Assembly: GCA_022508525.1 (NCBI GenBank)
Contig: JAFLVA010000001.1
Location: forward strand, 26,879 to 90,878
Direction: 5' to 3'
Source: Erysipelotrichales bacterium
Lineage (GTDB): Bacteria; Bacillota_I; Bacilli_A; RFN20; CAG-826
DNA length: 64,000 nucleotides
The notes below the pieces were generated by a model that made no database searches, had not been told where the DNA came from, and saw only the letters and a program-made list of their open reading frames with translations. Below are positions 1 through 64,000 of the stretch, piece after piece (the first letter of the stretch is position 1; each line of letters opens with the position of its first letter). Position numbers and translations under genes: made by a program.

Positions 1-537
1 GAACAAATTGGTATTGAAAGAAGCACCGCTGATTATATGGGAATGCTTGGCACAATTATTAATGCTCTAGCTTTACAAAGTGCCCTTGAACATGTTGGAC
101 TTGAATGCCGTGTTTGTAGCGCAATTGAAGTGCGTTCTGTTGCAGAATACTATATCAGAAGAAGAGCAATTAGACATTTGGAAAAAGGTCGTGTAGTTGT
201 ATTTGCAGGTGGAACAGGTAATCCATACTTTACAACTGATACATGTGCAACACTACGTGCAATGGAAATTGAAGCAGATGCAATTTTAATGGCTAAAAAT
301 GGTGTTGATGGTGTTTATTCCGCAGATCCTAGAACTGATAAATCGGCAGAGTTCATTAAGACTCTCACATTTAATGAAATGTTAAATAGGGATTTAAAAG
401 TTATGGATAATACTGCAGTTGCATTACTTAAAAATCAAGACATTGAAGTTCGTGTTTTCAACATGAATGATATAGATAATATTCGTAAGTTAGTTGATGG
501 TGAAGATGTAGGTACAACCATCAGAAAAGGAGAATAA
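1..537 (+). CDS. pyrH: UMP kinase (uridylate kinase), 5' truncated by window start
   Basis: Frame is open from base 1 ([26 protein letters not shown]...), with [45 protein letters not shown] typical of PyrH; followed by frr. Confidence 0.97.
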
Positions 538-540
538 AAA

Positions 541-1092
541 ATGGAACAAGATGAATTAATACTTGAATGTGCAGAAAAAATGGCTGCTGCACATGAAAAC
601 TTTGAAAAAGCACTCAGCACATTACGTGCTGGAAGAGTTTCCGCAGCAACAATTGCAGATGTTAAAGCAGATTATTATGGGGAAAAAACTCCAGTTACTT
701 ATATTGCATCTATTACAAATTTACAAGCTAATGTATTAGTTATTAAACCATTCGATCGTAATGATTTAAAAGCAATAATTACTGCAATTAACGAAGCAAA
801 TCTAGGTGTAAATCCAATTAATGATGGAGATTCTATTCGTTTAGTCTTCCCAACATTAACAGAAGATAGAAGACGTGATTTGGTTAAGACAGCAAAAAAA
901 TACGGCGAAGAAGCTAAAGTCGCAGTAAGAAATGTTCGTCGTGACTTTATGGATAAAGTTAAAAAGGATAAGGATTTGCCTGAAGATATTGCAAAATCTT
1001 TAGAAAATGATATTCAAAAAGAAACTGATGATGCAGTAAAAGCAATTGATGCATCAGTTGCAAAAAAAGAAAAAGAAATAATGGAAATTTAA
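541..1092 (+). CDS. frr: Ribosome recycling factor
   Basis: RRF-like sequence (LRAGRVSAATIADVKADYYGEKTPVTYIASI...RRDLVKTAKKYGEEAKVAVRNVRRD); pyrH-frr synteny. Confidence 0.97.
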   Translation: MEQDELILECAEKMAAAHENFEKALSTLRAGRVSAATIADVKADYYGEKTPVTYIASITNLQANVLVIKPFDRNDLKAIITAINEANLGVNPINDGDSIRLVFPTLTEDRRRDLVKTAKKYGEEAKVAVRNVRRDFMDKVKKDKDLPEDIAKSLENDIQKETDDAVKAIDASVAKKEKEIMEI

Positions 1093-1095
1093 TTA

Positions 1096-1120
1096 AGTCA
1101 GCTTGACGCTGACTTTTTTA
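1096..1120 (+). terminator. Rho-independent terminator after frr
   Basis: agtcagc-ttgac-gctgact followed by tttttaatt. Confidence 0.85.
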
Positions 1121-1246
1121 ATTAATTACATGAATTAGATATGGTGAATTACGCCTGACATATTTATGAAACAAACTTTTAAATTTTTCACTATTTATAT
1201 TAGTACATAAAATGTATAATATAAATAAGTTAGGCTGGTGGCAAAT

Positions 1247-1978
1247 ATGAGAAAAGAAGAATTCAAATTAACAAAAAAATTAGATCATATTGCTTTTATT
1301 ATGGATGGTAATGGTAGATGGGCAAAAAAAAGACTTTTACCTCGCCATTTAGGACACAAAGAAGGATGCAAAAGAGTTATTGAAATTTTGCGTGCTTGCG
1401 ATGATTTAGGCATATATTGTATTAGCCTTTATGCTTTTTCTACAGAAAACTGGAAAAGGCCACAAGACGAGATTGATCACTTATTCAATTACCTTGATGA
1501 TTTTTTTAATGACAATATCGCTGAGATGATTGAACGTGGAACAAGAATTCATTTAATGGGTGATATAAATAAATTACCAAAACATACTCAAGATACAATT
1601 AGAAAATCAATGGATTTGACCGAACACCTAACTAAACACGTTTTTAATATTTGTCTTAATTATGGTGGTAAAGATGAAATTGTTCGTGCTGCTAAAAAGA
1701 TGGCAGAAGATGTAAAGGATAGCAAATTAGATTTAGATGTCATTGATGAATCTACTTTTGAAAGTTATATGATGTGCAATGGATTACCACCAGTGGATTT
1801 AATGGTTAGAACTTCTGGTGAACAAAGAATTTCTAATTATATGCTTTGGGAGTTGGCATATGCGGAAATGATATTCCCGCTTACTCCGTGGCCTAGTTTT
1901 ACAAAAAAAGAATTAATTAAATGCTTAGAGATTTATGAAGGACGTAATCGCAGATTCGGAGGATTAAAGAATGAATAA
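1247..1978 (+). CDS. uppS: Isoprenyl transferase (undecaprenyl diphosphate synthase)
   Basis: HIAFIMDGNGRWAKKR...GHKEGCKRVIEI...LYAFSTENWKRP; ATG 1247 preferred over GTG 1238 in the ORF track. Confidence 0.96.
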   Translation: MRKEEFKLTKKLDHIAFIMDGNGRWAKKRLLPRHLGHKEGCKRVIEILRACDDLGIYCISLYAFSTENWKRPQDEIDHLFNYLDDFFNDNIAEMIERGTRIHLMGDINKLPKHTQDTIRKSMDLTEHLTKHVFNICLNYGGKDEIVRAAKKMAEDVKDSKLDLDVIDESTFESYMMCNGLPPVDLMVRTSGEQRISNYMLWELAYAEMIFPLTPWPSFTKKELIKCLEIYEGRNRRFGGLKNE

Positions 1979-2942
1979 ATTGAGTGATGATTCAAAAAAA
2001 TCTATGGTACAACGCATTATTACATCCGTAGTGTTACTTGTTTTATGCGTTCCGTGTTTACTTTTCGGTAATTGGTTTTTTGCGTCACTGTCTTTTGTGG
2101 CATCATTTTTTGCGTGTCATGAATTTATTAATGCTCCAAAAAATAAATCATATAACATTTTCTTGCATGTTTTCATCCATATAATGACATATTCGTTTAT
2201 TTATTGGGTTTTTATAAAAACAAATTTAAATACGTACGGATGGGACATAACTCAATGGTCGTTTGCTACGGGATTTAGCACATTAAATATTTCTATAATT
2301 GGTATAGCTGTGGGATTCTTAACATTGTTTTTTATGACATTGAATCATAATAAATTCAACATTTCTGATGCGACATATTTATGTACAATGATGGTGTTTA
2401 TAGGAATATCAATTCAATCAGCTTTGTTTTTAAGATTCTATCCGGCCCATTTGCACGGAATGAATCATGGAGTGCTTGATATATCCAATTCCACATTATT
2501 TATTTATGTTGTAATTGGTAGCTTTTTATCAGATATAGGTGCATATTTCTTTGGAATTCTTTTTGGAAGAAATAAAATGAACGCAAGAATTTCGCCAAAA
2601 AAGACCTGGGAAGGTTTTATTGGAGGAGTATTAGTATCTGCAATTATCAGTTTTGCGTTTGCATTTATTCTTGCTAAGGCCGATAAACCTTTGCTTAAAG
2701 GAATTTTGGACGTTGAACATTTCTATAACATTATTATTCTTTCACTAGCAATGCCAATAACTGCAAATTTAGGTGATTTTATATTTTCGTCAATTAAACG
2801 AAATTACGGAATAAAAGATTTTGGTACTATTCTAAAAGGACATGGAGGGGTATTAGATAGATTAGATTCTCTTTTCGTAACTTCTTTAATCGTTTCAATA
2901 ATCATAATATTTATGGGAAATAACTGGAGCCTTTTAGCATAG
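1971..2942 (+). CDS. cdsA: Phosphatidate cytidylyltransferase
   Basis: Polytopic; SPKKTWEGFIGG and KDFGTILKGHGGVLDRLDSL signature. Confidence 0.95.
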   Translation: MNKLSDDSKKSMVQRIITSVVLLVLCVPCLLFGNWFFASLSFVASFFACHEFINAPKNKSYNIFLHVFIHIMTYSFIYWVFIKTNLNTYGWDITQWSFATGFSTLNISIIGIAVGFLTLFFMTLNHNKFNISDATYLCTMMVFIGISIQSALFLRFYPAHLHGMNHGVLDISNSTLFIYVVIGSFLSDIGAYFFGILFGRNKMNARISPKKTWEGFIGGVLVSAIISFAFAFILAKADKPLLKGILDVEHFYNIIILSLAMPITANLGDFIFSSIKRNYGIKDFGTILKGHGGVLDRLDSLFVTSLIVSIIIIFMGNNWSLLA

Positions 2943-2943
2943 T

Positions 2944-4095
2944 ATGACACGTTTAATAGTACTTGGTATATCTGGATCTATAGGATCACAAACTCTTGAT
3001 ATAATTAGAAGACATAAGCGTAAATTTGTGCTATGTGGCTTTTCGGTTGGAGAAAGAATTAACTGTGTCGATGAGATTTTAAAAGAGTTTAAAACAATAT
3101 CGTTTGTTGTTGTAAAAAATAAAAGTGACAAAGAAAAATTAGAGAAAATATATCCACATATTAAATTTTCTTATGGTGATGATGGATTATTAGAATTAAT
3201 TAAACAAGTGGAATGTGATTTGGTTGTTAATGCACTTGTTGGATTTGTTGGATTTTTACCAACTATTTGTGCTTTAGAAAACGGGAGAGACTTAGCACTA
3301 GCAAATAAAGAATCTCTAGTTGTTGGTGGAAATTTAGTAAATCAATTACTAAAAAAGACAAATACTAAATTATACCCAATTGATAGTGAACATGTGGCAC
3401 TTGCAAAATGTTTAAAAGGTAATAAAAAAGCTAAAAAATTAGTTTTGACAGCTTCTGGTGGAAGCTTTAGAGATCTAAATCGTAATGAATTAGAAAATGT
3501 CACAGTCGAAGATGCTTTAAAACACCCATCATGGAATATGGGACAAAAAATAACTATTGATTGTGCAACAATGATGAATAAAGGATTTGAGATAATTGAA
3601 GCATATCATTTATTCAATTTTCCAATTGATAAGATTGATGTCTTGTTACATGACGAATCAAAAATTCATTCTCTAGTCGAATTTGAAGATGGTTCATTCT
3701 TGGCTGATATTGGTCCGGCTGATATGCGAATACCAATTAGCCATGCGTTATTTAGAAATAAAAGGGTAAAAAACACTTTTGCTAGTTTACCTCTTGACGA
3801 ATTTGGAACTTTCCATTTTAGAAAGTTTGATCCTAAGAGATATCCTTGTGTCGGTTATGCCAAAAAGGCTATAGCAATTGGTGGAACGATGCCAGCAGTA
3901 CTTAATGGCGCTAACGAAGAAGCAGTTTATGCATTTTTACGAAAAGAAATCAAATTTTTAAGTATTGAAAAGATAATTGAAGAAGTTATGGAGCGACATG
4001 AAATTGTTCAAAATCCTACTGTTCAAGATCTTGTAGATGCGGATAAGTGGGCAAGAGAAGAAGTTAGAAGATTAATAAAGGAGAATAATTTATGA
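2944..4095 (+). CDS. dxr: 1-deoxy-D-xylulose 5-phosphate reductoisomerase
   Basis: LGISGSIGSQTLDIIRRH, ALANKESLVVGG, PIDSEHVA, TASGGSFRD, HPSWNMGQKITIDCATMMNKGFEIIEA. Confidence 0.97.
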   Translation: MTRLIVLGISGSIGSQTLDIIRRHKRKFVLCGFSVGERINCVDEILKEFKTISFVVVKNKSDKEKLEKIYPHIKFSYGDDGLLELIKQVECDLVVNALVGFVGFLPTICALENGRDLALANKESLVVGGNLVNQLLKKTNTKLYPIDSEHVALAKCLKGNKKAKKLVLTASGGSFRDLNRNELENVTVEDALKHPSWNMGQKITIDCATMMNKGFEIIEAYHLFNFPIDKIDVLLHDESKIHSLVEFEDGSFLADIGPADMRIPISHALFRNKRVKNTFASLPLDEFGTFHFRKFDPKRYPCVGYAKKAIAIGGTMPAVLNGANEEAVYAFLRKEIKFLSIEKIIEEVMERHEIVQNPTVQDLVDADKWAREEVRRLIKENNL

Positions 4096-5282
4096 TATTA
4101 GCATCATCAATCAGTATATGGTCAGTATTACTTTTTATTTTAAGCTTAGGCTTATTAATTACTATTCATGAACTTGGACATTTTTCAATGGCTAAGCTTT
4201 TTAATGTTTACGTAAATGAATTTGCAATTGGATTTGGTCCAAGACTTTTAAAATTCAAAAAAGGTGAAACCACATATGCGTTGCGCGCAATTCCACTAGG
4301 TGGATTCGTTTCAATGTATGGTGAAGGTGTGGAAATCACAGATGGATCAGTACCACCAGAAAGAAGCTTGCTAGGGATTAAGAAGTGGAAACGTGCGATT
4401 ATCATGGTTGCAGGTATAACCTTAAACTTTATTCTTGGATTCACTTTGTTTTTTGTAAATAATGCTTTCTTTCCTCAGGCTAATTACACTAATCAAGTAA
4501 CAATTATTGAGGGTGAAAAAATTACTAGTGAGGAATATAAATCATTTGATATTGAAACGGGAGATTATATCATTAGAATTGATAAAAAATGTACTATCAA
4601 CGGTGATTCAAATGCATGTTCATCAAAAAGTGGGGACATTAAAGATTTTAATGATCTATGGTATAGCGAATATGGTTTTTCATACACCGAAGATATTTTG
4701 CCAGTGACAGAAGATGACAAAATGGAAGTTACTATTCATTATGTCAAAGAGAATACAACTACTGACGAATCAAAGCAAATTACATTAACTTTATCTCCAG
4801 CAATGAAAGATGGAAAATTTGTCCTTGAAAGTGGTAGAAAAACTTGGGAAAAGATGGGGGTTGGACAATATGTTTATTATCGTCATTTGGGAAGCTTTGG
4901 TAAAGTAATAACAACTACTTTCTCAGATTTTGGAAATAACACTATTTTAATTGCTAAAACTTTAGGAGGATTATTTGTTGGTAAAAACTGGGATCAAATT
5001 GGAGGACCGGTGGCTATTTTATCGGCTTCAAGTGTAGTCCTAAAAAATGCTAATTTCGGTACGTATATATATTTATGGGGAACAATTTCTGTTAATTTAG
5101 CAATATTTAATCTTTTGCCTTTCCCTGGACTAGATGGTTGGCATTTATTAGTTGTGGCGATTGAAGCAATAACAAAGAAAGAAATACCAGAGAAGGTAAA
5201 AAATATCATCTCTGCTGTTGGTATGATTTTACTGTTTGGTTTAATGATATTTATTGTTGGTAGAGATATTTTTCGCATATAA
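4092..5282 (+). CDS. rseP: Site-2 protease RseP/RasP-type membrane zinc metalloprotease
   Basis: TIHELGHFSMAKLF (HExxH) and FNLLPFPGLDGWHLL (NxxPxPxLDG-like) motifs; PDZ-like central region. Confidence 0.93.
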   Translation: MILASSISIWSVLLFILSLGLLITIHELGHFSMAKLFNVYVNEFAIGFGPRLLKFKKGETTYALRAIPLGGFVSMYGEGVEITDGSVPPERSLLGIKKWKRAIIMVAGITLNFILGFTLFFVNNAFFPQANYTNQVTIIEGEKITSEEYKSFDIETGDYIIRIDKKCTINGDSNACSSKSGDIKDFNDLWYSEYGFSYTEDILPVTEDDKMEVTIHYVKENTTTDESKQITLTLSPAMKDGKFVLESGRKTWEKMGVGQYVYYRHLGSFGKVITTTFSDFGNNTILIAKTLGGLFVGKNWDQIGGPVAILSASSVVLKNANFGTYIYLWGTISVNLAIFNLLPFPGLDGWHLLVVAIEAITKKEIPEKVKNIISAVGMILLFGLMIFIVGRDIFRI

Positions 5283-5299
5283 GTTAGTTGGTGAAGTAA

Positions 5300-8200
5300 A
5301 TGGATCGAAGTGTTTTTGAAAGATTTTTGAAAAAGATAAATATCAAAAATGTCGAAGATTTCGATATGTCTTTTGATGTGTGCGAATGGGATCCTTTAAG
5401 ACGCCGTGAAAAAGTTTTATTAATGGAAATTAGAAAAGATATTCCTTGGACTTATCCATTGCTCATGACATTTTTATCCGCAATAAACACAATCAAGGAT
5501 TATCGTTATGAAATTCATTATCATTATAATATTTCTCCTAATGAAGAAGATGTTTATCGTCTATTAACAGAATGGTACTATGATAAAACTAACGTAGCGT
5601 TTTTGGAAGACTATCATTTTGAAAATAATAAAATTATTATCGACGCAGAAGATGAAAATAAAATAAAAAGCGAATTAGAAGGTTTTATTAATCTATTAAA
5701 AACAATAGATTATGATTTTGAAATTGTTGTTCAAAAAAAAGAAAAACAATATGTTTCTGAAGAGTTAGATTCTTTTGAAGTAGATGATGATTATGATGAA
5801 TACGACAATTTTGATGAAGAGGAATTTTTCCAACAAAGAAAAAACAAACAATACGAAGATGCAGAACAAGCAATTGAAGAATATGTTCCTTTTGAAGAAA
5901 AAAAGAACGACTTTAATAATGGTGCTTTTAAACTTATAAAAATTGGTGCAATTGACACTAATTCAGAAAATGTTGATTTTAATGGAAAAGTATTTAGTTG
6001 TTCAGAAACCACAACGAAAAAAGGGAAACTAATTGTAGTTTATGGAATTGCTGATGAAAGAGGAGATGCAATTCACGTCAAAGCCTTTGAAGGTGGAAAG
6101 TATTTTACATCCGACAAATTCCATAGCATTAAAATTGGTATGAACGTTAGAGTACGTGGATCTGCATCATATGATCAATATTCAAAAGAATTAGCTGTAA
6201 TGGCAAGATTCATTGATGTGTTACCACCTGACGAATTAAGGCTTGATAATGAAGAAAATAAACGCGTTGAATTGCATTTACACACCAAAATGTCTACTAT
6301 GGATGGCGTTACTAACATTGAAGATTATGTTCGTCTTGCTGCCCAAATGGGACACAAAGCAATAGCAGTGACTGATCATGGAGTAGTACAAGCATTCCCT
6401 GCTGCCCAAAAAGCTGGTAAGGATAATAATGTTAAAATTCTTTATGGTACAGAATTATATGTTATAGATGATGAAGTAAATGCGATTAGAAACCCATGCA
6501 ACCGTGAACTTTCAACTGCAGAATATGTAGTATTTGACTTTGAAACTACCGGTTTATCAACAAAGTATGATGATATTATTGAATTTGGTGCAGTTAAATT
6601 TTCGCAAGGTATGATTCGTGAGCGAATTGATTTATTTGTGGAAATAAATCGCCCGATACCAAAAAAGATTAAAAAAATTACGGGCATTACTGATGATATG
6701 CTAGTCGGTCAAAATTCTTTAGTTGAAGCAGTGCATAAAATGAGAAAATTTATTGGTGATGCTATATTAGTATCGCACAACGCAGATTTTGACTTTGGCT
6801 TTTTAAATGAAGCATGTCGTAAAGTGAATGAGGATATTTTTTCAAATCCTGTTATAGATACACTAGCACTTGCCCGTTATATTTTTCCTGAATCAAAAGG
6901 ACATAGATTAGGGGCACTTTGTAACAATATGGATGTTATATACGATGAGGATGCTGCTCACCGTGCGGATTATGATGCGGAAGTTTTAAATGAAGTTTGG
7001 CAAGCAATGATTGCGGTTTTAACAAAAGATAATCCACATTTGACTCATGCTGATTTAGGTGAGTTAAAACTAAAAGAAGAGCATTATAAACATTTAAGAC
7101 CATTTCATGTTGTAGCACTAGCTCAAGATAATGAAGGAATTAAAAATTTATTCAAATTAGTTTCTGAATCACATATTAAATATTTTGCAAATGTCCCAAA
7201 AGTACCACGGAGTTTATTAATTAAATTACGTGAACATCTACTATTAGGTAGTGCTTGCTTCAATGGTGAAGTTTTTGATGCTGCAAAAACACGCACTAAA
7301 GAAGTGCTGAAAAAAGTTGTTTCATTTTACGATTATATTGAAGTACAACCTGATTCTAATTATTCATATTTGATAAATATGGAAGAAGTAGAGAGCATTG
7401 ATGTTATTCATCAATTTATTAAAGATATTATTGAGGCAGCAGATGAAGAACAAAAACTTGTTGTTGCAACAGGCGATGTTCATTATTTAAATCCTTCAGA
7501 CAAAATATATCGTGATGTTTTTATTAGTGCAAAAGCGATTGGAAACGCAAACCATCCATTAATGCCATATTCAAGGGAAAAGATGGAGTATTTTGTAAAC
7601 CCTGATCAACACTATAGAACAACGAGAGAAATGCTTGATGCTTTTAACTATCTAGGTGAAGAACGTGCTTATGAAATTGTTGTTAAAAACACCAATTTAA
7701 TTGCAGATTCGCTTGAATCAGTAAAACCTTTAAAAGATAAGTTATATACACCAACTATTGAAAATTGTGAAAATTTATTGCGTGAATTATGCTACAATAC
7801 TGCACACGAAATGTATGGTGATAATTTACCACCAATTGTTGCAGAACGTTTAGAAAAAGAATTAGATGGTATTATTAATAACGGATATTCAGTTATTTAT
7901 TATATTGCTCATAAAATTATTAAAAAATCTAACGAAGATGGATACATGGTAGGATCACGTGGATCTGTTGGATCATCATTCGTTGCAACAATGGCAAAAA
8001 TTACAGAGGTTAATCCTTTGCCTCCACACTATGTTTGCCCACATTGTAAGCATAGCGAATTTGAAGATATACCTAAAGTGTCATCTGGTTTTGATTTACC
8101 AGAAAAAGATTGCCCAATCTGTGGAACAAGAATGAAACATGATGGACAAAACATTCCATTTGCGACATTCTTAGGTTTTAATGCGGATAAGGTTCCTGAT

Positions 8201-9658
8201 ATTGATCTTAACTTCCCTGGTGACTATCAAGGAAGAGCATTCCTTTATACTAAAGAATTGTTGGGACCGGATAATGTTTTTAAAGCTGGCACTATTGAAA
8301 CTGTTGCAGAAAAGAATGCCTATGGTTACGCTAGAGGATATTTTGAAAGAATCGGACCAAAAATTGGTAGAGATTTAGACAAAGTTAATAAGGCACAAAT
8401 TGAATATTTAGCAGCAGGGTGTACTGGCGTTAAAAGAACGACTGGCCAACATCCTGGTGGTATTGTTGTTATTCCGACAGGCTATGAAGTATATGATTTT
8501 ACGCCAATTCAATATCCTGCCGATAACAAAGAATCTGAGTGGAGAACAACACATTTTGATTTCCATGCAATTCACGATAATATCTTAAAACTGGATTTAT
8601 TAGGACATGTAGACCCTATGGCATTAAAAATGATGTCTGATAATACAGGAATTGATGTTAAAACAATTCCATTAAATGATCCTGAAACACTTTCTATCTT
8701 TTCAAGCCGTAATGCTTTAAATTGCCACTCTAATTATTTGAATGAGTCGACAGGTGCTTTGGGTATTCCAGAATTTGGAACAAATCTTGGTCGAGAAATG
8801 TTAAAAGAAACATCACCGAAATTATTTTCAGACTTACTAATTCTTTCTGGATTATCTCATGGTACAGGTGTTTGGGCTGGTAATGCACAAGAGCTAATTA
8901 GAAATGGTACCTGTACTTTAAGAGAAGTTATTGGATGTCGTGATGATATTATGACTTACCTAGCAGCACATGGCGTTGAACCATTGACAGCTTTTAAAAT
9001 TATGGAAGATGTTCGTAAAGGTAAAAAAGTTAAACCTGAATATGAACAAATAATGCACGATAATAATATTCCGCAATACTATATCGACTCATGTAATAAA
9101 ATTATGTACATGTTCCCAAAAGCACACGCAACAGCCTATGTTATGATGGCAATTCGTGTTGGTTGGTTTAAAGTACATAGACCTTTAGATTATTATGCAG
9201 TTTATTTGTCTGTTCGCTGTGAGCAATTTGAATTAGAAACGATGCTTAGCGGTGAAAAAGAAATTATTCGAAGATTAGAAGAGCTTAAAGCCAAAGGTTA
9301 TGATGCTTCAGCAAAAGAAACTGAAATAATTAAAACATTAACTATATGTCTTGAAATGGCAGAACGTGGCTATAAATTTGAAAAAATTGATCTTTATAAA
9401 TCTGATGCAACAAAATTTGTGGTCGATTATGAAAATAATTTATTAATACCACCATTTATTGCCATTGATGGATTAGGAGAAGCAGCAGGAGAATCTGTAA
9501 TTGAAGCAAGAAAAGATGGAAAATTCCTATCCAAAGAAGATCTTCTTGCAAGAAGTAGATTATCACAAACTCACGTTGCTAAATTACAAGAATTAGGTTC
9601 TTTAGATGGTTTAGCGGAAACTAACCAAATGGATTTATTTTCATTCTTTAATATTTAA
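5300..9658 (+). CDS. polC: DNA polymerase III alpha subunit, PolC type
   Basis: PHP domain (ELHLHTKMSTMDGV), embedded exonuclease (YVVFDFETTGLS), PolC core (GSRGSVGSSFVATM, PDIDLNFPGDYQ, GQHPGGIVVIP). Confidence 0.98.
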   Translation: MDRSVFERFLKKINIKNVEDFDMSFDVCEWDPLRRREKVLLMEIRKDIPWTYPLLMTFLSAINTIKDYRYEIHYHYNISPNEEDVYRLLTEWYYDKTNVAFLEDYHFENNKIIIDAEDENKIKSELEGFINLLKTIDYDFEIVVQKKEKQYVSEELDSFEVDDDYDEYDNFDEEEFFQQRKNKQYEDAEQAIEEYVPFEEKKNDFNNGAFKLIKIGAIDTNSENVDFNGKVFSCSETTTKKGKLIVVYGIADERGDAIHVKAFEGGKYFTSDKFHSIKIGMNVRVRGSASYDQYSKELAVMARFIDVLPPDELRLDNEENKRVELHLHTKMSTMDGVTNIEDYVRLAAQMGHKAIAVTDHGVVQAFPAAQKAGKDNNVKILYGTELYVIDDEVNAIRNPCNRELSTAEYVVFDFETTGLSTKYDDIIEFGAVKFSQGMIRERIDLFVEINRPIPKKIKKITGITDDMLVGQNSLVEAVHKMRKFIGDAILVSHNADFDFGFLNEACRKVNEDIFSNPVIDTLALARYIFPESKGHRLGALCNNMDVIYDEDAAHRADYDAEVLNEVWQAMIAVLTKDNPHLTHADLGELKLKEEHYKHLRPFHVVALAQDNEGIKNLFKLVSESHIKYFANVPKVPRSLLIKLREHLLLGSACFNGEVFDAAKTRTKEVLKKVVSFYDYIEVQPDSNYSYLINMEEVESIDVIHQFIKDIIEAADEEQKLVVATGDVHYLNPSDKIYRDVFISAKAIGNANHPLMPYSREKMEYFVNPDQHYRTTREMLDAFNYLGEERAYEIVVKNTNLIADSLESVKPLKDKLYTPTIENCENLLRELCYNTAHEMYGDNLPPIVAERLEKELDGIINNGYSVIYYIAHKIIKKSNEDGYMVGSRGSVGSSFVATMAKITEVNPLPPHYVCPHCKHSEFEDIPKVSSGFDLPEKDCPICGTRMKHDGQNIPFATFLGFNADKVPDIDLNFPGDYQGRAFLYTKELLGPDNVFKAGTIETVAEKNAYGYARGYFERIGPKIGRDLDKVNKAQIEYLAAGCTGVKRTTGQHPGGIVVIPTGYEVYDFTPIQYPADNKESEWRTTHFDFHAIHDNILKLDLLGHVDPMALKMMSDNTGIDVKTIPLNDPETLSIFSSRNALNCHSNYLNESTGALGIPEFGTNLGREMLKETSPKLFSDLLILSGLSHGTGVWAGNAQELIRNGTCTLREVIGCRDDIMTYLAAHGVEPLTAFKIMEDVRKGKKVKPEYEQIMHDNNIPQYYIDSCNKIMYMFPKAHATAYVMMAIRVGWFKVHRPLDYYAVYLSVRCEQFELETMLSGEKEIIRRLEELKAKGYDASAKETEIIKTLTICLEMAERGYKFEKIDLYKSDATKFVVDYENNLLIPPFIAIDGLGEAAGESVIEARKDGKFLSKEDLLARSRLSQTHVAKLQELGSLDGLAETNQMDLFSFFNI

Positions 9659-9659
9659 T

Positions 9660-9684
9660 AAAAAAGGTCTATTTGACCTTTTTT
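9660..9684 (+). terminator. Rho-independent terminator after polC
   Basis: aaaaaggtc-tattt-gacctttttt. Confidence 0.8.
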
Positions 9685-9686
9685 GT

Positions 9687-9762
9687 CGGGGCGTGGCACA
9701 GTTGGTAGCGCGCTTGCTTCGGGAGCAAGAGGTCGTGGGTTCAATTCCCGCCGCTCCGACCA
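9687..9762 (+). tRNA. tRNA-Pro (anticodon CGG), CCA encoded
   Basis: Acceptor cggggcg/cgctccg, anticodon stem cttgc-ttcggga-gcaag, T-arm gtggg-ttcaatt-cccgc, then A-CCA. Confidence 0.93.
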
Positions 9763-9779
9763 GTTCGCTTGAAAAATCA

Positions 9780-9812
9780 GCAGGCTATATAATACTATAG
9801 CTTGCTTTTTTT
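9780..9812 (+). terminator. Terminator after tRNA-Pro
   Basis: gcaggctata...tatagcttgc followed by ttttttat. Confidence 0.7.
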
Positions 9813-9973
9813 ATAAATTTGTATTCATTCGTAATAGCAAATCTCTATAAAAGTGTATCAAAAGTTTTAATTAGTATAAAGACAAGCAGACAATTTATAG
9901 CACAATATTTGTTTGCTTATTTAACATATGGTATAATACAAATGTTATACAAGCATAGAAGGATAAATGAAAA

Positions 9974-10705
9974 ATGAAAACAAAAAAATTCAAACAAAAA
10001 CGAAAAGCGTGGTATCGCGGATTAAAGCATATTTTAAAAATAAGATATAAAAAATCGCAATTTATATATTTGGGAGAAAAACCAACAAATAACGCTATTA
10101 TTTTAAGTAATCATGTTGGTACTGATGCACCTCTTACTCTAGAGATTTATGCTGACTTTCCAATTCGCTTTTGGGGCACAAATGAAATGAATTCTGGCTT
10201 AAAAAAGATGTATAAATATCAAGCAGATGTTTATTATCATCTCAAAAAAGGATGGAATTTGCATTTATCCCGTTTATTTTGCTTGCTCGCAAGTCCACTT
10301 ACAAATATTTTTTATAAAGGATTAAATTTGATTTCCACCTATCAAGATACTCGTTTTAGAAAAACTCTTGACGAATCTCTTGTAGCAATAAAAGATAACG
10401 GAGAAAATATTGTTATTTTTCCTGAAGATAGCACGGATGGTTATTGCGATGAACTTAAAGCATTTTATGCGGGATTTGTACTACTTGCCGAAAAATGTAT
10501 GAAAAATGGAATTGATGTATCAATTTATGCAACTTATTTTAAGAAGAAAGAACATCAATATATATTTGATGCTCCAGCTAAATATAGTGAACTTAAAGCT
10601 CAATTTGGTGATCGAGCTGCAATAGCTGAACACTTATGTATGCGTAGCAATATAATAGGTAAAATGGAATTTGAAAAAACCAAAGATAAAAAAAGAAAAA
10701 GATAA
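9974..10705 (+). CDS. 1-acyl-glycerol-3-phosphate acyltransferase (PlsC)-like protein
   Basis: ILSNHVGTDAPL (NHxxxxD-like) and VIFPEDSTDGYCDE (PEGT-like block) in a 243-aa protein. Confidence 0.6.
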   Translation: MKTKKFKQKRKAWYRGLKHILKIRYKKSQFIYLGEKPTNNAIILSNHVGTDAPLTLEIYADFPIRFWGTNEMNSGLKKMYKYQADVYYHLKKGWNLHLSRLFCLLASPLTNIFYKGLNLISTYQDTRFRKTLDESLVAIKDNGENIVIFPEDSTDGYCDELKAFYAGFVLLAEKCMKNGIDVSIYATYFKKKEHQYIFDAPAKYSELKAQFGDRAAIAEHLCMRSNIIGKMEFEKTKDKKRKR

Positions 10706-10733
10706 ATATTTTTTGAAAACTAATTAGCGCAAA

Positions 10734-10768
10734 AAAACGAACCAAGATATAAGAATGGTTCGTTTTAA
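10734..10768. terminator. Bidirectional hairpin terminator
   Basis: aaaacgaacca...tggttcgtttt with A/T flanks between convergent genes. Confidence 0.75.
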
Positions 10769-10841
10769 TTTTAAGTTTGTTTTGTTGATTTAACTTTTGT
10801 ATAAACTTTTAAAATAAGTAATTAATAATGTGTCGAAGTTA

Positions 10842-11201
10842 TTAAATAATCATTATAATTAAAATAACAATCATGACAATTATAAATGCAAAAAACAATG
10901 AAAATCCTGCTCTAAAATTATTCATCAAAAAGTTGTAATTAATTTTATTGCCTTTTTCGCATTGTACACTAGGACCAGCAAATTTGCCTTTATCGGTTAT
11001 TAAAATATAATCTCCATCTAGATCAATTATATTAATTCCATTGAGAACTGTACGTTGTATATTATTAAACGTCACTATTGTTCCTTGTGGAAGGCATGGA
11101 TATTCTTGTCCATCATAAAATGCGACAAAAGTGTTTGATTGTCTTTTTAAAGAAAATTCTTTGGTTTTGTTTGGTGTTTCTAATGTGAATTTTGTTTTCA
11201 T
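10842..11201 (-). CDS. Hypothetical protein with C-terminal transmembrane segment
   Basis: ORF with hydrophobic tail GFSLFFAFIIVMIVILIIMII; upstream aggagg-type RBS. Confidence 0.7.
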   Translation of the reverse strand: MKTKFTLETPNKTKEFSLKRQSNTFVAFYDGQEYPCLPQGTIVTFNNIQRTVLNGINIIDLDGDYILITDKGKFAGPSVQCEKGNKINYNFLMNNFRAGFSLFFAFIIVMIVILIIMII

Positions 11202-11211
11202 AGTTATCCTC

Positions 11212-11970
11212 CTAATATATTAAATTTTGTTCTGCTTTATGATAAAGGACATTGGCGATGCAGGCACCAATTCCTAAAAGCATATAAACGAATAAGAAAA
11301 CGGAATAATAAGCAATCATTCCTTGTAAATCTACAGTGTCCATGAATATTATAATAGCAATCATAAACCACATAGCAGCAACCAAGTTTACGGGAGCAAT
11401 TAGTTTTAACCATTTTGCATATGCTTCATGTTGAATAAGTACATGATGCTTTATTTTGATTATAGTTCTTATATAATTTACAGAACCTATTATATTAACA
11501 ATTGCTAAAATAATAACAACAATGATGGAAATTATATCTAATGGAACAATTAGTGTGATTAGTGATAAAAGACTTAAAATTGCACACACAAGATTATATA
11601 TTAAAAATGTCTTGGTTTGTTTGTCATCTCTTAAACGTGGAGCATGGTATCTAGCTCGTTGAGTTGTTTGTTTTGGCATTTCAATTTCGCTTTTATCATC
11701 CGCAGTATTTTTATTATTTTCCTTGTTATTTTCAGACTTTGATAAATATTCAATCTCTTGTGAAAGGAGTTCTTCAATAGTCACCTTAAAATATTCGGAT
11801 ATTTTCATTAATGTTTTAATATCTGGTAATGAACGTGCGGTTTCCCATTTAGACACTGCTTGAGATGTTACATTAAATATTGTCGCAATGTCATCTTGTT
11901 TTAATTGATGTAATTGACGTAAATATTTAAGATTTTTAGCAAAGCATTCTATATCTGTCATTTGTTGCAC
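11212..11970 (-). CDS. XRE-family HTH regulator fused to a membrane domain
   Basis: N-term LRQLHQLKQDDIATIFNVTSQAVSKWETARSLPDIKTLMKISEYF (Xre HTH); C-term multiple TM segments. Confidence 0.85.
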   Translation of the reverse strand: MQQMTDIECFAKNLKYLRQLHQLKQDDIATIFNVTSQAVSKWETARSLPDIKTLMKISEYFKVTIEELLSQEIEYLSKSENNKENNKNTADDKSEIEMPKQTTQRARYHAPRLRDDKQTKTFLIYNLVCAILSLLSLITLIVPLDIISIIVVIILAIVNIIGSVNYIRTIIKIKHHVLIQHEAYAKWLKLIAPVNLVAAMWFMIAIIIFMDTVDLQGMIAYYSVFLFVYMLLGIGACIANVLYHKAEQNLIY

Positions 11971-12010
11971 CTCCTTATTTAATCTTAAATAGAAGAGTTA
12001 AAAGAATCAA

Positions 12011-12041
12011 CCAATAGTTGGTTGGTTTACCCAACTATTGG
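12011..12041. promoter_or_regulatory. Paired CCAAN3TTGG operator-like sites upstream of the XRE/membrane regulator
   Basis: ccaatagttgg (12011-12021) and its exact reverse complement ccaactattgg (12031-12041), each itself CCAA-N3-TTGG; followed by repeated ttggtttt. Confidence 0.55.
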
Positions 12042-12112
12042 TTGGTTTTGCGTAAAACACGCATATAAAGGGCTTTTTATCCTCGCAAACTTAGTATTAA
12101 TTTATGTGCTAT

Positions 12113-12147
12113 AAAAAAAGTAATCTCTGATAGAAATTACTATTTTT
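12113..12147 (-). terminator. Terminator for 12164..13228
   Basis: Minus strand tagtaatttctatcagagattactttttttata. Confidence 0.75.
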
Positions 12148-12163
12148 ATAATTATTTGAAATG

Positions 12164-13228
12164 TTATCTAGATTGTTTTAGACATTTTAATTTTTTTACT
12201 TCTTTAATAAACATAACAATAGTAGTAATTAAAACGCCTAAATTTATAATATGCATTAACAAACGATCAACTGGTAAAGCATCGAAGAAGTGCGAAATAC
12301 TATCTAAATCTACAAGCACTAATGTCATTGTAATAATAGAGTAAATAAACAAACCACTTGCTCCAACAAGCATAAGGATTTTGCTCCACAATTTGTCGCT
12401 ATAAGATAATACAAGACCACTTAAGAATATTATATACAAGACAAAACCATAGATAGTGGTGACACAAATTTCCGAAATGAGTACTAGCGTTAAAAATATA
12501 ACAAATCGAATTAATAAAGAAGTTTTTAAAGTATTTTTAACAATTAATGATTTATTCTCTTCATTAGTAGTGTCTTTGCTTTTCTTTATATAAGATAACA
12601 CTATTAAAGAAATAAATATTCCCATGTTAATAATCATTAAATAAAATGAAACTGCCAAAGTACTGGAATTTAAATTTGTTAAAAATAGACGCAAAACACC
12701 AAAAACTGAACCAGTAAAAATTATTGTCAAGGCTCCTAAACAAATATAACCAATCTTTTTAAAAATAGACTTATTTAAGAAAACTAAACTTGATCCACCA
12801 AATAAAATTAAAAGAAGCGGAATAACGAAATAAAGTTGCTTTGTTCCTAATGCAAATGATGATAATATCATATCAAATAAATAAGCATCATTATTGAAAT
12901 AAGTAGTTATATATTGATATTGTGGCACCGTTCTCCAAACAGGTACTAAATGGTTATAAGGAACATACCTGCATACATACACGGGCTGATATTGACCTAA
13001 AAACCATTGATATTGAAATCCACATTCTTGACGATATTCAAATCTCCACTCATAATCAAGTTGTTGTCTATACCAAACATTCATCGAAGTAATACTTTCT
13101 TTTACAAAAAGCATTGGGAAGATCATCGACACTATTGTAAATAGAAGACCCGCAAGTAATAGTATAAACATGATTTTGCTTAGTTTACTTTTAAATGTGT
13201 TTTTAAAAAATGCTCTCATTTTCATCAC
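12164..13228 (-). CDS. Multi-pass membrane protein, unknown function, with aromatic-rich extracytoplasmic loop
   Basis: Many hydrophobic segments; loop WYRQQLDYEWRFEYRQECGFQYQWFLGQYQPVYVCRYVPYNH. Confidence 0.75.
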   Translation of the reverse strand: MMKMRAFFKNTFKSKLSKIMFILLLAGLLFTIVSMIFPMLFVKESITSMNVWYRQQLDYEWRFEYRQECGFQYQWFLGQYQPVYVCRYVPYNHLVPVWRTVPQYQYITTYFNNDAYLFDMILSSFALGTKQLYFVIPLLLILFGGSSLVFLNKSIFKKIGYICLGALTIIFTGSVFGVLRLFLTNLNSSTLAVSFYLMIINMGIFISLIVLSYIKKSKDTTNEENKSLIVKNTLKTSLLIRFVIFLTLVLISEICVTTIYGFVLYIIFLSGLVLSYSDKLWSKILMLVGASGLFIYSIITMTLVLVDLDSISHFFDALPVDRLLMHIINLGVLITTIVMFIKEVKKLKCLKQSR

Positions 13229-13335
13229 CTTTATATAAATTATAGTAAAATATCATTATAAAATAAAACACAATTATAAAAAGAATAACTATTTCAATTA
13301 GAAAGCCAATAGGATTATCATTTTTTATAAATAAA

Positions 13336-13372
13336 AAAGTAGAATAGCATTACTTCAGTGATATTCTACTTT
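13336..13372 (-). terminator. Terminator for the 13403 gene
   Basis: aaagtagaata...tattctacttt, T-run on minus strand. Confidence 0.75.
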
Positions 13373-13402
13373 GTTTTATTGTATTTAATTAAAGATAATT
13401 AA

Positions 13403-14701
13403 TTACTCTGCTATTCTTTTTTTTGTAAAATAAGTGTAAGCGATAATGCTAGTTATAATAGATAAACCTAGAATAGAGAAGATAATTATTTCATTTTTAT
13501 GATTAGTAAATGGAAGCAATTTTGGACTAGAATTTGTAGATTCTAAGTGTTTGCTATCGTAAATAGTTTTAAGATACATTAGTCGATCATACATTCCACT
13601 TGATTTGAACAATTCTTTTTCGACATCGTTTAAGGATTCATATTCTTCTAATAATTCTGGTACACGTTCAATATCATCACAAATATTGAATGTAGAAGAA
13701 TAAAATTCTGTAACTCTTTCTGCCGCTTCCATTTCTGGAGTGCGATTGAGCGTACCATCTGCATTAAAGACATCACCGCCAAGTGATTCATTCATATCAT
13801 TGACTAAATCTTCCATACTGCTTTCTTCTTTATAGTTTGAAGAGTTATTAGTGCCACGTCCTTCAGATACTAAATTAGAATCATATGTATAACAATTTGA
13901 AACAGTACCACCATTTCCAGAGGTGACTAATCCGCCATTTCCAAGAGTGTTAGTAGGGCCATAAAATTTTACTTCAGTTTCTAAGAGAACACAATTTTCA
14001 ACTGTGGCATTTTTTGATGATAATGACTTTTGATACCCTGCTATACCACCAACAAATATTGATTGGTTGTTTGTGCCATAGATAGAACTATTCATAACTG
14101 TAATATTGGAAATTATACCTTCATTAAGTCCGGCAATGGCACCTACATATAAACCCGCATAACCTTTTGTAATAAAACCACTAGTATTATGCAAAACAGT
14201 GAATGAAATATTTGAAACAGCTAAATTGCAAATTGTGCCTTCGTTTGTGCCAACTAGTCCTACATAGTAAGAACCAAGATATGATTTATCTGCCATAAAA
14301 TAGTGATGTACATTAGATATATTGTGACCATTTCCGTTTAAAATTCCTGTAAATGTTTTAGATGTATCACCATATGCGATAAGTGGTGCAACAACACTGC
14401 TTGATTCAGTAATTGAAAAATCTAAATCTGTCATAAGTATATAATTCTTAGACCATGCGTCACTATTACTTGCAATATAGGCATATTCTGCTGCTGTAGT
14501 TATTGGAATATATTTATTTCCATCACTTAATGTAATTCCTTCTTCATCATAAATAGATGGCTTTGTAACTGTTGAACCATCCCAAATATCAGTTGTATTT
14601 TCAGCCTTGACCATTAATGGTTTAGTATTATTTTCTTGAAAAAGTGGATGTAATAAACATAATGCCAACACTGATAATGTAAATGTTGTTTTTATTTTCA
14701 T
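13403..14701 (-). CDS. Secreted, C-terminally membrane-anchored surface protein with GLUG/beta-helix-like repeats
   Basis: Start at 14701 supported by aaaggag RBS and signal peptide MKIKTTFTLSVLALCLLHPLF; repeats YVGLVGTNEG / YVGAIAGLNEG / FVGGIAGYQK; C-terminal TM + KKR. Confidence 0.75.
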   Translation of the reverse strand: MKIKTTFTLSVLALCLLHPLFQENNTKPLMVKAENTTDIWDGSTVTKPSIYDEEGITLSDGNKYIPITTAAEYAYIASNSDAWSKNYILMTDLDFSITESSSVVAPLIAYGDTSKTFTGILNGNGHNISNVHHYFMADKSYLGSYYVGLVGTNEGTICNLAVSNISFTVLHNTSGFITKGYAGLYVGAIAGLNEGIISNITVMNSSIYGTNNQSIFVGGIAGYQKSLSSKNATVENCVLLETEVKFYGPTNTLGNGGLVTSGNGGTVSNCYTYDSNLVSEGRGTNNSSNYKEESSMEDLVNDMNESLGGDVFNADGTLNRTPEMEAAERVTEFYSSTFNICDDIERVPELLEEYESLNDVEKELFKSSGMYDRLMYLKTIYDSKHLESTNSSPKLLPFTNHKNEIIIFSILGLSIITSIIAYTYFTKKRIAE

Positions 14702-15015
14702 TTTGATAATACTCCTTTGTCTTTGGTATTCTAGCACACTTAAAATGTTTGTCAATAGAAGTAATATTTCAATCGTATATATTTGAATGATATATTTTTG
14801 ACTTTCTTTATAATTTTTATTTGAAATATTCATTTAGAAAATATAGATATAAATAAAGCAAAATTTAATTCAGTTATTATCAAAGGTATCAAGGTTATCA
14901 GCCAGTTGATATTCACGTATCATATATAAACATTATCGGATGATGGATAATATATTAAGAGCAATCTTTATTTGATAGTATTTTTGCGATATAATTATTA
15001 TCGAAGGTGAAATAT

Positions 15016-15891
15016 ATGAAAAAAATTAGTAAGATACTTGCTGTAGGACTGTTGACATTCACACTAACTTCATGCGGAAGCTCTGATAAAAAACGTCAAA
15101 AAGTAATGGATACATTTAATTCCCTTAAATATACAGATGCATATATCATTCAAACAAACGGATTATTATTTGTTGGTGAAAATATTATAAAAACATCAAA
15201 TATCAAATACGAAGACCAGAAATGTGAAATAATCACTCTAGAAAAAGATGGATTTTATTCCTATGCCTATAATGCAGAGGAAACTATGATTAACTTAGTT
15301 TATATGGATTATGACCTAAATAATGTAGAGTTAATTGATAGTATTGAAACTCCATATCGTATTAACCATGCTTTTAGAAATAATGATTGCTTTTACTTTA
15401 AAACAATACATTATGATTATGGTTATTCAAAGAGGTATTACATAACATATAACGCATCTACAAAAGAAAAAAGTTTTATTTACGACGAAGATTTGGGATT
15501 TGATGAATACGCAATAGATAACAATCGAATAAAAGATTATGAATACGAATTTCATGAAAATAGATCATTTGGAAAGGATAGCATTGACATAACTGATAAG
15601 AATACAAATATTACAAAAAAAGTGGATATGTCAGTGTTAAGCACATTTGAAGATGGGAAAAAAATCGAAAAGTGCGCCAAAATGAGCATATCTAGTAGAT
15701 TTGATATAGAAAACATATTCGAAAAAGATGGTGATTTTTACATCTTGAATCGCTATGTGTATGGTGGATTTCAATATACAGTATTTAATTATATATTAAA
15801 GTGGAATTTTGAAACGGAAAAGACAGAGGTGTATACTGCTATAGCATTCCCTGGATATCAAACTACGGCAAAGGATTTTTATATCTTATAA
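15016..15891 (+). CDS. Putative lipoprotein, unknown function
   Basis: MKKISKILAVGLLTFTLTSCGSS lipobox (LTSC); ATG 15016 preferred over GTG 15007. Confidence 0.8.
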   Translation: MKKISKILAVGLLTFTLTSCGSSDKKRQKVMDTFNSLKYTDAYIIQTNGLLFVGENIIKTSNIKYEDQKCEIITLEKDGFYSYAYNAEETMINLVYMDYDLNNVELIDSIETPYRINHAFRNNDCFYFKTIHYDYGYSKRYYITYNASTKEKSFIYDEDLGFDEYAIDNNRIKDYEYEFHENRSFGKDSIDITDKNTNITKKVDMSVLSTFEDGKKIEKCAKMSISSRFDIENIFEKDGDFYILNRYVYGGFQYTVFNYILKWNFETEKTEVYTAIAFPGYQTTAKDFYIL

Positions 15892-15922
15892 AATATCTAT
15901 CAACGAAATTAAAAGTAAAATA

Positions 15923-15952
15923 GTCGTCGTTTTGAAAAGCGACGGCTTTTTG
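15923..15952 (+). terminator. Terminator after the lipoprotein gene
   Basis: gtcgtcgttttgaaaagcgacggctttttg. Confidence 0.75.
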
Positions 15953-16082
15953 TTTGTGTTGCATAGTTGCATTTTTAATTCAGTATAGCTTAATTTTTTC
16001 ATGCATGATTAAGTATGTGAAACATTGAAAAAATGCTCGAAATTTGTCATAATATCAAAAAATAAATGTAAAAGGAGTCATT

Positions 16083-17189
16083 ATGGAAGTAATCCGTTTA
16101 ACAACAAAAAAACAGTTAAAACAATTTATAAATATGGCGGATACTTTATACGCTGGTGATTCTTTTTATGTTCCATATATGAAAAATGATCTTTTAAAGA
16201 CACTAGAGAAACTTGTCATTAAAGATAAAACATATATTGCACTCTCTGTTGTTAGAGATGGATTATATATTGCACGTGTATTGTTTACAATTAGTTCTTC
16301 TAAACAACGAAAATTAGATCGTTGTGGTTTCTTTTCACATTTTGAATGCGTGAATGAGCAAGAAGTTGCAGATTTATTACTAAACGAAATGGCGAGAATA
16401 TTAAAAGAACAAGGTATCACTTACGTTGAAGGAACATATTTCCCTTTTGATCAAGACAATAGACGTGGTATTCAAGTGGCGGGTTTTGAAGATGAACCAA
16501 TGATTTTGACTTCTTATAACAAATCATATTATCAGACGCTTTTAGAAAAAAATGGTTTTCATAAAGACTTTGATACAATTTCATACAAAATGGAATATGA
16601 TAATTACGATTTAAAGAGAATAGAACCAACTGTGAATAAGGTAATGAAACGATTTGATTTATATATATCTTCGGCTGATTTTTCGTATCTTGATCGAGAA
16701 ATAGATGATGTACATACTGTAATTGAAAAAGCAACAAATGACATTATTTTTGATACTGCTCCAACAAGAGAAGATTTAGTAAGAATCGTTGCTGGCTGGA
16801 AAAGCTTCTTATGGCCGGATTTTATTTTTATTTGTCGAAGAAGAAAAGATAATCAACCTATTGGTGTATTGATGAGTGTTCCAAACTTTTATACTGTATT
16901 CCGAAAAATGAAAGGCAAAAGTAACATAATTGCTCTATTAAAGGCTCTATATTGGAAAAAACGTATCCGTTCAATTCGCACAATATTGCAATATGTTGTT
17001 CCTGAATATCAAAATCACGGTGTAAATTTTGCTTTGTATCATGCGTTTTATCTCGCATGTCAAAAGCGAGGTATTAATTATGTTGAAGCTGGAACGATTA
17101 TGGAAAATAATGTTGCGTCATGCTTTAATGTTGAAAAAGCTGGTGGAAAACGCAATAAAATATTCCGTATATATGGGAGGGAATTATGA
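16083..17189 (+). CDS. GNAT-like acyl/acetyltransferase-fold protein
   Basis: 368 aa, aaaggag RBS; VPEYQNHGVNFALYHAFYLACQKRGINYVEAGTIMENN resembles the GNAT C-terminal core. Confidence 0.5.
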   Translation: MEVIRLTTKKQLKQFINMADTLYAGDSFYVPYMKNDLLKTLEKLVIKDKTYIALSVVRDGLYIARVLFTISSSKQRKLDRCGFFSHFECVNEQEVADLLLNEMARILKEQGITYVEGTYFPFDQDNRRGIQVAGFEDEPMILTSYNKSYYQTLLEKNGFHKDFDTISYKMEYDNYDLKRIEPTVNKVMKRFDLYISSADFSYLDREIDDVHTVIEKATNDIIFDTAPTREDLVRIVAGWKSFLWPDFIFICRRRKDNQPIGVLMSVPNFYTVFRKMKGKSNIIALLKALYWKKRIRSIRTILQYVVPEYQNHGVNFALYHAFYLACQKRGINYVEAGTIMENNVASCFNVEKAGGKRNKIFRIYGREL

Positions 17190-18370
17190 ACATTGTATTA
17201 AATATCCTTGCAATTCTATGCATTTTTGGTTTGCCATTTCCAATTGTGTATTTAACTAGACGTAATAAAATTATAGGTGCAATTGGTGCGATAGCGTGTT
17301 GTTATATTGTTGGTTTTATTTTCTCTACTATAGGTTTAACAGGCAAAACTTATGATAAGGACACCACAACAACTATTGCTTATGTCCTTGTTGCATTGTC
17401 AATACCTTTAATCTTATTTAGTATTGATCTTCGCTCTGTAAAACGACTTACTAAAGGAACAATTATTGGATACTCTCTTTGTATTGTTTCTGTTATTGCT
17501 GTATCGTGTGCAACATTTTTTATAACTAATAAATTTTTCCCAAATATTCCAGGTGCAAAGTTGTCAGCGATGATTGTTGGTCTTTATACTGGTGGTACAC
17601 CTAATATGAATGCAATTGGTGCCGCTATGAAAACGGACGGAGATATTCTTAGTGCTGCAAATGTAGCTGATACGGTTATTGGTGGCATTTATTTCTTATT
17701 GCTTATATCTATTGCACCCAAAGTATATCGCTTTATTTTAAATAGTCGACGTAAGAAACAAAATGTAGAAGTGTCTACTAAAGAAGAAATGTTAACTGAA
17801 GAAAAGAAAGATGATTATACATTTGGCTTTAAAGATAAGAAAAGCATTTTTAGTTTGATTGGATCTTTTGCTTTAGCAGTTGGATGTGTTGGGATTGGGG
17901 CATTACTTGAATTCATTGTGGAAGGCACTATCGGAAATAATTTATTATTTATCCTTCTTTCGGTATCAATACTCGGTGTGGTGTTTTCATTTATCAAACC
18001 AATTCGTCAAATCAAAGGTCAGTATACACTTGGTATGTATCTTATTTTAATGTTTTCACTGGCATTATCAATGAGTATAGATTGGTCGGTATTTATTTCA
18101 GACATTTTACCGATTTTTGCTTTCTTTGCTTGTGCTCAAGTTGGTGTTATTCTCTTACATATTCTACTTTGCAAAATATTTAGAGTTGATGGAGATACCG
18201 CAATTATTACATCTACCGCTGGAGTATATGGTCCACCATTTATTGCTCCTGTAGCTAAAGCTGCTAATCGTCAAGACCTTATCGCGCCAGGCGTTATATG
18301 TGGCGCACTAGGACTAGCTATAGGTACATTACTTGGAATTGGAATGGGACAAATATTTCTATTATTTTAA
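17186..18370 (+). CDS. DUF819-family membrane protein
   Basis: Polytopic; GLYTGGTPNMNAIGAAMKTD and TSTAGVYGPPFIAPVAKA motifs. Confidence 0.75.
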   Translation: MNIVLNILAILCIFGLPFPIVYLTRRNKIIGAIGAIACCYIVGFIFSTIGLTGKTYDKDTTTTIAYVLVALSIPLILFSIDLRSVKRLTKGTIIGYSLCIVSVIAVSCATFFITNKFFPNIPGAKLSAMIVGLYTGGTPNMNAIGAAMKTDGDILSAANVADTVIGGIYFLLLISIAPKVYRFILNSRRKKQNVEVSTKEEMLTEEKKDDYTFGFKDKKSIFSLIGSFALAVGCVGIGALLEFIVEGTIGNNLLFILLSVSILGVVFSFIKPIRQIKGQYTLGMYLILMFSLALSMSIDWSVFISDILPIFAFFACAQVGVILLHILLCKIFRVDGDTAIITSTAGVYGPPFIAPVAKAANRQDLIAPGVICGALGLAIGTLLGIGMGQIFLLF

Positions 18371-18436
18371 TTGATGATGACTAGTTATTAGTTATTTTTG
18401 TGTGAAATACTCTAAGCAATTAATAATATTTTTATA

Positions 18437-18462
18437 AACTATACGCGAGTATAGTTTTTTTT
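18437..18462 (+). terminator. Terminator after the DUF819 gene
   Basis: aactatac-gcga-gtatagttttttt. Confidence 0.8.
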
Positions 18463-18512
18463 ATAGTGATTTTTTTAACTTGCTAATGCGCAATAATATA
18501 AAGCACATAAAA

Positions 18513-18544
18513 TTGTTGACAAATCAACAAAACATATCTATTAT
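18513..18544 (+). promoter_or_regulatory. Promoter with overlapping palindromic operator upstream of the MarR gene
   Basis: -35 ttgaca (18516-18521), 17-bp spacer, -10 tattat (18539-18544); TTGTTGA-caaa-TCAACAA palindrome (18513-18530) overlaps the -35. Confidence 0.65.
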
Positions 18545-18562
18545 TTTATTGAGGTGTAGACT

Positions 18563-19021
18563 ATGGATACAAGATATGATGTATTTACAACATTAATTAG
18601 CAATATTGCTAAAAATTTACAAAAAATAAAAAAAATGGAAATGATTGAATTTGGTTTAAAAGGAAATCAAGTTCAGTGCCTATTTTACCTTGCAACTAAT
18701 ATAGAGGGAGTAAGCTCGACTAAACTTTGTAAATTATGTAATGAAGATAAAGGCGCTATGTCTAGAACGTTAAAAGAACTCGAATCAAAAAAACTAATTT
18801 TTATTGAAGAAAACGATTCAAAAAAGTACCGCAACCCTATTTGCTTGACAGAAGAAGGAAAAATGGTTTCTAGCAAAATTATAAATAAAATTGACACAAT
18901 GTTTAATGAAATTAGCAAAAATATTACTTTAGAACAAAGAGAGATATTTTATGATGTTTTAAATAAAATTGATTTTGAACTGGAGAATATTTGTAATAAA
19001 TATAGGAGTGAACATGATTAG
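18563..19021 (+). CDS. MarR-family transcriptional regulator
   Basis: winged-HTH: GVSSTKLCKLCNEDKGAMSRTLKELESKKLIFIEEN. Confidence 0.85.
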   Translation: MDTRYDVFTTLISNIAKNLQKIKKMEMIEFGLKGNQVQCLFYLATNIEGVSSTKLCKLCNEDKGAMSRTLKELESKKLIFIEENDSKKYRNPICLTEEGKMVSSKIINKIDTMFNEISKNITLEQREIFYDVLNKIDFELENICNKYRSEHD

Positions 19022-19862
19022 GATATTGATTGATTCTGCCTCCGATTTAGATTTAAAAGAGGCAGAAGATTTAGGTGTTACACTCATTTCGATGGAAATT
19101 ATGTTTAATGATGAAATATTTTTAGATGGTGTGAATTTATCAAAAGAACAGTTTTTTACAAAACTTGAAGAAACTAATGTATTGCCTAAAACAAGTCAAA
19201 TAAATGAATATCGATTTACTGAAGCATTTAAGCAACTGACAGCAAATGGTGATGAAGTTATTGCAATAACAATGCCTGCAAAATTATCTGGAACTTATAA
19301 TAACGCTGTATCAGCCGCAAAAAAATTTAATGGTAAAGTTCATGTTGTAGATAGTTTAAATGTTACAATTGGCGAGAGGGTTTTACTTTATCGTGCACTT
19401 TATTTGGTTAAAATGGGATTAACAGTTGAGGAAATTGTAGATGATTTAAATAAAAAGAAAAAACAAATAAAACTAATTGCTATTGTTGACACACTTGAAT
19501 ATCTAAAAAAAGGTGGAAGAGTAACTAGTGTTGCAGCGTTTGTAGGAGAAATGCTTAATATAAAACCTGCCATATTAGTGGAAAATGGAGACGTTCAGGT
19601 AATAGGAAAGGCACTTGGTACTAAAATGTCTTTTCATTTATTGAATAAATTAATAGATAAATATGGGCCAGTTGACTATGATCTCCCATATGCTTTTGCA
19701 TATTCTGGTGTTGATAATACTATGATAAAAAAATATTTAAAACTATATGGATTTAATAATAAAAACGACGATGTTGATAATCAGATTTATTTAATAGGAA
19801 GTACAATTGGAACACATGCTGGTCCGGGTGCTTATGCTATTGCATATTTTAAAAAAGAATAA
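19014..19862 (+). CDS. DegV-family (FakB-like) fatty-acid-binding protein
   Basis: MIRILIDSASDLDLKEAEDLGVTLISMEI..., KTSQIN, MPAKLSGTYNNA; ATG 19014 preferred over 18969. Confidence 0.88.
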   Translation: MIRILIDSASDLDLKEAEDLGVTLISMEIMFNDEIFLDGVNLSKEQFFTKLEETNVLPKTSQINEYRFTEAFKQLTANGDEVIAITMPAKLSGTYNNAVSAAKKFNGKVHVVDSLNVTIGERVLLYRALYLVKMGLTVEEIVDDLNKKKKQIKLIAIVDTLEYLKKGGRVTSVAAFVGEMLNIKPAILVENGDVQVIGKALGTKMSFHLLNKLIDKYGPVDYDLPYAFAYSGVDNTMIKKYLKLYGFNNKNDDVDNQIYLIGSTIGTHAGPGAYAIAYFKKE

Positions 19863-19916
19863 ATTGCTATAAAATTAATATATACAATATTTAAGTGGAT
19901 TATGAGGTAAAAAAAC

Positions 19917-20678
19917 ATGAATAAATATATAAATATTACTTCAGAGAATATTAAAGATGAACATGTATGTTGTGTTATAAGAACTAGGGTTCTTCATCCT
20001 GGAGTTGAAGCTAAAAAGAAGTGGTTGGCTCAAAGATTAAAAGAAGGACATGTTTTAAGAAAATTAGATGATAAAACAACAGTTTATATTGAATACGCTC
20101 CACTTGAAACTGCTTGGGTTCCAGTAGTAGGTGAAAATTACTATTACATATATTGTTTATGGGTTTTGAATCATAATCGAAGAAAAGGTTATGGAACTGA
20201 ACTGATGAAATATTGCATCGAAGATGCTAAAAGAAATGGAAAATCAGGTATTTGTATGTTAGGAGCTAAAACTCAAAAGTCGTGGTTCTCTGATCAAAAT
20301 TTTGCTAAAAAATTTGGATTTGAAGTAGTGGACACAACGAAAAATGACTATCAATTACTTGCTCTTTCGTTTGATGGTACTACTCCAAGATTTTCTGAAA
20401 CTGCTAAAAAAGAAGCAATTGACAGTAAAGATTTAACTATTTATTATGACATGCAATGCCCATTTATTTATGAGGCTATAGAAAAAATACGTGAATATTG
20501 TAAAGAAAGTAATGTGCCTGTAAATCTTATTGAAGTTGATACTTTAAATAAGGCAAAAAAATTACCATGTACATTTAATAATTGGGCATTATTTTATAAG
20601 GGCGAATTTAAAACTGTTAACATTTTAAATGTGTCTAGTGTGAAAAGAATGTTAGATAAAGAAAATTCTACTATTTAG
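19917..20678 (+). CDS. GNAT N-acetyltransferase (YoaP-like)
   Basis: YCLWVLNHNRRKGYGTELMKYCIEDAKRNGKSGICML acetyl-CoA motif; C-terminal extension. Confidence 0.8.
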   Translation: MNKYINITSENIKDEHVCCVIRTRVLHPGVEAKKKWLAQRLKEGHVLRKLDDKTTVYIEYAPLETAWVPVVGENYYYIYCLWVLNHNRRKGYGTELMKYCIEDAKRNGKSGICMLGAKTQKSWFSDQNFAKKFGFEVVDTTKNDYQLLALSFDGTTPRFSETAKKEAIDSKDLTIYYDMQCPFIYEAIEKIREYCKESNVPVNLIEVDTLNKAKKLPCTFNNWALFYKGEFKTVNILNVSSVKRMLDKENSTI

Positions 20679-20754
20679 ATGCTAAAAATTGAGTCATTGA
20701 CATAAGTGCTTAATTATTGTAAGTTATGTGTAATAAGATATTATTGCACTGCAT

Positions 20755-20876
20755 ACCATTACAGTACAAACTGATCAGGCCAAAGCATATGCTTGGAGCC
20801 GGGTTACCTAGTAACAGTGGATCTATTACCCACGGGACAGTAAGTTACAATTACTGGTTCTGTGGGTATTTTATTT
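20755..20876 (+). ncRNA. NiCo (czcD) riboswitch with expression-platform terminator
   Basis: acagtacaaactgatcaggcc...gcttggagccgggttacc...acccacgggacagtaa...ttactggttctgtgggtattttatt, directly upstream of a CDF transporter; aptamer match is from memory of the czcD motif. Confidence 0.72.
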
Positions 20877-20926
20877 ATCTTAAATGCGTTAAACGTCATA
20901 TAAATACTTAAAGGATAGGTGATATT

Positions 20927-21859
20927 GTGAGGAGACATTTTAAAACTAGAAATAAATATTATGAGCATATTCCGCAGGAAAAATTTGAAGGCGTAGCCTT
21001 AAAAGTATCTTTAGTAAGTATTATTGGTAATTTTGTATTATCGCTTTTTAAAATGTTTGCAGGCATTTTTGCCCATTCTAGTGCAATGGTGAGTGATGCA
21101 ATTCATTCGATTTCTGATGTTTTTAGCAGCATTATTGTAATAATTGGTGTGAAAATTTCATCAAAAGCTTCTGATAAAGATCACCCGTATGGGCATGAGC
21201 GTTTTGAATGTGTGGCGGCAATTGTATTAGCAGTAATTTTATTAATTTCTGGTTTATTTATTGGATATAACGCTATTGATAAAATTATTTCTGGTGATTT
21301 TGAAACACTTAAAATTCCGGGAATTGTAGCTTTAATTGCTGCAATTGTATCAATTGTTGCTAAAGAGATAATGTACTGGTATACAAGATTTCATGCAAAG
21401 CGTTTAGACTCTGGTGCCCTAATGGCAGATGCTTGGCATCATCGAAGTGATGCTTTGTCATCAGTTGGAGCATTAATTGGTATTGTATTTGCAAGAATGG
21501 GATATCCAATCATAGATGTTATTGCAAGCTTTATAATTTGTTTGTTCATTATAAAAGCATCAGTTGATATTTTTAAAGATGCGATTAATAAAATGGTTGA
21601 TCGTTCGTGCAATATAGAAACTGAAAAGAGCATTATACAATGTGCTGAAAAACAACCGGGTGTAATTAGGGTTGATTTAATTAATACACGCATGTTTGGA
21701 AATAGAATTTATGTAGATATTGAAATATGTGCCCAACGTGATATTAGCCTTGCTGAAGGACATGATATTGCTAGTTCAGTTCATGATGCAATTGAAACAT
21801 CATTTCCAAAAGTGAAGCATGTTATGGTTCACGTTAATCCATCTGAAGAAAATAAATAG
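20927..21859 (+). CDS. Cation diffusion facilitator (CDF) family efflux transporter
   Basis: SAMVSDAIHSISDVFSSIIVIIGVKIS, DKDHPYGHERFE, ADAWHHRSDALSSVGALIG. Confidence 0.95.
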   Translation: MRRHFKTRNKYYEHIPQEKFEGVALKVSLVSIIGNFVLSLFKMFAGIFAHSSAMVSDAIHSISDVFSSIIVIIGVKISSKASDKDHPYGHERFECVAAIVLAVILLISGLFIGYNAIDKIISGDFETLKIPGIVALIAAIVSIVAKEIMYWYTRFHAKRLDSGALMADAWHHRSDALSSVGALIGIVFARMGYPIIDVIASFIICLFIIKASVDIFKDAINKMVDRSCNIETEKSIIQCAEKQPGVIRVDLINTRMFGNRIYVDIEICAQRDISLAEGHDIASSVHDAIETSFPKVKHVMVHVNPSEENK

Positions 21860-21911
21860 TAAAATTAGTTTAAATCATTCCAGAAGTTGATGAATTTAAA
21901 ATTATAGACTA

Positions 21912-21942
21912 AAGGCTCATACATTCGTGTGAGTCTTTTTTT
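21912..21942 (+). terminator. Terminator after the CDF gene
   Basis: aggctcatac-attc-gtgtgagtcttttttt. Confidence 0.75.
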
Positions 21943-22120
21943 AAATATTTATGACATCAATAGATATACAATATATTTTTACTAAAAACATGTGCGATTA
22001 ATATAACTATTTTTCTGGCAAAATATCGAGAAATAAGCGTATTTACATTTGTTGCTAAAAAAAGGTTGCTATGATAAAATATAACAAAATCTAACAAGGA
22101 AAAAGTTCGCGATGTAAATA

Positions 22121-22190
22121 GATTATACCCGGAGAAAGAAAAATTATTATCTAATCAAAAACCGGGTGCGATTAGATAATACGAGGCTTT
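22121..22190 (+). ncRNA. Candidate structured 5' leader with pseudoknot
   Basis: 11-bp perfect hairpin attatctaatc (22146-22156)/gattagataat (22170-22180); loop ccgggt (22162-22167) complementary to acccgg (22127-22132); RBS region follows immediately. Confidence 0.5.
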
Positions 22191-22193
22191 ATT

Positions 22194-22925
22194 ATGGAAT
22201 TTGATGTAAGAGATAACGGCAATGGAAGTTATACGGTTAGTAGCAAATATGATGCAGATGGAACAGGTGGAAAAGTATTTTTAATTATATGTAGCATTAT
22301 TGCGTATATTGCTACAATTATTGGGTTGCTTACGAGCACATTTGTAGTCAAAGATATTCCTTATGCATTAATTATCTTGATATTTTTAGATGTATTAGTA
22401 ATCTCACCAATTATAATTTATCCAATTGTTCGAAAAAATGGAAAAAGTTTTTCAAGTGTACTTTTATCCATTCTTAGATTTGTAGGACGATATGCTTATA
22501 TTCCATTTTCTATAATGTACATTGTATTATGGATTTTCTTTTTTAATAAGATTACTGGAACGGCCTTTATAACGCTATTCTTCTTTAGTATGTATGGTAT
22601 ATATTATTTTCCATATTATATGTTAAGAACAGCACGTAAACATAATTCAAGAATGATGTCAATTTTAACACTTGTGGCAATTTATTCTAGTATAACAGCA
22701 ATGGTAATAGTAGCAGCATATAATCAAATGGATGGATATTACGCTATGGTGCTTCCAACAACATTAGCTTTGTTTGCATTAATATCAGTTCCAATTAGTA
22801 ACGTTTATTATAAAAAACACAATTCAAGAAAAGGTGCATTAAAACTACGTACCATCTTTATAATATTTGGCATTTCATTATTTGTACTTGCATTTGCTTT
22901 AGCTGTTAGAATCAGTTTATCTTAA
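22194..22925 (+). CDS. Polytopic membrane protein, unknown function
   Basis: ORF with several hydrophobic segments; cgagg RBS. Confidence 0.75.
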   Translation: MEFDVRDNGNGSYTVSSKYDADGTGGKVFLIICSIIAYIATIIGLLTSTFVVKDIPYALIILIFLDVLVISPIIIYPIVRKNGKSFSSVLLSILRFVGRYAYIPFSIMYIVLWIFFFNKITGTAFITLFFFSMYGIYYFPYYMLRTARKHNSRMMSILTLVAIYSSITAMVIVAAYNQMDGYYAMVLPTTLALFALISVPISNVYYKKHNSRKGALKLRTIFIIFGISLFVLAFALAVRISLS

Positions 22926-23064
22926 ATTATCAATTTTTGTTAAATAATTAAATATTTAAAGTTTAAGATAATAAAAATTGAATAATAAGTAAGTATTAAA
23001 AATAATCTTGTGAAAAATTATTGACTCTTTGAAATCCAGTAGGGTAAAAATAAAAGATTAAAAG

Positions 23065-23094
23065 ATCGGATGTGAGAAATCGCATCCGATTTTA
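23065..23094 (+). terminator. Terminator
   Basis: atcggatg...catccgattttaat. Confidence 0.75.
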
Positions 23095-23154
23095 ATATGG
23101 ACTATATTAATTAGGATTTAATAAGTGTTTTTTTCTTAACTAGTTCATTACTAA

Positions 23155-23451
23155 CTATTTTTCTTTTATTCTTTTATTAAATCTTTGAAGTCCTTGGTCA
23201 ACAAGTTGCTTTTGATAAGGTGCAAGATAGAAAAACATTCCTAAAAGTTCTCCAACATGAATTAACTCTCCATCTCTGATAAATTCCCATGTCTCTTTTG
23301 AAGCATCAATTGTAGTGCTATGAATATGATCATCATATTGAATGATTGCTTCTAGTTCTCCAATCAAATCTTTTCGTGCTTTTTGTAATGTTTCAAAATC
23401 CATTTCCTCATTTGTGATATATTGTTGACTATTTGAAGTGAAATTAAACAT
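23155..23451 (-). CDS. Small ferritin-like/rubrerythrin-like helical protein
   Basis: KDLIGELEAIIQYDDHIHS...WEFIRDGELIHVGELLGMFF: E and E..H spacing resembles ferritin-like diiron helices. Confidence 0.45.
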   Translation of the reverse strand: MFNFTSNSQQYITNEEMDFETLQKARKDLIGELEAIIQYDDHIHSTTIDASKETWEFIRDGELIHVGELLGMFFYLAPYQKQLVDQGLQRFNKRIKEK

Positions 23452-23511
23452 AATAAACCCTCTAAATCATATTCATAATATGCAAAAACTTAAATAATGT
23501 TATAGGAAAGC

Positions 23512-23541
23512 AAAAAAAAGCACACAACATTAGTTGTGTGC
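23512..23541 (-). terminator. Terminator for the M60-like gene
   Basis: gcacacaac-atta-gttgtgtgc with T-run on minus strand. Confidence 0.85.
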
Positions 23542-23554
23542 ATAACAACAATAA

Positions 23555-26500
23555 CTATTTGCGATATGTGAAGCTATCAACTACCAAAATTCCACTTATA
23601 ACAGTAATCTTTATAGTGTGTTCACCATTTTCTAATAATTTAGAAATATACGCTAATTTTTTTGATGAAGAACAATCTAAATCTAATTCAATTGCCTCAC
23701 TACCATCAATTTCAATTTTTATACGACAATCGTTATTTTGGATGGTAAATAAACCAAATTGAGTTCCAGTGAAAGAGTACATTAAATAGCCGTCTCCTTC
23801 AATTACATGTCCATATGTGGAAAGCATGTCATAATTTAATTTGAAATTATAGTAAGTAGCAACATCTGGTGATTGTTCAATTCCTTTAAAATCTAGTCCC
23901 ATATTTATTTCGCTTAAAGCAACATAGCGATGTGTATCAGTATCAGTTACTACAAGACGATAATAACGAATTTTTGTTAAATCAAATCGAACCGTCATAT
24001 TACGATTTTCAAATGGATGATTAACATAATCACCTAGTAATTCCATATTATCAAGACTTGTGCCACCATATAATTTGAAAGTAATTGGCATATGTTTTTC
24101 TGCTCGGTCGTAACCTGTTATATATAATGTATTACAATCATAGTTATCACCTAAGTCTATTGTTAGAGTAAATGGCTCTGATGAAATTAACTTTCCATCT
24201 ACTGAGTGATAAGACGTACCATCATTGCCATCAATAATGTTCTCTATTTTGTAGTTATCACCCCAAGGAGCATAATTACAATCTATAATTGATTGTTTGG
24301 CTTTGTCTGCGAGAATAGAAGAAATTTCATATGTGCGCTCATACTTTTCATCATAAGTAAAGCCGTATTTTTCATAATTGTAGTTTTTATTCATTAAGTA
24401 TTTAGAAGGTATTGTTACGACATTTGGTGTCTTTCCTTCCTCGACTTTGCTCCAACCGAGTTCCATATAGGCATCTTGGCTACTAGAAGAAGTAATGTAT
24501 TCTTTAAAGTACAAATAATCTCCCTCGTTTAAATCATAATGGATAACATGTTGGTTTTCATCACTTCTAAATGTATTATTTCCTAAAGTAGTATCAATTG
24601 TTTCAGTTAAATCTTTAGTATTAATACCAGTATATAAAACGTGATTTCCTCTATCAGATCTAAAGCAAATTACATAGTGGCCATCAGATGGAATATAAAT
24701 CTTTCCTTCAATTACCCCAATCATTGTTGGAGCTATTCCATTCATAAATGTTGAATAATACTTATTTAATTCTACTTTTGATTCATAACCTTCAAAATTA
24801 TTAGCTATAGCATCATCAATAGTTGCGTATTTTTTGCTGCTATAAATGTATTTAACAGCATCAAGTCCTGCATATTCTTGCTTGAATTCTAGAGATAAAG
24901 TTATATCAGGCGTGTTAATAGTAGCGTGAGTTAGAGATACTCTAACTTTAATTTTTCCAGATGATTGATGTTCCACATCTGGAATATATTTGTAGACATT
25001 TGTGGATATTTTTTCTAAAGTGCCAAATTCTGGTTTGGATATTTCTTCAATTGTATAATTGAATCCAGTAGGAACGTGTAGGTGATTTTCTAAATCAACT
25101 ATAAATTCTTTACCATAATCAATTTGGAAAGGTTTAACAGTTTCAACAAATACTTCTTGATTGTTTTCTAGATAATTTCGACCTGTTTGATATAAAGATG
25201 CAATAGGAACAAAAATTGGAAGATTTCTAGATTGATATTCCATCTTAATATCTGTTGATACAGTTTGATGTAGCATTTCTTCAAAATAATAAGTCATATC
25301 ATATCCTGTGGCATCTGAAAGAGCGCGATACCAAGTATCTACACCGCCTTGACGATTTCCAAGTTGTGTAGCTTTAATGAATGTGTCTACTCCAAATGTG
25401 TGAATAATATCAGCGTATGCGCTTAGACTTGAGATTGGAGTTCCATCTTGACTCTTTTTGATTGTTTCACGAAGACTTCTAGATGGATCTGTATAAGCAT
25501 TCCAATCTGTTAAAGTACTATCGCTTTCACTACGTTTAGAAGAGATATTTGTATAATTGATATATGATAATAGGCTGATTGCGTTATTTGTCACTTCATC
25601 ACCTGGAGCAAAACCATATCTTTGGAAGTGGTGGTTATATTCATGAATCGTTCCCCACATACCATTTGAAGTAAACGTTTCGTAATCAAGCGAGGAAGAA
25701 ATCCAATCAGGTGGAAGATTGCACCAGTTTCTTCCGACAAAAGCAACTGCAGCACCGGCGGCAATAAATGGATCATAAAGGAAAGTAATGCCGATATTGC
25801 TATTTGATCCAGTAGGAGCTTGCTTGGATGTTTTGACAATATTCATCCATAATTTTGCTACATGCATTAAATTTTCATAATCAAAATTTACATATTTTTT
25901 TGATCCAGAATGACGAACAGCATTGTCCCAAATTTCAAAATCAAAGTATGGTGCGCTTAATCCTTTCATTGCTTCAAATTCTTCTTCAGTTGTATATCCA
26001 TAAATGAAATGAGGATATTCAACTGCACCAGATATTGTTACTTTGAATGGCTTGTTATTGTTGGTTTTAGGCGAAATATAAATTGGTCCACCTAGAGCGT
26101 AACCAACATAAGTAGTTGTAGATTTTACACTCATCTCATTTACAATATAAGGCATTCTGCAGAAGTCATTACGTGCTTTCCAGATATTGTTTTTCTCATT
26201 GTTTTGACTTGTTTGACCAATTAAGACAGATAAGCCACCAGTAGTTTTTAAATCATCTTCGCTAATCTCAATTTTAATAACTTCGCCAGCAGGAGCGTAT
26301 AGACCTGTAATATAGTTTCCTAAAGGGCGAGGATTTATTTCAATTTCTTTAATTACTGCAGGTTCATCATCAGAGACGGAGCCGTAATACATATTTTCAC
26401 TTGCAGTATGTTTATATAACTTTTCACCAGTTGCTATTGAATTTAGATAATAATTTCCATCCTTATCCATGCTATCATAAGTTGTTGATGATGCTCGAAT

Positions 26501-27070
26501 AAGTTGATCTTCATTTAAAATAGCATCTTTTTCACTATCAGTGATGTTAGGTAAACTTGTGCCATAAGTTGGGTAGCGTGTTAGACCTCCGTTTGAAACT
26601 TCTGGAATTGTTCGTTTCACATTACCAATGACTTTCATTGTTTGGCCAACATGAGTATTAGTTGGATTTTGAATTTGTAATTCTTCATAAAGTATCTCTG
26701 GCGGTAAATCTGGATTCGGAGTGCTAGATGATCCGATTTCTGAATTTGAAGTACCTGATGATCCAACATCTGGATTTATAGATGAAGAACTAGAATTTTC
26801 ACTAGTTGAATCAGGACCAATAGAATTACTGTTTGAAGGCAAAGTACTATTGGATGCGCTATTAGGTATACTGGTGTTAGTTGATGAATCGCTAGTGCTA
26901 TTATTATTTGAAGTACTTCCTGTTGTAGGTGAAGGCGGAGTAGGATTTGATGTTGATAAATCACCAGGTCCAGTTGATACTGAAGTGCTTGTGCGTGAGC
27001 GACTACATCCGCTTATTATCAAAGAAGTACAAATAGTAGTTAATACTAATAAAGTTTTTCTTTTGAGCAT
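23555..27070 (-). CDS. Large lipoprotein with M60-like (putative mucin/glycoprotein) metallopeptidase, PA14-like and F5/8-type C (discoidin) domains
   Basis: Lipobox LIISGC; Ser/Thr/Asn-rich linker; MWGTIHEYNHHFQRYGFAPGDE (HExxH...E); PA14-like IYIPSDGHYVICFRSDRGNHVLY; discoidin-like NIIDGNDGTSYHS...FTLTIDLGDNYDCNTLYITGYD. Confidence 0.8.
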   Translation of the reverse strand: MLKRKTLLVLTTICTSLIISGCSRSRTSTSVSTGPGDLSTSNPTPPSPTTGSTSNNNSTSDSSTNTSIPNSASNSTLPSNSNSIGPDSTSENSSSSSINPDVGSSGTSNSEIGSSSTPNPDLPPEILYEELQIQNPTNTHVGQTMKVIGNVKRTIPEVSNGGLTRYPTYGTSLPNITDSEKDAILNEDQLIRASSTTYDSMDKDGNYYLNSIATGEKLYKHTASENMYYGSVSDDEPAVIKEIEINPRPLGNYITGLYAPAGEVIKIEISEDDLKTTGGLSVLIGQTSQNNEKNNIWKARNDFCRMPYIVNEMSVKSTTTYVGYALGGPIYISPKTNNNKPFKVTISGAVEYPHFIYGYTTEEEFEAMKGLSAPYFDFEIWDNAVRHSGSKKYVNFDYENLMHVAKLWMNIVKTSKQAPTGSNSNIGITFLYDPFIAAGAAVAFVGRNWCNLPPDWISSSLDYETFTSNGMWGTIHEYNHHFQRYGFAPGDEVTNNAISLLSYINYTNISSKRSESDSTLTDWNAYTDPSRSLRETIKKSQDGTPISSLSAYADIIHTFGVDTFIKATQLGNRQGGVDTWYRALSDATGYDMTYYFEEMLHQTVSTDIKMEYQSRNLPIFVPIASLYQTGRNYLENNQEVFVETVKPFQIDYGKEFIVDLENHLHVPTGFNYTIEEISKPEFGTLEKISTNVYKYIPDVEHQSSGKIKVRVSLTHATINTPDITLSLEFKQEYAGLDAVKYIYSSKKYATIDDAIANNFEGYESKVELNKYYSTFMNGIAPTMIGVIEGKIYIPSDGHYVICFRSDRGNHVLYTGINTKDLTETIDTTLGNNTFRSDENQHVIHYDLNEGDYLYFKEYITSSSSQDAYMELGWSKVEEGKTPNVVTIPSKYLMNKNYNYEKYGFTYDEKYERTYEISSILADKAKQSIIDCNYAPWGDNYKIENIIDGNDGTSYHSVDGKLISSEPFTLTIDLGDNYDCNTLYITGYDRAEKHMPITFKLYGGTSLDNMELLGDYVNHPFENRNMTVRFDLTKIRYYRLVVTDTDTHRYVALSEINMGLDFKGIEQSPDVATYYNFKLNYDMLSTYGHVIEGDGYLMYSFTGTQFGLFTIQNNDCRIKIEIDGSEAIELDLDCSSSKKLAYISKLLENGEHTIKITVISGILVVDSFTYRK

Positions 27071-27284
27071 AGAAAATACTCCTTTCTTTTTTTACAACTA
27101 TAATTATTCATAAAAAAAATTTTGTGTAAAGAAAAAAATAAATTATTTTTTTAAGTTTTTAAATTCATATTTTAAAAAAAGTAAAAGTATATTTTTTGTT
27201 TGTGTTTTATATATAAAAAGTTTAATTACTGAAACTTGAAAACTGATAAATAGACTTTTATAATTTCAATAAAGAGGTGTTAAT

Positions 27285-28007
27285 ATGGAACTGGTTTTTG
27301 AATGCAATTTTCGTTTAACTACGGGATCGTTTGATCACTATGATAAGATACGACCATATACTGTTTTAGATTTGTTTCAAGAAATTGCTGGAACGCATGC
27401 GGAAATGCTTAATATTGGATTTAAAGCATTATATGATCAAGATATTATCTGGGTTTTGGCTCGTAATAAATATATAGTAGAACAATCAATTTCAGTTTCC
27501 TCAAATATAAAAGTGAAAACTTGGCCTCATCCAAACGGTAGGTTTGATTTCATTAGAGATTATGAAATCTATGACGAAAAAGGTAATCTTTGCATCCGTG
27601 GAACATCTAAATGGTGTTTAGTTAACATAAAAACTATGCGAATTGTGCCAACTACTTATGCAAAAATTGAAGGAGATTTTTATCCTCACCATGCAATTCC
27701 TGGTCCAGTAGAAAAAATATCATATGAAAAAGATGAAAGTTTTTCTATCGTGGATACTCATATCGTTCAGGCCTCGGATTTAGATCATAATGGACATATG
27801 AATAATGCAAGGTATGCAGAGCTTCTTATTAACGTCTTAAATTTAAAAAAAGAAGAAGAGATTATTTCTGTTGAAATGGATTATTTACAACAGTTGTTTT
27901 TACATGACAAAGTTGATCTTTGTTTGAAAAAAGAAGAAAAAGAAGCGATTTTAATTGGAGAAAAAGATAATAAAGCATGTTTTGTAAGTCGCTGTAAATG
28001 GAAATAA
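27285..28007 (+). CDS. Acyl-ACP thioesterase (FatA-type)
   Basis: Hotdog-type: DLFQEIAGTHAEMLNIGF, NKYIVEQSISVSSNIKVKTWP, DLDHNGHMNNARYAELLIN. Confidence 0.88.
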   Translation: MELVFECNFRLTTGSFDHYDKIRPYTVLDLFQEIAGTHAEMLNIGFKALYDQDIIWVLARNKYIVEQSISVSSNIKVKTWPHPNGRFDFIRDYEIYDEKGNLCIRGTSKWCLVNIKTMRIVPTTYAKIEGDFYPHHAIPGPVEKISYEKDESFSIVDTHIVQASDLDHNGHMNNARYAELLINVLNLKKEEEIISVEMDYLQQLFLHDKVDLCLKKEEKEAILIGEKDNKACFVSRCKWK

Positions 28008-28010
28008 TAT

Positions 28011-29870
28011 ATGGTTGTACTATCGGTAAGTAACATTAGAAAACAATTTGGCGTTGAAGAACTTTTCTCTAACGTTACTTTTAGTGTGAATGAAACAGAC
28101 CGAATGGCAATTGTCGGTGCAAACGGCACAGGAAAATCTACACTATTAAAAATGATTATACAAAAAGAGGATATTTCACCGAATTTATCTGACGGAACAA
28201 AGGGTGGGATTTACTTTGGGAAAAACGCAACGTATGGTTATTTGTCCCAAGATGTAATTGAATCTTTAGATAATACTCTTCGTGAAGAAGCACTTTTAGC
28301 ATTTCAAGATTTAATTGCAATGGAAAAAAAACTTGCAATCCTTGCTGAAGAGTATGCACTGAATCCAGAAGATGAAAGAAAAGGCGAACAATATGGACGT
28401 CTATTAAGTGAATTTGAACATCGTGGTGGATATGATTATAACTATCGCGTAACAATGATGCTATCAAAATTTGGTTTCTCTGATGATGTTATTAATCGCC
28501 CAATTCGAACTTTTTCTGGCGGCGAAAGAATGAAAATGGCTTTTGTAAAATTATTGCTACTTGAGCCAAATATTTTAATATTAGATGAACCTACAAATCA
28601 TTTAGATGTATCAACAATTGACTGGTTAGAAAATTATTTAAAAACTTATCATGGAGCAATTCTTTTTGTTTCGCATGACCGTTACTTTATAAATAATATT
28701 GCAAATAAAGTTCTAGAATTAGAGAATCAAATTATTACCCTTTATCAAGGTAATTTTGACGAATATGTACGTCAAAAGAAGGAACGCTATGAAATAATGC
28801 TTAGGGAGTATAATTTGCAACAAAAAGAAATTGAAAAATTAAAACGTTTTATTGCTTTTTATAAGCCAAAACCAAGATTTGTCTCACGTGCAAAAGATCG
28901 TGAGAAAAAGTTAGAACACATGAAAAAAATTGATCGTCCTAAAGATGAAACAAAGGCAATCAAATTTCACTTTGATGGCCAAGTAAGAAGTGATAAGAAA
29001 ATTATTTATTTTGATCAATGTGTGGTTGGATTTAATGAAGCATTTGTCACTCCTTTTTCATTTTATTTGTTCGGCAATGATAAACTAGCAATTATGGGTG
29101 ATAACGGAACTGGTAAGACGACTTTACTTCGTTCTATATTACAAGAAATATCTTTGTTCTCAGGTAGTGTTCAACGCTTAATGCCTTTAAATATTGGATA
29201 TATCAAGCAAAATGATTTTGATTTTGCTAGTGATGAATCACTCTTAGATTATTTTACAAACGAATTTCCTAATATGGGTGAAACAGCTGTACGTACTCAT
29301 CTTGGTAAATTTGCATTTACAAGTGATGATGTTTTTAAATCCATTAATGTATTATCGGGTGGAGAAAAAATGCGCGCCATTTTGGCACAAATTGTTTTAA
29401 AAAATTATGATGTGCTTTTGCTTGATGAGCCTACAAACCACTTGGATCTATTGACTAGAGAGGCGTTAATATCTGCAATGCAATCTTTTGAAGGTTGTTT
29501 AATTTTCGTTTCGCATGATCGTTATTTTATTGATTCTATTGCTAATAAAATACTTTATTTTTCTAATAGAAAATCATATTATCACGAAGGTAACTATGAA
29601 ACTTTTAAAGAAGTAATAAACGAATTAGATGTTCCAAAAGAAGAAGTTAAAGCTGCTAATAAAATTAAAGAAAAATCGCCTTCAAAAGTTAATCAAAAAG
29701 ATAAATTAGAAAAAAAATTAAAGCAAATAGAAGAAAAAATAGAATTTTTGAAGCAAGAAGAATGGAAAGAAGAAAACTATAATGACTATAAAAAGATGAA
29801 GGAATTAGAAAATCAAATTAAAGAATTAGAAATAGAATACGAAGATTTATTACTGCAATGCTATGACTAA
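28011..29870 (+). CDS. ABC-F family ATPase
   Basis: Two ABC cassettes (GANGTGKST, GDNGTGKTT; FSGGERMKM, LSGGEKMRA; LDEPTNHLD twice) without TMDs; charged coiled-coil C-terminus. Confidence 0.95.
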   Translation: MVVLSVSNIRKQFGVEELFSNVTFSVNETDRMAIVGANGTGKSTLLKMIIQKEDISPNLSDGTKGGIYFGKNATYGYLSQDVIESLDNTLREEALLAFQDLIAMEKKLAILAEEYALNPEDERKGEQYGRLLSEFEHRGGYDYNYRVTMMLSKFGFSDDVINRPIRTFSGGERMKMAFVKLLLLEPNILILDEPTNHLDVSTIDWLENYLKTYHGAILFVSHDRYFINNIANKVLELENQIITLYQGNFDEYVRQKKERYEIMLREYNLQQKEIEKLKRFIAFYKPKPRFVSRAKDREKKLEHMKKIDRPKDETKAIKFHFDGQVRSDKKIIYFDQCVVGFNEAFVTPFSFYLFGNDKLAIMGDNGTGKTTLLRSILQEISLFSGSVQRLMPLNIGYIKQNDFDFASDESLLDYFTNEFPNMGETAVRTHLGKFAFTSDDVFKSINVLSGGEKMRAILAQIVLKNYDVLLLDEPTNHLDLLTREALISAMQSFEGCLIFVSHDRYFIDSIANKILYFSNRKSYYHEGNYETFKEVINELDVPKEEVKAANKIKEKSPSKVNQKDKLEKKLKQIEEKIEFLKQEEWKEENYNDYKKMKELENQIKELEIEYEDLLLQCYD

Positions 29871-29897
29871 AATTTATTTATGATAGGAGACATGTTT

Positions 29898-30602
29898 ATG
29901 GAATTTAAAGATAAAGTCGTAATAGTGACAGGTGGTGCACAGGGAATTGGAAAAGCCATAAAAGAAGCTTTTGAAAATGAAGGTGCAAGAGTGTATGTAA
30001 TTGACATTCAAAATGGCAATCACTTTGTTGGTGATGTATCTAAAAAGGAAGATTTGGAAAAATTTGTAAACTATCTTTTAGAAAATGAAAACCATGTTGA
30101 TTATATAATAAATAATGCTGTACCACTTTTTAAAGGAATTAATGATTGTTCGTATGATGAATTTGTATACGCATTAAATGTTGGAGCAACATCTGTATTT
30201 TATTTAACGAAATTACTTCGTTCAAACTTGGCTGAAAACTCTGTAATAATTAATATTACATCGACAAGAGATAATCAATCTATGTCACAAAGCGAATCTT
30301 ATGCAGCTGCAAAAGGCGCAATGAAGTCATTAACGCATGCTTTGGCTGTATCATTAGGACCTAAAACTCGAGTAAACGCAATTGCACCGGGGTGGATAGA
30401 AACAAAGAATAAAGCTTATTCTGGATCTGATGCAAATCAACAACCAGTAGGAAGAGTTGGTGTTCCAAAAGATATTTCTGAACTTGTATTATTTCTTTGT
30501 TCTAATAAAGCATCCTTTATTACTGGTCAAGAATTTGTAGTTGATGGCGGAATGTCAAAACTTATGATTTACCATGATGAACATGGCTGGAAGAAAGAAT
30601 GA
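29898..30602 (+). CDS. Short-chain dehydrogenase/reductase (SDR)
   Basis: VVIVTGGAQGIGKAI, YAAAKGAMKSLTHALAVSLGPKTRVNAIAPGWIET; start inferred at 29898. Confidence 0.93.
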   Translation: MEFKDKVVIVTGGAQGIGKAIKEAFENEGARVYVIDIQNGNHFVGDVSKKEDLEKFVNYLLENENHVDYIINNAVPLFKGINDCSYDEFVYALNVGATSVFYLTKLLRSNLAENSVIINITSTRDNQSMSQSESYAAAKGAMKSLTHALAVSLGPKTRVNAIAPGWIETKNKAYSGSDANQQPVGRVGVPKDISELVLFLCSNKASFITGQEFVVDGGMSKLMIYHDEHGWKKE

Positions 30603-30604
30603 AT

Positions 30605-31216
30605 TTATAGCAAGTTAGTATTTAAATCAATGTTTGCTTCCTTACAAAATTGTTCATAGAATGTAACTAAAAATTGCGTGCGTTCTATGGACATTTCTTT
30701 TGCCTCAGGAGTATTTAATAAATTGTGTAAGCGAAATAATTTTTCGTGAAAATGGGCCAATGTATTTGGCCTTTTTTCATCTAAGCAATAAAAAGGATTA
30801 TTTTTAGAACCACCATATGCAAATGTACGAGCGACTCCAATAGCACCAATTGCATCCAAACGATCAGCATCTTGGGCGATTTTCGCTTCAATTGAAATTT
30901 TATTATTTATATTTGGATTTTTGCTAAATGATATTGTATCTATGTTTTTTAATATTTGTTTTATTATTTTCTCATCTAATTTAAGTGTTTTAAGAAAGTC
31001 TTTAACATTTGAATTTGTCGAAGTTTTAAGTTTTTTATCCTCAATATCATGTAGCAATACGGTCATTTGCAAAACAAACAAGTCACAATTTTGATAATTT
31101 TTAGCTATGGCATTAGCGTTATTTAAAACTCTTAAAACATGGTAAAAATCATGCGCCACATCATTTTGGCCCATTTTTTCTTTTACATATAATTGTGTTT
31201 TTTCTAAAGTGTTCAT
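30605..31216 (-). CDS. HD-domain phosphohydrolase
   Basis: HDFYHVLRVLNNA...LLHDIEDKK...AKIAQDADRLDAIGAIGVAR. Confidence 0.9.
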   Translation of the reverse strand: MNTLEKTQLYVKEKMGQNDVAHDFYHVLRVLNNANAIAKNYQNCDLFVLQMTVLLHDIEDKKLKTSTNSNVKDFLKTLKLDEKIIKQILKNIDTISFSKNPNINNKISIEAKIAQDADRLDAIGAIGVARTFAYGGSKNNPFYCLDEKRPNTLAHFHEKLFRLHNLLNTPEAKEMSIERTQFLVTFYEQFCKEANIDLNTNLL

Positions 31217-31234
31217 ATGATAATCCTTCTTTCA

Positions 31235-32434
31235 TTATTCATTACTGTTTTCAAGTGAAACTCGATTAAGAAATTTTTTATATGTTAAATCAATTAAGAA
31301 TGCACCTAAAGGCGCAGTTATTAAAATTGCCATAACCGCAACAGTTAAAACGATGTTTCCACATTCTAGTCCTAACGATAATGGAATTCCGCCGATAGCA
31401 GCTTGAACAGTGGCTTTTGGAATGTAGGAAATCATACAAAATACTTTTTCTTTGAAAGTAAGTTTTGTGCATATCAAACATATAAATACGCCAATAATTC
31501 TAAAGCATAATACTAATAAAATTAACAATATTGCAGGTAAAGCAGTAGTTGAAACAAATTTAAGATCAATCGTCGCTCCCACTAGCACAAAAAGTATTAT
31601 TTCTGCACCTACCCAAAGTTTGTTAAATTTAAGTGATAATCTTGTAGATGCTTCTTTGTGATATTGTTGCATAGCTATTCCCATAAACATAATGGCAATT
31701 AAAGCTGAGAATGTTATAACTGTAGTTAATTTGTCTTCTATAGAGTTCAAGATAAAAGCAATAGAAAGAATTATTATAACTTTTACTGTATCGCGCATAT
31801 GGACTTTAGCGAAAAACTTAGCTAATAAAAAACCAATTAAAAAACCGATTAATATGCCGAGAACAATGGATATTGGAATGTTTACAAAACTAAGAATAGA
31901 AACTTCTTTACCTTGGCCTAAGCCTAAGAATGCTGTAAATAGAACAATTACAAAAACATCATCAACAGACGCACCAGCTAAGATTAGTTGAGGAATACTA
32001 TGGTCTTTACCATATCCTTCATCGATTAGTTTTATCATCTTTGGTACGATTACTGCAGGAGATACTGCAGCGACAACCGCACCGATTATTGCTGCCTCAA
32101 TAACTGATACATTAAGTATTAATGGTGCAAATATAATCATACCTACTATTTCAAAAGCCGCAGGAACGAAACACATTAATATTGCGGGTCTACCAACTTT
32201 TTTTAAATCCGACCATTTAAGTGTTAAACCAGCACGAGTTAATATTATAATTAACGCAATTCGTCTCAATTCTGATGATATATCTAGTATTGATGGGTCA
32301 ATCAGCTTTAAAACACTTGGTCCTAGTAGAATACCAGTTAATATCATACCTACTAAACTAGGTAATTTTATTTTTTTACATAACCATCCAAGTGACATAC
32401 CAATTATTAGAATTAAAGCTATACTTAATAACAT
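31235..32434 (-). CDS. CPA2-type cation:proton antiporter, predicted to be under fluoride-riboswitch control
   Basis: Polytopic; LPSLVGMILTGILLGPSVL, AAVSPAVIVP, LAGASVDDVFVIVLFTAF; fluoride riboswitch upstream. Confidence 0.88.
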   Translation of the reverse strand: MLLSIALILIIGMSLGWLCKKIKLPSLVGMILTGILLGPSVLKLIDPSILDISSELRRIALIIILTRAGLTLKWSDLKKVGRPAILMCFVPAAFEIVGMIIFAPLILNVSVIEAAIIGAVVAAVSPAVIVPKMIKLIDEGYGKDHSIPQLILAGASVDDVFVIVLFTAFLGLGQGKEVSILSFVNIPISIVLGILIGFLIGFLLAKFFAKVHMRDTVKVIIILSIAFILNSIEDKLTTVITFSALIAIMFMGIAMQQYHKEASTRLSLKFNKLWVGAEIILFVLVGATIDLKFVSTTALPAILLILLVLCFRIIGVFICLICTKLTFKEKVFCMISYIPKATVQAAIGGIPLSLGLECGNIVLTVAVMAILITAPLGAFLIDLTYKKFLNRVSLENSNE

Positions 32435-32451
32435 AAAATTCCTCCTTTAAC

Positions 32452-32488
32452 AAAAAAGGCCGAGACTCCTGCCATAAAAGCAGAAGTC
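32452..32488 (-). terminator. Expression-platform terminator of the fluoride riboswitch
   Basis: Minus strand gacttctgc-ttttat-ggcaggagtc tcggccttttttg; overlaps the aptamer 3' strand. Confidence 0.85.
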
Positions 32489-32540
32489 ATCAGCTAATAA
32501 GCGGTTTTAGTAAAAATACTATGGGAGAACCTCATTCCCA
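32480..32540 (-). ncRNA. Fluoride riboswitch (crcB motif)
   Basis: Minus strand TGGGAATGAGGTTCTCCCAT...AAAACCGCTTATTAGCTGATGACTTCTGC, aligning with recalled crcB pattern GGxxATGAGGxxCxCC..AAACxGC..GCTGATGxCxTCTxC. Confidence 0.92.
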
Positions 32541-32660
32541 AAAAAATTATAACATACAACAGTATTTTTGCAATTAGATTATTTTTTCAAAAGGTGTATT
32601 TTTAAGTTTTATATTAAATACTAATTTAATATATGATAAAATATTTTTGAGGTGACAGAA

Positions 32661-34409
32661 GTGATTAATGCAGATGATTTATTGGAACCTAGAAAAACGT
32701 ATGCGCGAAAGTTAAAGGATTTGCATCACAAAAATTCTGAGGACTATTTTGATGAATTAGTAAAAAAATCGGGAATAAATGTTGAAGAAAACAAACAAAC
32801 TATAAAGAAATTAAATAGTGTAAACGAAGAAAGAAATAAATTGAAATCTCAGAAAAACAAATTTGCGTCTTTAAAAGTATTTTTAATTGTTTTAATTATT
32901 TTATTTTTCCTTGGTATCGTAATTGATGTTATTCATGCATTATATTCCGATACACTATGGCTAAATATTGTGGTTGGAATAATTATGCTTGGAGCAGCAA
33001 TCGGATTTATATTCTTATTATCAAAAAACATTTTAAAAAAACTTAAGTTATTCAACGCGGAGCTTGAAACCTTAGATAAAGAAGCGGCAAAACTTTTAGA
33101 ACAAGCCTATATGCAAATGAATCCACTTAACGCATTATATGGTTGGAATATTTGCACACAAATTTCAAATAAGTCTTGTCCACTAATTGAACTTGATCGA
33201 TATTTCAATCCACGTAGATATGAGTATTTGCATGAGTGTTTTGGTTTTAGTGAGGAAGAGGATGAAAATATTTCGACAGTTTTTGTCCAATCTGGTTCCA
33301 TTTTAGGAAATCCATTCTTATTTCAAAAACGATATATTCAAGAGATGGTAGATAAATCATATACAGGTTCAATTGTTATTACTTGGACAACTTCTCATTA
33401 TTCAAATGGTAAATGGGAAACTAGACATCATAGTCAAACTTTAACAGCGACAATATATCGACCAGCTCCAATATATTATTTAGATACATGGCTAATTTAC
33501 GGAAATGAAGCAGCTCCAAATCTATCATTTTCTCGTAAGCCATCAAATGCAAATTCTATGAATGAAAAAGCAATTAATAAGTATGTTAAAAGCCAGGATA
33601 AAGTATTAGACAAAATGGTTGAAAAAGATATTGATGATAAAGACGGTAATGGTTCTCAATTTACGCGCTTGGCCAACACTAAATTTGAGGCGTTGTTCCA
33701 TGCGCTTGATCGTAATAATGAAGTTGAGTTTAGATTACTATTTACACCATTGGCACAAAAAAACATGCTAGATTTAATTGAAAATAAAGAACCTTATGGA
33801 GATGATTTTTCCTTTATTAAAAAGAAGAAAATCAATTACATTAAAAGTGGACATATTCAACATTTTGATTTAACTGCTGATCCTAAAAAATTTGTTCACT
33901 ATGATTATGAGTTTGCAAGGAATAATTTCACTAAAATAAATGATGAATATTTTAAGAATATTTTCTTTGATTTTGCTCCATTAATTTCAATACCTTTATA
34001 TCAACAGCACAAACCAAAAGAATATATATATAAAGATAATTATCCATCAAATATTACAAAATTCGAACATGAAGTTTTGGCAAACGCATTTAATCATAAT
34101 CAACTTAAACATCCAGAATCAACAACAGATACAATTTTAAAGGCTAGAGCTGCTTATAAAGAAGGAGAAAGAGATATTGTGAATATTGATGCTCATTCGT
34201 TTAAGGCAATTCCGCGGGTTGAGTATGTATCAAAGATGGGCGGAGATGGTAGGATGCATATGGTGCCGGTAAATTATTATGAATATTTACCTTTAAAACA
34301 AACTACTTCAATGGTTGCACAATATGAAAGTGATAATTCACAAATTAATATTAATAATGATATAATAAAACAAAGAGGATTATTAGCTTATTTAAATAAA
34401 GCTCGATAA
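32661..34409 (+). CDS. Membrane protein of unknown function, adjacent to LemA-like gene
   Basis: Long ORF, two TM segments near N-terminus; GTG 32661 preferred (gaggtgac RBS). Confidence 0.75.
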   Translation: MINADDLLEPRKTYARKLKDLHHKNSEDYFDELVKKSGINVEENKQTIKKLNSVNEERNKLKSQKNKFASLKVFLIVLIILFFLGIVIDVIHALYSDTLWLNIVVGIIMLGAAIGFIFLLSKNILKKLKLFNAELETLDKEAAKLLEQAYMQMNPLNALYGWNICTQISNKSCPLIELDRYFNPRRYEYLHECFGFSEEEDENISTVFVQSGSILGNPFLFQKRYIQEMVDKSYTGSIVITWTTSHYSNGKWETRHHSQTLTATIYRPAPIYYLDTWLIYGNEAAPNLSFSRKPSNANSMNEKAINKYVKSQDKVLDKMVEKDIDDKDGNGSQFTRLANTKFEALFHALDRNNEVEFRLLFTPLAQKNMLDLIENKEPYGDDFSFIKKKKINYIKSGHIQHFDLTADPKKFVHYDYEFARNNFTKINDEYFKNIFFDFAPLISIPLYQQHKPKEYIYKDNYPSNITKFEHEVLANAFNHNQLKHPESTTDTILKARAAYKEGERDIVNIDAHSFKAIPRVEYVSKMGGDGRMHMVPVNYYEYLPLKQTTSMVAQYESDNSQININNDIIKQRGLLAYLNKAR

Positions 34410-34440
34410 TCTAGAACTAGTACTAAAGGAGGAATTACAA

Positions 34441-35100
34441 ATGGCTAATGAATTAGATGAAATGACAGGACCAGTAAATCAAGAAGGAAGAGATGTTAAC
34501 GTAATCGAAAAACAAATTCCTGTAAAAGTAGGAGCAGGATCTGTTGTTTTTGAAGTACTTTTATGGGTTTTAGGAATTATTCCAGGAATTGTATTTTTAT
34601 TTAAGAAAAGAAGTGCAAAATCATATTTGGCAAAGTTACAACAAAAACTTCAACATGATGCTTCTCAAATTGATAATTACTTAGAACAAAGAGTAGTTAT
34701 ATTATCTAATGTTGCTAAATTGCTTGAAAAGGCAGTTGACTTAGATAAATCAACATTTACAGATATTGCTGCATTACGTTCTGGTAAATCAAATGGTGAT
34801 TTAAATGAAGTTGCTTCTGAAATTGATAAAGTAAACATGAAATTGAATGTTGCTGTAGAAAATTATCCAGAATTAAAAGCACACCAAGAGATTGCAGATG
34901 CAATGCAACAAAATTCTTATTTACAAAAAGAAATTACTGCCGCACGTGAAGTTTATAACGATACAGTAAGACAATGGAATACGGAAATATTTGCTTGGCC
35001 AACTAAGATGATTGTAGCAGCTAAACAAGGATACACTACAAGAATTCCATTCACTGCATCTTCAGAAACAAAGGCTCGCGCAAGAGAAACATTCTTCTAA
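34441..35100 (+). CDS. LemA-like protein
   Basis: N-terminal TM then helical LQQKLQHDASQIDNYLEQRVVILSNVAKL...ELKAHQEIADAMQQ...REVYNDTVRQWNTEIFAWPTKMI typical of LemA. Confidence 0.82.
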   Translation: MANELDEMTGPVNQEGRDVNVIEKQIPVKVGAGSVVFEVLLWVLGIIPGIVFLFKKRSAKSYLAKLQQKLQHDASQIDNYLEQRVVILSNVAKLLEKAVDLDKSTFTDIAALRSGKSNGDLNEVASEIDKVNMKLNVAVENYPELKAHQEIADAMQQNSYLQKEITAAREVYNDTVRQWNTEIFAWPTKMIVAAKQGYTTRIPFTASSETKARARETFF

Positions 35101-35113
35101 GAAAAAAACAATT

Positions 35114-35139
35114 AAGACCAACGTAGTTGGTCTTTTTTA
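35114..35139 (+). terminator. Terminator after the LemA-like gene
   Basis: aagaccaac-gta-gttggtcttttttat. Confidence 0.85.
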
Positions 35140-35179
35140 TTGCACTTATTTGTGCTATTATGAATAAAAGGTGAGTAGA

Positions 35180-35710
35180 ATGAACAAGATTTTTAAAAAT
35201 GAAAATTCGTTTTTCGGAAAAATAGAGAAGTTTTTCTGGGCATTATATGAAAAAGAACCTTTCAGATTTTTAATTGCTGGTGGAATTAATACTGTTTTAG
35301 GTATTGTTGCTTCAATCTTGTTTAGATTACTTTTTAAAGCTGCTGGTTGGGATCCTAAAATTTCATTTGACTTTTTAGAAAAAATTGGACTTGTTGCACC
35401 TAATATGGATATTCCATATTTAATTGCATTTGTCTTGCTACTTCCTGTTGCTTATACTTTGCAAGCATTTATATCATTTAGAACAAAATGGAGCTTTATG
35501 AGATTCTTAATTTATCCAATAAGTTCTATTCCTAATTTTATTTGCCAAGAGTTGTTTATTTGGCTATTTGAAGTGGTGTTGAAATTACCATCAAGTGTAT
35601 CATATTTTTTATCACCAATATGTTCGTTACCAATAATGTTTTTTATAATACGTTTTTTGGTAAAGCCATTGAAAAAGAAAACTGAAAAAAAAGAAGAAAC
35701 AAATGAATAA
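35180..35710 (+). CDS. GtrA-family membrane protein
   Basis: EPFRFLIAGGINTVLGIVASILFRLLF...ALQAFISFRTKW-type sequence (read as TLQAFISFRTKW); 4 TM; gtgag RBS before ATG 35180. Confidence 0.8.
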   Translation: MNKIFKNENSFFGKIEKFFWALYEKEPFRFLIAGGINTVLGIVASILFRLLFKAAGWDPKISFDFLEKIGLVAPNMDIPYLIAFVLLLPVAYTLQAFISFRTKWSFMRFLIYPISSIPNFICQELFIWLFEVVLKLPSSVSYFLSPICSLPIMFFIIRFLVKPLKKKTEKKEETNE

Positions 35711-35750
35711 ATGTTATTTAAAAAAAAATTTAAAGGAGGCAGTTATTAAA

Positions 35751-36926
35751 ATGAATATTATAATTTTTACTGATACATATCCTCCAGAAATTAATGGTGT
35801 TGCAACATCTACAAATAACTTATATAAGATTTTAAAAGCAAATGGACACAATGCCTATGTAGTTTGCACAAATCCCTTTGGCAAAACTATTCAATTCGAA
35901 AATGATGTTTTAAGAATTCCTGGTATTGAATTAAAGAAATTATATTCATATCGCATATCTAATATTTATAATTCAAAAGCAATGAAAATTGTGACAAAAT
36001 TGAAGCCAGATATAGTTCATGTTAATACTGAAGAGGGGATTAGTATGTTTGGAAGGATTGTTTCTCGTAGATTACACATTCCTTTAGTTTACACGTATCA
36101 TACAATGTTTGAAGACTATACGTATTATGTCACAAAAAACAATATGATTTTTGATCGTTTTGCAAAAAAATTTGTAAGAACTGTTACAAAAATTCTAGCA
36201 AATAACGCTACTGAATTTATTGCACCCAGCGACAAAACTAAAGATGCCATTAGAACTTATGGTTACAAATCCTATGTTAATATTGTGCCAACGGGAATAG
36301 ATTTTTCTAAATACGAATATCAAAATATAGATATTGAAAAATTGAATTATTTAAAAAATAAATATGATCTAAATAATTGTTTCACAGTTTTATCTTTAGG
36401 AAGAGTTGCTAAAGAAAAATCGATTGATATTTGTTTAAGAGGATTTAAAAAATTTTTAAATAAATATAATGGTAAAACTAAAATGTTAATAGTTGGTGGT
36501 GGACCAGCTTTAATAGAATTACAAGAATTAGCAAAAGAATTAGCTATCCAAGACAAAGTGATTTTTACTGGGCCTGTTAGCCCTGATGAAGTGCCATATT
36601 ATTATCATCTTGGTAATGTGTTTGTTTCAGCATCGGTTACAGAAACGCAAGGTTTGACATTTATGGAAGCAATGGCGTCTAGAACATTTATTTTAGCTAG
36701 GTTTGATGAGAATTTAGCTGATGTTATTATAGATAACGAAACAGGCTTTTATTTTGAAAGTGAAGATGATTTTTGCGATGAACTTATCAAAGTCATTGAT
36801 TTAAATTCGCAAGCAAAAGATAAGATTTTAAATAATGCATACGAACTTGTAGGAAGATATTCACTAGATAATTTTTATAATAATATTATGGAGGTATATA
36901 AACGTGCATTTAGAAAGTACTGGTAA
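35751..36926 (+). CDS. Glycosyltransferase family 4 (diacylglycerol glucosyltransferase-like)
   Basis: MNIIIFTDTYPPEINGVATSTNNL; PTGID; LSLGRVAKEKSID; ASVTETQGLTFMEAMA; start at 35751 with aaaggagg RBS. Confidence 0.9.
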   Translation: MNIIIFTDTYPPEINGVATSTNNLYKILKANGHNAYVVCTNPFGKTIQFENDVLRIPGIELKKLYSYRISNIYNSKAMKIVTKLKPDIVHVNTEEGISMFGRIVSRRLHIPLVYTYHTMFEDYTYYVTKNNMIFDRFAKKFVRTVTKILANNATEFIAPSDKTKDAIRTYGYKSYVNIVPTGIDFSKYEYQNIDIEKLNYLKNKYDLNNCFTVLSLGRVAKEKSIDICLRGFKKFLNKYNGKTKMLIVGGGPALIELQELAKELAIQDKVIFTGPVSPDEVPYYYHLGNVFVSASVTETQGLTFMEAMASRTFILARFDENLADVIIDNETGFYFESEDDFCDELIKVIDLNSQAKDKILNNAYELVGRYSLDNFYNNIMEVYKRAFRKYW

Positions 36927-37704
36927 AATAAGTGTCGTAGAATTATCTCATAAAAAAAACAAAGTAATAATGTTATTATCAAATGGTGAATCAATTAATA
37001 TAAATGAAGATATTATTTTAGATTATTATCTTTATTTGAATAAAGAATTAGATATGCCAACTATAAGAAAAATAAAAGAAAGTGCAGAGATGAACGAAAC
37101 TTTGCAAAAGGCTTATAGTTTACTAGCACATGGCTTATACACAAAAAAAGAATTAAAAGAGCGGCTTATAAGAAAAAAATGCAACACTACTACTATAGAA
37201 AAAGTTATAAAAAAACTAATTAGTCTAAACTATTTGAACGATGAAAGATATGTTGAAGAGTATTTGAATTATGCCAAAAATAAAGGATTTGGCCCGAAAA
37301 AAATCAAATCCGAGCTAATAAAAAAGGGTATTAATGATTATTTGATTTCTATGATAAATTTCGATAATCAGGAAGAAGAAATAGAGATACAAATAGAAAA
37401 ATCATTAAAAAAATATCGAAATTATAATTACCAAACCAAGATTCAAAAAGTGTATAATCATCTCATTTTATTAGGATATAATTCTGAATTGATAAAAGAT
37501 GTTTTAGAAAAGAAAATATCTATTGATGAAGATGTTGAAATTCAATTATTAAGAAAAGATTTTGATAAGGCTGTTAATAAGTTGAAAAAGAAATTTGCAC
37601 AAAAAGAATTAGAAAAAGCAGTAATATCATATTTAATGAAAAAAGGATATAAATATGATACAATTTATGAAGTTTTAAAGGAGTGCGATTATTATGAAGA
37701 TTAA
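36904..37704 (+). CDS. recX: RecX-family regulatory protein
   Basis: LLAHGLYTKKELKERLIRKKC...LISLNYLNDERYVEEYLNYAKNKGFGPKKIKSELIKKGI. Confidence 0.85.
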   Translation: MHLESTGKISVVELSHKKNKVIMLLSNGESININEDIILDYYLYLNKELDMPTIRKIKESAEMNETLQKAYSLLAHGLYTKKELKERLIRKKCNTTTIEKVIKKLISLNYLNDERYVEEYLNYAKNKGFGPKKIKSELIKKGINDYLISMINFDNQEEEIEIQIEKSLKKYRNYNYQTKIQKVYNHLILLGYNSELIKDVLEKKISIDEDVEIQLLRKDFDKAVNKLKKKFAQKELEKAVISYLMKKGYKYDTIYEVLKECDYYED

Positions 37705-38626
37705 GGAATTAATTGATGGTCAAAAAGTTGAATTTGACGCTCTTGTTGCAAATGTTACAAAAGGAGTTTCTGCAAATTCTGCTACGTACTTAAACATTAC
37801 TTTGCAAGATTCTACAGGAAGTATTGAAGCAAAAAAATGGGATGCAAGCGAGGATGATTTTAAATTTTACACCATTGGTAAAATTATTAGAGTTAAAGGT
37901 GATACAAATTTATATCGCAATGCTTTACAATTTAAAATAGCATCTGCTGAGCAAGTCGATGAATCCACAATTGATTATCAAGATTTTGTGCTTTCTGCTC
38001 CAATTAGTAGAGAAGTTTTAGAAGAGCAATTACATGAGTACATGAATATTGTTAAAGATCCAGACGTTAAATTACTTATGGATGCTTTGATAAACAAATT
38101 TTATACACCATTTTTAACACATCCTGCTGCGACTAGAAATCATCATGAATACTGCTCTGGTCTTTTACACCATTCAATCAGTGTTTGTAAATTGGCGTGT
38201 ATGTTTGCTGATTTTTATAGTGATATTGATAAAGATATTCTAATTGCAGGTGCATTATTACATGATTTAGGAAAAATAATTGAACTTACTGGACCTATCA
38301 TTCCATCATATACAATTGAGGGAAGATTGATTGGTCATATTTCACTAATGCAAGCCGAAATAAGAGAAATGGCTAATAAATTGAACATTAAAAGTGAAGT
38401 ACCAATGCTTCTTGAGCATATGATATTATCTCATCACGGAAAAAGAGAATTTGGCTCACCAATTCTTCCAATGACACGTGAAGCCTTATTATTGAGTTTT
38501 GCCGATGATTTAGATGCTAAAATGAATATCCTTGATAAAGCATATAGCCAAATACAAGAAGGCGAGTTTACTAATCGCATCTATCCTTTAGAAGAAAGAG
38601 CGTTTTATAAACCTAAGAAAAGATAA
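37694..38626 (+). CDS. yhaM: 3'-5' exoribonuclease YhaM family (OB + HD domain)
   Basis: N-terminal OB-like domain; NHHEYCSGLLHHSISVCKLA...GALLHDLGKI HD motif; ILSHHGKREFGSP. Confidence 0.92.
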   Translation: MKIKELIDGQKVEFDALVANVTKGVSANSATYLNITLQDSTGSIEAKKWDASEDDFKFYTIGKIIRVKGDTNLYRNALQFKIASAEQVDESTIDYQDFVLSAPISREVLEEQLHEYMNIVKDPDVKLLMDALINKFYTPFLTHPAATRNHHEYCSGLLHHSISVCKLACMFADFYSDIDKDILIAGALLHDLGKIIELTGPIIPSYTIEGRLIGHISLMQAEIREMANKLNIKSEVPMLLEHMILSHHGKREFGSPILPMTREALLLSFADDLDAKMNILDKAYSQIQEGEFTNRIYPLEERAFYKPKKR

Positions 38627-38640
38627 ATAATATGATATAA

Positions 38641-38673
38641 AAAAGAGTAGACAAATAATAATCTACTCTTTTA
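38641..38673. terminator. Bidirectional terminator
   Basis: aaaagagtaga...tctactctttt. Confidence 0.8.
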
Positions 38674-38695
38674 TATTTGATTTATTGGATTCGAG

Positions 38696-39115
38696 TTATA
38701 AACTTTTTTTAATCGAATTTGCAATGCTTGGTAACGATATTTCACCAAGTAATTTGTTTTCTTTAAAGTCAATTACAAGACCATCATTATTTTCATAGCG
38801 AGGGATAACATGCACATGAAAGTGCATTACTGTTTGCCCAGCGGCTTGATAACAATTTGTTAGAATGTTTACTCCTTTTGCATGTAGATTTGTAATTTGT
38901 GATTGCCCAATGGTTTGAGCAATATTCATAACTTTATGCATAATGTCTTTTGGTGTCGCTAGAAAATTGTCATAATGTTTTTTTGAAATTACTAGAGTAT
39001 GTCCAACTGTAGTTTGCGAAATGTCTAGAAACGCTAAAACATCATCATCTTCATATATTTTGGCACATGGAATATCACCATTGACAATTTTACAAAAAAT
39101 ACAATTATTTTCCAT
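38696..39115 (-). CDS. HIT-family nucleotide-binding protein
   Basis: CIFCKIVNGDIPCAKIYEDDDVLAFLDI...VMHFHVHVIPRY (HxHxH). Confidence 0.95.
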   Translation of the reverse strand: MENNCIFCKIVNGDIPCAKIYEDDDVLAFLDISQTTVGHTLVISKKHYDNFLATPKDIMHKVMNIAQTIGQSQITNLHAKGVNILTNCYQAAGQTVMHFHVHVIPRYENNDGLVIDFKENKLLGEISLPSIANSIKKSL

Positions 39116-39167
39116 ATATAATTCTCCTAGATAAAAAGGAGGAAATACATCCTCCTAATTTTAATTA

Positions 39168-40721
39168 TTAGTCTTCGCTATCCCATACATCTGGATATGT
39201 AGCTTTGAAATATTCATATACAGCTGTATCGTGGAATTCAATATTAGCGTTTTCTAAATAATGAACTAATGCTTTGTTCTTATAAGTTTCTCTTGAAGCA
39301 TATTTTTGAGCGATTTCATAAATTGCTTCATCATACATTTCATCTGTATAAGCAGTGCCTTCTTTATTAGAACCTAATTTTCTATTGTTAACTGCTTCAT
39401 CAACGATGACAATGTAGTAAGTTTTACTACTACTATCATAGATTACGCAATCCATGTTCTCTTCAGCATTACTTTCAATAGATTCAGGTTTTAAATAATA
39501 ATTTCCGTGAACATTCTTAACAAATTTATTATTATTGTCTGAAGCACTTTCTTTTAAATTGTTATTAACATTGTTTGCAACAACAACGTCAAACAATCTT
39601 GAAGTAATTGAAGATGGAAGACTTATTGAATCATTTGATTTAGCAAACCAACCATCATTGCTTAATTCGTTTTTACGTAATTCGTTTTCTTTGATTTCTA
39701 AACCTGTTTCTTTAGAATAAGATCCGGAACTTGTAAATTCTGATTCAGCAGCTTCATCAGTTAATAATTCATCATCATTAATTTTATTATATCTAGCTAA
39801 GATATCGCCATATAATGTGTAATCATAATCAGCAGTTTTGATTTTTGCATCTGCTAATAATGTTTCAGCTTCTTCTGTTAAATCAATACCTTTCCAAGCA
39901 TTTTCAAGAAGAGCTAAATCAATTTCTTTTCCTGCACTAATGTAATTGTTAACGTAAGTTTTAATTAAGCTTGATGCAGCTTCAGGGTGATTACCATTTT
40001 CTGCAATAGCAACATATCTGATTTTACGAGCGGCTGATTTACCGAATGAATCGATTTCTTCGCTCTTAATGTATTTCTCAACTAATAATTCACGATAGAC
40101 TTCTTGTAAATATGTATCTTCCATGTATCTTGTATAGTCACAATTTAATACGTATTTACCATCGTTTGGTTCGCGATTATCAGCAGTGTATTCAACACCA
40201 TCACGATCTTTACCACCAGCATATAAATGCTTATCGGAATCTTTTAAGAATACATAACCAGTAGAATAGTCAGAATTCTCAGGTAGTTCAATTTCATAAG
40301 TTAAATTTTGTTGAATAGTTTTAACAAATTTTTCTTCATCGAATTTGTTTCTGTAGTCATAGCTACCAGTTGAAACAGCAGCATATAACTTTTCATTCAT
40401 TCTACCTTGAATTTCAACAACTAAATCGTCATTAGCTGCTTTTAAGTCTTCATAAACTCCGATTTGTTCTTCGGCAAGAACAAAGATTACTTCATCTAAA
40501 ACAGCTGAATTGATTGAACCGTTTTCATATAATTTATCATATACTAAGCTACGTAAATTGTTTGTAATATCTTTGACTTTAGAGCCATCAGAAGCGGTTC
40601 CATCGATTAAATAATCATTTTCATATTTAGGTTTTGCTTCAACATCACAACCAGCAAGTAAGAACATTGCGGATGCTGCAAGAAGTACTTTATTGAATTT
40701 TCTCGACATAACATTCGCCAC
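39168..40721 (-). CDS. Lipoprotein, foldase/SurA-PrsA-like companion
   Basis: Lipobox LLAGC; helical charged protein, overlaps start of partner with parvulin domain by 32 bp. Confidence 0.6.
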   Translation of the reverse strand: MANVMSRKFNKVLLAASAMFLLAGCDVEAKPKYENDYLIDGTASDGSKVKDITNNLRSLVYDKLYENGSINSAVLDEVIFVLAEEQIGVYEDLKAANDDLVVEIQGRMNEKLYAAVSTGSYDYRNKFDEEKFVKTIQQNLTYEIELPENSDYSTGYVFLKDSDKHLYAGGKDRDGVEYTADNREPNDGKYVLNCDYTRYMEDTYLQEVYRELLVEKYIKSEEIDSFGKSAARKIRYVAIAENGNHPEAASSLIKTYVNNYISAGKEIDLALLENAWKGIDLTEEAETLLADAKIKTADYDYTLYGDILARYNKINDDELLTDEAAESEFTSSGSYSKETGLEIKENELRKNELSNDGWFAKSNDSISLPSSITSRLFDVVVANNVNNNLKESASDNNNKFVKNVHGNYYLKPESIESNAEENMDCVIYDSSSKTYYIVIVDEAVNNRKLGSNKEGTAYTDEMYDEAIYEIAQKYASRETYKNKALVHYLENANIEFHDTAVYEYFKATYPDVWDSED

Positions 40722-42405
40722 CTTTCTTGTATTCGTCTGCGTCTCTTGCTTCTTTGTATTTTACAGCACAGACTAATGGTTTTCTACGGGCTTCATTAGA
40801 TTCAATGTATTCTAATTTTTCAATGAATTCAGTCCATGTTTTTTCCATAGCGCTCTTATCTGTGTATTCATAATAAGCACGTGTGTTATGGATGTACATA
40901 TTGATAGCTTCTTCTAATGTTAAATCACCAAATTTGATTTCATTATTATATGTGAAGTTATCTTCTCCGAAATAATATTCGAATATTGATGTATCGAGTA
41001 ATCTGTCATAGCTTTCAACAGCTGTTTTGATTTTCTCTTTACGTTTGTTGTATTCAACATTTTCTTTTTCGTTGAATCCAACATATGTTGTACCGATTCT
41101 ATCTTTATCATTGTACCAATCAGCATTGTGTTTATAGTCATAGTAATTTGCTAATTCAACAGAATCTTCTGTTAAACCAGATTTTTCAATTACGATAAAG
41201 AAGATTCCTTGATAGCTATCACCAGAACCAGAACGTACAGCAAGGATTGGTTTTCCAGTTGTTGTACATAATACATATGTATCATCAGCAACAAGACCTT
41301 TTAATCCGTTTTCTTCAGATGGAGCGACAAATCCAGGTAAGTTTTGTGCTTCTTCTGCTGTAGCTGTGATTAATGCAATTCTACGTGAGTTGAATAAATG
41401 ATTGAAGTAAATATTACGTGGGTAAAAGTTAGGATCATCGTCATTTACTTTTAGACCATAACTATCTGTAACATCTACAAGAGAATCCATCTCCATAACT
41501 TGTTTGTATGGTATTTGGTCGATTTCAGCGTGATCTGCATAATAACCTTCAGCCTTGTCTGACATACCAATTCTAGAAACTCTCTTATCTTTTCCTTCAT
41601 AAGCATTTTCTTTATTTGCATTATAGATTCTATCAAAAGCATAGACACCTAATTTAAATTCATTTACATATGAAGTATCAAGGGTAACAATATCACCTTC
41701 ACCAAAGTTTTGAGCAGAACTTGTATCTCCAGATAAACTTTGTGCAACAGAACCAAAAGAATCTCCACGTGCTAAACGTTTGATAGCAGCGATTAAGTTT
41801 CTTGCTTCTTGTTCTGTGATTTGACCCTTATAACCAGCATCAGAATCTGAAGCTGATACATTGATAAGCATATGACTAATGTGATATGGAACTTTAGTGT
41901 TGATATAATCTTTTAATAGTTTATATCTTTCACTTTCTTCTGCTGTTTCATTATCATTTTCTGCAAAATAATTTTCTCTAGCTTTTGTCTTCAATTGTTC
42001 GTAGATGAATTTGTCTTTTAATTCGCTTAAATTTTCTACACCGTTTGATTCTAAAATAGCATCAAGTTCATCGCTATATTTTGTTCCGTTTGTTTCAGCA
42101 TTTGATTTAGCCTTATCTTTTTGTTGGTTAACACTACGTTCTGCTGAATTCTTAATTTCTTCTGTTACAGGAATAGAAGCACGAATTACAACTTCACAAA
42201 TAGCGTTATAGTAACTAGTAATACCATTTGACTTTGTGATATATCTATCGAAGATTTTATCAATGTCAATTTGTTTAGCATTTTCATTACCGTTGTTGAT
42301 TGTTAAAATTGCACCAGGTTTTTTGCTAACAGGATCACAACTGGTGAGGGTCATTCCACCAACCATGAGAGCAACTAAACCGATTGCAAGGTTACGTTTC
42401 TTCAT
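40690..42405 (-). CDS. PrsA-like foldase lipoprotein with parvulin-like PPIase domain
   Basis: Lipobox LTSC; YHISHMLINVSASDSDAGYKGQITEQEARNLIAAIKRLARGDSFGSVAQSLSGDTSSAQNFGEGDIVTLDTSYVNEF. Confidence 0.75.
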   Translation of the reverse strand: MKKRNLAIGLVALMVGGMTLTSCDPVSKKPGAILTINNGNENAKQIDIDKIFDRYITKSNGITSYYNAICEVVIRASIPVTEEIKNSAERSVNQQKDKAKSNAETNGTKYSDELDAILESNGVENLSELKDKFIYEQLKTKARENYFAENDNETAEESERYKLLKDYINTKVPYHISHMLINVSASDSDAGYKGQITEQEARNLIAAIKRLARGDSFGSVAQSLSGDTSSAQNFGEGDIVTLDTSYVNEFKLGVYAFDRIYNANKENAYEGKDKRVSRIGMSDKAEGYYADHAEIDQIPYKQVMEMDSLVDVTDSYGLKVNDDDPNFYPRNIYFNHLFNSRRIALITATAEEAQNLPGFVAPSEENGLKGLVADDTYVLCTTTGKPILAVRSGSGDSYQGIFFIVIEKSGLTEDSVELANYYDYKHNADWYNDKDRIGTTYVGFNEKENVEYNKRKEKIKTAVESYDRLLDTSIFEYYFGEDNFTYNNEIKFGDLTLEEAINMYIHNTRAYYEYTDKSAMEKTWTEFIEKLEYIESNEARRKPLVCAVKYKEARDADEYKKGGECYVEKIQ

Positions 42406-42603
42406 ACAGTTTATCCTCCTTATAAAACATAAGCGTAATTATTGTATACAATAATACTTAACAATTCAAGAACTTTTTGTATTAATTGACATTTATGGAA
42501 ACAATACTAGTCCAATTTGGGCTTTTTTTATTAAAAGTTTTAAAAATCGTGTCTAAAATAAATCTTTTGCATAGTATAACGTGAAAAACAAAGGAGGAAT
42601 ATT

Positions 42604-42711
42604 ATGAATCCAAATATAGGATATCAAAACAACGGCTTCGGCTCCGCTTTTGCCTTCATTCTTGTTCTTTTCATTTTGATTGCTATTATTGGTTGCTTCG
42701 GCGGCTGCTAA
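42604..42711 (+). CDS. YjcZ-like small hydrophobic protein, copy 1 (35 aa; absent from ORF track)
   Basis: aaaggaggaatatt-ATG; MNPNIGYQNNGFGSAFAFILVLFILIAIIGCFGGC*. Confidence 0.72.
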   Translation: MNPNIGYQNNGFGSAFAFILVLFILIAIIGCFGGC

Positions 42712-42743
42712 TAAAGTAATTGTTTATTTTGGGAGGTGAATGT

Positions 42744-42839
42744 ATGAACAACAGTTATTTTGCAATAATCCTTGTATTATTTATCCTACTCGTCATTATC
42801 GGTTACGGTTGCTGGACTGGATGCGGATGTGGTTGCTAA
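42744..42839 (+). CDS. YjcZ-like small hydrophobic protein, copy 2 (31 aa; absent from ORF track)
   Basis: gggaggtgaatgt-ATG; MNNSYFAIILVLFILLVIIGYGCWTGCGCGC*. Confidence 0.72.
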   Translation: MNNSYFAIILVLFILLVIIGYGCWTGCGCGC

Positions 42840-42844
42840 ATTAA

Positions 42845-42872
42845 AGGGGCAAAGGTGACTTTGCTCTTTTTT
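42845..42872 (+). terminator. Terminator after the YjcZ-like pair
   Basis: aggggcaaag-gtga-ctttgctctttttt. Confidence 0.85.
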
Positions 42873-42957
42873 ATTTTTTAAAAATATTTTTATCGCTTTT
42901 GTTGTAGATATGCTCTCTCTAGTGTAAAATAATTAAAGTTTTGGGAGCGTGAAACAA

Positions 42958-43785
42958 ATGGCTAAATTAGAAATTATTGATCTGCATGCTAGTGTAGATG
43001 GTAAAGAGATTTTAAAAGGTGTTAATCTTAGTGTTTCAACTAATGAAACAGTTGCGTTACTTGGTCCAAATGGTCATGGTAAATCTACTTTACTTGCTGT
43101 TATTATGGGCCATCCAAGATACACGGTTACAAGTGGTAAAATTTTACTAGATGGCAAAGATGTTTTAGCAATGACTATTGATGAAAGATCAAGGGCAGGA
43201 CTATTTTTAGGAATGCAATATCCTAGTGAAGTTCCAGGTGTAATTAATGCTGATTTCTTGAAAGCTGCTATAAATGCGCACAGAGAAAAACCAATCACGC
43301 TTTTTCAATTTTACCGTTCATTAGAAAAAAACTCTAAAGAAATGAAAATTTCTCTAGATATGGCTAATAGATCATTAAATGAAGGATTTTCAGGTGGGGA
43401 AAAGAAACGTAATGAAATACTTCAAATGCGTTTGCTAAATCCTGATTTTGCTATGCTAGATGAAATAGATTCTGGCTTAGATGTTGATGCTTTACAAACT
43501 GTTAGTGAAGCAATAAAAAAACAACAAGAAAGTGGAACTGGCTTTTTGGTAATTTCACATTATGCAAGACTATATTCTTTAATTGCGCCTACTAGAGTGG
43601 CTGTAATGGTTAATGGACGTATTGCAGTTGAAGGTGGAAAAGAAATTATTGATAAAATTGATACCACAGGTTTTGAATGGATCAATACAGAATTAGGTAT
43701 TAGTGTTGAAAAAGAGCAACCTAATATGCGTGATGTATCTATTGGAAGCTGTGCAACGAGAGAGGCAATTAACAGTGGAAAATAG
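42958..43785 (+). CDS. sufC: Fe-S cluster assembly ATPase SufC
   Basis: LLGPNGHGKSTLLAVIMGHP, FSGGEKKRNEILQM, LDEIDSGLDVDAL. Confidence 0.96.
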   Translation: MAKLEIIDLHASVDGKEILKGVNLSVSTNETVALLGPNGHGKSTLLAVIMGHPRYTVTSGKILLDGKDVLAMTIDERSRAGLFLGMQYPSEVPGVINADFLKAAINAHREKPITLFQFYRSLEKNSKEMKISLDMANRSLNEGFSGGEKKRNEILQMRLLNPDFAMLDEIDSGLDVDALQTVSEAIKKQQESGTGFLVISHYARLYSLIAPTRVAVMVNGRIAVEGGKEIIDKIDTTGFEWINTELGISVEKEQPNMRDVSIGSCATREAINSGK

Positions 43786-44620
43786 TTTGTTAAATATGGA
43801 AGGTATAAGCCGTACTTTTTTGCAAAATACTCTAGTTATTTCAATTGGAAAATTAGCAAAATTTGACGAAAGGATTATATTACCTCTCGATAAAATTGAA
43901 GCAAACGATATTGAAATAATTTGTAAAGAAGATAGCAAGGTAAAACTTCTAATTAAAAACTATAAAAACAATGCAAACATTATTATTAAAATAGAAAAAA
44001 ACGCAGAATTTACATTGAATTTTATATCAATTGATGATGCTGCAAAAGGAAAATATCATTTTGTTTTAGAGAATAATTCTCGAGCAATGGTCGCAATGGC
44101 AGATTTGGCTAAAGGCGATATTAATATTGATGTTTTGTTTGATTTAATTGGTGACAATTCTAGTGCAGAATGGCATTTAGCATCTCTTGGAGCAAATAAT
44201 GATAATAAAATATTTAATATCAATTTTAATCATGTTGGCAAAGATACAAGCGGTATTATGGCAAATTATGGCGTTGTTGAAGATGAATCTTTCATGCATT
44301 TTAAAGGTGACTCTTACATTCAAAAAGGATCAATTAGATCAAAAGCTCATCAAAGTGCAAAGATTATGGTTTTTGATGAAAAGTGTCATGCAAAGGCAAA
44401 TCCAATATTGAAAATAGATGAAAATGATATTGAAGCTAGCCACGCTGCCGTTGTAGGTAAAGTAAATGAGGAACATATGTATTATTTATGTTCTCGTGGT
44501 ATAAGTGAAAATGATGCAAAACAATTAATTACATTTGGATATTTAAAGCCAATTGCTAATTATTTTACAGACAAAAACGATGTGGAATTTATCTTAAATG
44601 GTATAGAAAAGAGGCTATAA
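43775..44620 (+). CDS. sufD: Fe-S cluster assembly protein SufD (short form)
   Basis: Start inferred as GTG 43775 overlapping sufC; HQSAKIMVFDEKCHAKANPILKIDENDIEASHAAVVGKVNEEHMYYLCSRGISENDAKQLI. Confidence 0.9.
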   Translation: MENSLLNMEGISRTFLQNTLVISIGKLAKFDERIILPLDKIEANDIEIICKEDSKVKLLIKNYKNNANIIIKIEKNAEFTLNFISIDDAAKGKYHFVLENNSRAMVAMADLAKGDINIDVLFDLIGDNSSAEWHLASLGANNDNKIFNINFNHVGKDTSGIMANYGVVEDESFMHFKGDSYIQKGSIRSKAHQSAKIMVFDEKCHAKANPILKIDENDIEASHAAVVGKVNEEHMYYLCSRGISENDAKQLITFGYLKPIANYFTDKNDVEFILNGIEKRL

Positions 44621-44622
44621 TT

Positions 44623-45849
44623 ATGAAAAAATATGAACAATTATTGCTTGATTTTCCTATTTTAAATAAGAAAATGCAAAATCATCGTCTAGTGTATTTA
44701 GATAATGCTGCTACAACATTTAAACCAAATGCTGTATTAGAAGCAATCGAAGATTATTATGAAAATTATTGCGCAAATACACATCGTGGTGATTATGATT
44801 TGGCGCACACTGCTGATGTAAAATATGATGAGGCACGTGAAATTGTCGCTAAATTTATTAATGCCGAAAAGAATGAAGTAGTATTTACTGCAGGAACAAG
44901 CATGTCGATTAATATGATTGCTTATGGATATGCAATGAAATTCCTTAAACCAGAAGATGAAATATTAATTACAGAGGCTGAACACGCTTCTAATGTTTTA
45001 CCATGGTTTAGTGTAGCAAAAGAAATTGGATGCACTATAAAGTATATACCTCTAACTAAAGAAGGTAGACTTACTCCTGAAAACGTTAAAAATGCGATGA
45101 ATGAGCACACAAAAATTGTTGCAATTGCTCAAGTAACTAATGTTTTAGGATATTATGTTGATATAAAGAACATTGCAAAAATTGTACATGAATTTGGTGC
45201 TTTAATTATTGTTGATGGTGCACAAAGTGTCCCACATTTTAAAGTTGACGTTAAAGATTTAGATTGTGATTTCTTGTCTTTCTCCGGACATAAGATGTGT
45301 GGACCAACAGGAATTGGGGTAATGTATGGCAAATATGCATTACTTAAACAAATGGATCCTTTAATGTCGGGTGGCGGAATGAATGCAAGATTTAATACTT
45401 GTGGTGAAGTAACTCTACTTCTTCCTCCTGCAAAATTTGAGGCAGGTACACAAAATATTGAAGGCGCTATTGGACTTGCGGCTTCCATTAAATACTTAGA
45501 ATCAATTGGCATGGAAAATATTGAAAAATATGAAACTGAATTGAGAAAATATGCAATTTCTGAGTTAAAAAAGCTTAATAATGTTATTCTATATAACGAG
45601 ACTGCAGAATCTGGCATTATTACTTTTAATGTAAAAGATGTATTTGCACAAGATGCTGCTACATATTTTAATTCAAAAGGTATATGTGTAAGATCTGGCC
45701 AACACTGTGCAAAAATTTTAATGGATTTTTTAGGTACAGTGGCTACAGTTCGAGCGAGTTTATACTTTTACAATACAAAAGAAGATATAGATGCATTTAT
45801 AGATGCATGTAAGAAAGCAGGTGACTTTTTAGATGCCTATTTCGATTAA
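44623..45849 (+). CDS. sufS: Cysteine desulfurase SufS
   Basis: YLDNAATTFKPN, ANTHRGDYDLA, FLSFSGHKMCGPTGIGVMYGK, VRSGQHCA. Confidence 0.96.
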   Translation: MKKYEQLLLDFPILNKKMQNHRLVYLDNAATTFKPNAVLEAIEDYYENYCANTHRGDYDLAHTADVKYDEAREIVAKFINAEKNEVVFTAGTSMSINMIAYGYAMKFLKPEDEILITEAEHASNVLPWFSVAKEIGCTIKYIPLTKEGRLTPENVKNAMNEHTKIVAIAQVTNVLGYYVDIKNIAKIVHEFGALIIVDGAQSVPHFKVDVKDLDCDFLSFSGHKMCGPTGIGVMYGKYALLKQMDPLMSGGGMNARFNTCGEVTLLLPPAKFEAGTQNIEGAIGLAASIKYLESIGMENIEKYETELRKYAISELKKLNNVILYNETAESGIITFNVKDVFAQDAATYFNSKGICVRSGQHCAKILMDFLGTVATVRASLYFYNTKEDIDAFIDACKKAGDFLDAYFD

Positions 45850-46282
45850 TCCTATGATGATGAGACAAATCATAATGGATCATTATGAACACCCTCATAA
45901 TAAAAGGACACCAGATAATGATAAATATTTAAAAATCAATATGAATTCTGAATCATGTATTGATAATATTGATGTCTATTTACTTGTTGAAGATGGAATT
46001 GTTAAAGATTGTTGCTTTGATGGAATTGGATGCACAATTTCCACTGCTTCTACTTCTATTATGACTGATTTAGTAATTGGTAAGACTATTGAAGAAGCTT
46101 ATAACATTATTGATAATTATCGAAAAATGATTCATGAAGACGAATTTGATGAAGAATTACTTGAGGAAGCAATTGTTTTTATTAACACTTCTAAACAAGC
46201 AAGTAGAATTAAATGTGCTACAATTGGTTGGAATGGATTAAATGAATTGTTAGATGAAAGTAAGGGTGATAAACATGAATAA
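45833..46282 (+). CDS. sufU: SufU-type Fe-S scaffold/sulfur transfer protein
   Basis: [13 protein letters not shown]...[38 protein letters not shown]. Confidence 0.94.
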
Positions 46283-47672
46283 AGATGAATTACCTTTAGA
46301 TGAATATAAATATGGATTTAAAAACGAGGACATATCTATTACAAATACTGGCAAAGGTTTGAGTGAAGAAATTGTAAGAGAAATATCCAAACTAAAAAAT
46401 GAGCCGGAATGGATGTTAGAATTTCGTCTTAAAGCTTATGAATTGTTTAAAAAATTACCTCTTCCAAAATATGGACCGGATCTAAGTCAATTGGACTTTA
46501 ATTCTTTTACATATTTTATTAGACCATCAGAAAGAGTTGAAAGCTCATGGGACAAAGTTCCCGATAAAATTAAAGAAACTTTTGATAAATTAGGAATTCC
46601 TGAGGCTGAACAAAAATATTTAGCCGGTGTTTCAACTCAATATGAGTCGGAAGTTGTTTATCATAACATGCTTAAAGAAGTTCAAGATAAAGGTGTTATT
46701 TTCCTTGATACTGATTCTGCTTTAAAAGCATGCCCAGAATTGTTTAAAAAGTATTTTAATAGTGTTGTCCCAGTTGGCGATAATAAATTTTCTGCACTTA
46801 ATGGTGCGGTATGGTCAGGAGGATCATTTATTTATGTGCCTAAAGGTGTACATTTAGAGAAACCTTTACAATCATATTTCAGAATCAATAATGAAAAATC
46901 GGGACAATTTGAGCGTACTTTGATTATTGTTGATGAAGGTGCAGATGTTCATTATGTTGAAGGATGTACTGCTCCTACATACTCTAAAGAATCTTTGCAC
47001 GCTGCTGTTGTTGAAATTATTATTTTAAAAGGTGGAAGATGCCGCTATTCTACAGTTCAAAACTGGTCCAATAATATTGTTAATCTTGTAACTAAGCGTG
47101 CATTAGTTATGGAAGATGGTGCAATGGAATGGATTGATGGAAATATCGGAAGTCAAGTTAATATGAAGTATCCTGCTTGTATTTTAGCTGGTGAAAGAGC
47201 AAAAGGTACTTGCATTTCTATTGCGGTAGCAGGAAAAGGGCAATTCCAAGATGCTGGTGCAAGAATGATTCATATGGCGCCTAATACAGTATCTACAATT
47301 ATTTCTAAATCAATTGTTAGAAATGGTGGAGTTGCAAATTATCGTGGGACAGTTAGACATATGAAAAACGCAGTTAACTGTAGAAGCCACGTCGAATGTG
47401 ATACACTTATTTTAGATAATATTTCTCGTAGTGATACAATCCCTACAAATGAAGTATTAAATAATGAATCTTACATTGAACATGAAGCAACTGTTTCAAA
47501 AATCAGTGAAGAACAATTATTTTATCTAATGTCTCGTGGCATTAGCGAAAAAGATGCAACACAGATGATTATTATGGGATTTATTGAACCATTTTCCAAG
47601 GAATTACCAATGGAGTATGCAGTTGAGTTAAATCAATTGATTAAAATGGATATGGAAGGAAGCGTAGGTTAG
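46275..47672 (+). CDS. sufB: Fe-S cluster assembly protein SufB
   Basis: Start inferred at ATG 46275; [65 protein letters not shown]. Confidence 0.97.
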
Positions 47673-49540
47673 TGCAGTACGATTACGACATCATTGTAGT
47701 AGGCGGTGGACATGCAGGTATGGAAGCTGCTTTTGCAAGCGCACATATGGGTGCGAATACTTTGTTATTGACTTTAAATATTAAAATGATGTCAAATATG
47801 CCATGCAATCCTTCAATTGGTGGATCTGCTAAAGGTATTGTTGTTCGTGAGGTAGATGCCCTTGGTGGTATGATGGGAAAAGGTGCAGATCATGAATATT
47901 TGCAAATGAAAATGCTTAATACTGGAAAAGGACCAGGTGTTCAATGTTTAAGAGCACAAGCTGATAAAAAATCTTATCCTAGATGGATGCAAGAACAAGC
48001 ACTTAATACAAAAAATTTAACTATTAAAGAAGGAATGGTGACATCTCTTCTTCATGATGAAGAAAAAGTATTTGGCGTTGCAATTGGTGAGGAAAAAATC
48101 ATTGCAAAAGCAGTTATTTTAACTACAGGTACTTATATGGAGTCTTGTATTTTACAAGGGCATACATCAAGAAGTGCAGGCCCAGATGGAGAAAAACCAT
48201 CTTTAGGTTTATCTCCATATCTTGCAACAATGGGGATTAATTTATTTAGATTAAAAACAGGAACTCCTCCTAGAATTCAAAAGGATTCTATAGATTACAC
48301 AAGAGCTGAACCACAATATGGAACAGAAGGGGAACTTGCTTTTTCTTATGAAACAAAGGAATTTAAACCTCTTGAAGAACAAATTCTTTGCTGGTTAATT
48401 TACACAACTCCAGAAACACATCAAATTATTAGAGACAATTTGCACGAATCTGCAATGTACAGTGGATTAGTTAAAGGAATAGGACCAAGATATTGTCCAA
48501 GTATAGAAGATAAAATTGTTCGTTTCGCAGATAAGCCAAGGCATCAATTGTTTTTGGAACCAGAATCTTTAGAAATGGATTCTATTTACTTACAAGGCTT
48601 TTCTACTTCAATGCCTCCAGAAATTCAAGAAAAAATGATAAGATCTTTACCTGGATTAGAAAATTGTAAAGTTCTTAAATATGCTTATGCAATCGAGTAT
48701 GATGCGATTGAACCAACACAATTTGACGCAACTTTACAAGTGAAAAGATGGCCTGGTTTATATTGTGCCGGACAAATTTGTGGCACATCAGGATATGAGG
48801 AAGCGGCTGGCTTAGGCATTATGGCTGGAATTAATGCCACATTAAAAATTAAAGGCAAAAAACCACTAATTTTAAGAAGGGATGAGTCTTATATTGGTGT
48901 CATGATAGATGATTTAGTGACTAAAGGTACTGAAGAGCCATATCGTCTTCTTTCTTCGCGCGCTGAATATCGCTTGCTTTTAAGACATGATAATGCTGAC
49001 TTAAGATTAACAGAATATGGTTATAACGTTGGATTAATTGGCGAAGAAAGATACAAAGAATTCTTAGCAAAAAAAGTACAAATTAATAAAGCAATAGAGT
49101 ATCTAGAACATACATTTGTGGGAATAAAAAGTGATATTAAAGAATATTTGAACGAATTGGGTTATGAACTTAATGGTGGAATTTCTTTAATTGATATATT
49201 AAGACGTCCAGACGTTTCTTTTAAAAGACTTCAAAAATATTATCCTGAACTTCAAGAATTAAATTTATCTAACACTGCTATTATGCAACTAGAAGTAATG
49301 GTTAAATATGAAGGGTATATTGAAAAGCAAAAGAAAGAAGCTGAACGTTTAGCAAAATTAGAAGAGATGAAATTATCTCCTAATATTGATTATCTACACA
49401 TGGATGGTCTTGCTTTAGAAGCACGTCAAAAATTAGATGAAATTAAGCCGTTATCAATTGGACAAGCCAGTAGAATTAGTGGAGTAAATCCTGCTGATAT
49501 TTCAATGCTTATTTTAAATATAAAGAAGGAGAATGCATAA
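47672..49540 (+). CDS. mnmG: tRNA uridine-5-carboxymethylaminomethyl modification enzyme MnmG
   Basis: IIVVGGGHAGMEAAFASAHMG, CNPSIGGSAKGIVVREVDALGG, CGTSGYEEAAGLG; GTG start overlaps sufB stop. Confidence 0.97.
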   Translation: MQYDYDIIVVGGGHAGMEAAFASAHMGANTLLLTLNIKMMSNMPCNPSIGGSAKGIVVREVDALGGMMGKGADHEYLQMKMLNTGKGPGVQCLRAQADKKSYPRWMQEQALNTKNLTIKEGMVTSLLHDEEKVFGVAIGEEKIIAKAVILTTGTYMESCILQGHTSRSAGPDGEKPSLGLSPYLATMGINLFRLKTGTPPRIQKDSIDYTRAEPQYGTEGELAFSYETKEFKPLEEQILCWLIYTTPETHQIIRDNLHESAMYSGLVKGIGPRYCPSIEDKIVRFADKPRHQLFLEPESLEMDSIYLQGFSTSMPPEIQEKMIRSLPGLENCKVLKYAYAIEYDAIEPTQFDATLQVKRWPGLYCAGQICGTSGYEEAAGLGIMAGINATLKIKGKKPLILRRDESYIGVMIDDLVTKGTEEPYRLLSSRAEYRLLLRHDNADLRLTEYGYNVGLIGEERYKEFLAKKVQINKAIEYLEHTFVGIKSDIKEYLNELGYELNGGISLIDILRRPDVSFKRLQKYYPELQELNLSNTAIMQLEVMVKYEGYIEKQKKEAERLAKLEEMKLSPNIDYLHMDGLALEARQKLDEIKPLSIGQASRISGVNPADISMLILNIKKENA

Positions 49541-49541
49541 T

Positions 49542-50249
49542 ATGAACTTTTCTTCTTTTAAGGTTGAACTAGAAAAACAAAATATTATAGTAAGTGACGA
49601 GCAAATCGAAAGTTTAAAACAATATATGACATTATTAAAAGAATGGAATAACGTTATGGATTTGACTGCGATTTGTGATGATGAAGGAATTATAGAAAAG
49701 CATTTTTATGATTCATTAGTTTCTAGTAATATTATTAAATATGATGACCAATTTTTATTAGATGTTGGAACGGGGGCGGGTTTTCCAGGCCTTGTTTTAA
49801 AAATAGTTTATCCAAACCTTAAGGTTACGCTTCTTGAACCGACATTAAAAAGGTGTAAATTTTTAGAGGCAGTCATTGATAAACTTAATATAAAAGATTG
49901 TATAGTGGTTAATAAACGCGCAGAAGACTTTATAAATGAAAATAGGCGTGAATATTATGATTTAGTTACTGCAAGAGCGGTATCTAGATTAAATGTACTT
50001 CTAGAATTAACGATTCCTTTTGTGAAAGTTAATGGATTATTTATTGCATTGAAAGGAAAAAATGCTAGAGATGAACTAAAAGACGCAGAAAACGCATTAA
50101 ATATTTTAGACACGAAACTTATAAATTCTTTCAAATTGACATTACCTAGTGAACAAGAGAGTCGAGAAGTATTATTATTTCAAAAATTATCTGTAACAAA
50201 TACAAAATACCCAAGAATTTACGGAACTATAAAAAAGAAACCTTTATAG
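49542..50249 (+). CDS. rsmG: 16S rRNA (guanine527-N7)-methyltransferase RsmG
   Basis: [13 protein letters not shown]...EKHFYDSL...[17 protein letters not shown]; synteny with mnmG. Confidence 0.94.
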
Positions 50250-50260
50250 TTCCTTTTTTT
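50223..50260 (+). terminator. Terminator after rsmG
   Basis: ggaactataaa...tttatagttccttttttt. Confidence 0.8.
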
Positions 50261-50293
50261 TATGTTAAATTAAATAAAATAGGAGGTACTAAT

Positions 50294-51064
50294 ATGACTA
50301 AGGTTATTGCTATTGCGAATCAAAAAGGTGGAGTTGGTAAAACAACTACTGCTATTTCTCTTTCTGCATCCTTAGCAAATTTTAATCGTAAAGTCCTTCT
50401 TTTAGATATGGATCCCCAAGGCAATTCTTCACGCGGATATAGTGTTGATATCACTTTAATTAATAAAAGTATGTATGATGTTTTAGTACACGATGTGGAT
50501 ATTAATAAAGTAGTGCGAAAAACTATGATGAAAAACGTAGACATTTTGCCTGCAAATCTAAAATTAGCATCCACTGATGCCGAAGTATCTAACAAAGTTG
50601 CGAATCCGTTCTTTTTGCTAAAAAATGCAATAAAAAAATTACATAAAGAATATGACTATATTATTATTGATTGTCCACCATCTTTAGGACTATTAAATAT
50701 TAATTCTCTTGTAGCTGCTAATAGCGTGATTATCCCTGTACAATGTGAATATTTTGCTATGGAAGCAGTGGCTCAAATTTTATCTTCAATTTCTCGTATT
50801 CAAACCTCTTATAACAATGATTTAGAAATTGAAGGCTTTTTGCTTACAATGTATGATCCAAGAACAAGACTTTGTGTTGAAGTTACAACACAAGTGCGTG
50901 GATTATTTAAAGAAAATACTTTCTTAACACAAATCCCTCGTAATATTTCTCTTCCTGAGAGTTCTGCTAGAGGATTGCCAATCACATTATATCGTCCAAC
51001 ATCTGCAGGAAGTTTAGCTTATTTAAATCTTGCAAAGGAAGTTATTGAGCATGAACAAAGATAA
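50294..51064 (+). CDS. parA: ParA/Soj chromosome partitioning ATPase
   Basis: [22 protein letters not shown] (deviant Walker A), [31 protein letters not shown]. Confidence 0.96.
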
Positions 51065-51875
51065 TCAAATCTTAAAAAATAATCTTTCTTCACTTTTAAA
51101 AAAGTTTGCAAAAACCAACTTTATTGAAAAATTTGATGATGGTTATCAAACTACAAATACAGTCAACCTATTAACGGAAAATATTATCGATAATAGATTT
51201 TTTAAAAATGTTATTTTAGATGAAAAAATGCTGACAAAAATGGAAAAAGACATATCTTTTCATGGTCTTGTTAGTCCACTTTTAGTTCGTCCAATTGAAA
51301 ATGGAAAATATGAAATAGTTGCAGGTCGTAAGCGTTTGATTTGTGCAAGAAAATTAAATATTAGATCAGTTGTATGTATGGTACATAACTTCAGTGATGA
51401 GAATATGTTACTTTACATGCTTTTTAATGCGAAAAATGAAACAACTAAATCCGTCATTGAAATGGCCACTATTTGTCAGTTGCTATGTAAAAAATTTCAT
51501 TACACACAAGCCACAATTGCAGAATTATTAGATATGTCTCGATCGCAAATTACCAACCTAATGCGCATTTTACAACTTCCTAAACGAATCCAACGAGAGG
51601 TCAGTAAGGGGAGATTAAGTTACGGGCATGCTCGTGCAATTGCTGGATTAAGTGAAGATAAAATAGATGATGTAGTTAATCTAATTTACGAAAAGCGATT
51701 ATCAGTTCGTGACACAGAATATTTAGTAAACGAATTAAAAAATCGCCAAGGATATGATTATTTAATTAGTAATTTTGAAAAAAGAAATAATATCAGAGCA
51801 AAAATCAACGGCAAACAATTAATACTAAGTTTTAAAACAAAAAAGGAAATTAAAAAGTTTATTGTAAAAAAATAA
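51051..51875 (+). CDS. parB: ParB-family protein (degenerate CTPase motifs)
   Basis: [62 protein letters not shown]; overlaps parA. Confidence 0.85.
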
Positions 51876-52093
51876 AAGTTGTGAAAGATTAATTTTTCAC
51901 ATTTTATACAAAAAATGTATATTTTGCTAAACGTATACCATTTTTGTGTATTGGAATTATTTGGTAAATAAATTCAAAGTATTGCTAATAAATTGCAATA
52001 ATTAATGCGAAAAAACGATTTTGTCCAACATTTTGTTCTTGTTTTATCGTCTAAAATGGGTGAAAACAATGCAAATATGGATAGCCTATGTGT

Positions 52094-52122
52094 TTGACAA
52101 GATAGAAATAATATAATATAAT
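52094..52122 (+). promoter_or_regulatory. Perfect-consensus sigma-A promoter
   Basis: TTGACA (52094-52099), exactly 17 bp, TATAAT (52117-52122). Confidence 0.8.
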
Positions 52123-52124
52123 AC

Positions 52125-52154
52125 ACTAAGCCTATAAGGGCTTAGTTATTTTAG
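52125..52154 (+). terminator. Terminator-like hairpin immediately downstream of the promoter (possible attenuator)
   Basis: actaagcc-tataag-ggcttagt followed by tatttt. Confidence 0.5.
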
Positions 52155-52294
52155 AATAGTGCAGCATACTTATTAAAGTGTATTATTTTCAAATTGTTAA
52201 AGTGTTTGATTAAATTATATTTTATGTAGTATTATAGATTGAATATTATACATAGTTATAGTCGTAAAAGGTTTAAAATATATAGTATGGGAGT

Positions 52295-54526
52295 GTGATT
52301 GTTATGACGAAAAGATCAAAGATTACAATTGCTTATTTGCTATTTTTATTAGTTGCATTAATCATTCCAACCATTAATTTTACATTATGTAGATACAAAT
52401 CAAATCATGAATTCAGTATGGTTTTTAGAAATGATGCTTATGACTTGTTTTATGAAATTCGTGATGGTAGTAATTATCTTGATAGTAGTGGTAATTTAAA
52501 AGATGAAATTTTCAATGATAAAAGTACTATTAAAGTAACTAGTGATAAAACAATAAAAGACTACAAAACTGAATATGGTACTGAATATATTGGTTGGAAT
52601 AATAAAAGTTTTACTCTTAGTAGTGTGTTTGGTGCAGATAGAAAAACAATTGTTTATACGGAAGCTTTTGAATTCACTGCAACTATAGATGTTGGATATA
52701 AAGCTGAAGTATACTATTTAAAATCTCATAAACTTGATCGAAATGAAGATGGAGATATTGAATATGAAGCAAATGCTGATGGTGAATATATATACGACAC
52801 ATATCGCGCAACTAGTAAAGATTTTAATTTAACTGATAGACATGGTGTTCCATATAATCCTGCAAATGAAGGATATCCACTTGGAACTGAACCAACATAT
52901 GTGAAAACTAATGATACTGGTAGCGGAAATTATGATATAGAGGTTGATACTTCAATTGGTCCTAGCGCATGTAATTTAACTTATACTGGATATATGAGAG
53001 ATGTTTCTGAGGTTTGGAAAATTGTTGTAGTGTTAATAAAAAAACCTAAAAATCCTGAACCAATATTTGATGCTAGATTATGGACAAACACCGTATATGC
53101 TAATGGTAGATGTACTTGGGGAGAAGATTCCGATCCAAGCTATAAAAATTATCCAAATATTAATCCTGACAAAATAAATGGTGGTACTTGGCAATGGGGG
53201 AAACTCCAATCTACCACGCAACCATTAACAAAAAATGAAGATCCTAATTCAAGATATTATGGAACATATTCATATGATTTTGTTTTCCAAACTAATTCGG
53301 GCGACGATTTTATTTTAGATGCTTTGGAGATAAATAGTGTTCCACTAAATCTTCCATTTGTGCCAGAAAAAGATATATATAAGAGTGAGCATTTGGAAAA
53401 AGTTAAAAAGACTACGTATGGAGGCGATTTTGCCCCGACAGAAGAGGAAGGTTATGATAGGTGTTCGTTAGTTACCTATATTTCTGATGGTATAACCTCT
53501 AAGGGGATGAAAGTAACAGTTACATATCTTAGAGCTTTTACATGGAGTACTGAAAGGACTCAACGCGTGTATAGGGTTTTCATTGAAGGGGCGCGTACAG
53601 ACGTTGTAATTACTGGCGGAAACGTTCATACGTATCAGGGTGCACCAGAAATGATTGTATATAATCTTGCTGGTATTGCAGATGATGCAGTTATAATATT
53701 AGCTAATGGTAAAGAATTTAAAGAGATAAATTCATCTGTTGTTGTATTACAGAACGATTTAGCCGCAATTGAAAAAGTTAAATTTAAGTTGAAAGATTAC
53801 TATGAAAATCCATATGCCAAGCTTACTAGAAAAAATGGTACAACACCAATTGGAGATAAAATAGAATTGGATATTGAACTAGACGATGATGGATACTATG
53901 TAATTGATCTTCATAATGAAATGAATGCATTAAAGAGTCTCGGTGGTGGTCTTATAGGATTATTAAGTATTAAAGCGCTACCAGTAAAATTTGCTATTCA
54001 ATATGATTTAGATACGCCAGAAGTGCCACAAGAAAACGTTTACTTTTTACGTGCTGCTGACTGGTTTAAAAATTCGTATGATAATAACAATGGAAGATAT
54101 TATACGGTTGAAAACACTGATACCATGAAATTCCATGACTTTATACCGTATGATACATCAAACCATTATTTATTCAGTTATTGGCAAGCATCAAAGGGAG
54201 AAGTCGGCGATGACGATTATGAAGATTTTGAAATACATCGTTCTGAATCGTTTAGATTCAATAGACTTTTACATTTTGCTAAAAGATTTGATATAAATAA
54301 TGAAGAAGATCAAAGATATGATGAAGATGGAAATCCTATATATGAAGATGGTATTTATATAATTACTGTAACTGCTGTGTGGGAAGAACAATTTTCAGAG
54401 GGACATGATCACGATACTTTGGATGATGCCTATTCAGAACATTACATGGAGTGGGCATCTATGCCTTTTGAGGAATGGTATATAGAGTGTTGGGATCGAT
54501 GGTATTCGGAATATTGGAATGATTAA
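52295..54526 (+). CDS. Large secreted/anchored protein of the SipW-linked locus
   Basis: N-terminal hydrophobic segment ITIAYLLFLLVALIIPTINFTLCRYKSN; long extracytoplasmic Tyr/Asp-rich region; acidic, aromatic C-terminus EWASMPFEEWYIECWDRWYSEYWND. Confidence 0.7.
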   Translation: MIVMTKRSKITIAYLLFLLVALIIPTINFTLCRYKSNHEFSMVFRNDAYDLFYEIRDGSNYLDSSGNLKDEIFNDKSTIKVTSDKTIKDYKTEYGTEYIGWNNKSFTLSSVFGADRKTIVYTEAFEFTATIDVGYKAEVYYLKSHKLDRNEDGDIEYEANADGEYIYDTYRATSKDFNLTDRHGVPYNPANEGYPLGTEPTYVKTNDTGSGNYDIEVDTSIGPSACNLTYTGYMRDVSEVWKIVVVLIKKPKNPEPIFDARLWTNTVYANGRCTWGEDSDPSYKNYPNINPDKINGGTWQWGKLQSTTQPLTKNEDPNSRYYGTYSYDFVFQTNSGDDFILDALEINSVPLNLPFVPEKDIYKSEHLEKVKKTTYGGDFAPTEEEGYDRCSLVTYISDGITSKGMKVTVTYLRAFTWSTERTQRVYRVFIEGARTDVVITGGNVHTYQGAPEMIVYNLAGIADDAVIILANGKEFKEINSSVVVLQNDLAAIEKVKFKLKDYYENPYAKLTRKNGTTPIGDKIELDIELDDDGYYVIDLHNEMNALKSLGGGLIGLLSIKALPVKFAIQYDLDTPEVPQENVYFLRAADWFKNSYDNNNGRYYTVENTDTMKFHDFIPYDTSNHYLFSYWQASKGEVGDDDYEDFEIHRSESFRFNRLLHFAKRFDINNEEDQRYDEDGNPIYEDGIYIITVTAVWEEQFSEGHDHDTLDDAYSEHYMEWASMPFEEWYIECWDRWYSEYWND

Positions 54527-54572
54527 TTTTGATAATTAACTTATAAATTTAAAATAAGGAGTGTGATAATAA

Positions 54573-55283
54573 ATGGTTATAAATAGCAAAAAAAGTAGAA
54601 CAATAAAAACTGTACTAACCTTTTTAGTTGTTGGACTTCTTACAGGCTTTGTAAGCTATACATATGCAAAGTTTTTTACTTCTATTTCTACACCTCAAGA
54701 TGGAGCGGGTTCGGCAAAATGGGGGACAATCGACATAAGAGAACATATTCTTATAGAAGAAATTCCTGATGAGGAAAGCGAAGAAAAAGTAAAATACCGT
54801 TTTAGTGAAGAAACATATCCAATTGAAAACAATAGCGAAACATTGTATACAAATTTGCGTACAGGTAAGAATATCCCTTTTTACCCATGCGTTTATTTAA
54901 AAGGAACTTTTGAAGTATCATTTTGGTTGTATTTAAAGATAGTGGAAACAAATTATAATGACTATAAACCAATTGAATTCCATATAGATGCAGAAAAGTG
55001 GGAAAAAGGACAATATAACAGAACTCCTAAAAATGGTGCGGCGCCGGAAGTTATAACGACAATATATAGATATAAAAACAAACTTCCTAATGAAGTTGAT
55101 TCTGACCATGATCATCCAGATATTCCAGGTGCAGGATCGACAATTGAAAAGGAAATTGAAATCAATATTCTCGAGCACAATGCCTTACATGTTACTAAAG
55201 AATTCGATATTGAGCATTATGATGGATATGATTTGAAGCTTTCTGCGTGGATTCAGCAAATTAATGATCCGAGCAAAAAATAG
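54573..55283 (+). CDS. Secreted protein with SipW-dependent-type signal region
   Basis: MVINSKKSRTIKTVLTFLVVGLLTGFVSYTYAKFFTSISTPQDGAGSAKWGTIDI, similar in layout to the 55807-region protein. Confidence 0.65.
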   Translation: MVINSKKSRTIKTVLTFLVVGLLTGFVSYTYAKFFTSISTPQDGAGSAKWGTIDIREHILIEEIPDEESEEKVKYRFSEETYPIENNSETLYTNLRTGKNIPFYPCVYLKGTFEVSFWLYLKIVETNYNDYKPIEFHIDAEKWEKGQYNRTPKNGAAPEVITTIYRYKNKLPNEVDSDHDHPDIPGAGSTIEKEIEINILEHNALHVTKEFDIEHYDGYDLKLSAWIQQINDPSKK

Positions 55284-55312
55284 TATAACTGTAGACTATA
55301 TAGTAATTTATA

Positions 55313-55338
55313 AGTAGACCATTGGGTCTACTTTTTGT
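55313..55338 (+). terminator. Terminator
   Basis: agtagacc-attg-ggtctactttttgttt. Confidence 0.85.
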
Positions 55339-55645
55339 TTATAATGAGCATATGTCGTCATATATTTATTGAGATTTAAAATCAATATTGTGTAATATGC
55401 TATATGATGAGGACATATAAATATAAAGGATGAATTGTATACGATTAAATTAATATAAGTGTCGTTATTATGTTTTTATTATTAAACAGTATTATAAAAC
55501 AATTAAAAAAAGCAGTAGTTAAAAAGTTGTTTATTGACAAAAAAACCGAAATGCAATACATATCCAGAAAATGGCAAATTCTATATATTTAAAGTGTGAA
55601 TGTTTTAGATAAACTGAAAAATGTACAGAAAATAAGGTGGATTTT

Positions 55646-55732
55646 ATGTGCTTTGACAATAAATGGAATTCTAGTAATTCGTGCCCTCGTGTCGCTGAAC
55701 AGACATTAAAAAAATACTACTATTATTTATAA
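55646..55732 (+). CDS. Possible 28-aa peptide ending in Tyr x4-Leu
   Basis: aaggtgg RBS then ATG; MCFDNKWNSSNSCPRVAEQTLKKYYYYL*; too short to establish by eye. Confidence 0.3.
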   Translation: MCFDNKWNSSNSCPRVAEQTLKKYYYYL

Positions 55733-55744
55733 TAGTAAAAAATA

Positions 55745-55773
55745 TTGACATTAATTTACATAAATGTTATATT
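55745..55773 (+). promoter_or_regulatory. Promoter for the TasA-like gene
   Basis: TTGACA (55745-55750), 17 bp, TATATT (55768-55773). Confidence 0.65.
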
Positions 55774-55848
55774 AATGTAGCAATTTTATATATACATTAT
55801 GTATATATGAAAAGTTTATTTTTTAAAACTTATAGGAGGATAAAAGTT

Positions 55849-56622
55849 ATGAAAAAAGAAACTAAAAGAAAAGTCGTAGTAGTCGCAGGTGCTCTTGCAT
55901 TAATTGCAGCTGTTGGTACAACAGCAGGTACAACATTTGCAAAGTATGCTAATAGTGCATCAAAAGATGCTACATCAGCAACAGTTGCAAAGTGGGGATT
56001 CACAGTTTCAGCAACTGGTCAATTGTTTGGCAAAATGTATGGCACTGATACTAAAATTACCACAGTTGATGGCAGTGCAGTTATTGCTAGTGCTGGAGAT
56101 TATAATGTTGTCGCTCCTGGATCAAGTGGTTCTATAACTTTCACTATTAATGGTACAGCAGAAGTGAATGCAAGAATTAAAGTTGAAGTTGCGGCTGAAG
56201 ATGCAGATGATAACAAAGGCAAGTTCCAAGATATATCTTTAACAAAAGCTGAATCCGAACAAGGCGCAAAAGATAACTGGACTTATAATCCAATTAAATG
56301 GACAATGACCGCAAATGGTAGTACAGCAGCAGCTCCAGTTGCTAATAATTTAGTTGAAAGCAATCTTAGATCTTGGAATAATTCAATAGATTATAAAGCA
56401 AATGGCACTAGGGTTGATTTGACATATACACTTTCTTGGGAGTGGAAATTTGAAGATGGTAAAAATGACGCAGAAAAAGCTGAAATCAATGAAAAAGATA
56501 CAATCCTTGGTACAATGAGTCATAACAATAAGACAACAGACGGATTATATACTGCAGTTACTACACTTAAAATTCCACAAATTAAAGTTTCAGTTGAACA
56601 AATTAATACTGTTGTAGACTAA
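55849..56622 (+). CDS. TasA/camelysin-like SipW-dependent secreted protein (putative major fibre subunit)
   Basis: MKKETKRKVVVVAGALALIAAVGTTAGTTFAKYANSASKDATSATVAKWGFTVSATG; ATG near 55849 after taggagg RBS; beta-rich sequence. Confidence 0.72.
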   Translation: MKKETKRKVVVVAGALALIAAVGTTAGTTFAKYANSASKDATSATVAKWGFTVSATGQLFGKMYGTDTKITTVDGSAVIASAGDYNVVAPGSSGSITFTINGTAEVNARIKVEVAAEDADDNKGKFQDISLTKAESEQGAKDNWTYNPIKWTMTANGSTAAAPVANNLVESNLRSWNNSIDYKANGTRVDLTYTLSWEWKFEDGKNDAEKAEINEKDTILGTMSHNNKTTDGLYTAVTTLKIPQIKVSVEQINTVVD

Positions 56623-56697
56623 ACAAATTAACAAAAACTAACACAGATTCTCTGCTTGTATAAAGCAGGTGGAGTTTCTTGTTTTGGAGGTAAGATT

Positions 56698-57519
56698 ATG
56701 CCTGATTTTAAGGTTAGTAAAAAAGATTTGCTAGTTATAGATAGCGAAAATCAAGCAGTCTATGCCATTAGAAAAAACAAAGAAATATGTGACCTGGATG
56801 GTAATGTTGTAGCAAAGTTTGCATCAAAAGAAAAAAGAAAAAATGGAAATAAGAAAGAAAAAGTTACTGTTTATAATTCTGAAAATGGCACGTTTTCATG
56901 TACTAAAGACAAATTGTTTTTAAATGATAAATTAGTTGGAAATGTCAAAAAGAATCGTATTGGCAGTACTGGAAGTTCCAATTTGTCTATTGTGATGTTA
57001 TCTTTAGCTGCATTAGTTGGTACTTTTGTTTTTATCTCACTAATTAGTACGCCAATTTCTGGTGATGTAATTCCAGTATTTGATGTTGTAGATAATAATG
57101 GTGTTTGGGAAGAACAAGGTACGATTTCAGTCTTTGATTCTAAAATTTATCCAGGAAAAAGTGGTAAATATGATTTTGTAATGACAAATGAATCTGTTGG
57201 TAAACTTATATATGGATTCTCATTGACAGGGGAAACGTATTATGGCGATCTCGAATATAATTACTTTATGCAATATCGTTTGAAAATGAACAATAAATAC
57301 ATAAGTAATTATGAAAAAAGAGATCCTGAAGATTGGTTAAGAGCAGATGAGTTGATTTATGAAGATATAGTATTTCTCCCAGCGACACAACAATTAATGA
57401 CATTAGAATGGCAATGGCCATTTGAGTCCGGCAAAGATGAAAGCGATACACAATTCGGTGTTGAAGCTGGAAAGTATTCCATCGTCTTAAGTGTGAAAGC
57501 TGAGGTTTACTTAGAATAA
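56698..57519 (+). CDS. Membrane-anchored accessory protein with TasA-like extracytoplasmic domain
   Basis: Start inferred at 56698 (ttggaggt RBS); internal TM LSIVMLSLAALVGTFVFISLIS; GKYDFVMTNESVGKLIYGFSLTGE and MTLEWQWPFESG, compare LSWEWKFEDGKNDAE in the preceding protein. Confidence 0.65.
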   Translation: MPDFKVSKKDLLVIDSENQAVYAIRKNKEICDLDGNVVAKFASKEKRKNGNKKEKVTVYNSENGTFSCTKDKLFLNDKLVGNVKKNRIGSTGSSNLSIVMLSLAALVGTFVFISLISTPISGDVIPVFDVVDNNGVWEEQGTISVFDSKIYPGKSGKYDFVMTNESVGKLIYGFSLTGETYYGDLEYNYFMQYRLKMNNKYISNYEKRDPEDWLRADELIYEDIVFLPATQQLMTLEWQWPFESGKDESDTQFGVEAGKYSIVLSVKAEVYLE

Positions 57520-58100
57520 TGGCACAAGAACAAGCAAAGAAAAAAAACATATTAAGAATAACCCTTTATAGCATATTTGGAGTTGTTCTATCGTTCTTCT
57601 TAGTAATGGAAGTTTGTTTGCTTTCGCAAAAATATATTATGAAATCCAAAGCTCCTAATTTTTTAGGATATGGTTCCGCAATTGTCGCTACAGGCAGTAT
57701 GTCTGGTACTATTAATAAAGGTGACATGGTCATATTCAAAAAGACAGATGTTTATAAACTAGGAGATATTGTAACATTTGATGATCCGTTCGTAAGTTAT
57801 CCAGTTACACATAGAATTGTTAACTATGGTTCTGAAAAAGGAACATTTGTTACAAAGGGTGACTGGAATACATCAACAGATTCTAGAACAATTACTAAGG
57901 AACAAATCTATGGTAAGGTAGTAAAAGTTATTCCTAGTGTTGGTTGGTTTACTAGTGATCCTGAAGTTGGTGAGAATGGATGGGTTTATTTCGCTGCTGT
58001 TATTGTGATTGCTGCTGGTATGATTTATTTATTAAAGATAAAACCAGATGATAAGAAAAAAATAGAAGACAAAAATGATAAGGAGGAACATTTAGTATGA
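57519..58100 (+). CDS. sipW: Signal peptidase I, SipW/ER-type (S26B)
   Basis: ATGSMSGTINKGDMVIFKK (Ser), SYPVTHRIV (His replaces Lys), TKGDWNTSTDSRTI; two TM segments. Confidence 0.9.
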   Translation: MAQEQAKKKNILRITLYSIFGVVLSFFLVMEVCLLSQKYIMKSKAPNFLGYGSAIVATGSMSGTINKGDMVIFKKTDVYKLGDIVTFDDPFVSYPVTHRIVNYGSEKGTFVTKGDWNTSTDSRTITKEQIYGKVVKVIPSVGWFTSDPEVGENGWVYFAAVIVIAAGMIYLLKIKPDDKKKIEDKNDKEEHLV

Positions 58101-59218
58101 TACCTTGGAATGAAGAAACAAAATTAATTCTTCTTATAATTGTGGCGGCTATTTTATTAATTGCTGTTTTCGCATTTATTATTGAATTAGTTAGAGGAAG
58201 AAACGCACATGCTGGAAATGTAAATATATATGTAAGACAAATTTCAGAAAAAGATGTGCCAAAGGAAGAACCTAAAGAAGAAGTTAAACAAGTACAAGAA
58301 CGCGTTCTCTTAGGATTATCAGTTAATACTGATAATATTAAAAAAGAATACACAGCCGGTGATGAATTCTGTGCTGATGGATTAGTTGTAACAGCACATT
58401 ACAATCTAGATCCTGTAACAGAAGAGGTTAAAAACTTTGAAATTGAACCGGTGAATATGAATCAAGTTGGTATGCCTATTGTGACTGTAAAATATGCTGA
58501 TAAGAGCGTTGGATTCCAAATTACAATTAATCCTGTTGTTGTTGAAGAACAACCAGAAGTAATTCATGTGAAAAAAGATCCAGTTGTTGTTACAGAAGAA
58601 TCATATGAAAGTGGAAAACTACGTTATGATAGAAGTTTTACAGCACGTTATATTCAATCTGATGATGAAATAAAACTTTGGTATACTGAAATAAAGAATA
58701 ATTTACTTTCATATAAAAAAGTTAAGGCACGTATGAGTTGGAAACGTGAATCATTCCGTTATGGCCGTGAGCAATTCGCAAAATTAAGCTATCGTGGAAA
58801 TACACTTTGTTTATTCTTGCCACTAAATGCTGCTGATTTTGAAGATACAAAATATAAAGTTGAAGATGTTTCTGACAATAACAATTATGCTGAAACTCCA
58901 TGTATGTATCGTATAAAGAATGCTCGTCGTGCAAAATATGCATTAGAGTTAATCGCAATTGCTTCAGAAAAATACGATATACCACTTGTAGCACATGAAG
59001 CTGAAGATTTCTATGTTCCTTATGAAGGTTTAGTAGAATTAATCAATAAAGGCTTAATTAAACGTAATATTAAGTCAAAAGAAGATGAAGCATTCTTTAA
59101 CGGAAATAATGTAGAAGAAGTTGAAGAGCAACCATCTGAAAAAGAAGTTGCACCTGGACTTATCGTTAAAACAGAAACTAAAAAAGGTAAGTCTAAGAAT
59201 CTTGTAACTACAAAATAA
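58097..59218 (+). CDS. Membrane-anchored protein with bacterial Ig-like (Big_3-like) domain
   Basis: N-terminal TM; LGLSVNTDNIKKEYTAGDEFCADGLVVTAHYN...VGMPIVTVKYADKSVGFQITI; overlaps the sipW stop. Confidence 0.75.
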   Translation: MIPWNEETKLILLIIVAAILLIAVFAFIIELVRGRNAHAGNVNIYVRQISEKDVPKEEPKEEVKQVQERVLLGLSVNTDNIKKEYTAGDEFCADGLVVTAHYNLDPVTEEVKNFEIEPVNMNQVGMPIVTVKYADKSVGFQITINPVVVEEQPEVIHVKKDPVVVTEESYESGKLRYDRSFTARYIQSDDEIKLWYTEIKNNLLSYKKVKARMSWKRESFRYGREQFAKLSYRGNTLCLFLPLNAADFEDTKYKVEDVSDNNNYAETPCMYRIKNARRAKYALELIAIASEKYDIPLVAHEAEDFYVPYEGLVELINKGLIKRNIKSKEDEAFFNGNNVEEVEEQPSEKEVAPGLIVKTETKKGKSKNLVTTK

Positions 59219-59232
59219 AATATTATAAATAA

Positions 59233-59283
59233 AGACTGTTTGACAATCTAAGTTAAATACTTGGCGAATAACAGTCTTTTTTA
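59233..59283 (+). terminator. Long-loop terminator closing the sipW locus
   Basis: agactgtt...aacagtcttttttatt with ~29-nt loop. Confidence 0.7.
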
Positions 59284-59348
59284 TTGCACATTTTTTAAAA
59301 TTAATCATATTATATTATTTTGCCTATTAAATTTATATTGGTGATAAT

Positions 59349-60362
59349 ATGAAATTTTTATTAAAAATATTTTTTGTCTTGACATCACTTATTGGAATAA
59401 CATCTAAAACTGAGCAAGTAAATGATGGTATTTATGCAAGATCATATGTTGTGATGGAACAAAATAGTGGAAATCTATTAGAAAGTAAAGATTGTAATTT
59501 AAAAAGAAGTGTAGCAAGTGTATCTAAAATAATGACTGCAATTCTTGCAATTGAAAGTGACAATCTGTTTAATGCTGTTACGGTTGGTGAAGAAATAAAA
59601 ACGATTGTAGGAAGTTCCTTATATCTTGCGGAAGGCACAAATGTAAATATTATTGAATTAGTGTACGGACTTCTTCTTCGTAGTGGAAACGATGCTGCTG
59701 TTACTATTGCCAAAAACGTTGGTGGATCAATTGAAGATTTTGTGTCAATGATGAATAACAAAGCTCAAGAGATAGGCATGAAAAACACCGTTTTTTCTAA
59801 TCCTAGTGGCTTAGATATGTATGATGAGGGAAATGTATCTACTAGCTATGATTTAGCTTTATTGATGCGTTATTGCATGAATAATGGTACATTTAGAGAA
59901 ATCAATAGAACACAGACATTTAAATCATCTGTAAAAGGCACATGGTCTAATAAGCATAAGTTAATTCAAAATTATGAATACGCAATTGGTGGAAAGACAG
60001 GATATACCAAAAAGGCCAAAAGAACACTTATTACAAGTGCAAGAAAAGATGATCTAGAATTAATAGTAGTCACTCTTGATTGTGGCTCGGATTTTGCGTT
60101 TCATAAAGCTAAATTTGAGCGATACTTTGCAAGTCATACGTATCTTACTTTTTTGAATAAGGGCACTAATTATATTCTTAATTATGAAATTGTTGTAGAT
60201 AAAGAATATGGAATAATAATTGAAAATTTAAAGTTAAAAAATGTTACGAAACATTATCAAATAAATCCAAAAAATAATGAAGTTAAAATGTATCTTGTTT
60301 TTGATGATAATAGTTCAATTGAAGTTGGAAGAGCTAAAGTCATAACTTTTAAAATCAATTAG
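59349..60362 (+). CDS. D-alanyl-D-alanine carboxypeptidase (PBP5/DacF family)
   Basis: SVASVSKIMTAILAIE (SxxK), RSGNDAAV (SxN), YAIGGKTGYTKKAKRTLITSA (KTG). Confidence 0.94.
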   Translation: MKFLLKIFFVLTSLIGITSKTEQVNDGIYARSYVVMEQNSGNLLESKDCNLKRSVASVSKIMTAILAIESDNLFNAVTVGEEIKTIVGSSLYLAEGTNVNIIELVYGLLLRSGNDAAVTIAKNVGGSIEDFVSMMNNKAQEIGMKNTVFSNPSGLDMYDEGNVSTSYDLALLMRYCMNNGTFREINRTQTFKSSVKGTWSNKHKLIQNYEYAIGGKTGYTKKAKRTLITSARKDDLELIVVTLDCGSDFAFHKAKFERYFASHTYLTFLNKGTNYILNYEIVVDKEYGIIIENLKLKNVTKHYQINPKNNEVKMYLVFDDNSSIEVGRAKVITFKIN

Positions 60363-60372
60363 GAGACGCACG

Positions 60373-60705
60373 ATGAATAAAATTTGGATAGGAATAATAG
60401 TTTTATGTGTAGTGTATGGTTTAGTAACAGGAAGATTTGAAGCAATGACAAGTGGAATACTCGCTCTTCCAGAAGAAGGATTAGGATTAGTTTGTACTTT
60501 AGTATTTTCCGCATGCTTTTGGTCGGGCATTATGACTATTATGTATGACTCAGGATTTATTAACAAATTAGCAAAATTACTTAATCCATTTTTAAGAAAG
60601 ATTATGCCTAATTTAAATGACGATGAGGCTTATAAATATGTAGCAATGAATATTGCTGCAAATATATTTGGTTTAGGTTTTGCGGCAACTCCTGCAGGAG
60701 AGTAA
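60373..60705 (+). pseudogene. spmA: SpmA-like (Gate/nucleoside-recognition domain) protein, truncated after ...GLGFAATPAGE
   Basis: MNKIWIGIIVLCVVYGLVTGRFEAMTSGIL...AANIFGLGFAATPAGE*; 110 aa, C-terminal part missing; follows a dac gene as in the dacB-spmA-spmB arrangement. Confidence 0.7.
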
Positions 60706-60814
60706 ATTGGGTATAAATTTTGATTAATGTTACATTTTTTTCAATCGAGTTGACTTTAAACAAATTGTTATGTTACTTTTATTTTGATATTTTATAAAGA
60801 GGTGCAAATATTGT

Positions 60815-61960
60815 ATGAAAGTAACAAAACAGGATTATATACTAAAATTATCACATTGCAAACTTATTATAGGCAATGGATTTGATTTGCATTGTGGATT
60901 AAAATCAAGCTATAGTGATTTTTTTGATGAGAATAAAAAAGAATATTTATCGATGTTAGAATTTCTTAAGTCTGTTTGGTTTGTAGGGAATTTTAGTAGT
61001 TTATTAGATCAATCAAATTCGTACTATGATGATTTTAAATCAAAAGTAGAAGTTTATGATATGTTTAATATTTGGGATTGTTTTTTTGCTCTGTCCTTTG
61101 AAAACAGACTTGATAAGTCGTTGTGGTGCAACATTGAGTATGAAATGAAAAAATCATTTGTTCAAAGGGACCAGTCATATCCTAATAGAAGTTTTTGGGA
61201 AGAGGTTTTTGAATTAGTAACAGAAGGATATGGTTCTATTAAATTTACACAAAAAAGTTTTTTATGTGCCGCATTTATTAATGCGAGAACGAAAAAAAGC
61301 ACCTTTAAAACAATAGATTTATTTTACAAGTATCTTTTAAAAGAGTTAAATGATTTTGAAGTGAGATTTGGCAAATTTATTGCAAAACAAATAGATGATA
61401 AATATAAATCTAAAGCAAATGCATTCATTAGGAAAATAGGAGCACAAGTTTATTCAATAGATTCATTTAATTACACATCTTTTTTGTACAATGGTTGTAT
61501 CGATTTTAAAAATATTAATGGTAATTTAGAAAAAATTGAAAAAGGAATCAGTAATATGATTTTTGGCATTGATTCTACTAAAATATCTCCAGAAGCTCCC
61601 GAATATATTTTTACAAAATCATTTAGAAGATTATCGCTTCAATCGTCTGATAATTTTATTATTGAAAATTATCATTTTAAAAATATAATAATTTTTGGGC
61701 ATTCGTTAAATGAGCAAGATTATAATTATTATTTTCCAATTTTCGAACAAATGAAATTATCTGATTTAACAGAAAATAGCACTATTGTCATACTATATAA
61801 GGTTTATGACGAAATTAAACGAGAAGAGATTGTTGAGGAACTATGGAAAAGCGTTAGCAAAATGTTATATGCTTATGATAGTTTCAAAAATATTAATAAT
61901 GGTAACAGATTAATGGAAATGCTTTCTTCAAATAATAGACTTATATTAAGAGAAATTTAG
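60815..61960 (+). CDS. AbiH-like abortive infection protein
   Basis: KLIIGNGFDLHCGLKSSYSDFFDENKKEYL N-terminal motif and IIIFGHSLNEQDYNYYFPIFEQM C-terminal motif of AbiH-type proteins. Confidence 0.78.
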   Translation: MKVTKQDYILKLSHCKLIIGNGFDLHCGLKSSYSDFFDENKKEYLSMLEFLKSVWFVGNFSSLLDQSNSYYDDFKSKVEVYDMFNIWDCFFALSFENRLDKSLWCNIEYEMKKSFVQRDQSYPNRSFWEEVFELVTEGYGSIKFTQKSFLCAAFINARTKKSTFKTIDLFYKYLLKELNDFEVRFGKFIAKQIDDKYKSKANAFIRKIGAQVYSIDSFNYTSFLYNGCIDFKNINGNLEKIEKGISNMIFGIDSTKISPEAPEYIFTKSFRRLSLQSSDNFIIENYHFKNIIIFGHSLNEQDYNYYFPIFEQMKLSDLTENSTIVILYKVYDEIKREEIVEELWKSVSKMLYAYDSFKNINNGNRLMEMLSSNNRLILREI

Positions 61961-61987
61961 TGATACTCATAGGAGAATTGATATTAT

Positions 61988-62851
61988 ATGGAATTTAAAT
62001 TGAAAGAAAATACAAGAAATTTAACGAATGACGAGTTATTACAAGACATTAGAGAAGTAGCTATAAAATTAAATAAAGATACGATAACCACCAGTGAATA
62101 TTCTAAATATGGGAAAGCAGATATTAGGACAATTTATAGAAGATTTGGTTCGTTTAAAAAGGCTCTTGAGTTATGTGGATTAAAGACAAAAGGACACAAT
62201 TTTAGAGTTGCTGAAAACGATTTTATTGAAGATGTGAAGATGGTTGCCAAGATTTTAAATAAAAGAAGTATAACTACAGGCGAGTATAAAATTTATGGAA
62301 AATATGATTGGACACATAAAGTAAAGAAATATAAATCTTGGAATAATATTTTGGCGTTGGCCGGCTTAGAAAAAACTAATAACAAAAGAAATACAACTGA
62401 TGAAATGTTACTTGAGGAAATATTAAAAATATGGATTTTGTTAGAACGACAACCAACAACTGCAGATATTAGAAATGGAGTGTCTATTTATAGTTTGAAT
62501 ACTTATGCTCGTCATTTTGGAAGTTGGTCCAATGCATTAAAAAAATTTGTGGAATGGATTAACGATGATAATGTTAAACATAGTTCTAATGTTGAACAAG
62601 AAGAAATAATACCTTCTGAGAGTTTAAAACATAAAACACCTAGAGAAATAAACTTAAGACTGCGTTATCTTGTATTAAAAAGAGATAATTTTAAATGCTG
62701 TATTTGTGGGTCTTCTCCTGCTAAAGATCCAAGTGTAGAGTTGCATATTGATCATATTGTTCCTTGGTCTAAGGGTGGAGAAACAATAATAGATAATTTG
62801 CAAACACTATGTAGTAAGTGCAATCTAGGGAAAAGTAACATTGATAGTTAA
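61988..62851 (+). CDS. HNH endonuclease with three homing-endonuclease-associated repeats
   Basis: Three ~50-aa repeats (DELLQDIREVAIKLNKDTITTSEYSKYGKADIRTIYRRFGSFKKALELCGL...), then CCICGSSPAKDPSVELHIDHIVPWSKGGETIIDNLQTLCSKCNLGKS. Confidence 0.88.
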   Translation: MEFKLKENTRNLTNDELLQDIREVAIKLNKDTITTSEYSKYGKADIRTIYRRFGSFKKALELCGLKTKGHNFRVAENDFIEDVKMVAKILNKRSITTGEYKIYGKYDWTHKVKKYKSWNNILALAGLEKTNNKRNTTDEMLLEEILKIWILLERQPTTADIRNGVSIYSLNTYARHFGSWSNALKKFVEWINDDNVKHSSNVEQEEIIPSESLKHKTPREINLRLRYLVLKRDNFKCCICGSSPAKDPSVELHIDHIVPWSKGGETIIDNLQTLCSKCNLGKSNIDS

Positions 62852-62970
62852 CAAACTGATTTTTTGTTCCAACCTTGTTAATATCGCACATACAAAATTG
62901 AAATAACATTATAAAACAAGGATATTGCTTAAAGCGTTCATACGCAAGTAAAATTAGACTTTAAATAAAC

Positions 62971-63050
62971 AAAAAACCATTTAGAAATGTCGAATGTGCA
63001 TGGGCTATCTCTAATAGCCCATGTCAGACGGACTAAATGGTTATTTTATT
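62971..63050. repeat. Nested inverted repeat (possible bidirectional terminator or structured RNA)
   Basis: Outer aaccatttag (62975-62984)/ctaaatggtt (63033-63042); inner catgggctat (62999-63008)/atagcccatg (63014-63023). Confidence 0.75.
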
Positions 63051-63086
63051 GTCGAATTTTTGCGATTTGCCGTGAATTATGTTGAA

Positions 63087-63473
63087 TTATAAAATGTCGT
63101 TTTTTAACTGAATTAAAGGTGCTTTTCCCTCTACTAAAGTTATATCATCTGATGAGTCAATATTTAACGTTCTGATATTATTTGGATATGAGATTTTACC
63201 AGCTTGTTTATATAGCAAGAATTTTTCTTTTGATAATGTGAATTTTTTACCTAACGCCTCAACAATAATACCTTCATTAGATCTACATAAAAAGTAATCA
63301 GTTGTGACTTGTAGTAAGTCACAAAGTAAACATAACTTTTCAGAATCGAATCCTGTGCGCTGCGACTGTATATTAATAATTATATTTCTTGATAAACCAA
63401 TAAGCTTTTCGTAATCTTTTTGTTTATAGCCAAATTCTTTTGACAACTCTTCCAAACGATTCATAATTTTCAA
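63087..63473 (-). CDS. XRE-family HTH transcriptional regulator
   Basis: LSKEFGYKQKDYEKLIGLSRNIIINIQSQRTGFDSEKLCLLCDLLQVTTDYFLC. Confidence 0.8.
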   Translation of the reverse strand: MKIMNRLEELSKEFGYKQKDYEKLIGLSRNIIINIQSQRTGFDSEKLCLLCDLLQVTTDYFLCRSNEGIIVEALGKKFTLSKEKFLLYKQAGKISYPNNIRTLNIDSSDDITLVEGKAPLIQLKNDIL

Positions 63474-63513
63474 CTCACTTTATAGGTTAATTTTACATTA
63501 TTTTCTATTAAAT

Positions 63514-63599
63514 GTGTTAAAAATACGAAATTATTTTAAAAAAGTGTTGAATATGTGTTGATATAACATTATAATAATTAAAAAGTGTTAAATTAACAC
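63514..63599. promoter_or_regulatory. Operator cluster in divergent XRE/SymE-like promoter region
   Basis: GTGTTRA half-sites at 63514, 63544, 63555, 63585; last forms palindrome GTGTTAA-A-TTAACAC (63585-63599); candidate promoter TTGAAT-17-TATAAT (63547-63575). Confidence 0.6.
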
Positions 63600-63618
63600 A
63601 TTTGAAAAGGAGAAAACA

Positions 63619-63807
63619 ATGACACATTACGTAACTTTATGTAAGAGAATTACTAATTCATATCATGCGAAAGTATATCCATATCTTCTAATACAAGGAT
63701 TTTGGTTAAAAGATTTAGGATTTAATGTGGGAGACCGTGTGTCTATTGATTTGGTGGATGATGCATTAGTTATTAAAAAAGTAGGCACATGGATTGATAA
63801 AAAATAA
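63619..63807 (+). CDS. SymE-like toxin-family (AbrB/MazE-fold) small protein
   Basis: YHAKVYPYLLIQGFWLKDLGFNVGDRVSIDLVDDALVIKK matches the P-x-L-x-L-x-G-x-WL-xx-x-GF-xx-G-xx-V pattern of SymE-type proteins. Confidence 0.7.
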   Translation: MTHYVTLCKRITNSYHAKVYPYLLIQGFWLKDLGFNVGDRVSIDLVDDALVIKKVGTWIDKK

Positions 63808-63900
63808 TTAGTAGATGTGCAAATAATGCACCATTTTGTCACTCATAATCAAGTATGAAGTAAGACTTTTAATTCATATATTGATGTGAGGGGATATAAA

Positions 63901-64000
63901 TGAGGGCACAGGAATTAAAAATAAATAAAATTAATTATAAAATTGAATTTTCTTTTTCTGATAATTCTATATCGCTTTTTGAATTTATTATGAATCGCAT
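63901..64000 (+). CDS. Start of an unidentified ORF, truncated by window end
   Basis: gagggg RBS then MRAQELKINKINYKIEFSFSDNSISLFEFIMNR..., open to window end. Confidence 0.5.

Follow-up and report, generated by a model that had tools for sequence, protein, structure and literature searches.

Organization of the locus

The window analyzed here, a 64,000-nucleotide stretch from the genome of an Erysipelotrichales bacterium (G000), contains a block of six genes, all encoded on the plus strand and positioned as in the first-pass annotation of this DNA. In order, they encode a large protein of 740 aa (52304..54526), two proteins with SipW-type signal ends of 236 aa (54573..55283) and 257 aa (55849..56622), a membrane-anchored protein of 273 aa (56698..57519), a signal peptidase of 193 aa (57519..58100) and a membrane protein of 373 aa (58097..59218). 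The large protein had been annotated as a giant of 743 aa; it is indeed present, but a better start gives 740 aa, as ATG 52304, which has GGAG upstream, is preferred over GTG 52295 because the latter falls inside the ribosome-binding spacing.

The six genes probably form two transcription units, as indicated by two predicted promoters and two terminator-like hairpins on the plus strand. The first promoter (52094..52122, TTGACA-17-TATAAT) matches the consensus at 12 of 12 positions, and the unit that it would serve is followed by a hairpin of the intrinsic type (55312..55337). The second (55745..55773, TTGACA-17-TATATT with a TG element) matches at 11 of 12 positions, and the hairpin AAAGACTGTT...AACAGTCTTT-TTTT, read from the sequence, lies 3' of the second unit (59231..59283). 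The same six-gene block is carried by a congener of a sister species (G003), where the hexamers and the 17-base spacing of the first promoter are retained while its spacer is mostly different. An inverted repeat, ACTAAGCC...GGCTTAGT, lies on the plus strand at the predicted transcription start (52125..52146); its stem is retained in G003 and its loop differs. An Rfam scan of the block gave no match.

A SipW-like signal peptidase and its candidate substrates

The 57519 product scores 69.3 bits against the ER-type (S26B) signal peptidase model TIGR02228, above the cut-off of 51.85, and its Ser60, His98, Asp115 and Asp121 are invariant among eight aligned sequences, with Ser/His/Asp replacing Ser/Lys. 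The earlier description of this protein as a Ser/His ER-type signal peptidase thus holds. Against the SipW equivalog model NF046067 it scores 52.8 bits, far under the cut-off of 190, and we assign it as a SipW-like peptidase that is not the Bacillus equivalog. A canonical Lep is encoded elsewhere in the same genome (G000 C1:16829); therefore, the 57519 peptidase is an additional enzyme, and we rejected the idea that it is the sole signal peptidase.

A SipW-type site ends the hydrophobic N-terminus of three proteins in the window. The 54573 and 55849 products, with the signals YAKFF...SAKWG and FAKYANS...VAKWGF, respectively, have a common layout, TM-A-K-[YF]...A-K-W-G, as had been noted when they were proposed as two SipW substrates; the large protein, which ends its signal with FTLCRY (FTLCRYKSN), raises that count to three. 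Across nine wide sipW loci we found 12 plausible cases of the signal-end pattern, and among control genes (50 window ORFs and 92 from other loci) it occurs in one only, which encodes a nucleoside-gate membrane protein. The SipW-dependent signal-peptide model TIGR04088 matches no window protein, and one relative matches at 0.015.

Three TasA-like proteins

The Pfam model PF12389 (Peptidase_M73) matches none of the 55849, 54573 and 56698 products at E <= 1, nor any other protein genome-wide, and no window protein matches the BsaA model TIGR04090 or the TapA model TIGR04087. In profile-profile comparison, the family of the 55849 protein (start at ATG 55849) aligns with the M73/TasA family in hhalign at a probability of 94.7-96.3%, controlled by shuffles, the higher value being that of a family profile with 40 sequences. 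The score is 58.4, as compared to 35.6 +/- 0.3 if only the mature columns are shuffled and the signal peptide is left intact. The mature part alone scores 26.1, and its shuffles score 7.4 +/- 1.4, with 0 of 150 reaching the observed value. Some bridging proteins in other genomes (G303 C13, G310 C1 and G394 C66) are matched by both the Pfam M73 model and the family profile. A 24217-aa open frame reported in one genome was dropped, as it overlaps masked N sequence. Within the family alignment, conservation is concentrated in the donor-strand region and the PG box.

These values could also be read as convergence, the block being an ordinary surface gene set in which secreted proteins that are rich in beta structure and have an APG turn have come to resemble TasA. 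The mature-region similarity is weak, at a probability of 7.8-9.4% without the signal region, as such a reading would have it. The mature score is nonetheless above every shuffle, the alignment with TasA runs in order through donor region, PG box and the strand after it, and sipW lies within 1.5 kb at 25 of the 29 related loci found class-wide, all of which makes convergence very unlikely. The last count, together with the presence of all six genes in G003, bears out the expectation that sipW is co-conserved with the secreted ORFs in relatives. On these alignments, we regard the 257-aa protein as a remote TasA/camelysin relative and the candidate major subunit.

The 56698 gene starts at ATG 56698, with GGAGG upstream, and its product consists of an N-terminal cytoplasmic part of about 95 aa, one TM and an outer domain. 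The outer domain aligns with the TasA-like family at an hhalign probability of 96-98.1%, again controlled by shuffles, in agreement with the membrane-anchored TasA-like accessory that had been proposed; we classify the protein as an uncleaved, membrane-anchored paralogue of the family. The gene is conserved together with sipW in G003 and G050.

The third member, the 54573 product, is linked to the family through an intermediate. The family profile matches its N-terminus (E 6.6e-4), it matches a 183-aa paralogue in its own genome at 7e-15, and a joint profile of the two aligns with the TasA-like family at 94.7%, which leads us to interpret it as a divergent TasA-like paralogue. The gene of the 183-aa paralogue adjoins that of a BsaA-like protein (TIGR04090, 2.6e-6, under the cut-off), forming a second cluster in the same genome.

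AlphaFold models built from two-sequence alignments (the window and locus L045) reached a pLDDT of 42 for the 55849 protein and 36 for the 56698 outer domain, too low for either fold to be relied on. A PDB fold search with the pLDDT-42 model returned nothing at E <= 0.001, and TasA is not among its best 50 matches; PDB sequence searches with the family profiles gave no meaningful match. Viral contigs scanned with the TasA-like and SipW proteins contained no relative.

The large protein and the 373-aa protein

The 740-aa protein, which has an acidic/aromatic tail, matches no Pfam or NCBIfam family, and its mature region has no similarity to the TasA-like family. A relative was found only in G003 (83% identical) and none outside the two species. 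Large proteins at other loci differ, with PARCEL/DUF285 repeats beside sipW in G050 and a beta-helix in G048.

This variety is relevant to the possibility that the SipW substrates are camelysin-like surface proteins or enzymes that stay monomeric on or near the membrane and form no fibres, with the small ones displaying a large functional product. Camelysin was originally characterized as a surface protease, and the 740-aa protein would be the large secreted protein of the set, in place of which the sipW loci of G050 and G048 carry different ones. Yet the studied TasA, CalY and BsaA proteins encoded beside a sipW polymerize (PMC9674648, PMC7395162, PMC13082335). Moreover, it is the donor-strand region and the PG box that are conserved here, in the manner of TasA, whose most conserved residues sit in the subunit interface (PMC10151520). 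We consider the monomer explanation unlikely, and fibre formation remains the preferred reading.

The 373-aa protein has an N-terminal TM, a Big_3 domain (PF07523, E 1.7e-5) and a C-terminal domain which also recurs as repeats in the tails of giant surface proteins of this order; the domain is present in 202 of 246 genomes. Since positive residues follow the single N-terminal TM of the 58097 protein, positive-inside reasoning places its Ig-like and C-terminal domains probably in the cytoplasm. This topology speaks against the suggestion that the Ig-like protein is an outer-surface component. Nor do the 56698 and 58097 products appear to be a pair of anchored accessories, as one is a TasA-like subunit and the other carries a domain common to giant-protein tails.

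These two proteins might instead form a trans-envelope pair of sensors that inform the cytoplasm of fibre assembly. Their genes flank sipW within one unit, the cytoplasmic part of about 95 aa is present in both G000 and G003, and the 58097 domains are predicted by topology to lie on the cytoplasmic side. However, the G050 version of the 56698 protein has no cytoplasmic part, and the block contains no regulator, nor a kinase, sigma factor or DNA-binding partner. An ECF-type sigma gene beside the G003 block was rejected as a member of the system, its nearest window-genome relatives being on other contigs or far away. A sensor role in place of anchoring is thus highly improbable.

Conservation and insertion of the block

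The whole set is conserved in G003 as one block at another chromosomal site, with protein identities of 46-85%, and it is this conservation which indicates that the locus is more than a chance assembly. In G050 the core trio is found, encoding the TasA-like, anchored and SipW proteins. The conserved core comprises a TasA-like subunit and SipW, joined in some genomes by an anchored TasA-like protein, while the large proteins vary by genome.

The parB-dacF junction is empty in the congeners G001, G002 and G003, whereas the window holds 7.4 kb there. By blastn and gene order the inserted block extends over 51880..59287 (plus strand), the empty site of G003 matching only 51500-51879 and 59288-59599 of the window. 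We found no terminal repeats or transposase that would explain a move, and single 10-base matches between the ends are unconvincing. The set was probably inherited or moved as one block; if it does move as a unit, surface fibres and adhesins could be exchanged among bacteria in one step.

Proposed assembly and comparison with known systems

We propose, with a probability of about 0.75, that the block encodes, on its own, what is needed to secrete and assemble a surface fibre of the TasA/BsaA type. The peptidase, the signal ends, the profile similarity and the co-conservation of sipW largely support the dedicated fibre/matrix system envisaged in the first-pass annotation. The 55849, 54573 and 740-aa proteins would pass through Sec and, judging from the motif and from SipW of Bacillus and Clostridium, be cut by the 57519 peptidase just before K/R-Y/F. 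TasA forms donor-strand fibres (PMC9674648); by analogy, the freed N-terminal segment of the 55849 protein, KYANSASKDATSATVAKWGFTV, would serve as a donor strand that completes the beta-sandwich of the next subunit, producing a fibre. The 56698 protein, which retains its TM and would display a domain of this type at the membrane, is therefore probably the fibre starter or anchor, the task performed in B. subtilis by TapA, the fibre initiator (PMC10151520). Our guess for the 740-aa protein is an adhesin carried on the fibre or the cell surface, and for the 54573 protein a minor subunit; the 58097 protein may be a membrane partner on the cytoplasmic side. A further proposal, which we regard as doubtful, is a movable cassette in which the TM-retaining TasA-like subunit ties the fibre to the cytoplasmic 58097 protein with its giant-protein tail domain, a form of trans-envelope anchoring or signalling not known for TasA fibres.

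In terms of gene content, the block differs from tapA-sipW-tasA and from the B. cereus calY locus, as had been supposed. Like B. subtilis tapA-sipW-tasA (PMC9674648, PMC10151520), it encodes a SipW of the ER type, a major TasA-like subunit that has the donor-strand region and the PG box, and an accessory protein as possible fibre starter. In contrast to that operon, it has no TapA, the accessory role falls to a TasA-like protein that is anchored in the membrane and has a cytoplasmic part, it adds a further TasA-like protein, the 740-aa protein and the 373-aa membrane protein, and the M73 Pfam model has no match in it. This suggests a way in which TasA fibres could be attached to a membrane in the absence of TapA, through a TM-keeping paralogue.

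BsaA filaments of C. perfringens require sipW, and the sipW-bsaABCRSD locus (PMC7395162) resembles the block in that sipW is grouped with a small major subunit and with secreted proteins of accessory type; the second cluster of the window genome adds its weak BsaA-family match. Unlike that locus, the block has no two-component system, has an anchored subunit and a large protein, and places sipW downstream of the subunits rather than first. In B. cereus sipW-tasA/capP/calY (PMC13082335), as is proposed here, one SipW serves at least two TasA-like proteins from more than one transcription unit, but a CapP-like protein (DUF4047) was not found by Pfam in the block, which has the anchored TasA-like protein instead. 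The proposed assembly would add an uncultured group of Bacilli with small genomes to the bearers of TasA/BsaA-type fibres. The archaeal bundling pili, which are TasA-related (PMC9674648) and were set beside the block by description, point to a wide family of TasA-related donor-strand fibres.

Conservation of the block and its signal peptidase

The six-gene block is conserved. The gene for the TasA-like protein (55849) has matches in five of 58 related genomes, the window genome included, and adjoins sipW in all five. When the family profile was run against 397 genomes of the class, 32 gave matches, and SipW is encoded within 1.5 kb at 25 of the 29 loci examined, which take in the window genome and two genomes contributing rows to the profile; the neighborhood survey of related genomes thus found sipW co-conserved with the TasA-like ORF, as the reading in the first-pass annotation required. 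The related genome G050 keeps a trio in the same order (TasA-like, anchored TasA-like, sipW).

The ORFs originally reported are all present in the window sequence. Start codons were refined using ribosome-binding sites, which place the large protein (740 aa) at ATG 52304, the TasA-like protein (257 aa) at ATG 55849 and the anchored protein (273 aa) at ATG 56698. The block contains two promoter-like sites. The window genome (G000) measures 1.47 Mb and is 92% complete, and the nearest block-bearing genome is that of a congener, G003. An inverted repeat at 52125-52146, at the predicted transcription start, keeps its stem in G003, with a shorter loop there; it may serve as an operator or form a hairpin at the 5' end of the mRNA.

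The peptidase (57519-58100) has the ER-type Ser/His arrangement originally ascribed to it: it scores 69.3 bits against TIGR02228 (cut-off 51.85), 52.8 bits against the Bacillus SipW equivalog model (cut-off 190) and barely above the cut-off of Pfam S26, and its Ser60, His98, Asp115 and Asp121 are invariant in an alignment of eight sequences. The G003 peptidase is 72% identical to it. A canonical signal peptidase I is encoded elsewhere in the genome (contig C1, 16829-17305, E 2e-37); SipW 57519 is thus an extra peptidase, which fits a dedicated role. In genome G455, a 394-aa open frame on contig C97 (locus L093) has a SipW-peptidase-like start and overlaps a Peptidase_M73 match, a possible fusion of SipW and a TasA-like domain.

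Relation to the TasA family

Profile comparisons show that 55849 is related to the TasA family, and that 56698 and 54573 are related to 55849. In an alignment of eight TasA-like proteins, drawn from six genomes, T-x-A-K-Y, A-K-W, A-P-G-x-x-G, V-x-A, W and Q are common to all. We compared this family with an alignment of M73 proteins of the class and TasA itself, whose sequence was confirmed against PDB 8AUR. The profiles matched at 94.7% across the signal, donor region, PG box and next strand, and at 96.3% when the family profile was enlarged to 40 members. The score fell from 58.4 to 35.6 +/- 0.3 when the mature columns were shuffled and the signal peptide kept; the mature part alone scored 26.1, its shuffles 7.4 +/- 1.4. 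Because the mature part without the signal reaches a probability of only 8-9%, what ties the family to TasA is the succession of several short conserved stretches, together with the shuffles. The M73 model and the family profile also match the same place in at least three genomes (G303 C13, G310 C1 and G394 C66). The original description of 55849 as a TasA-like substrate stands at the level of profile comparison with shuffle controls, although Pfam Peptidase_M73 matches no window protein, nor any elsewhere in the genome. Structure predictions gave no usable models, probably because the alignments had two sequences.

The family HMM matches 56698 directly, and the outer domain of this protein aligns with the family over 108-112 columns at 96.0%, or 98.1% with a deeper profile (scores 60 and 82, against shuffle averages of 11-12). 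The same HMM matches the N-terminus of the 236-aa protein 54573, for which shuffle results in a mature-only comparison were modest. A 183-aa paralogue of 54573 (7e-15) lies near the end of contig C34 of the window genome, and a joint profile of the two compares with the family at 94.7%. This paralogue belongs to a second cluster (C34:100000-104895, L161) with a 776-aa lipoprotein and an adjoining 180-aa BsaA-like protein, which matches TIGR04090, 'BsaA family SipW-dependent biofilm matrix protein', below the cut-off (2.6e-6). No sipW was found in the cluster on this stretch, where the contig ends; since a genome search found a single sipW copy, the window SipW may serve both clusters.

SipW-type signal ends are present in block proteins. 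A simple rule that looks for [TSYIV]x[ASGC][KR][YF] after a hydrophobic core selects three window proteins (740, 236 and 257 aa), where at least two substrates had been claimed; it is descriptive for these, having been written after they were viewed. At nine wide sipW loci it selects 13 ORFs out of 110, of which 12 are plausible cases, and among the controls (50 other window ORFs and 92 control-locus ORFs) one and the same nucleoside-gate gene. The 273-aa protein 56698 lacks a SipW-type site.

By analogy with TasA, TapA, BsaA and CalY/CapP (PMC9674648, PMC10151520, PMC7395162, PMC13082335), SipW 57519 would cleave the signal ends, the TasA-like subunit would polymerize by donor-strand exchange, and the membrane-held 56698 would initiate or anchor the fiber. 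The 740-aa protein might, at a guess, be a fiber-borne adhesin. Searches of open PMC papers turned up no account of such a set of genes.

Large and 373-aa proteins

The mature part of the 740-aa protein shows no relation to the TasA-like family in profile comparison. Big proteins beside TasA-like loci vary, with PARCEL/DUF285 repeats in G050 and a beta-helix in G048, neither kind being recognized in that of the window. Between its 54573 and 55849 counterparts, G003 carries a disrupted fragment from the beginning of the large-protein gene (C12:50678-50941, L036:8679-8942; E 7.9e-4; four stop codons), which suggests that large-protein genes were duplicated and then decayed.

In the 373-aa protein 58097 a single transmembrane segment near the N-terminus is followed by R-G-R, then by a Big_3 domain and finally by a C-terminal domain with counterparts in 202 of 246 genomes of the order. 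Tandem repeats of this last domain are often seen in membrane proteins of very great length, in their C-terminal tails (giant proteins at loci L059, L063 and L067; tails in L058-L070). These tails look cytoplasmic, and several terminate in a ribosomal-protein domain of the uL15-type/L18e kind (PF00828, with E-values as low as 1.2e-13), which suggests a cytoplasmic location for the 58097-type domain and so for most of the 373-aa protein.

Position of the block

In three congeners (G001, G002 and G003) the counterpart of window gene 59349 directly follows parB, and at the same junction in the window 7.4 kb (51880-59287) lie between the two. G003 carries the six genes on a different contig with different neighbors, and the DNA common to both runs from 52109, inside the promoter, to 59239, with a lower-similarity gap between the two units. 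The block therefore seems to have moved, in one direction or the other; neither a transposase nor a convincing end repeat was seen for it. In G003 an ECF-type sigma factor and an anti-sigma-like membrane protein adjoin the block (L036:12337-13810), and they do not adjoin it in the window genome. Elsewhere in the window, a NiCo riboswitch (20761-20842, plus strand) and a fluoride riboswitch (32474-32548, minus strand) both exceed Rfam cut-offs.
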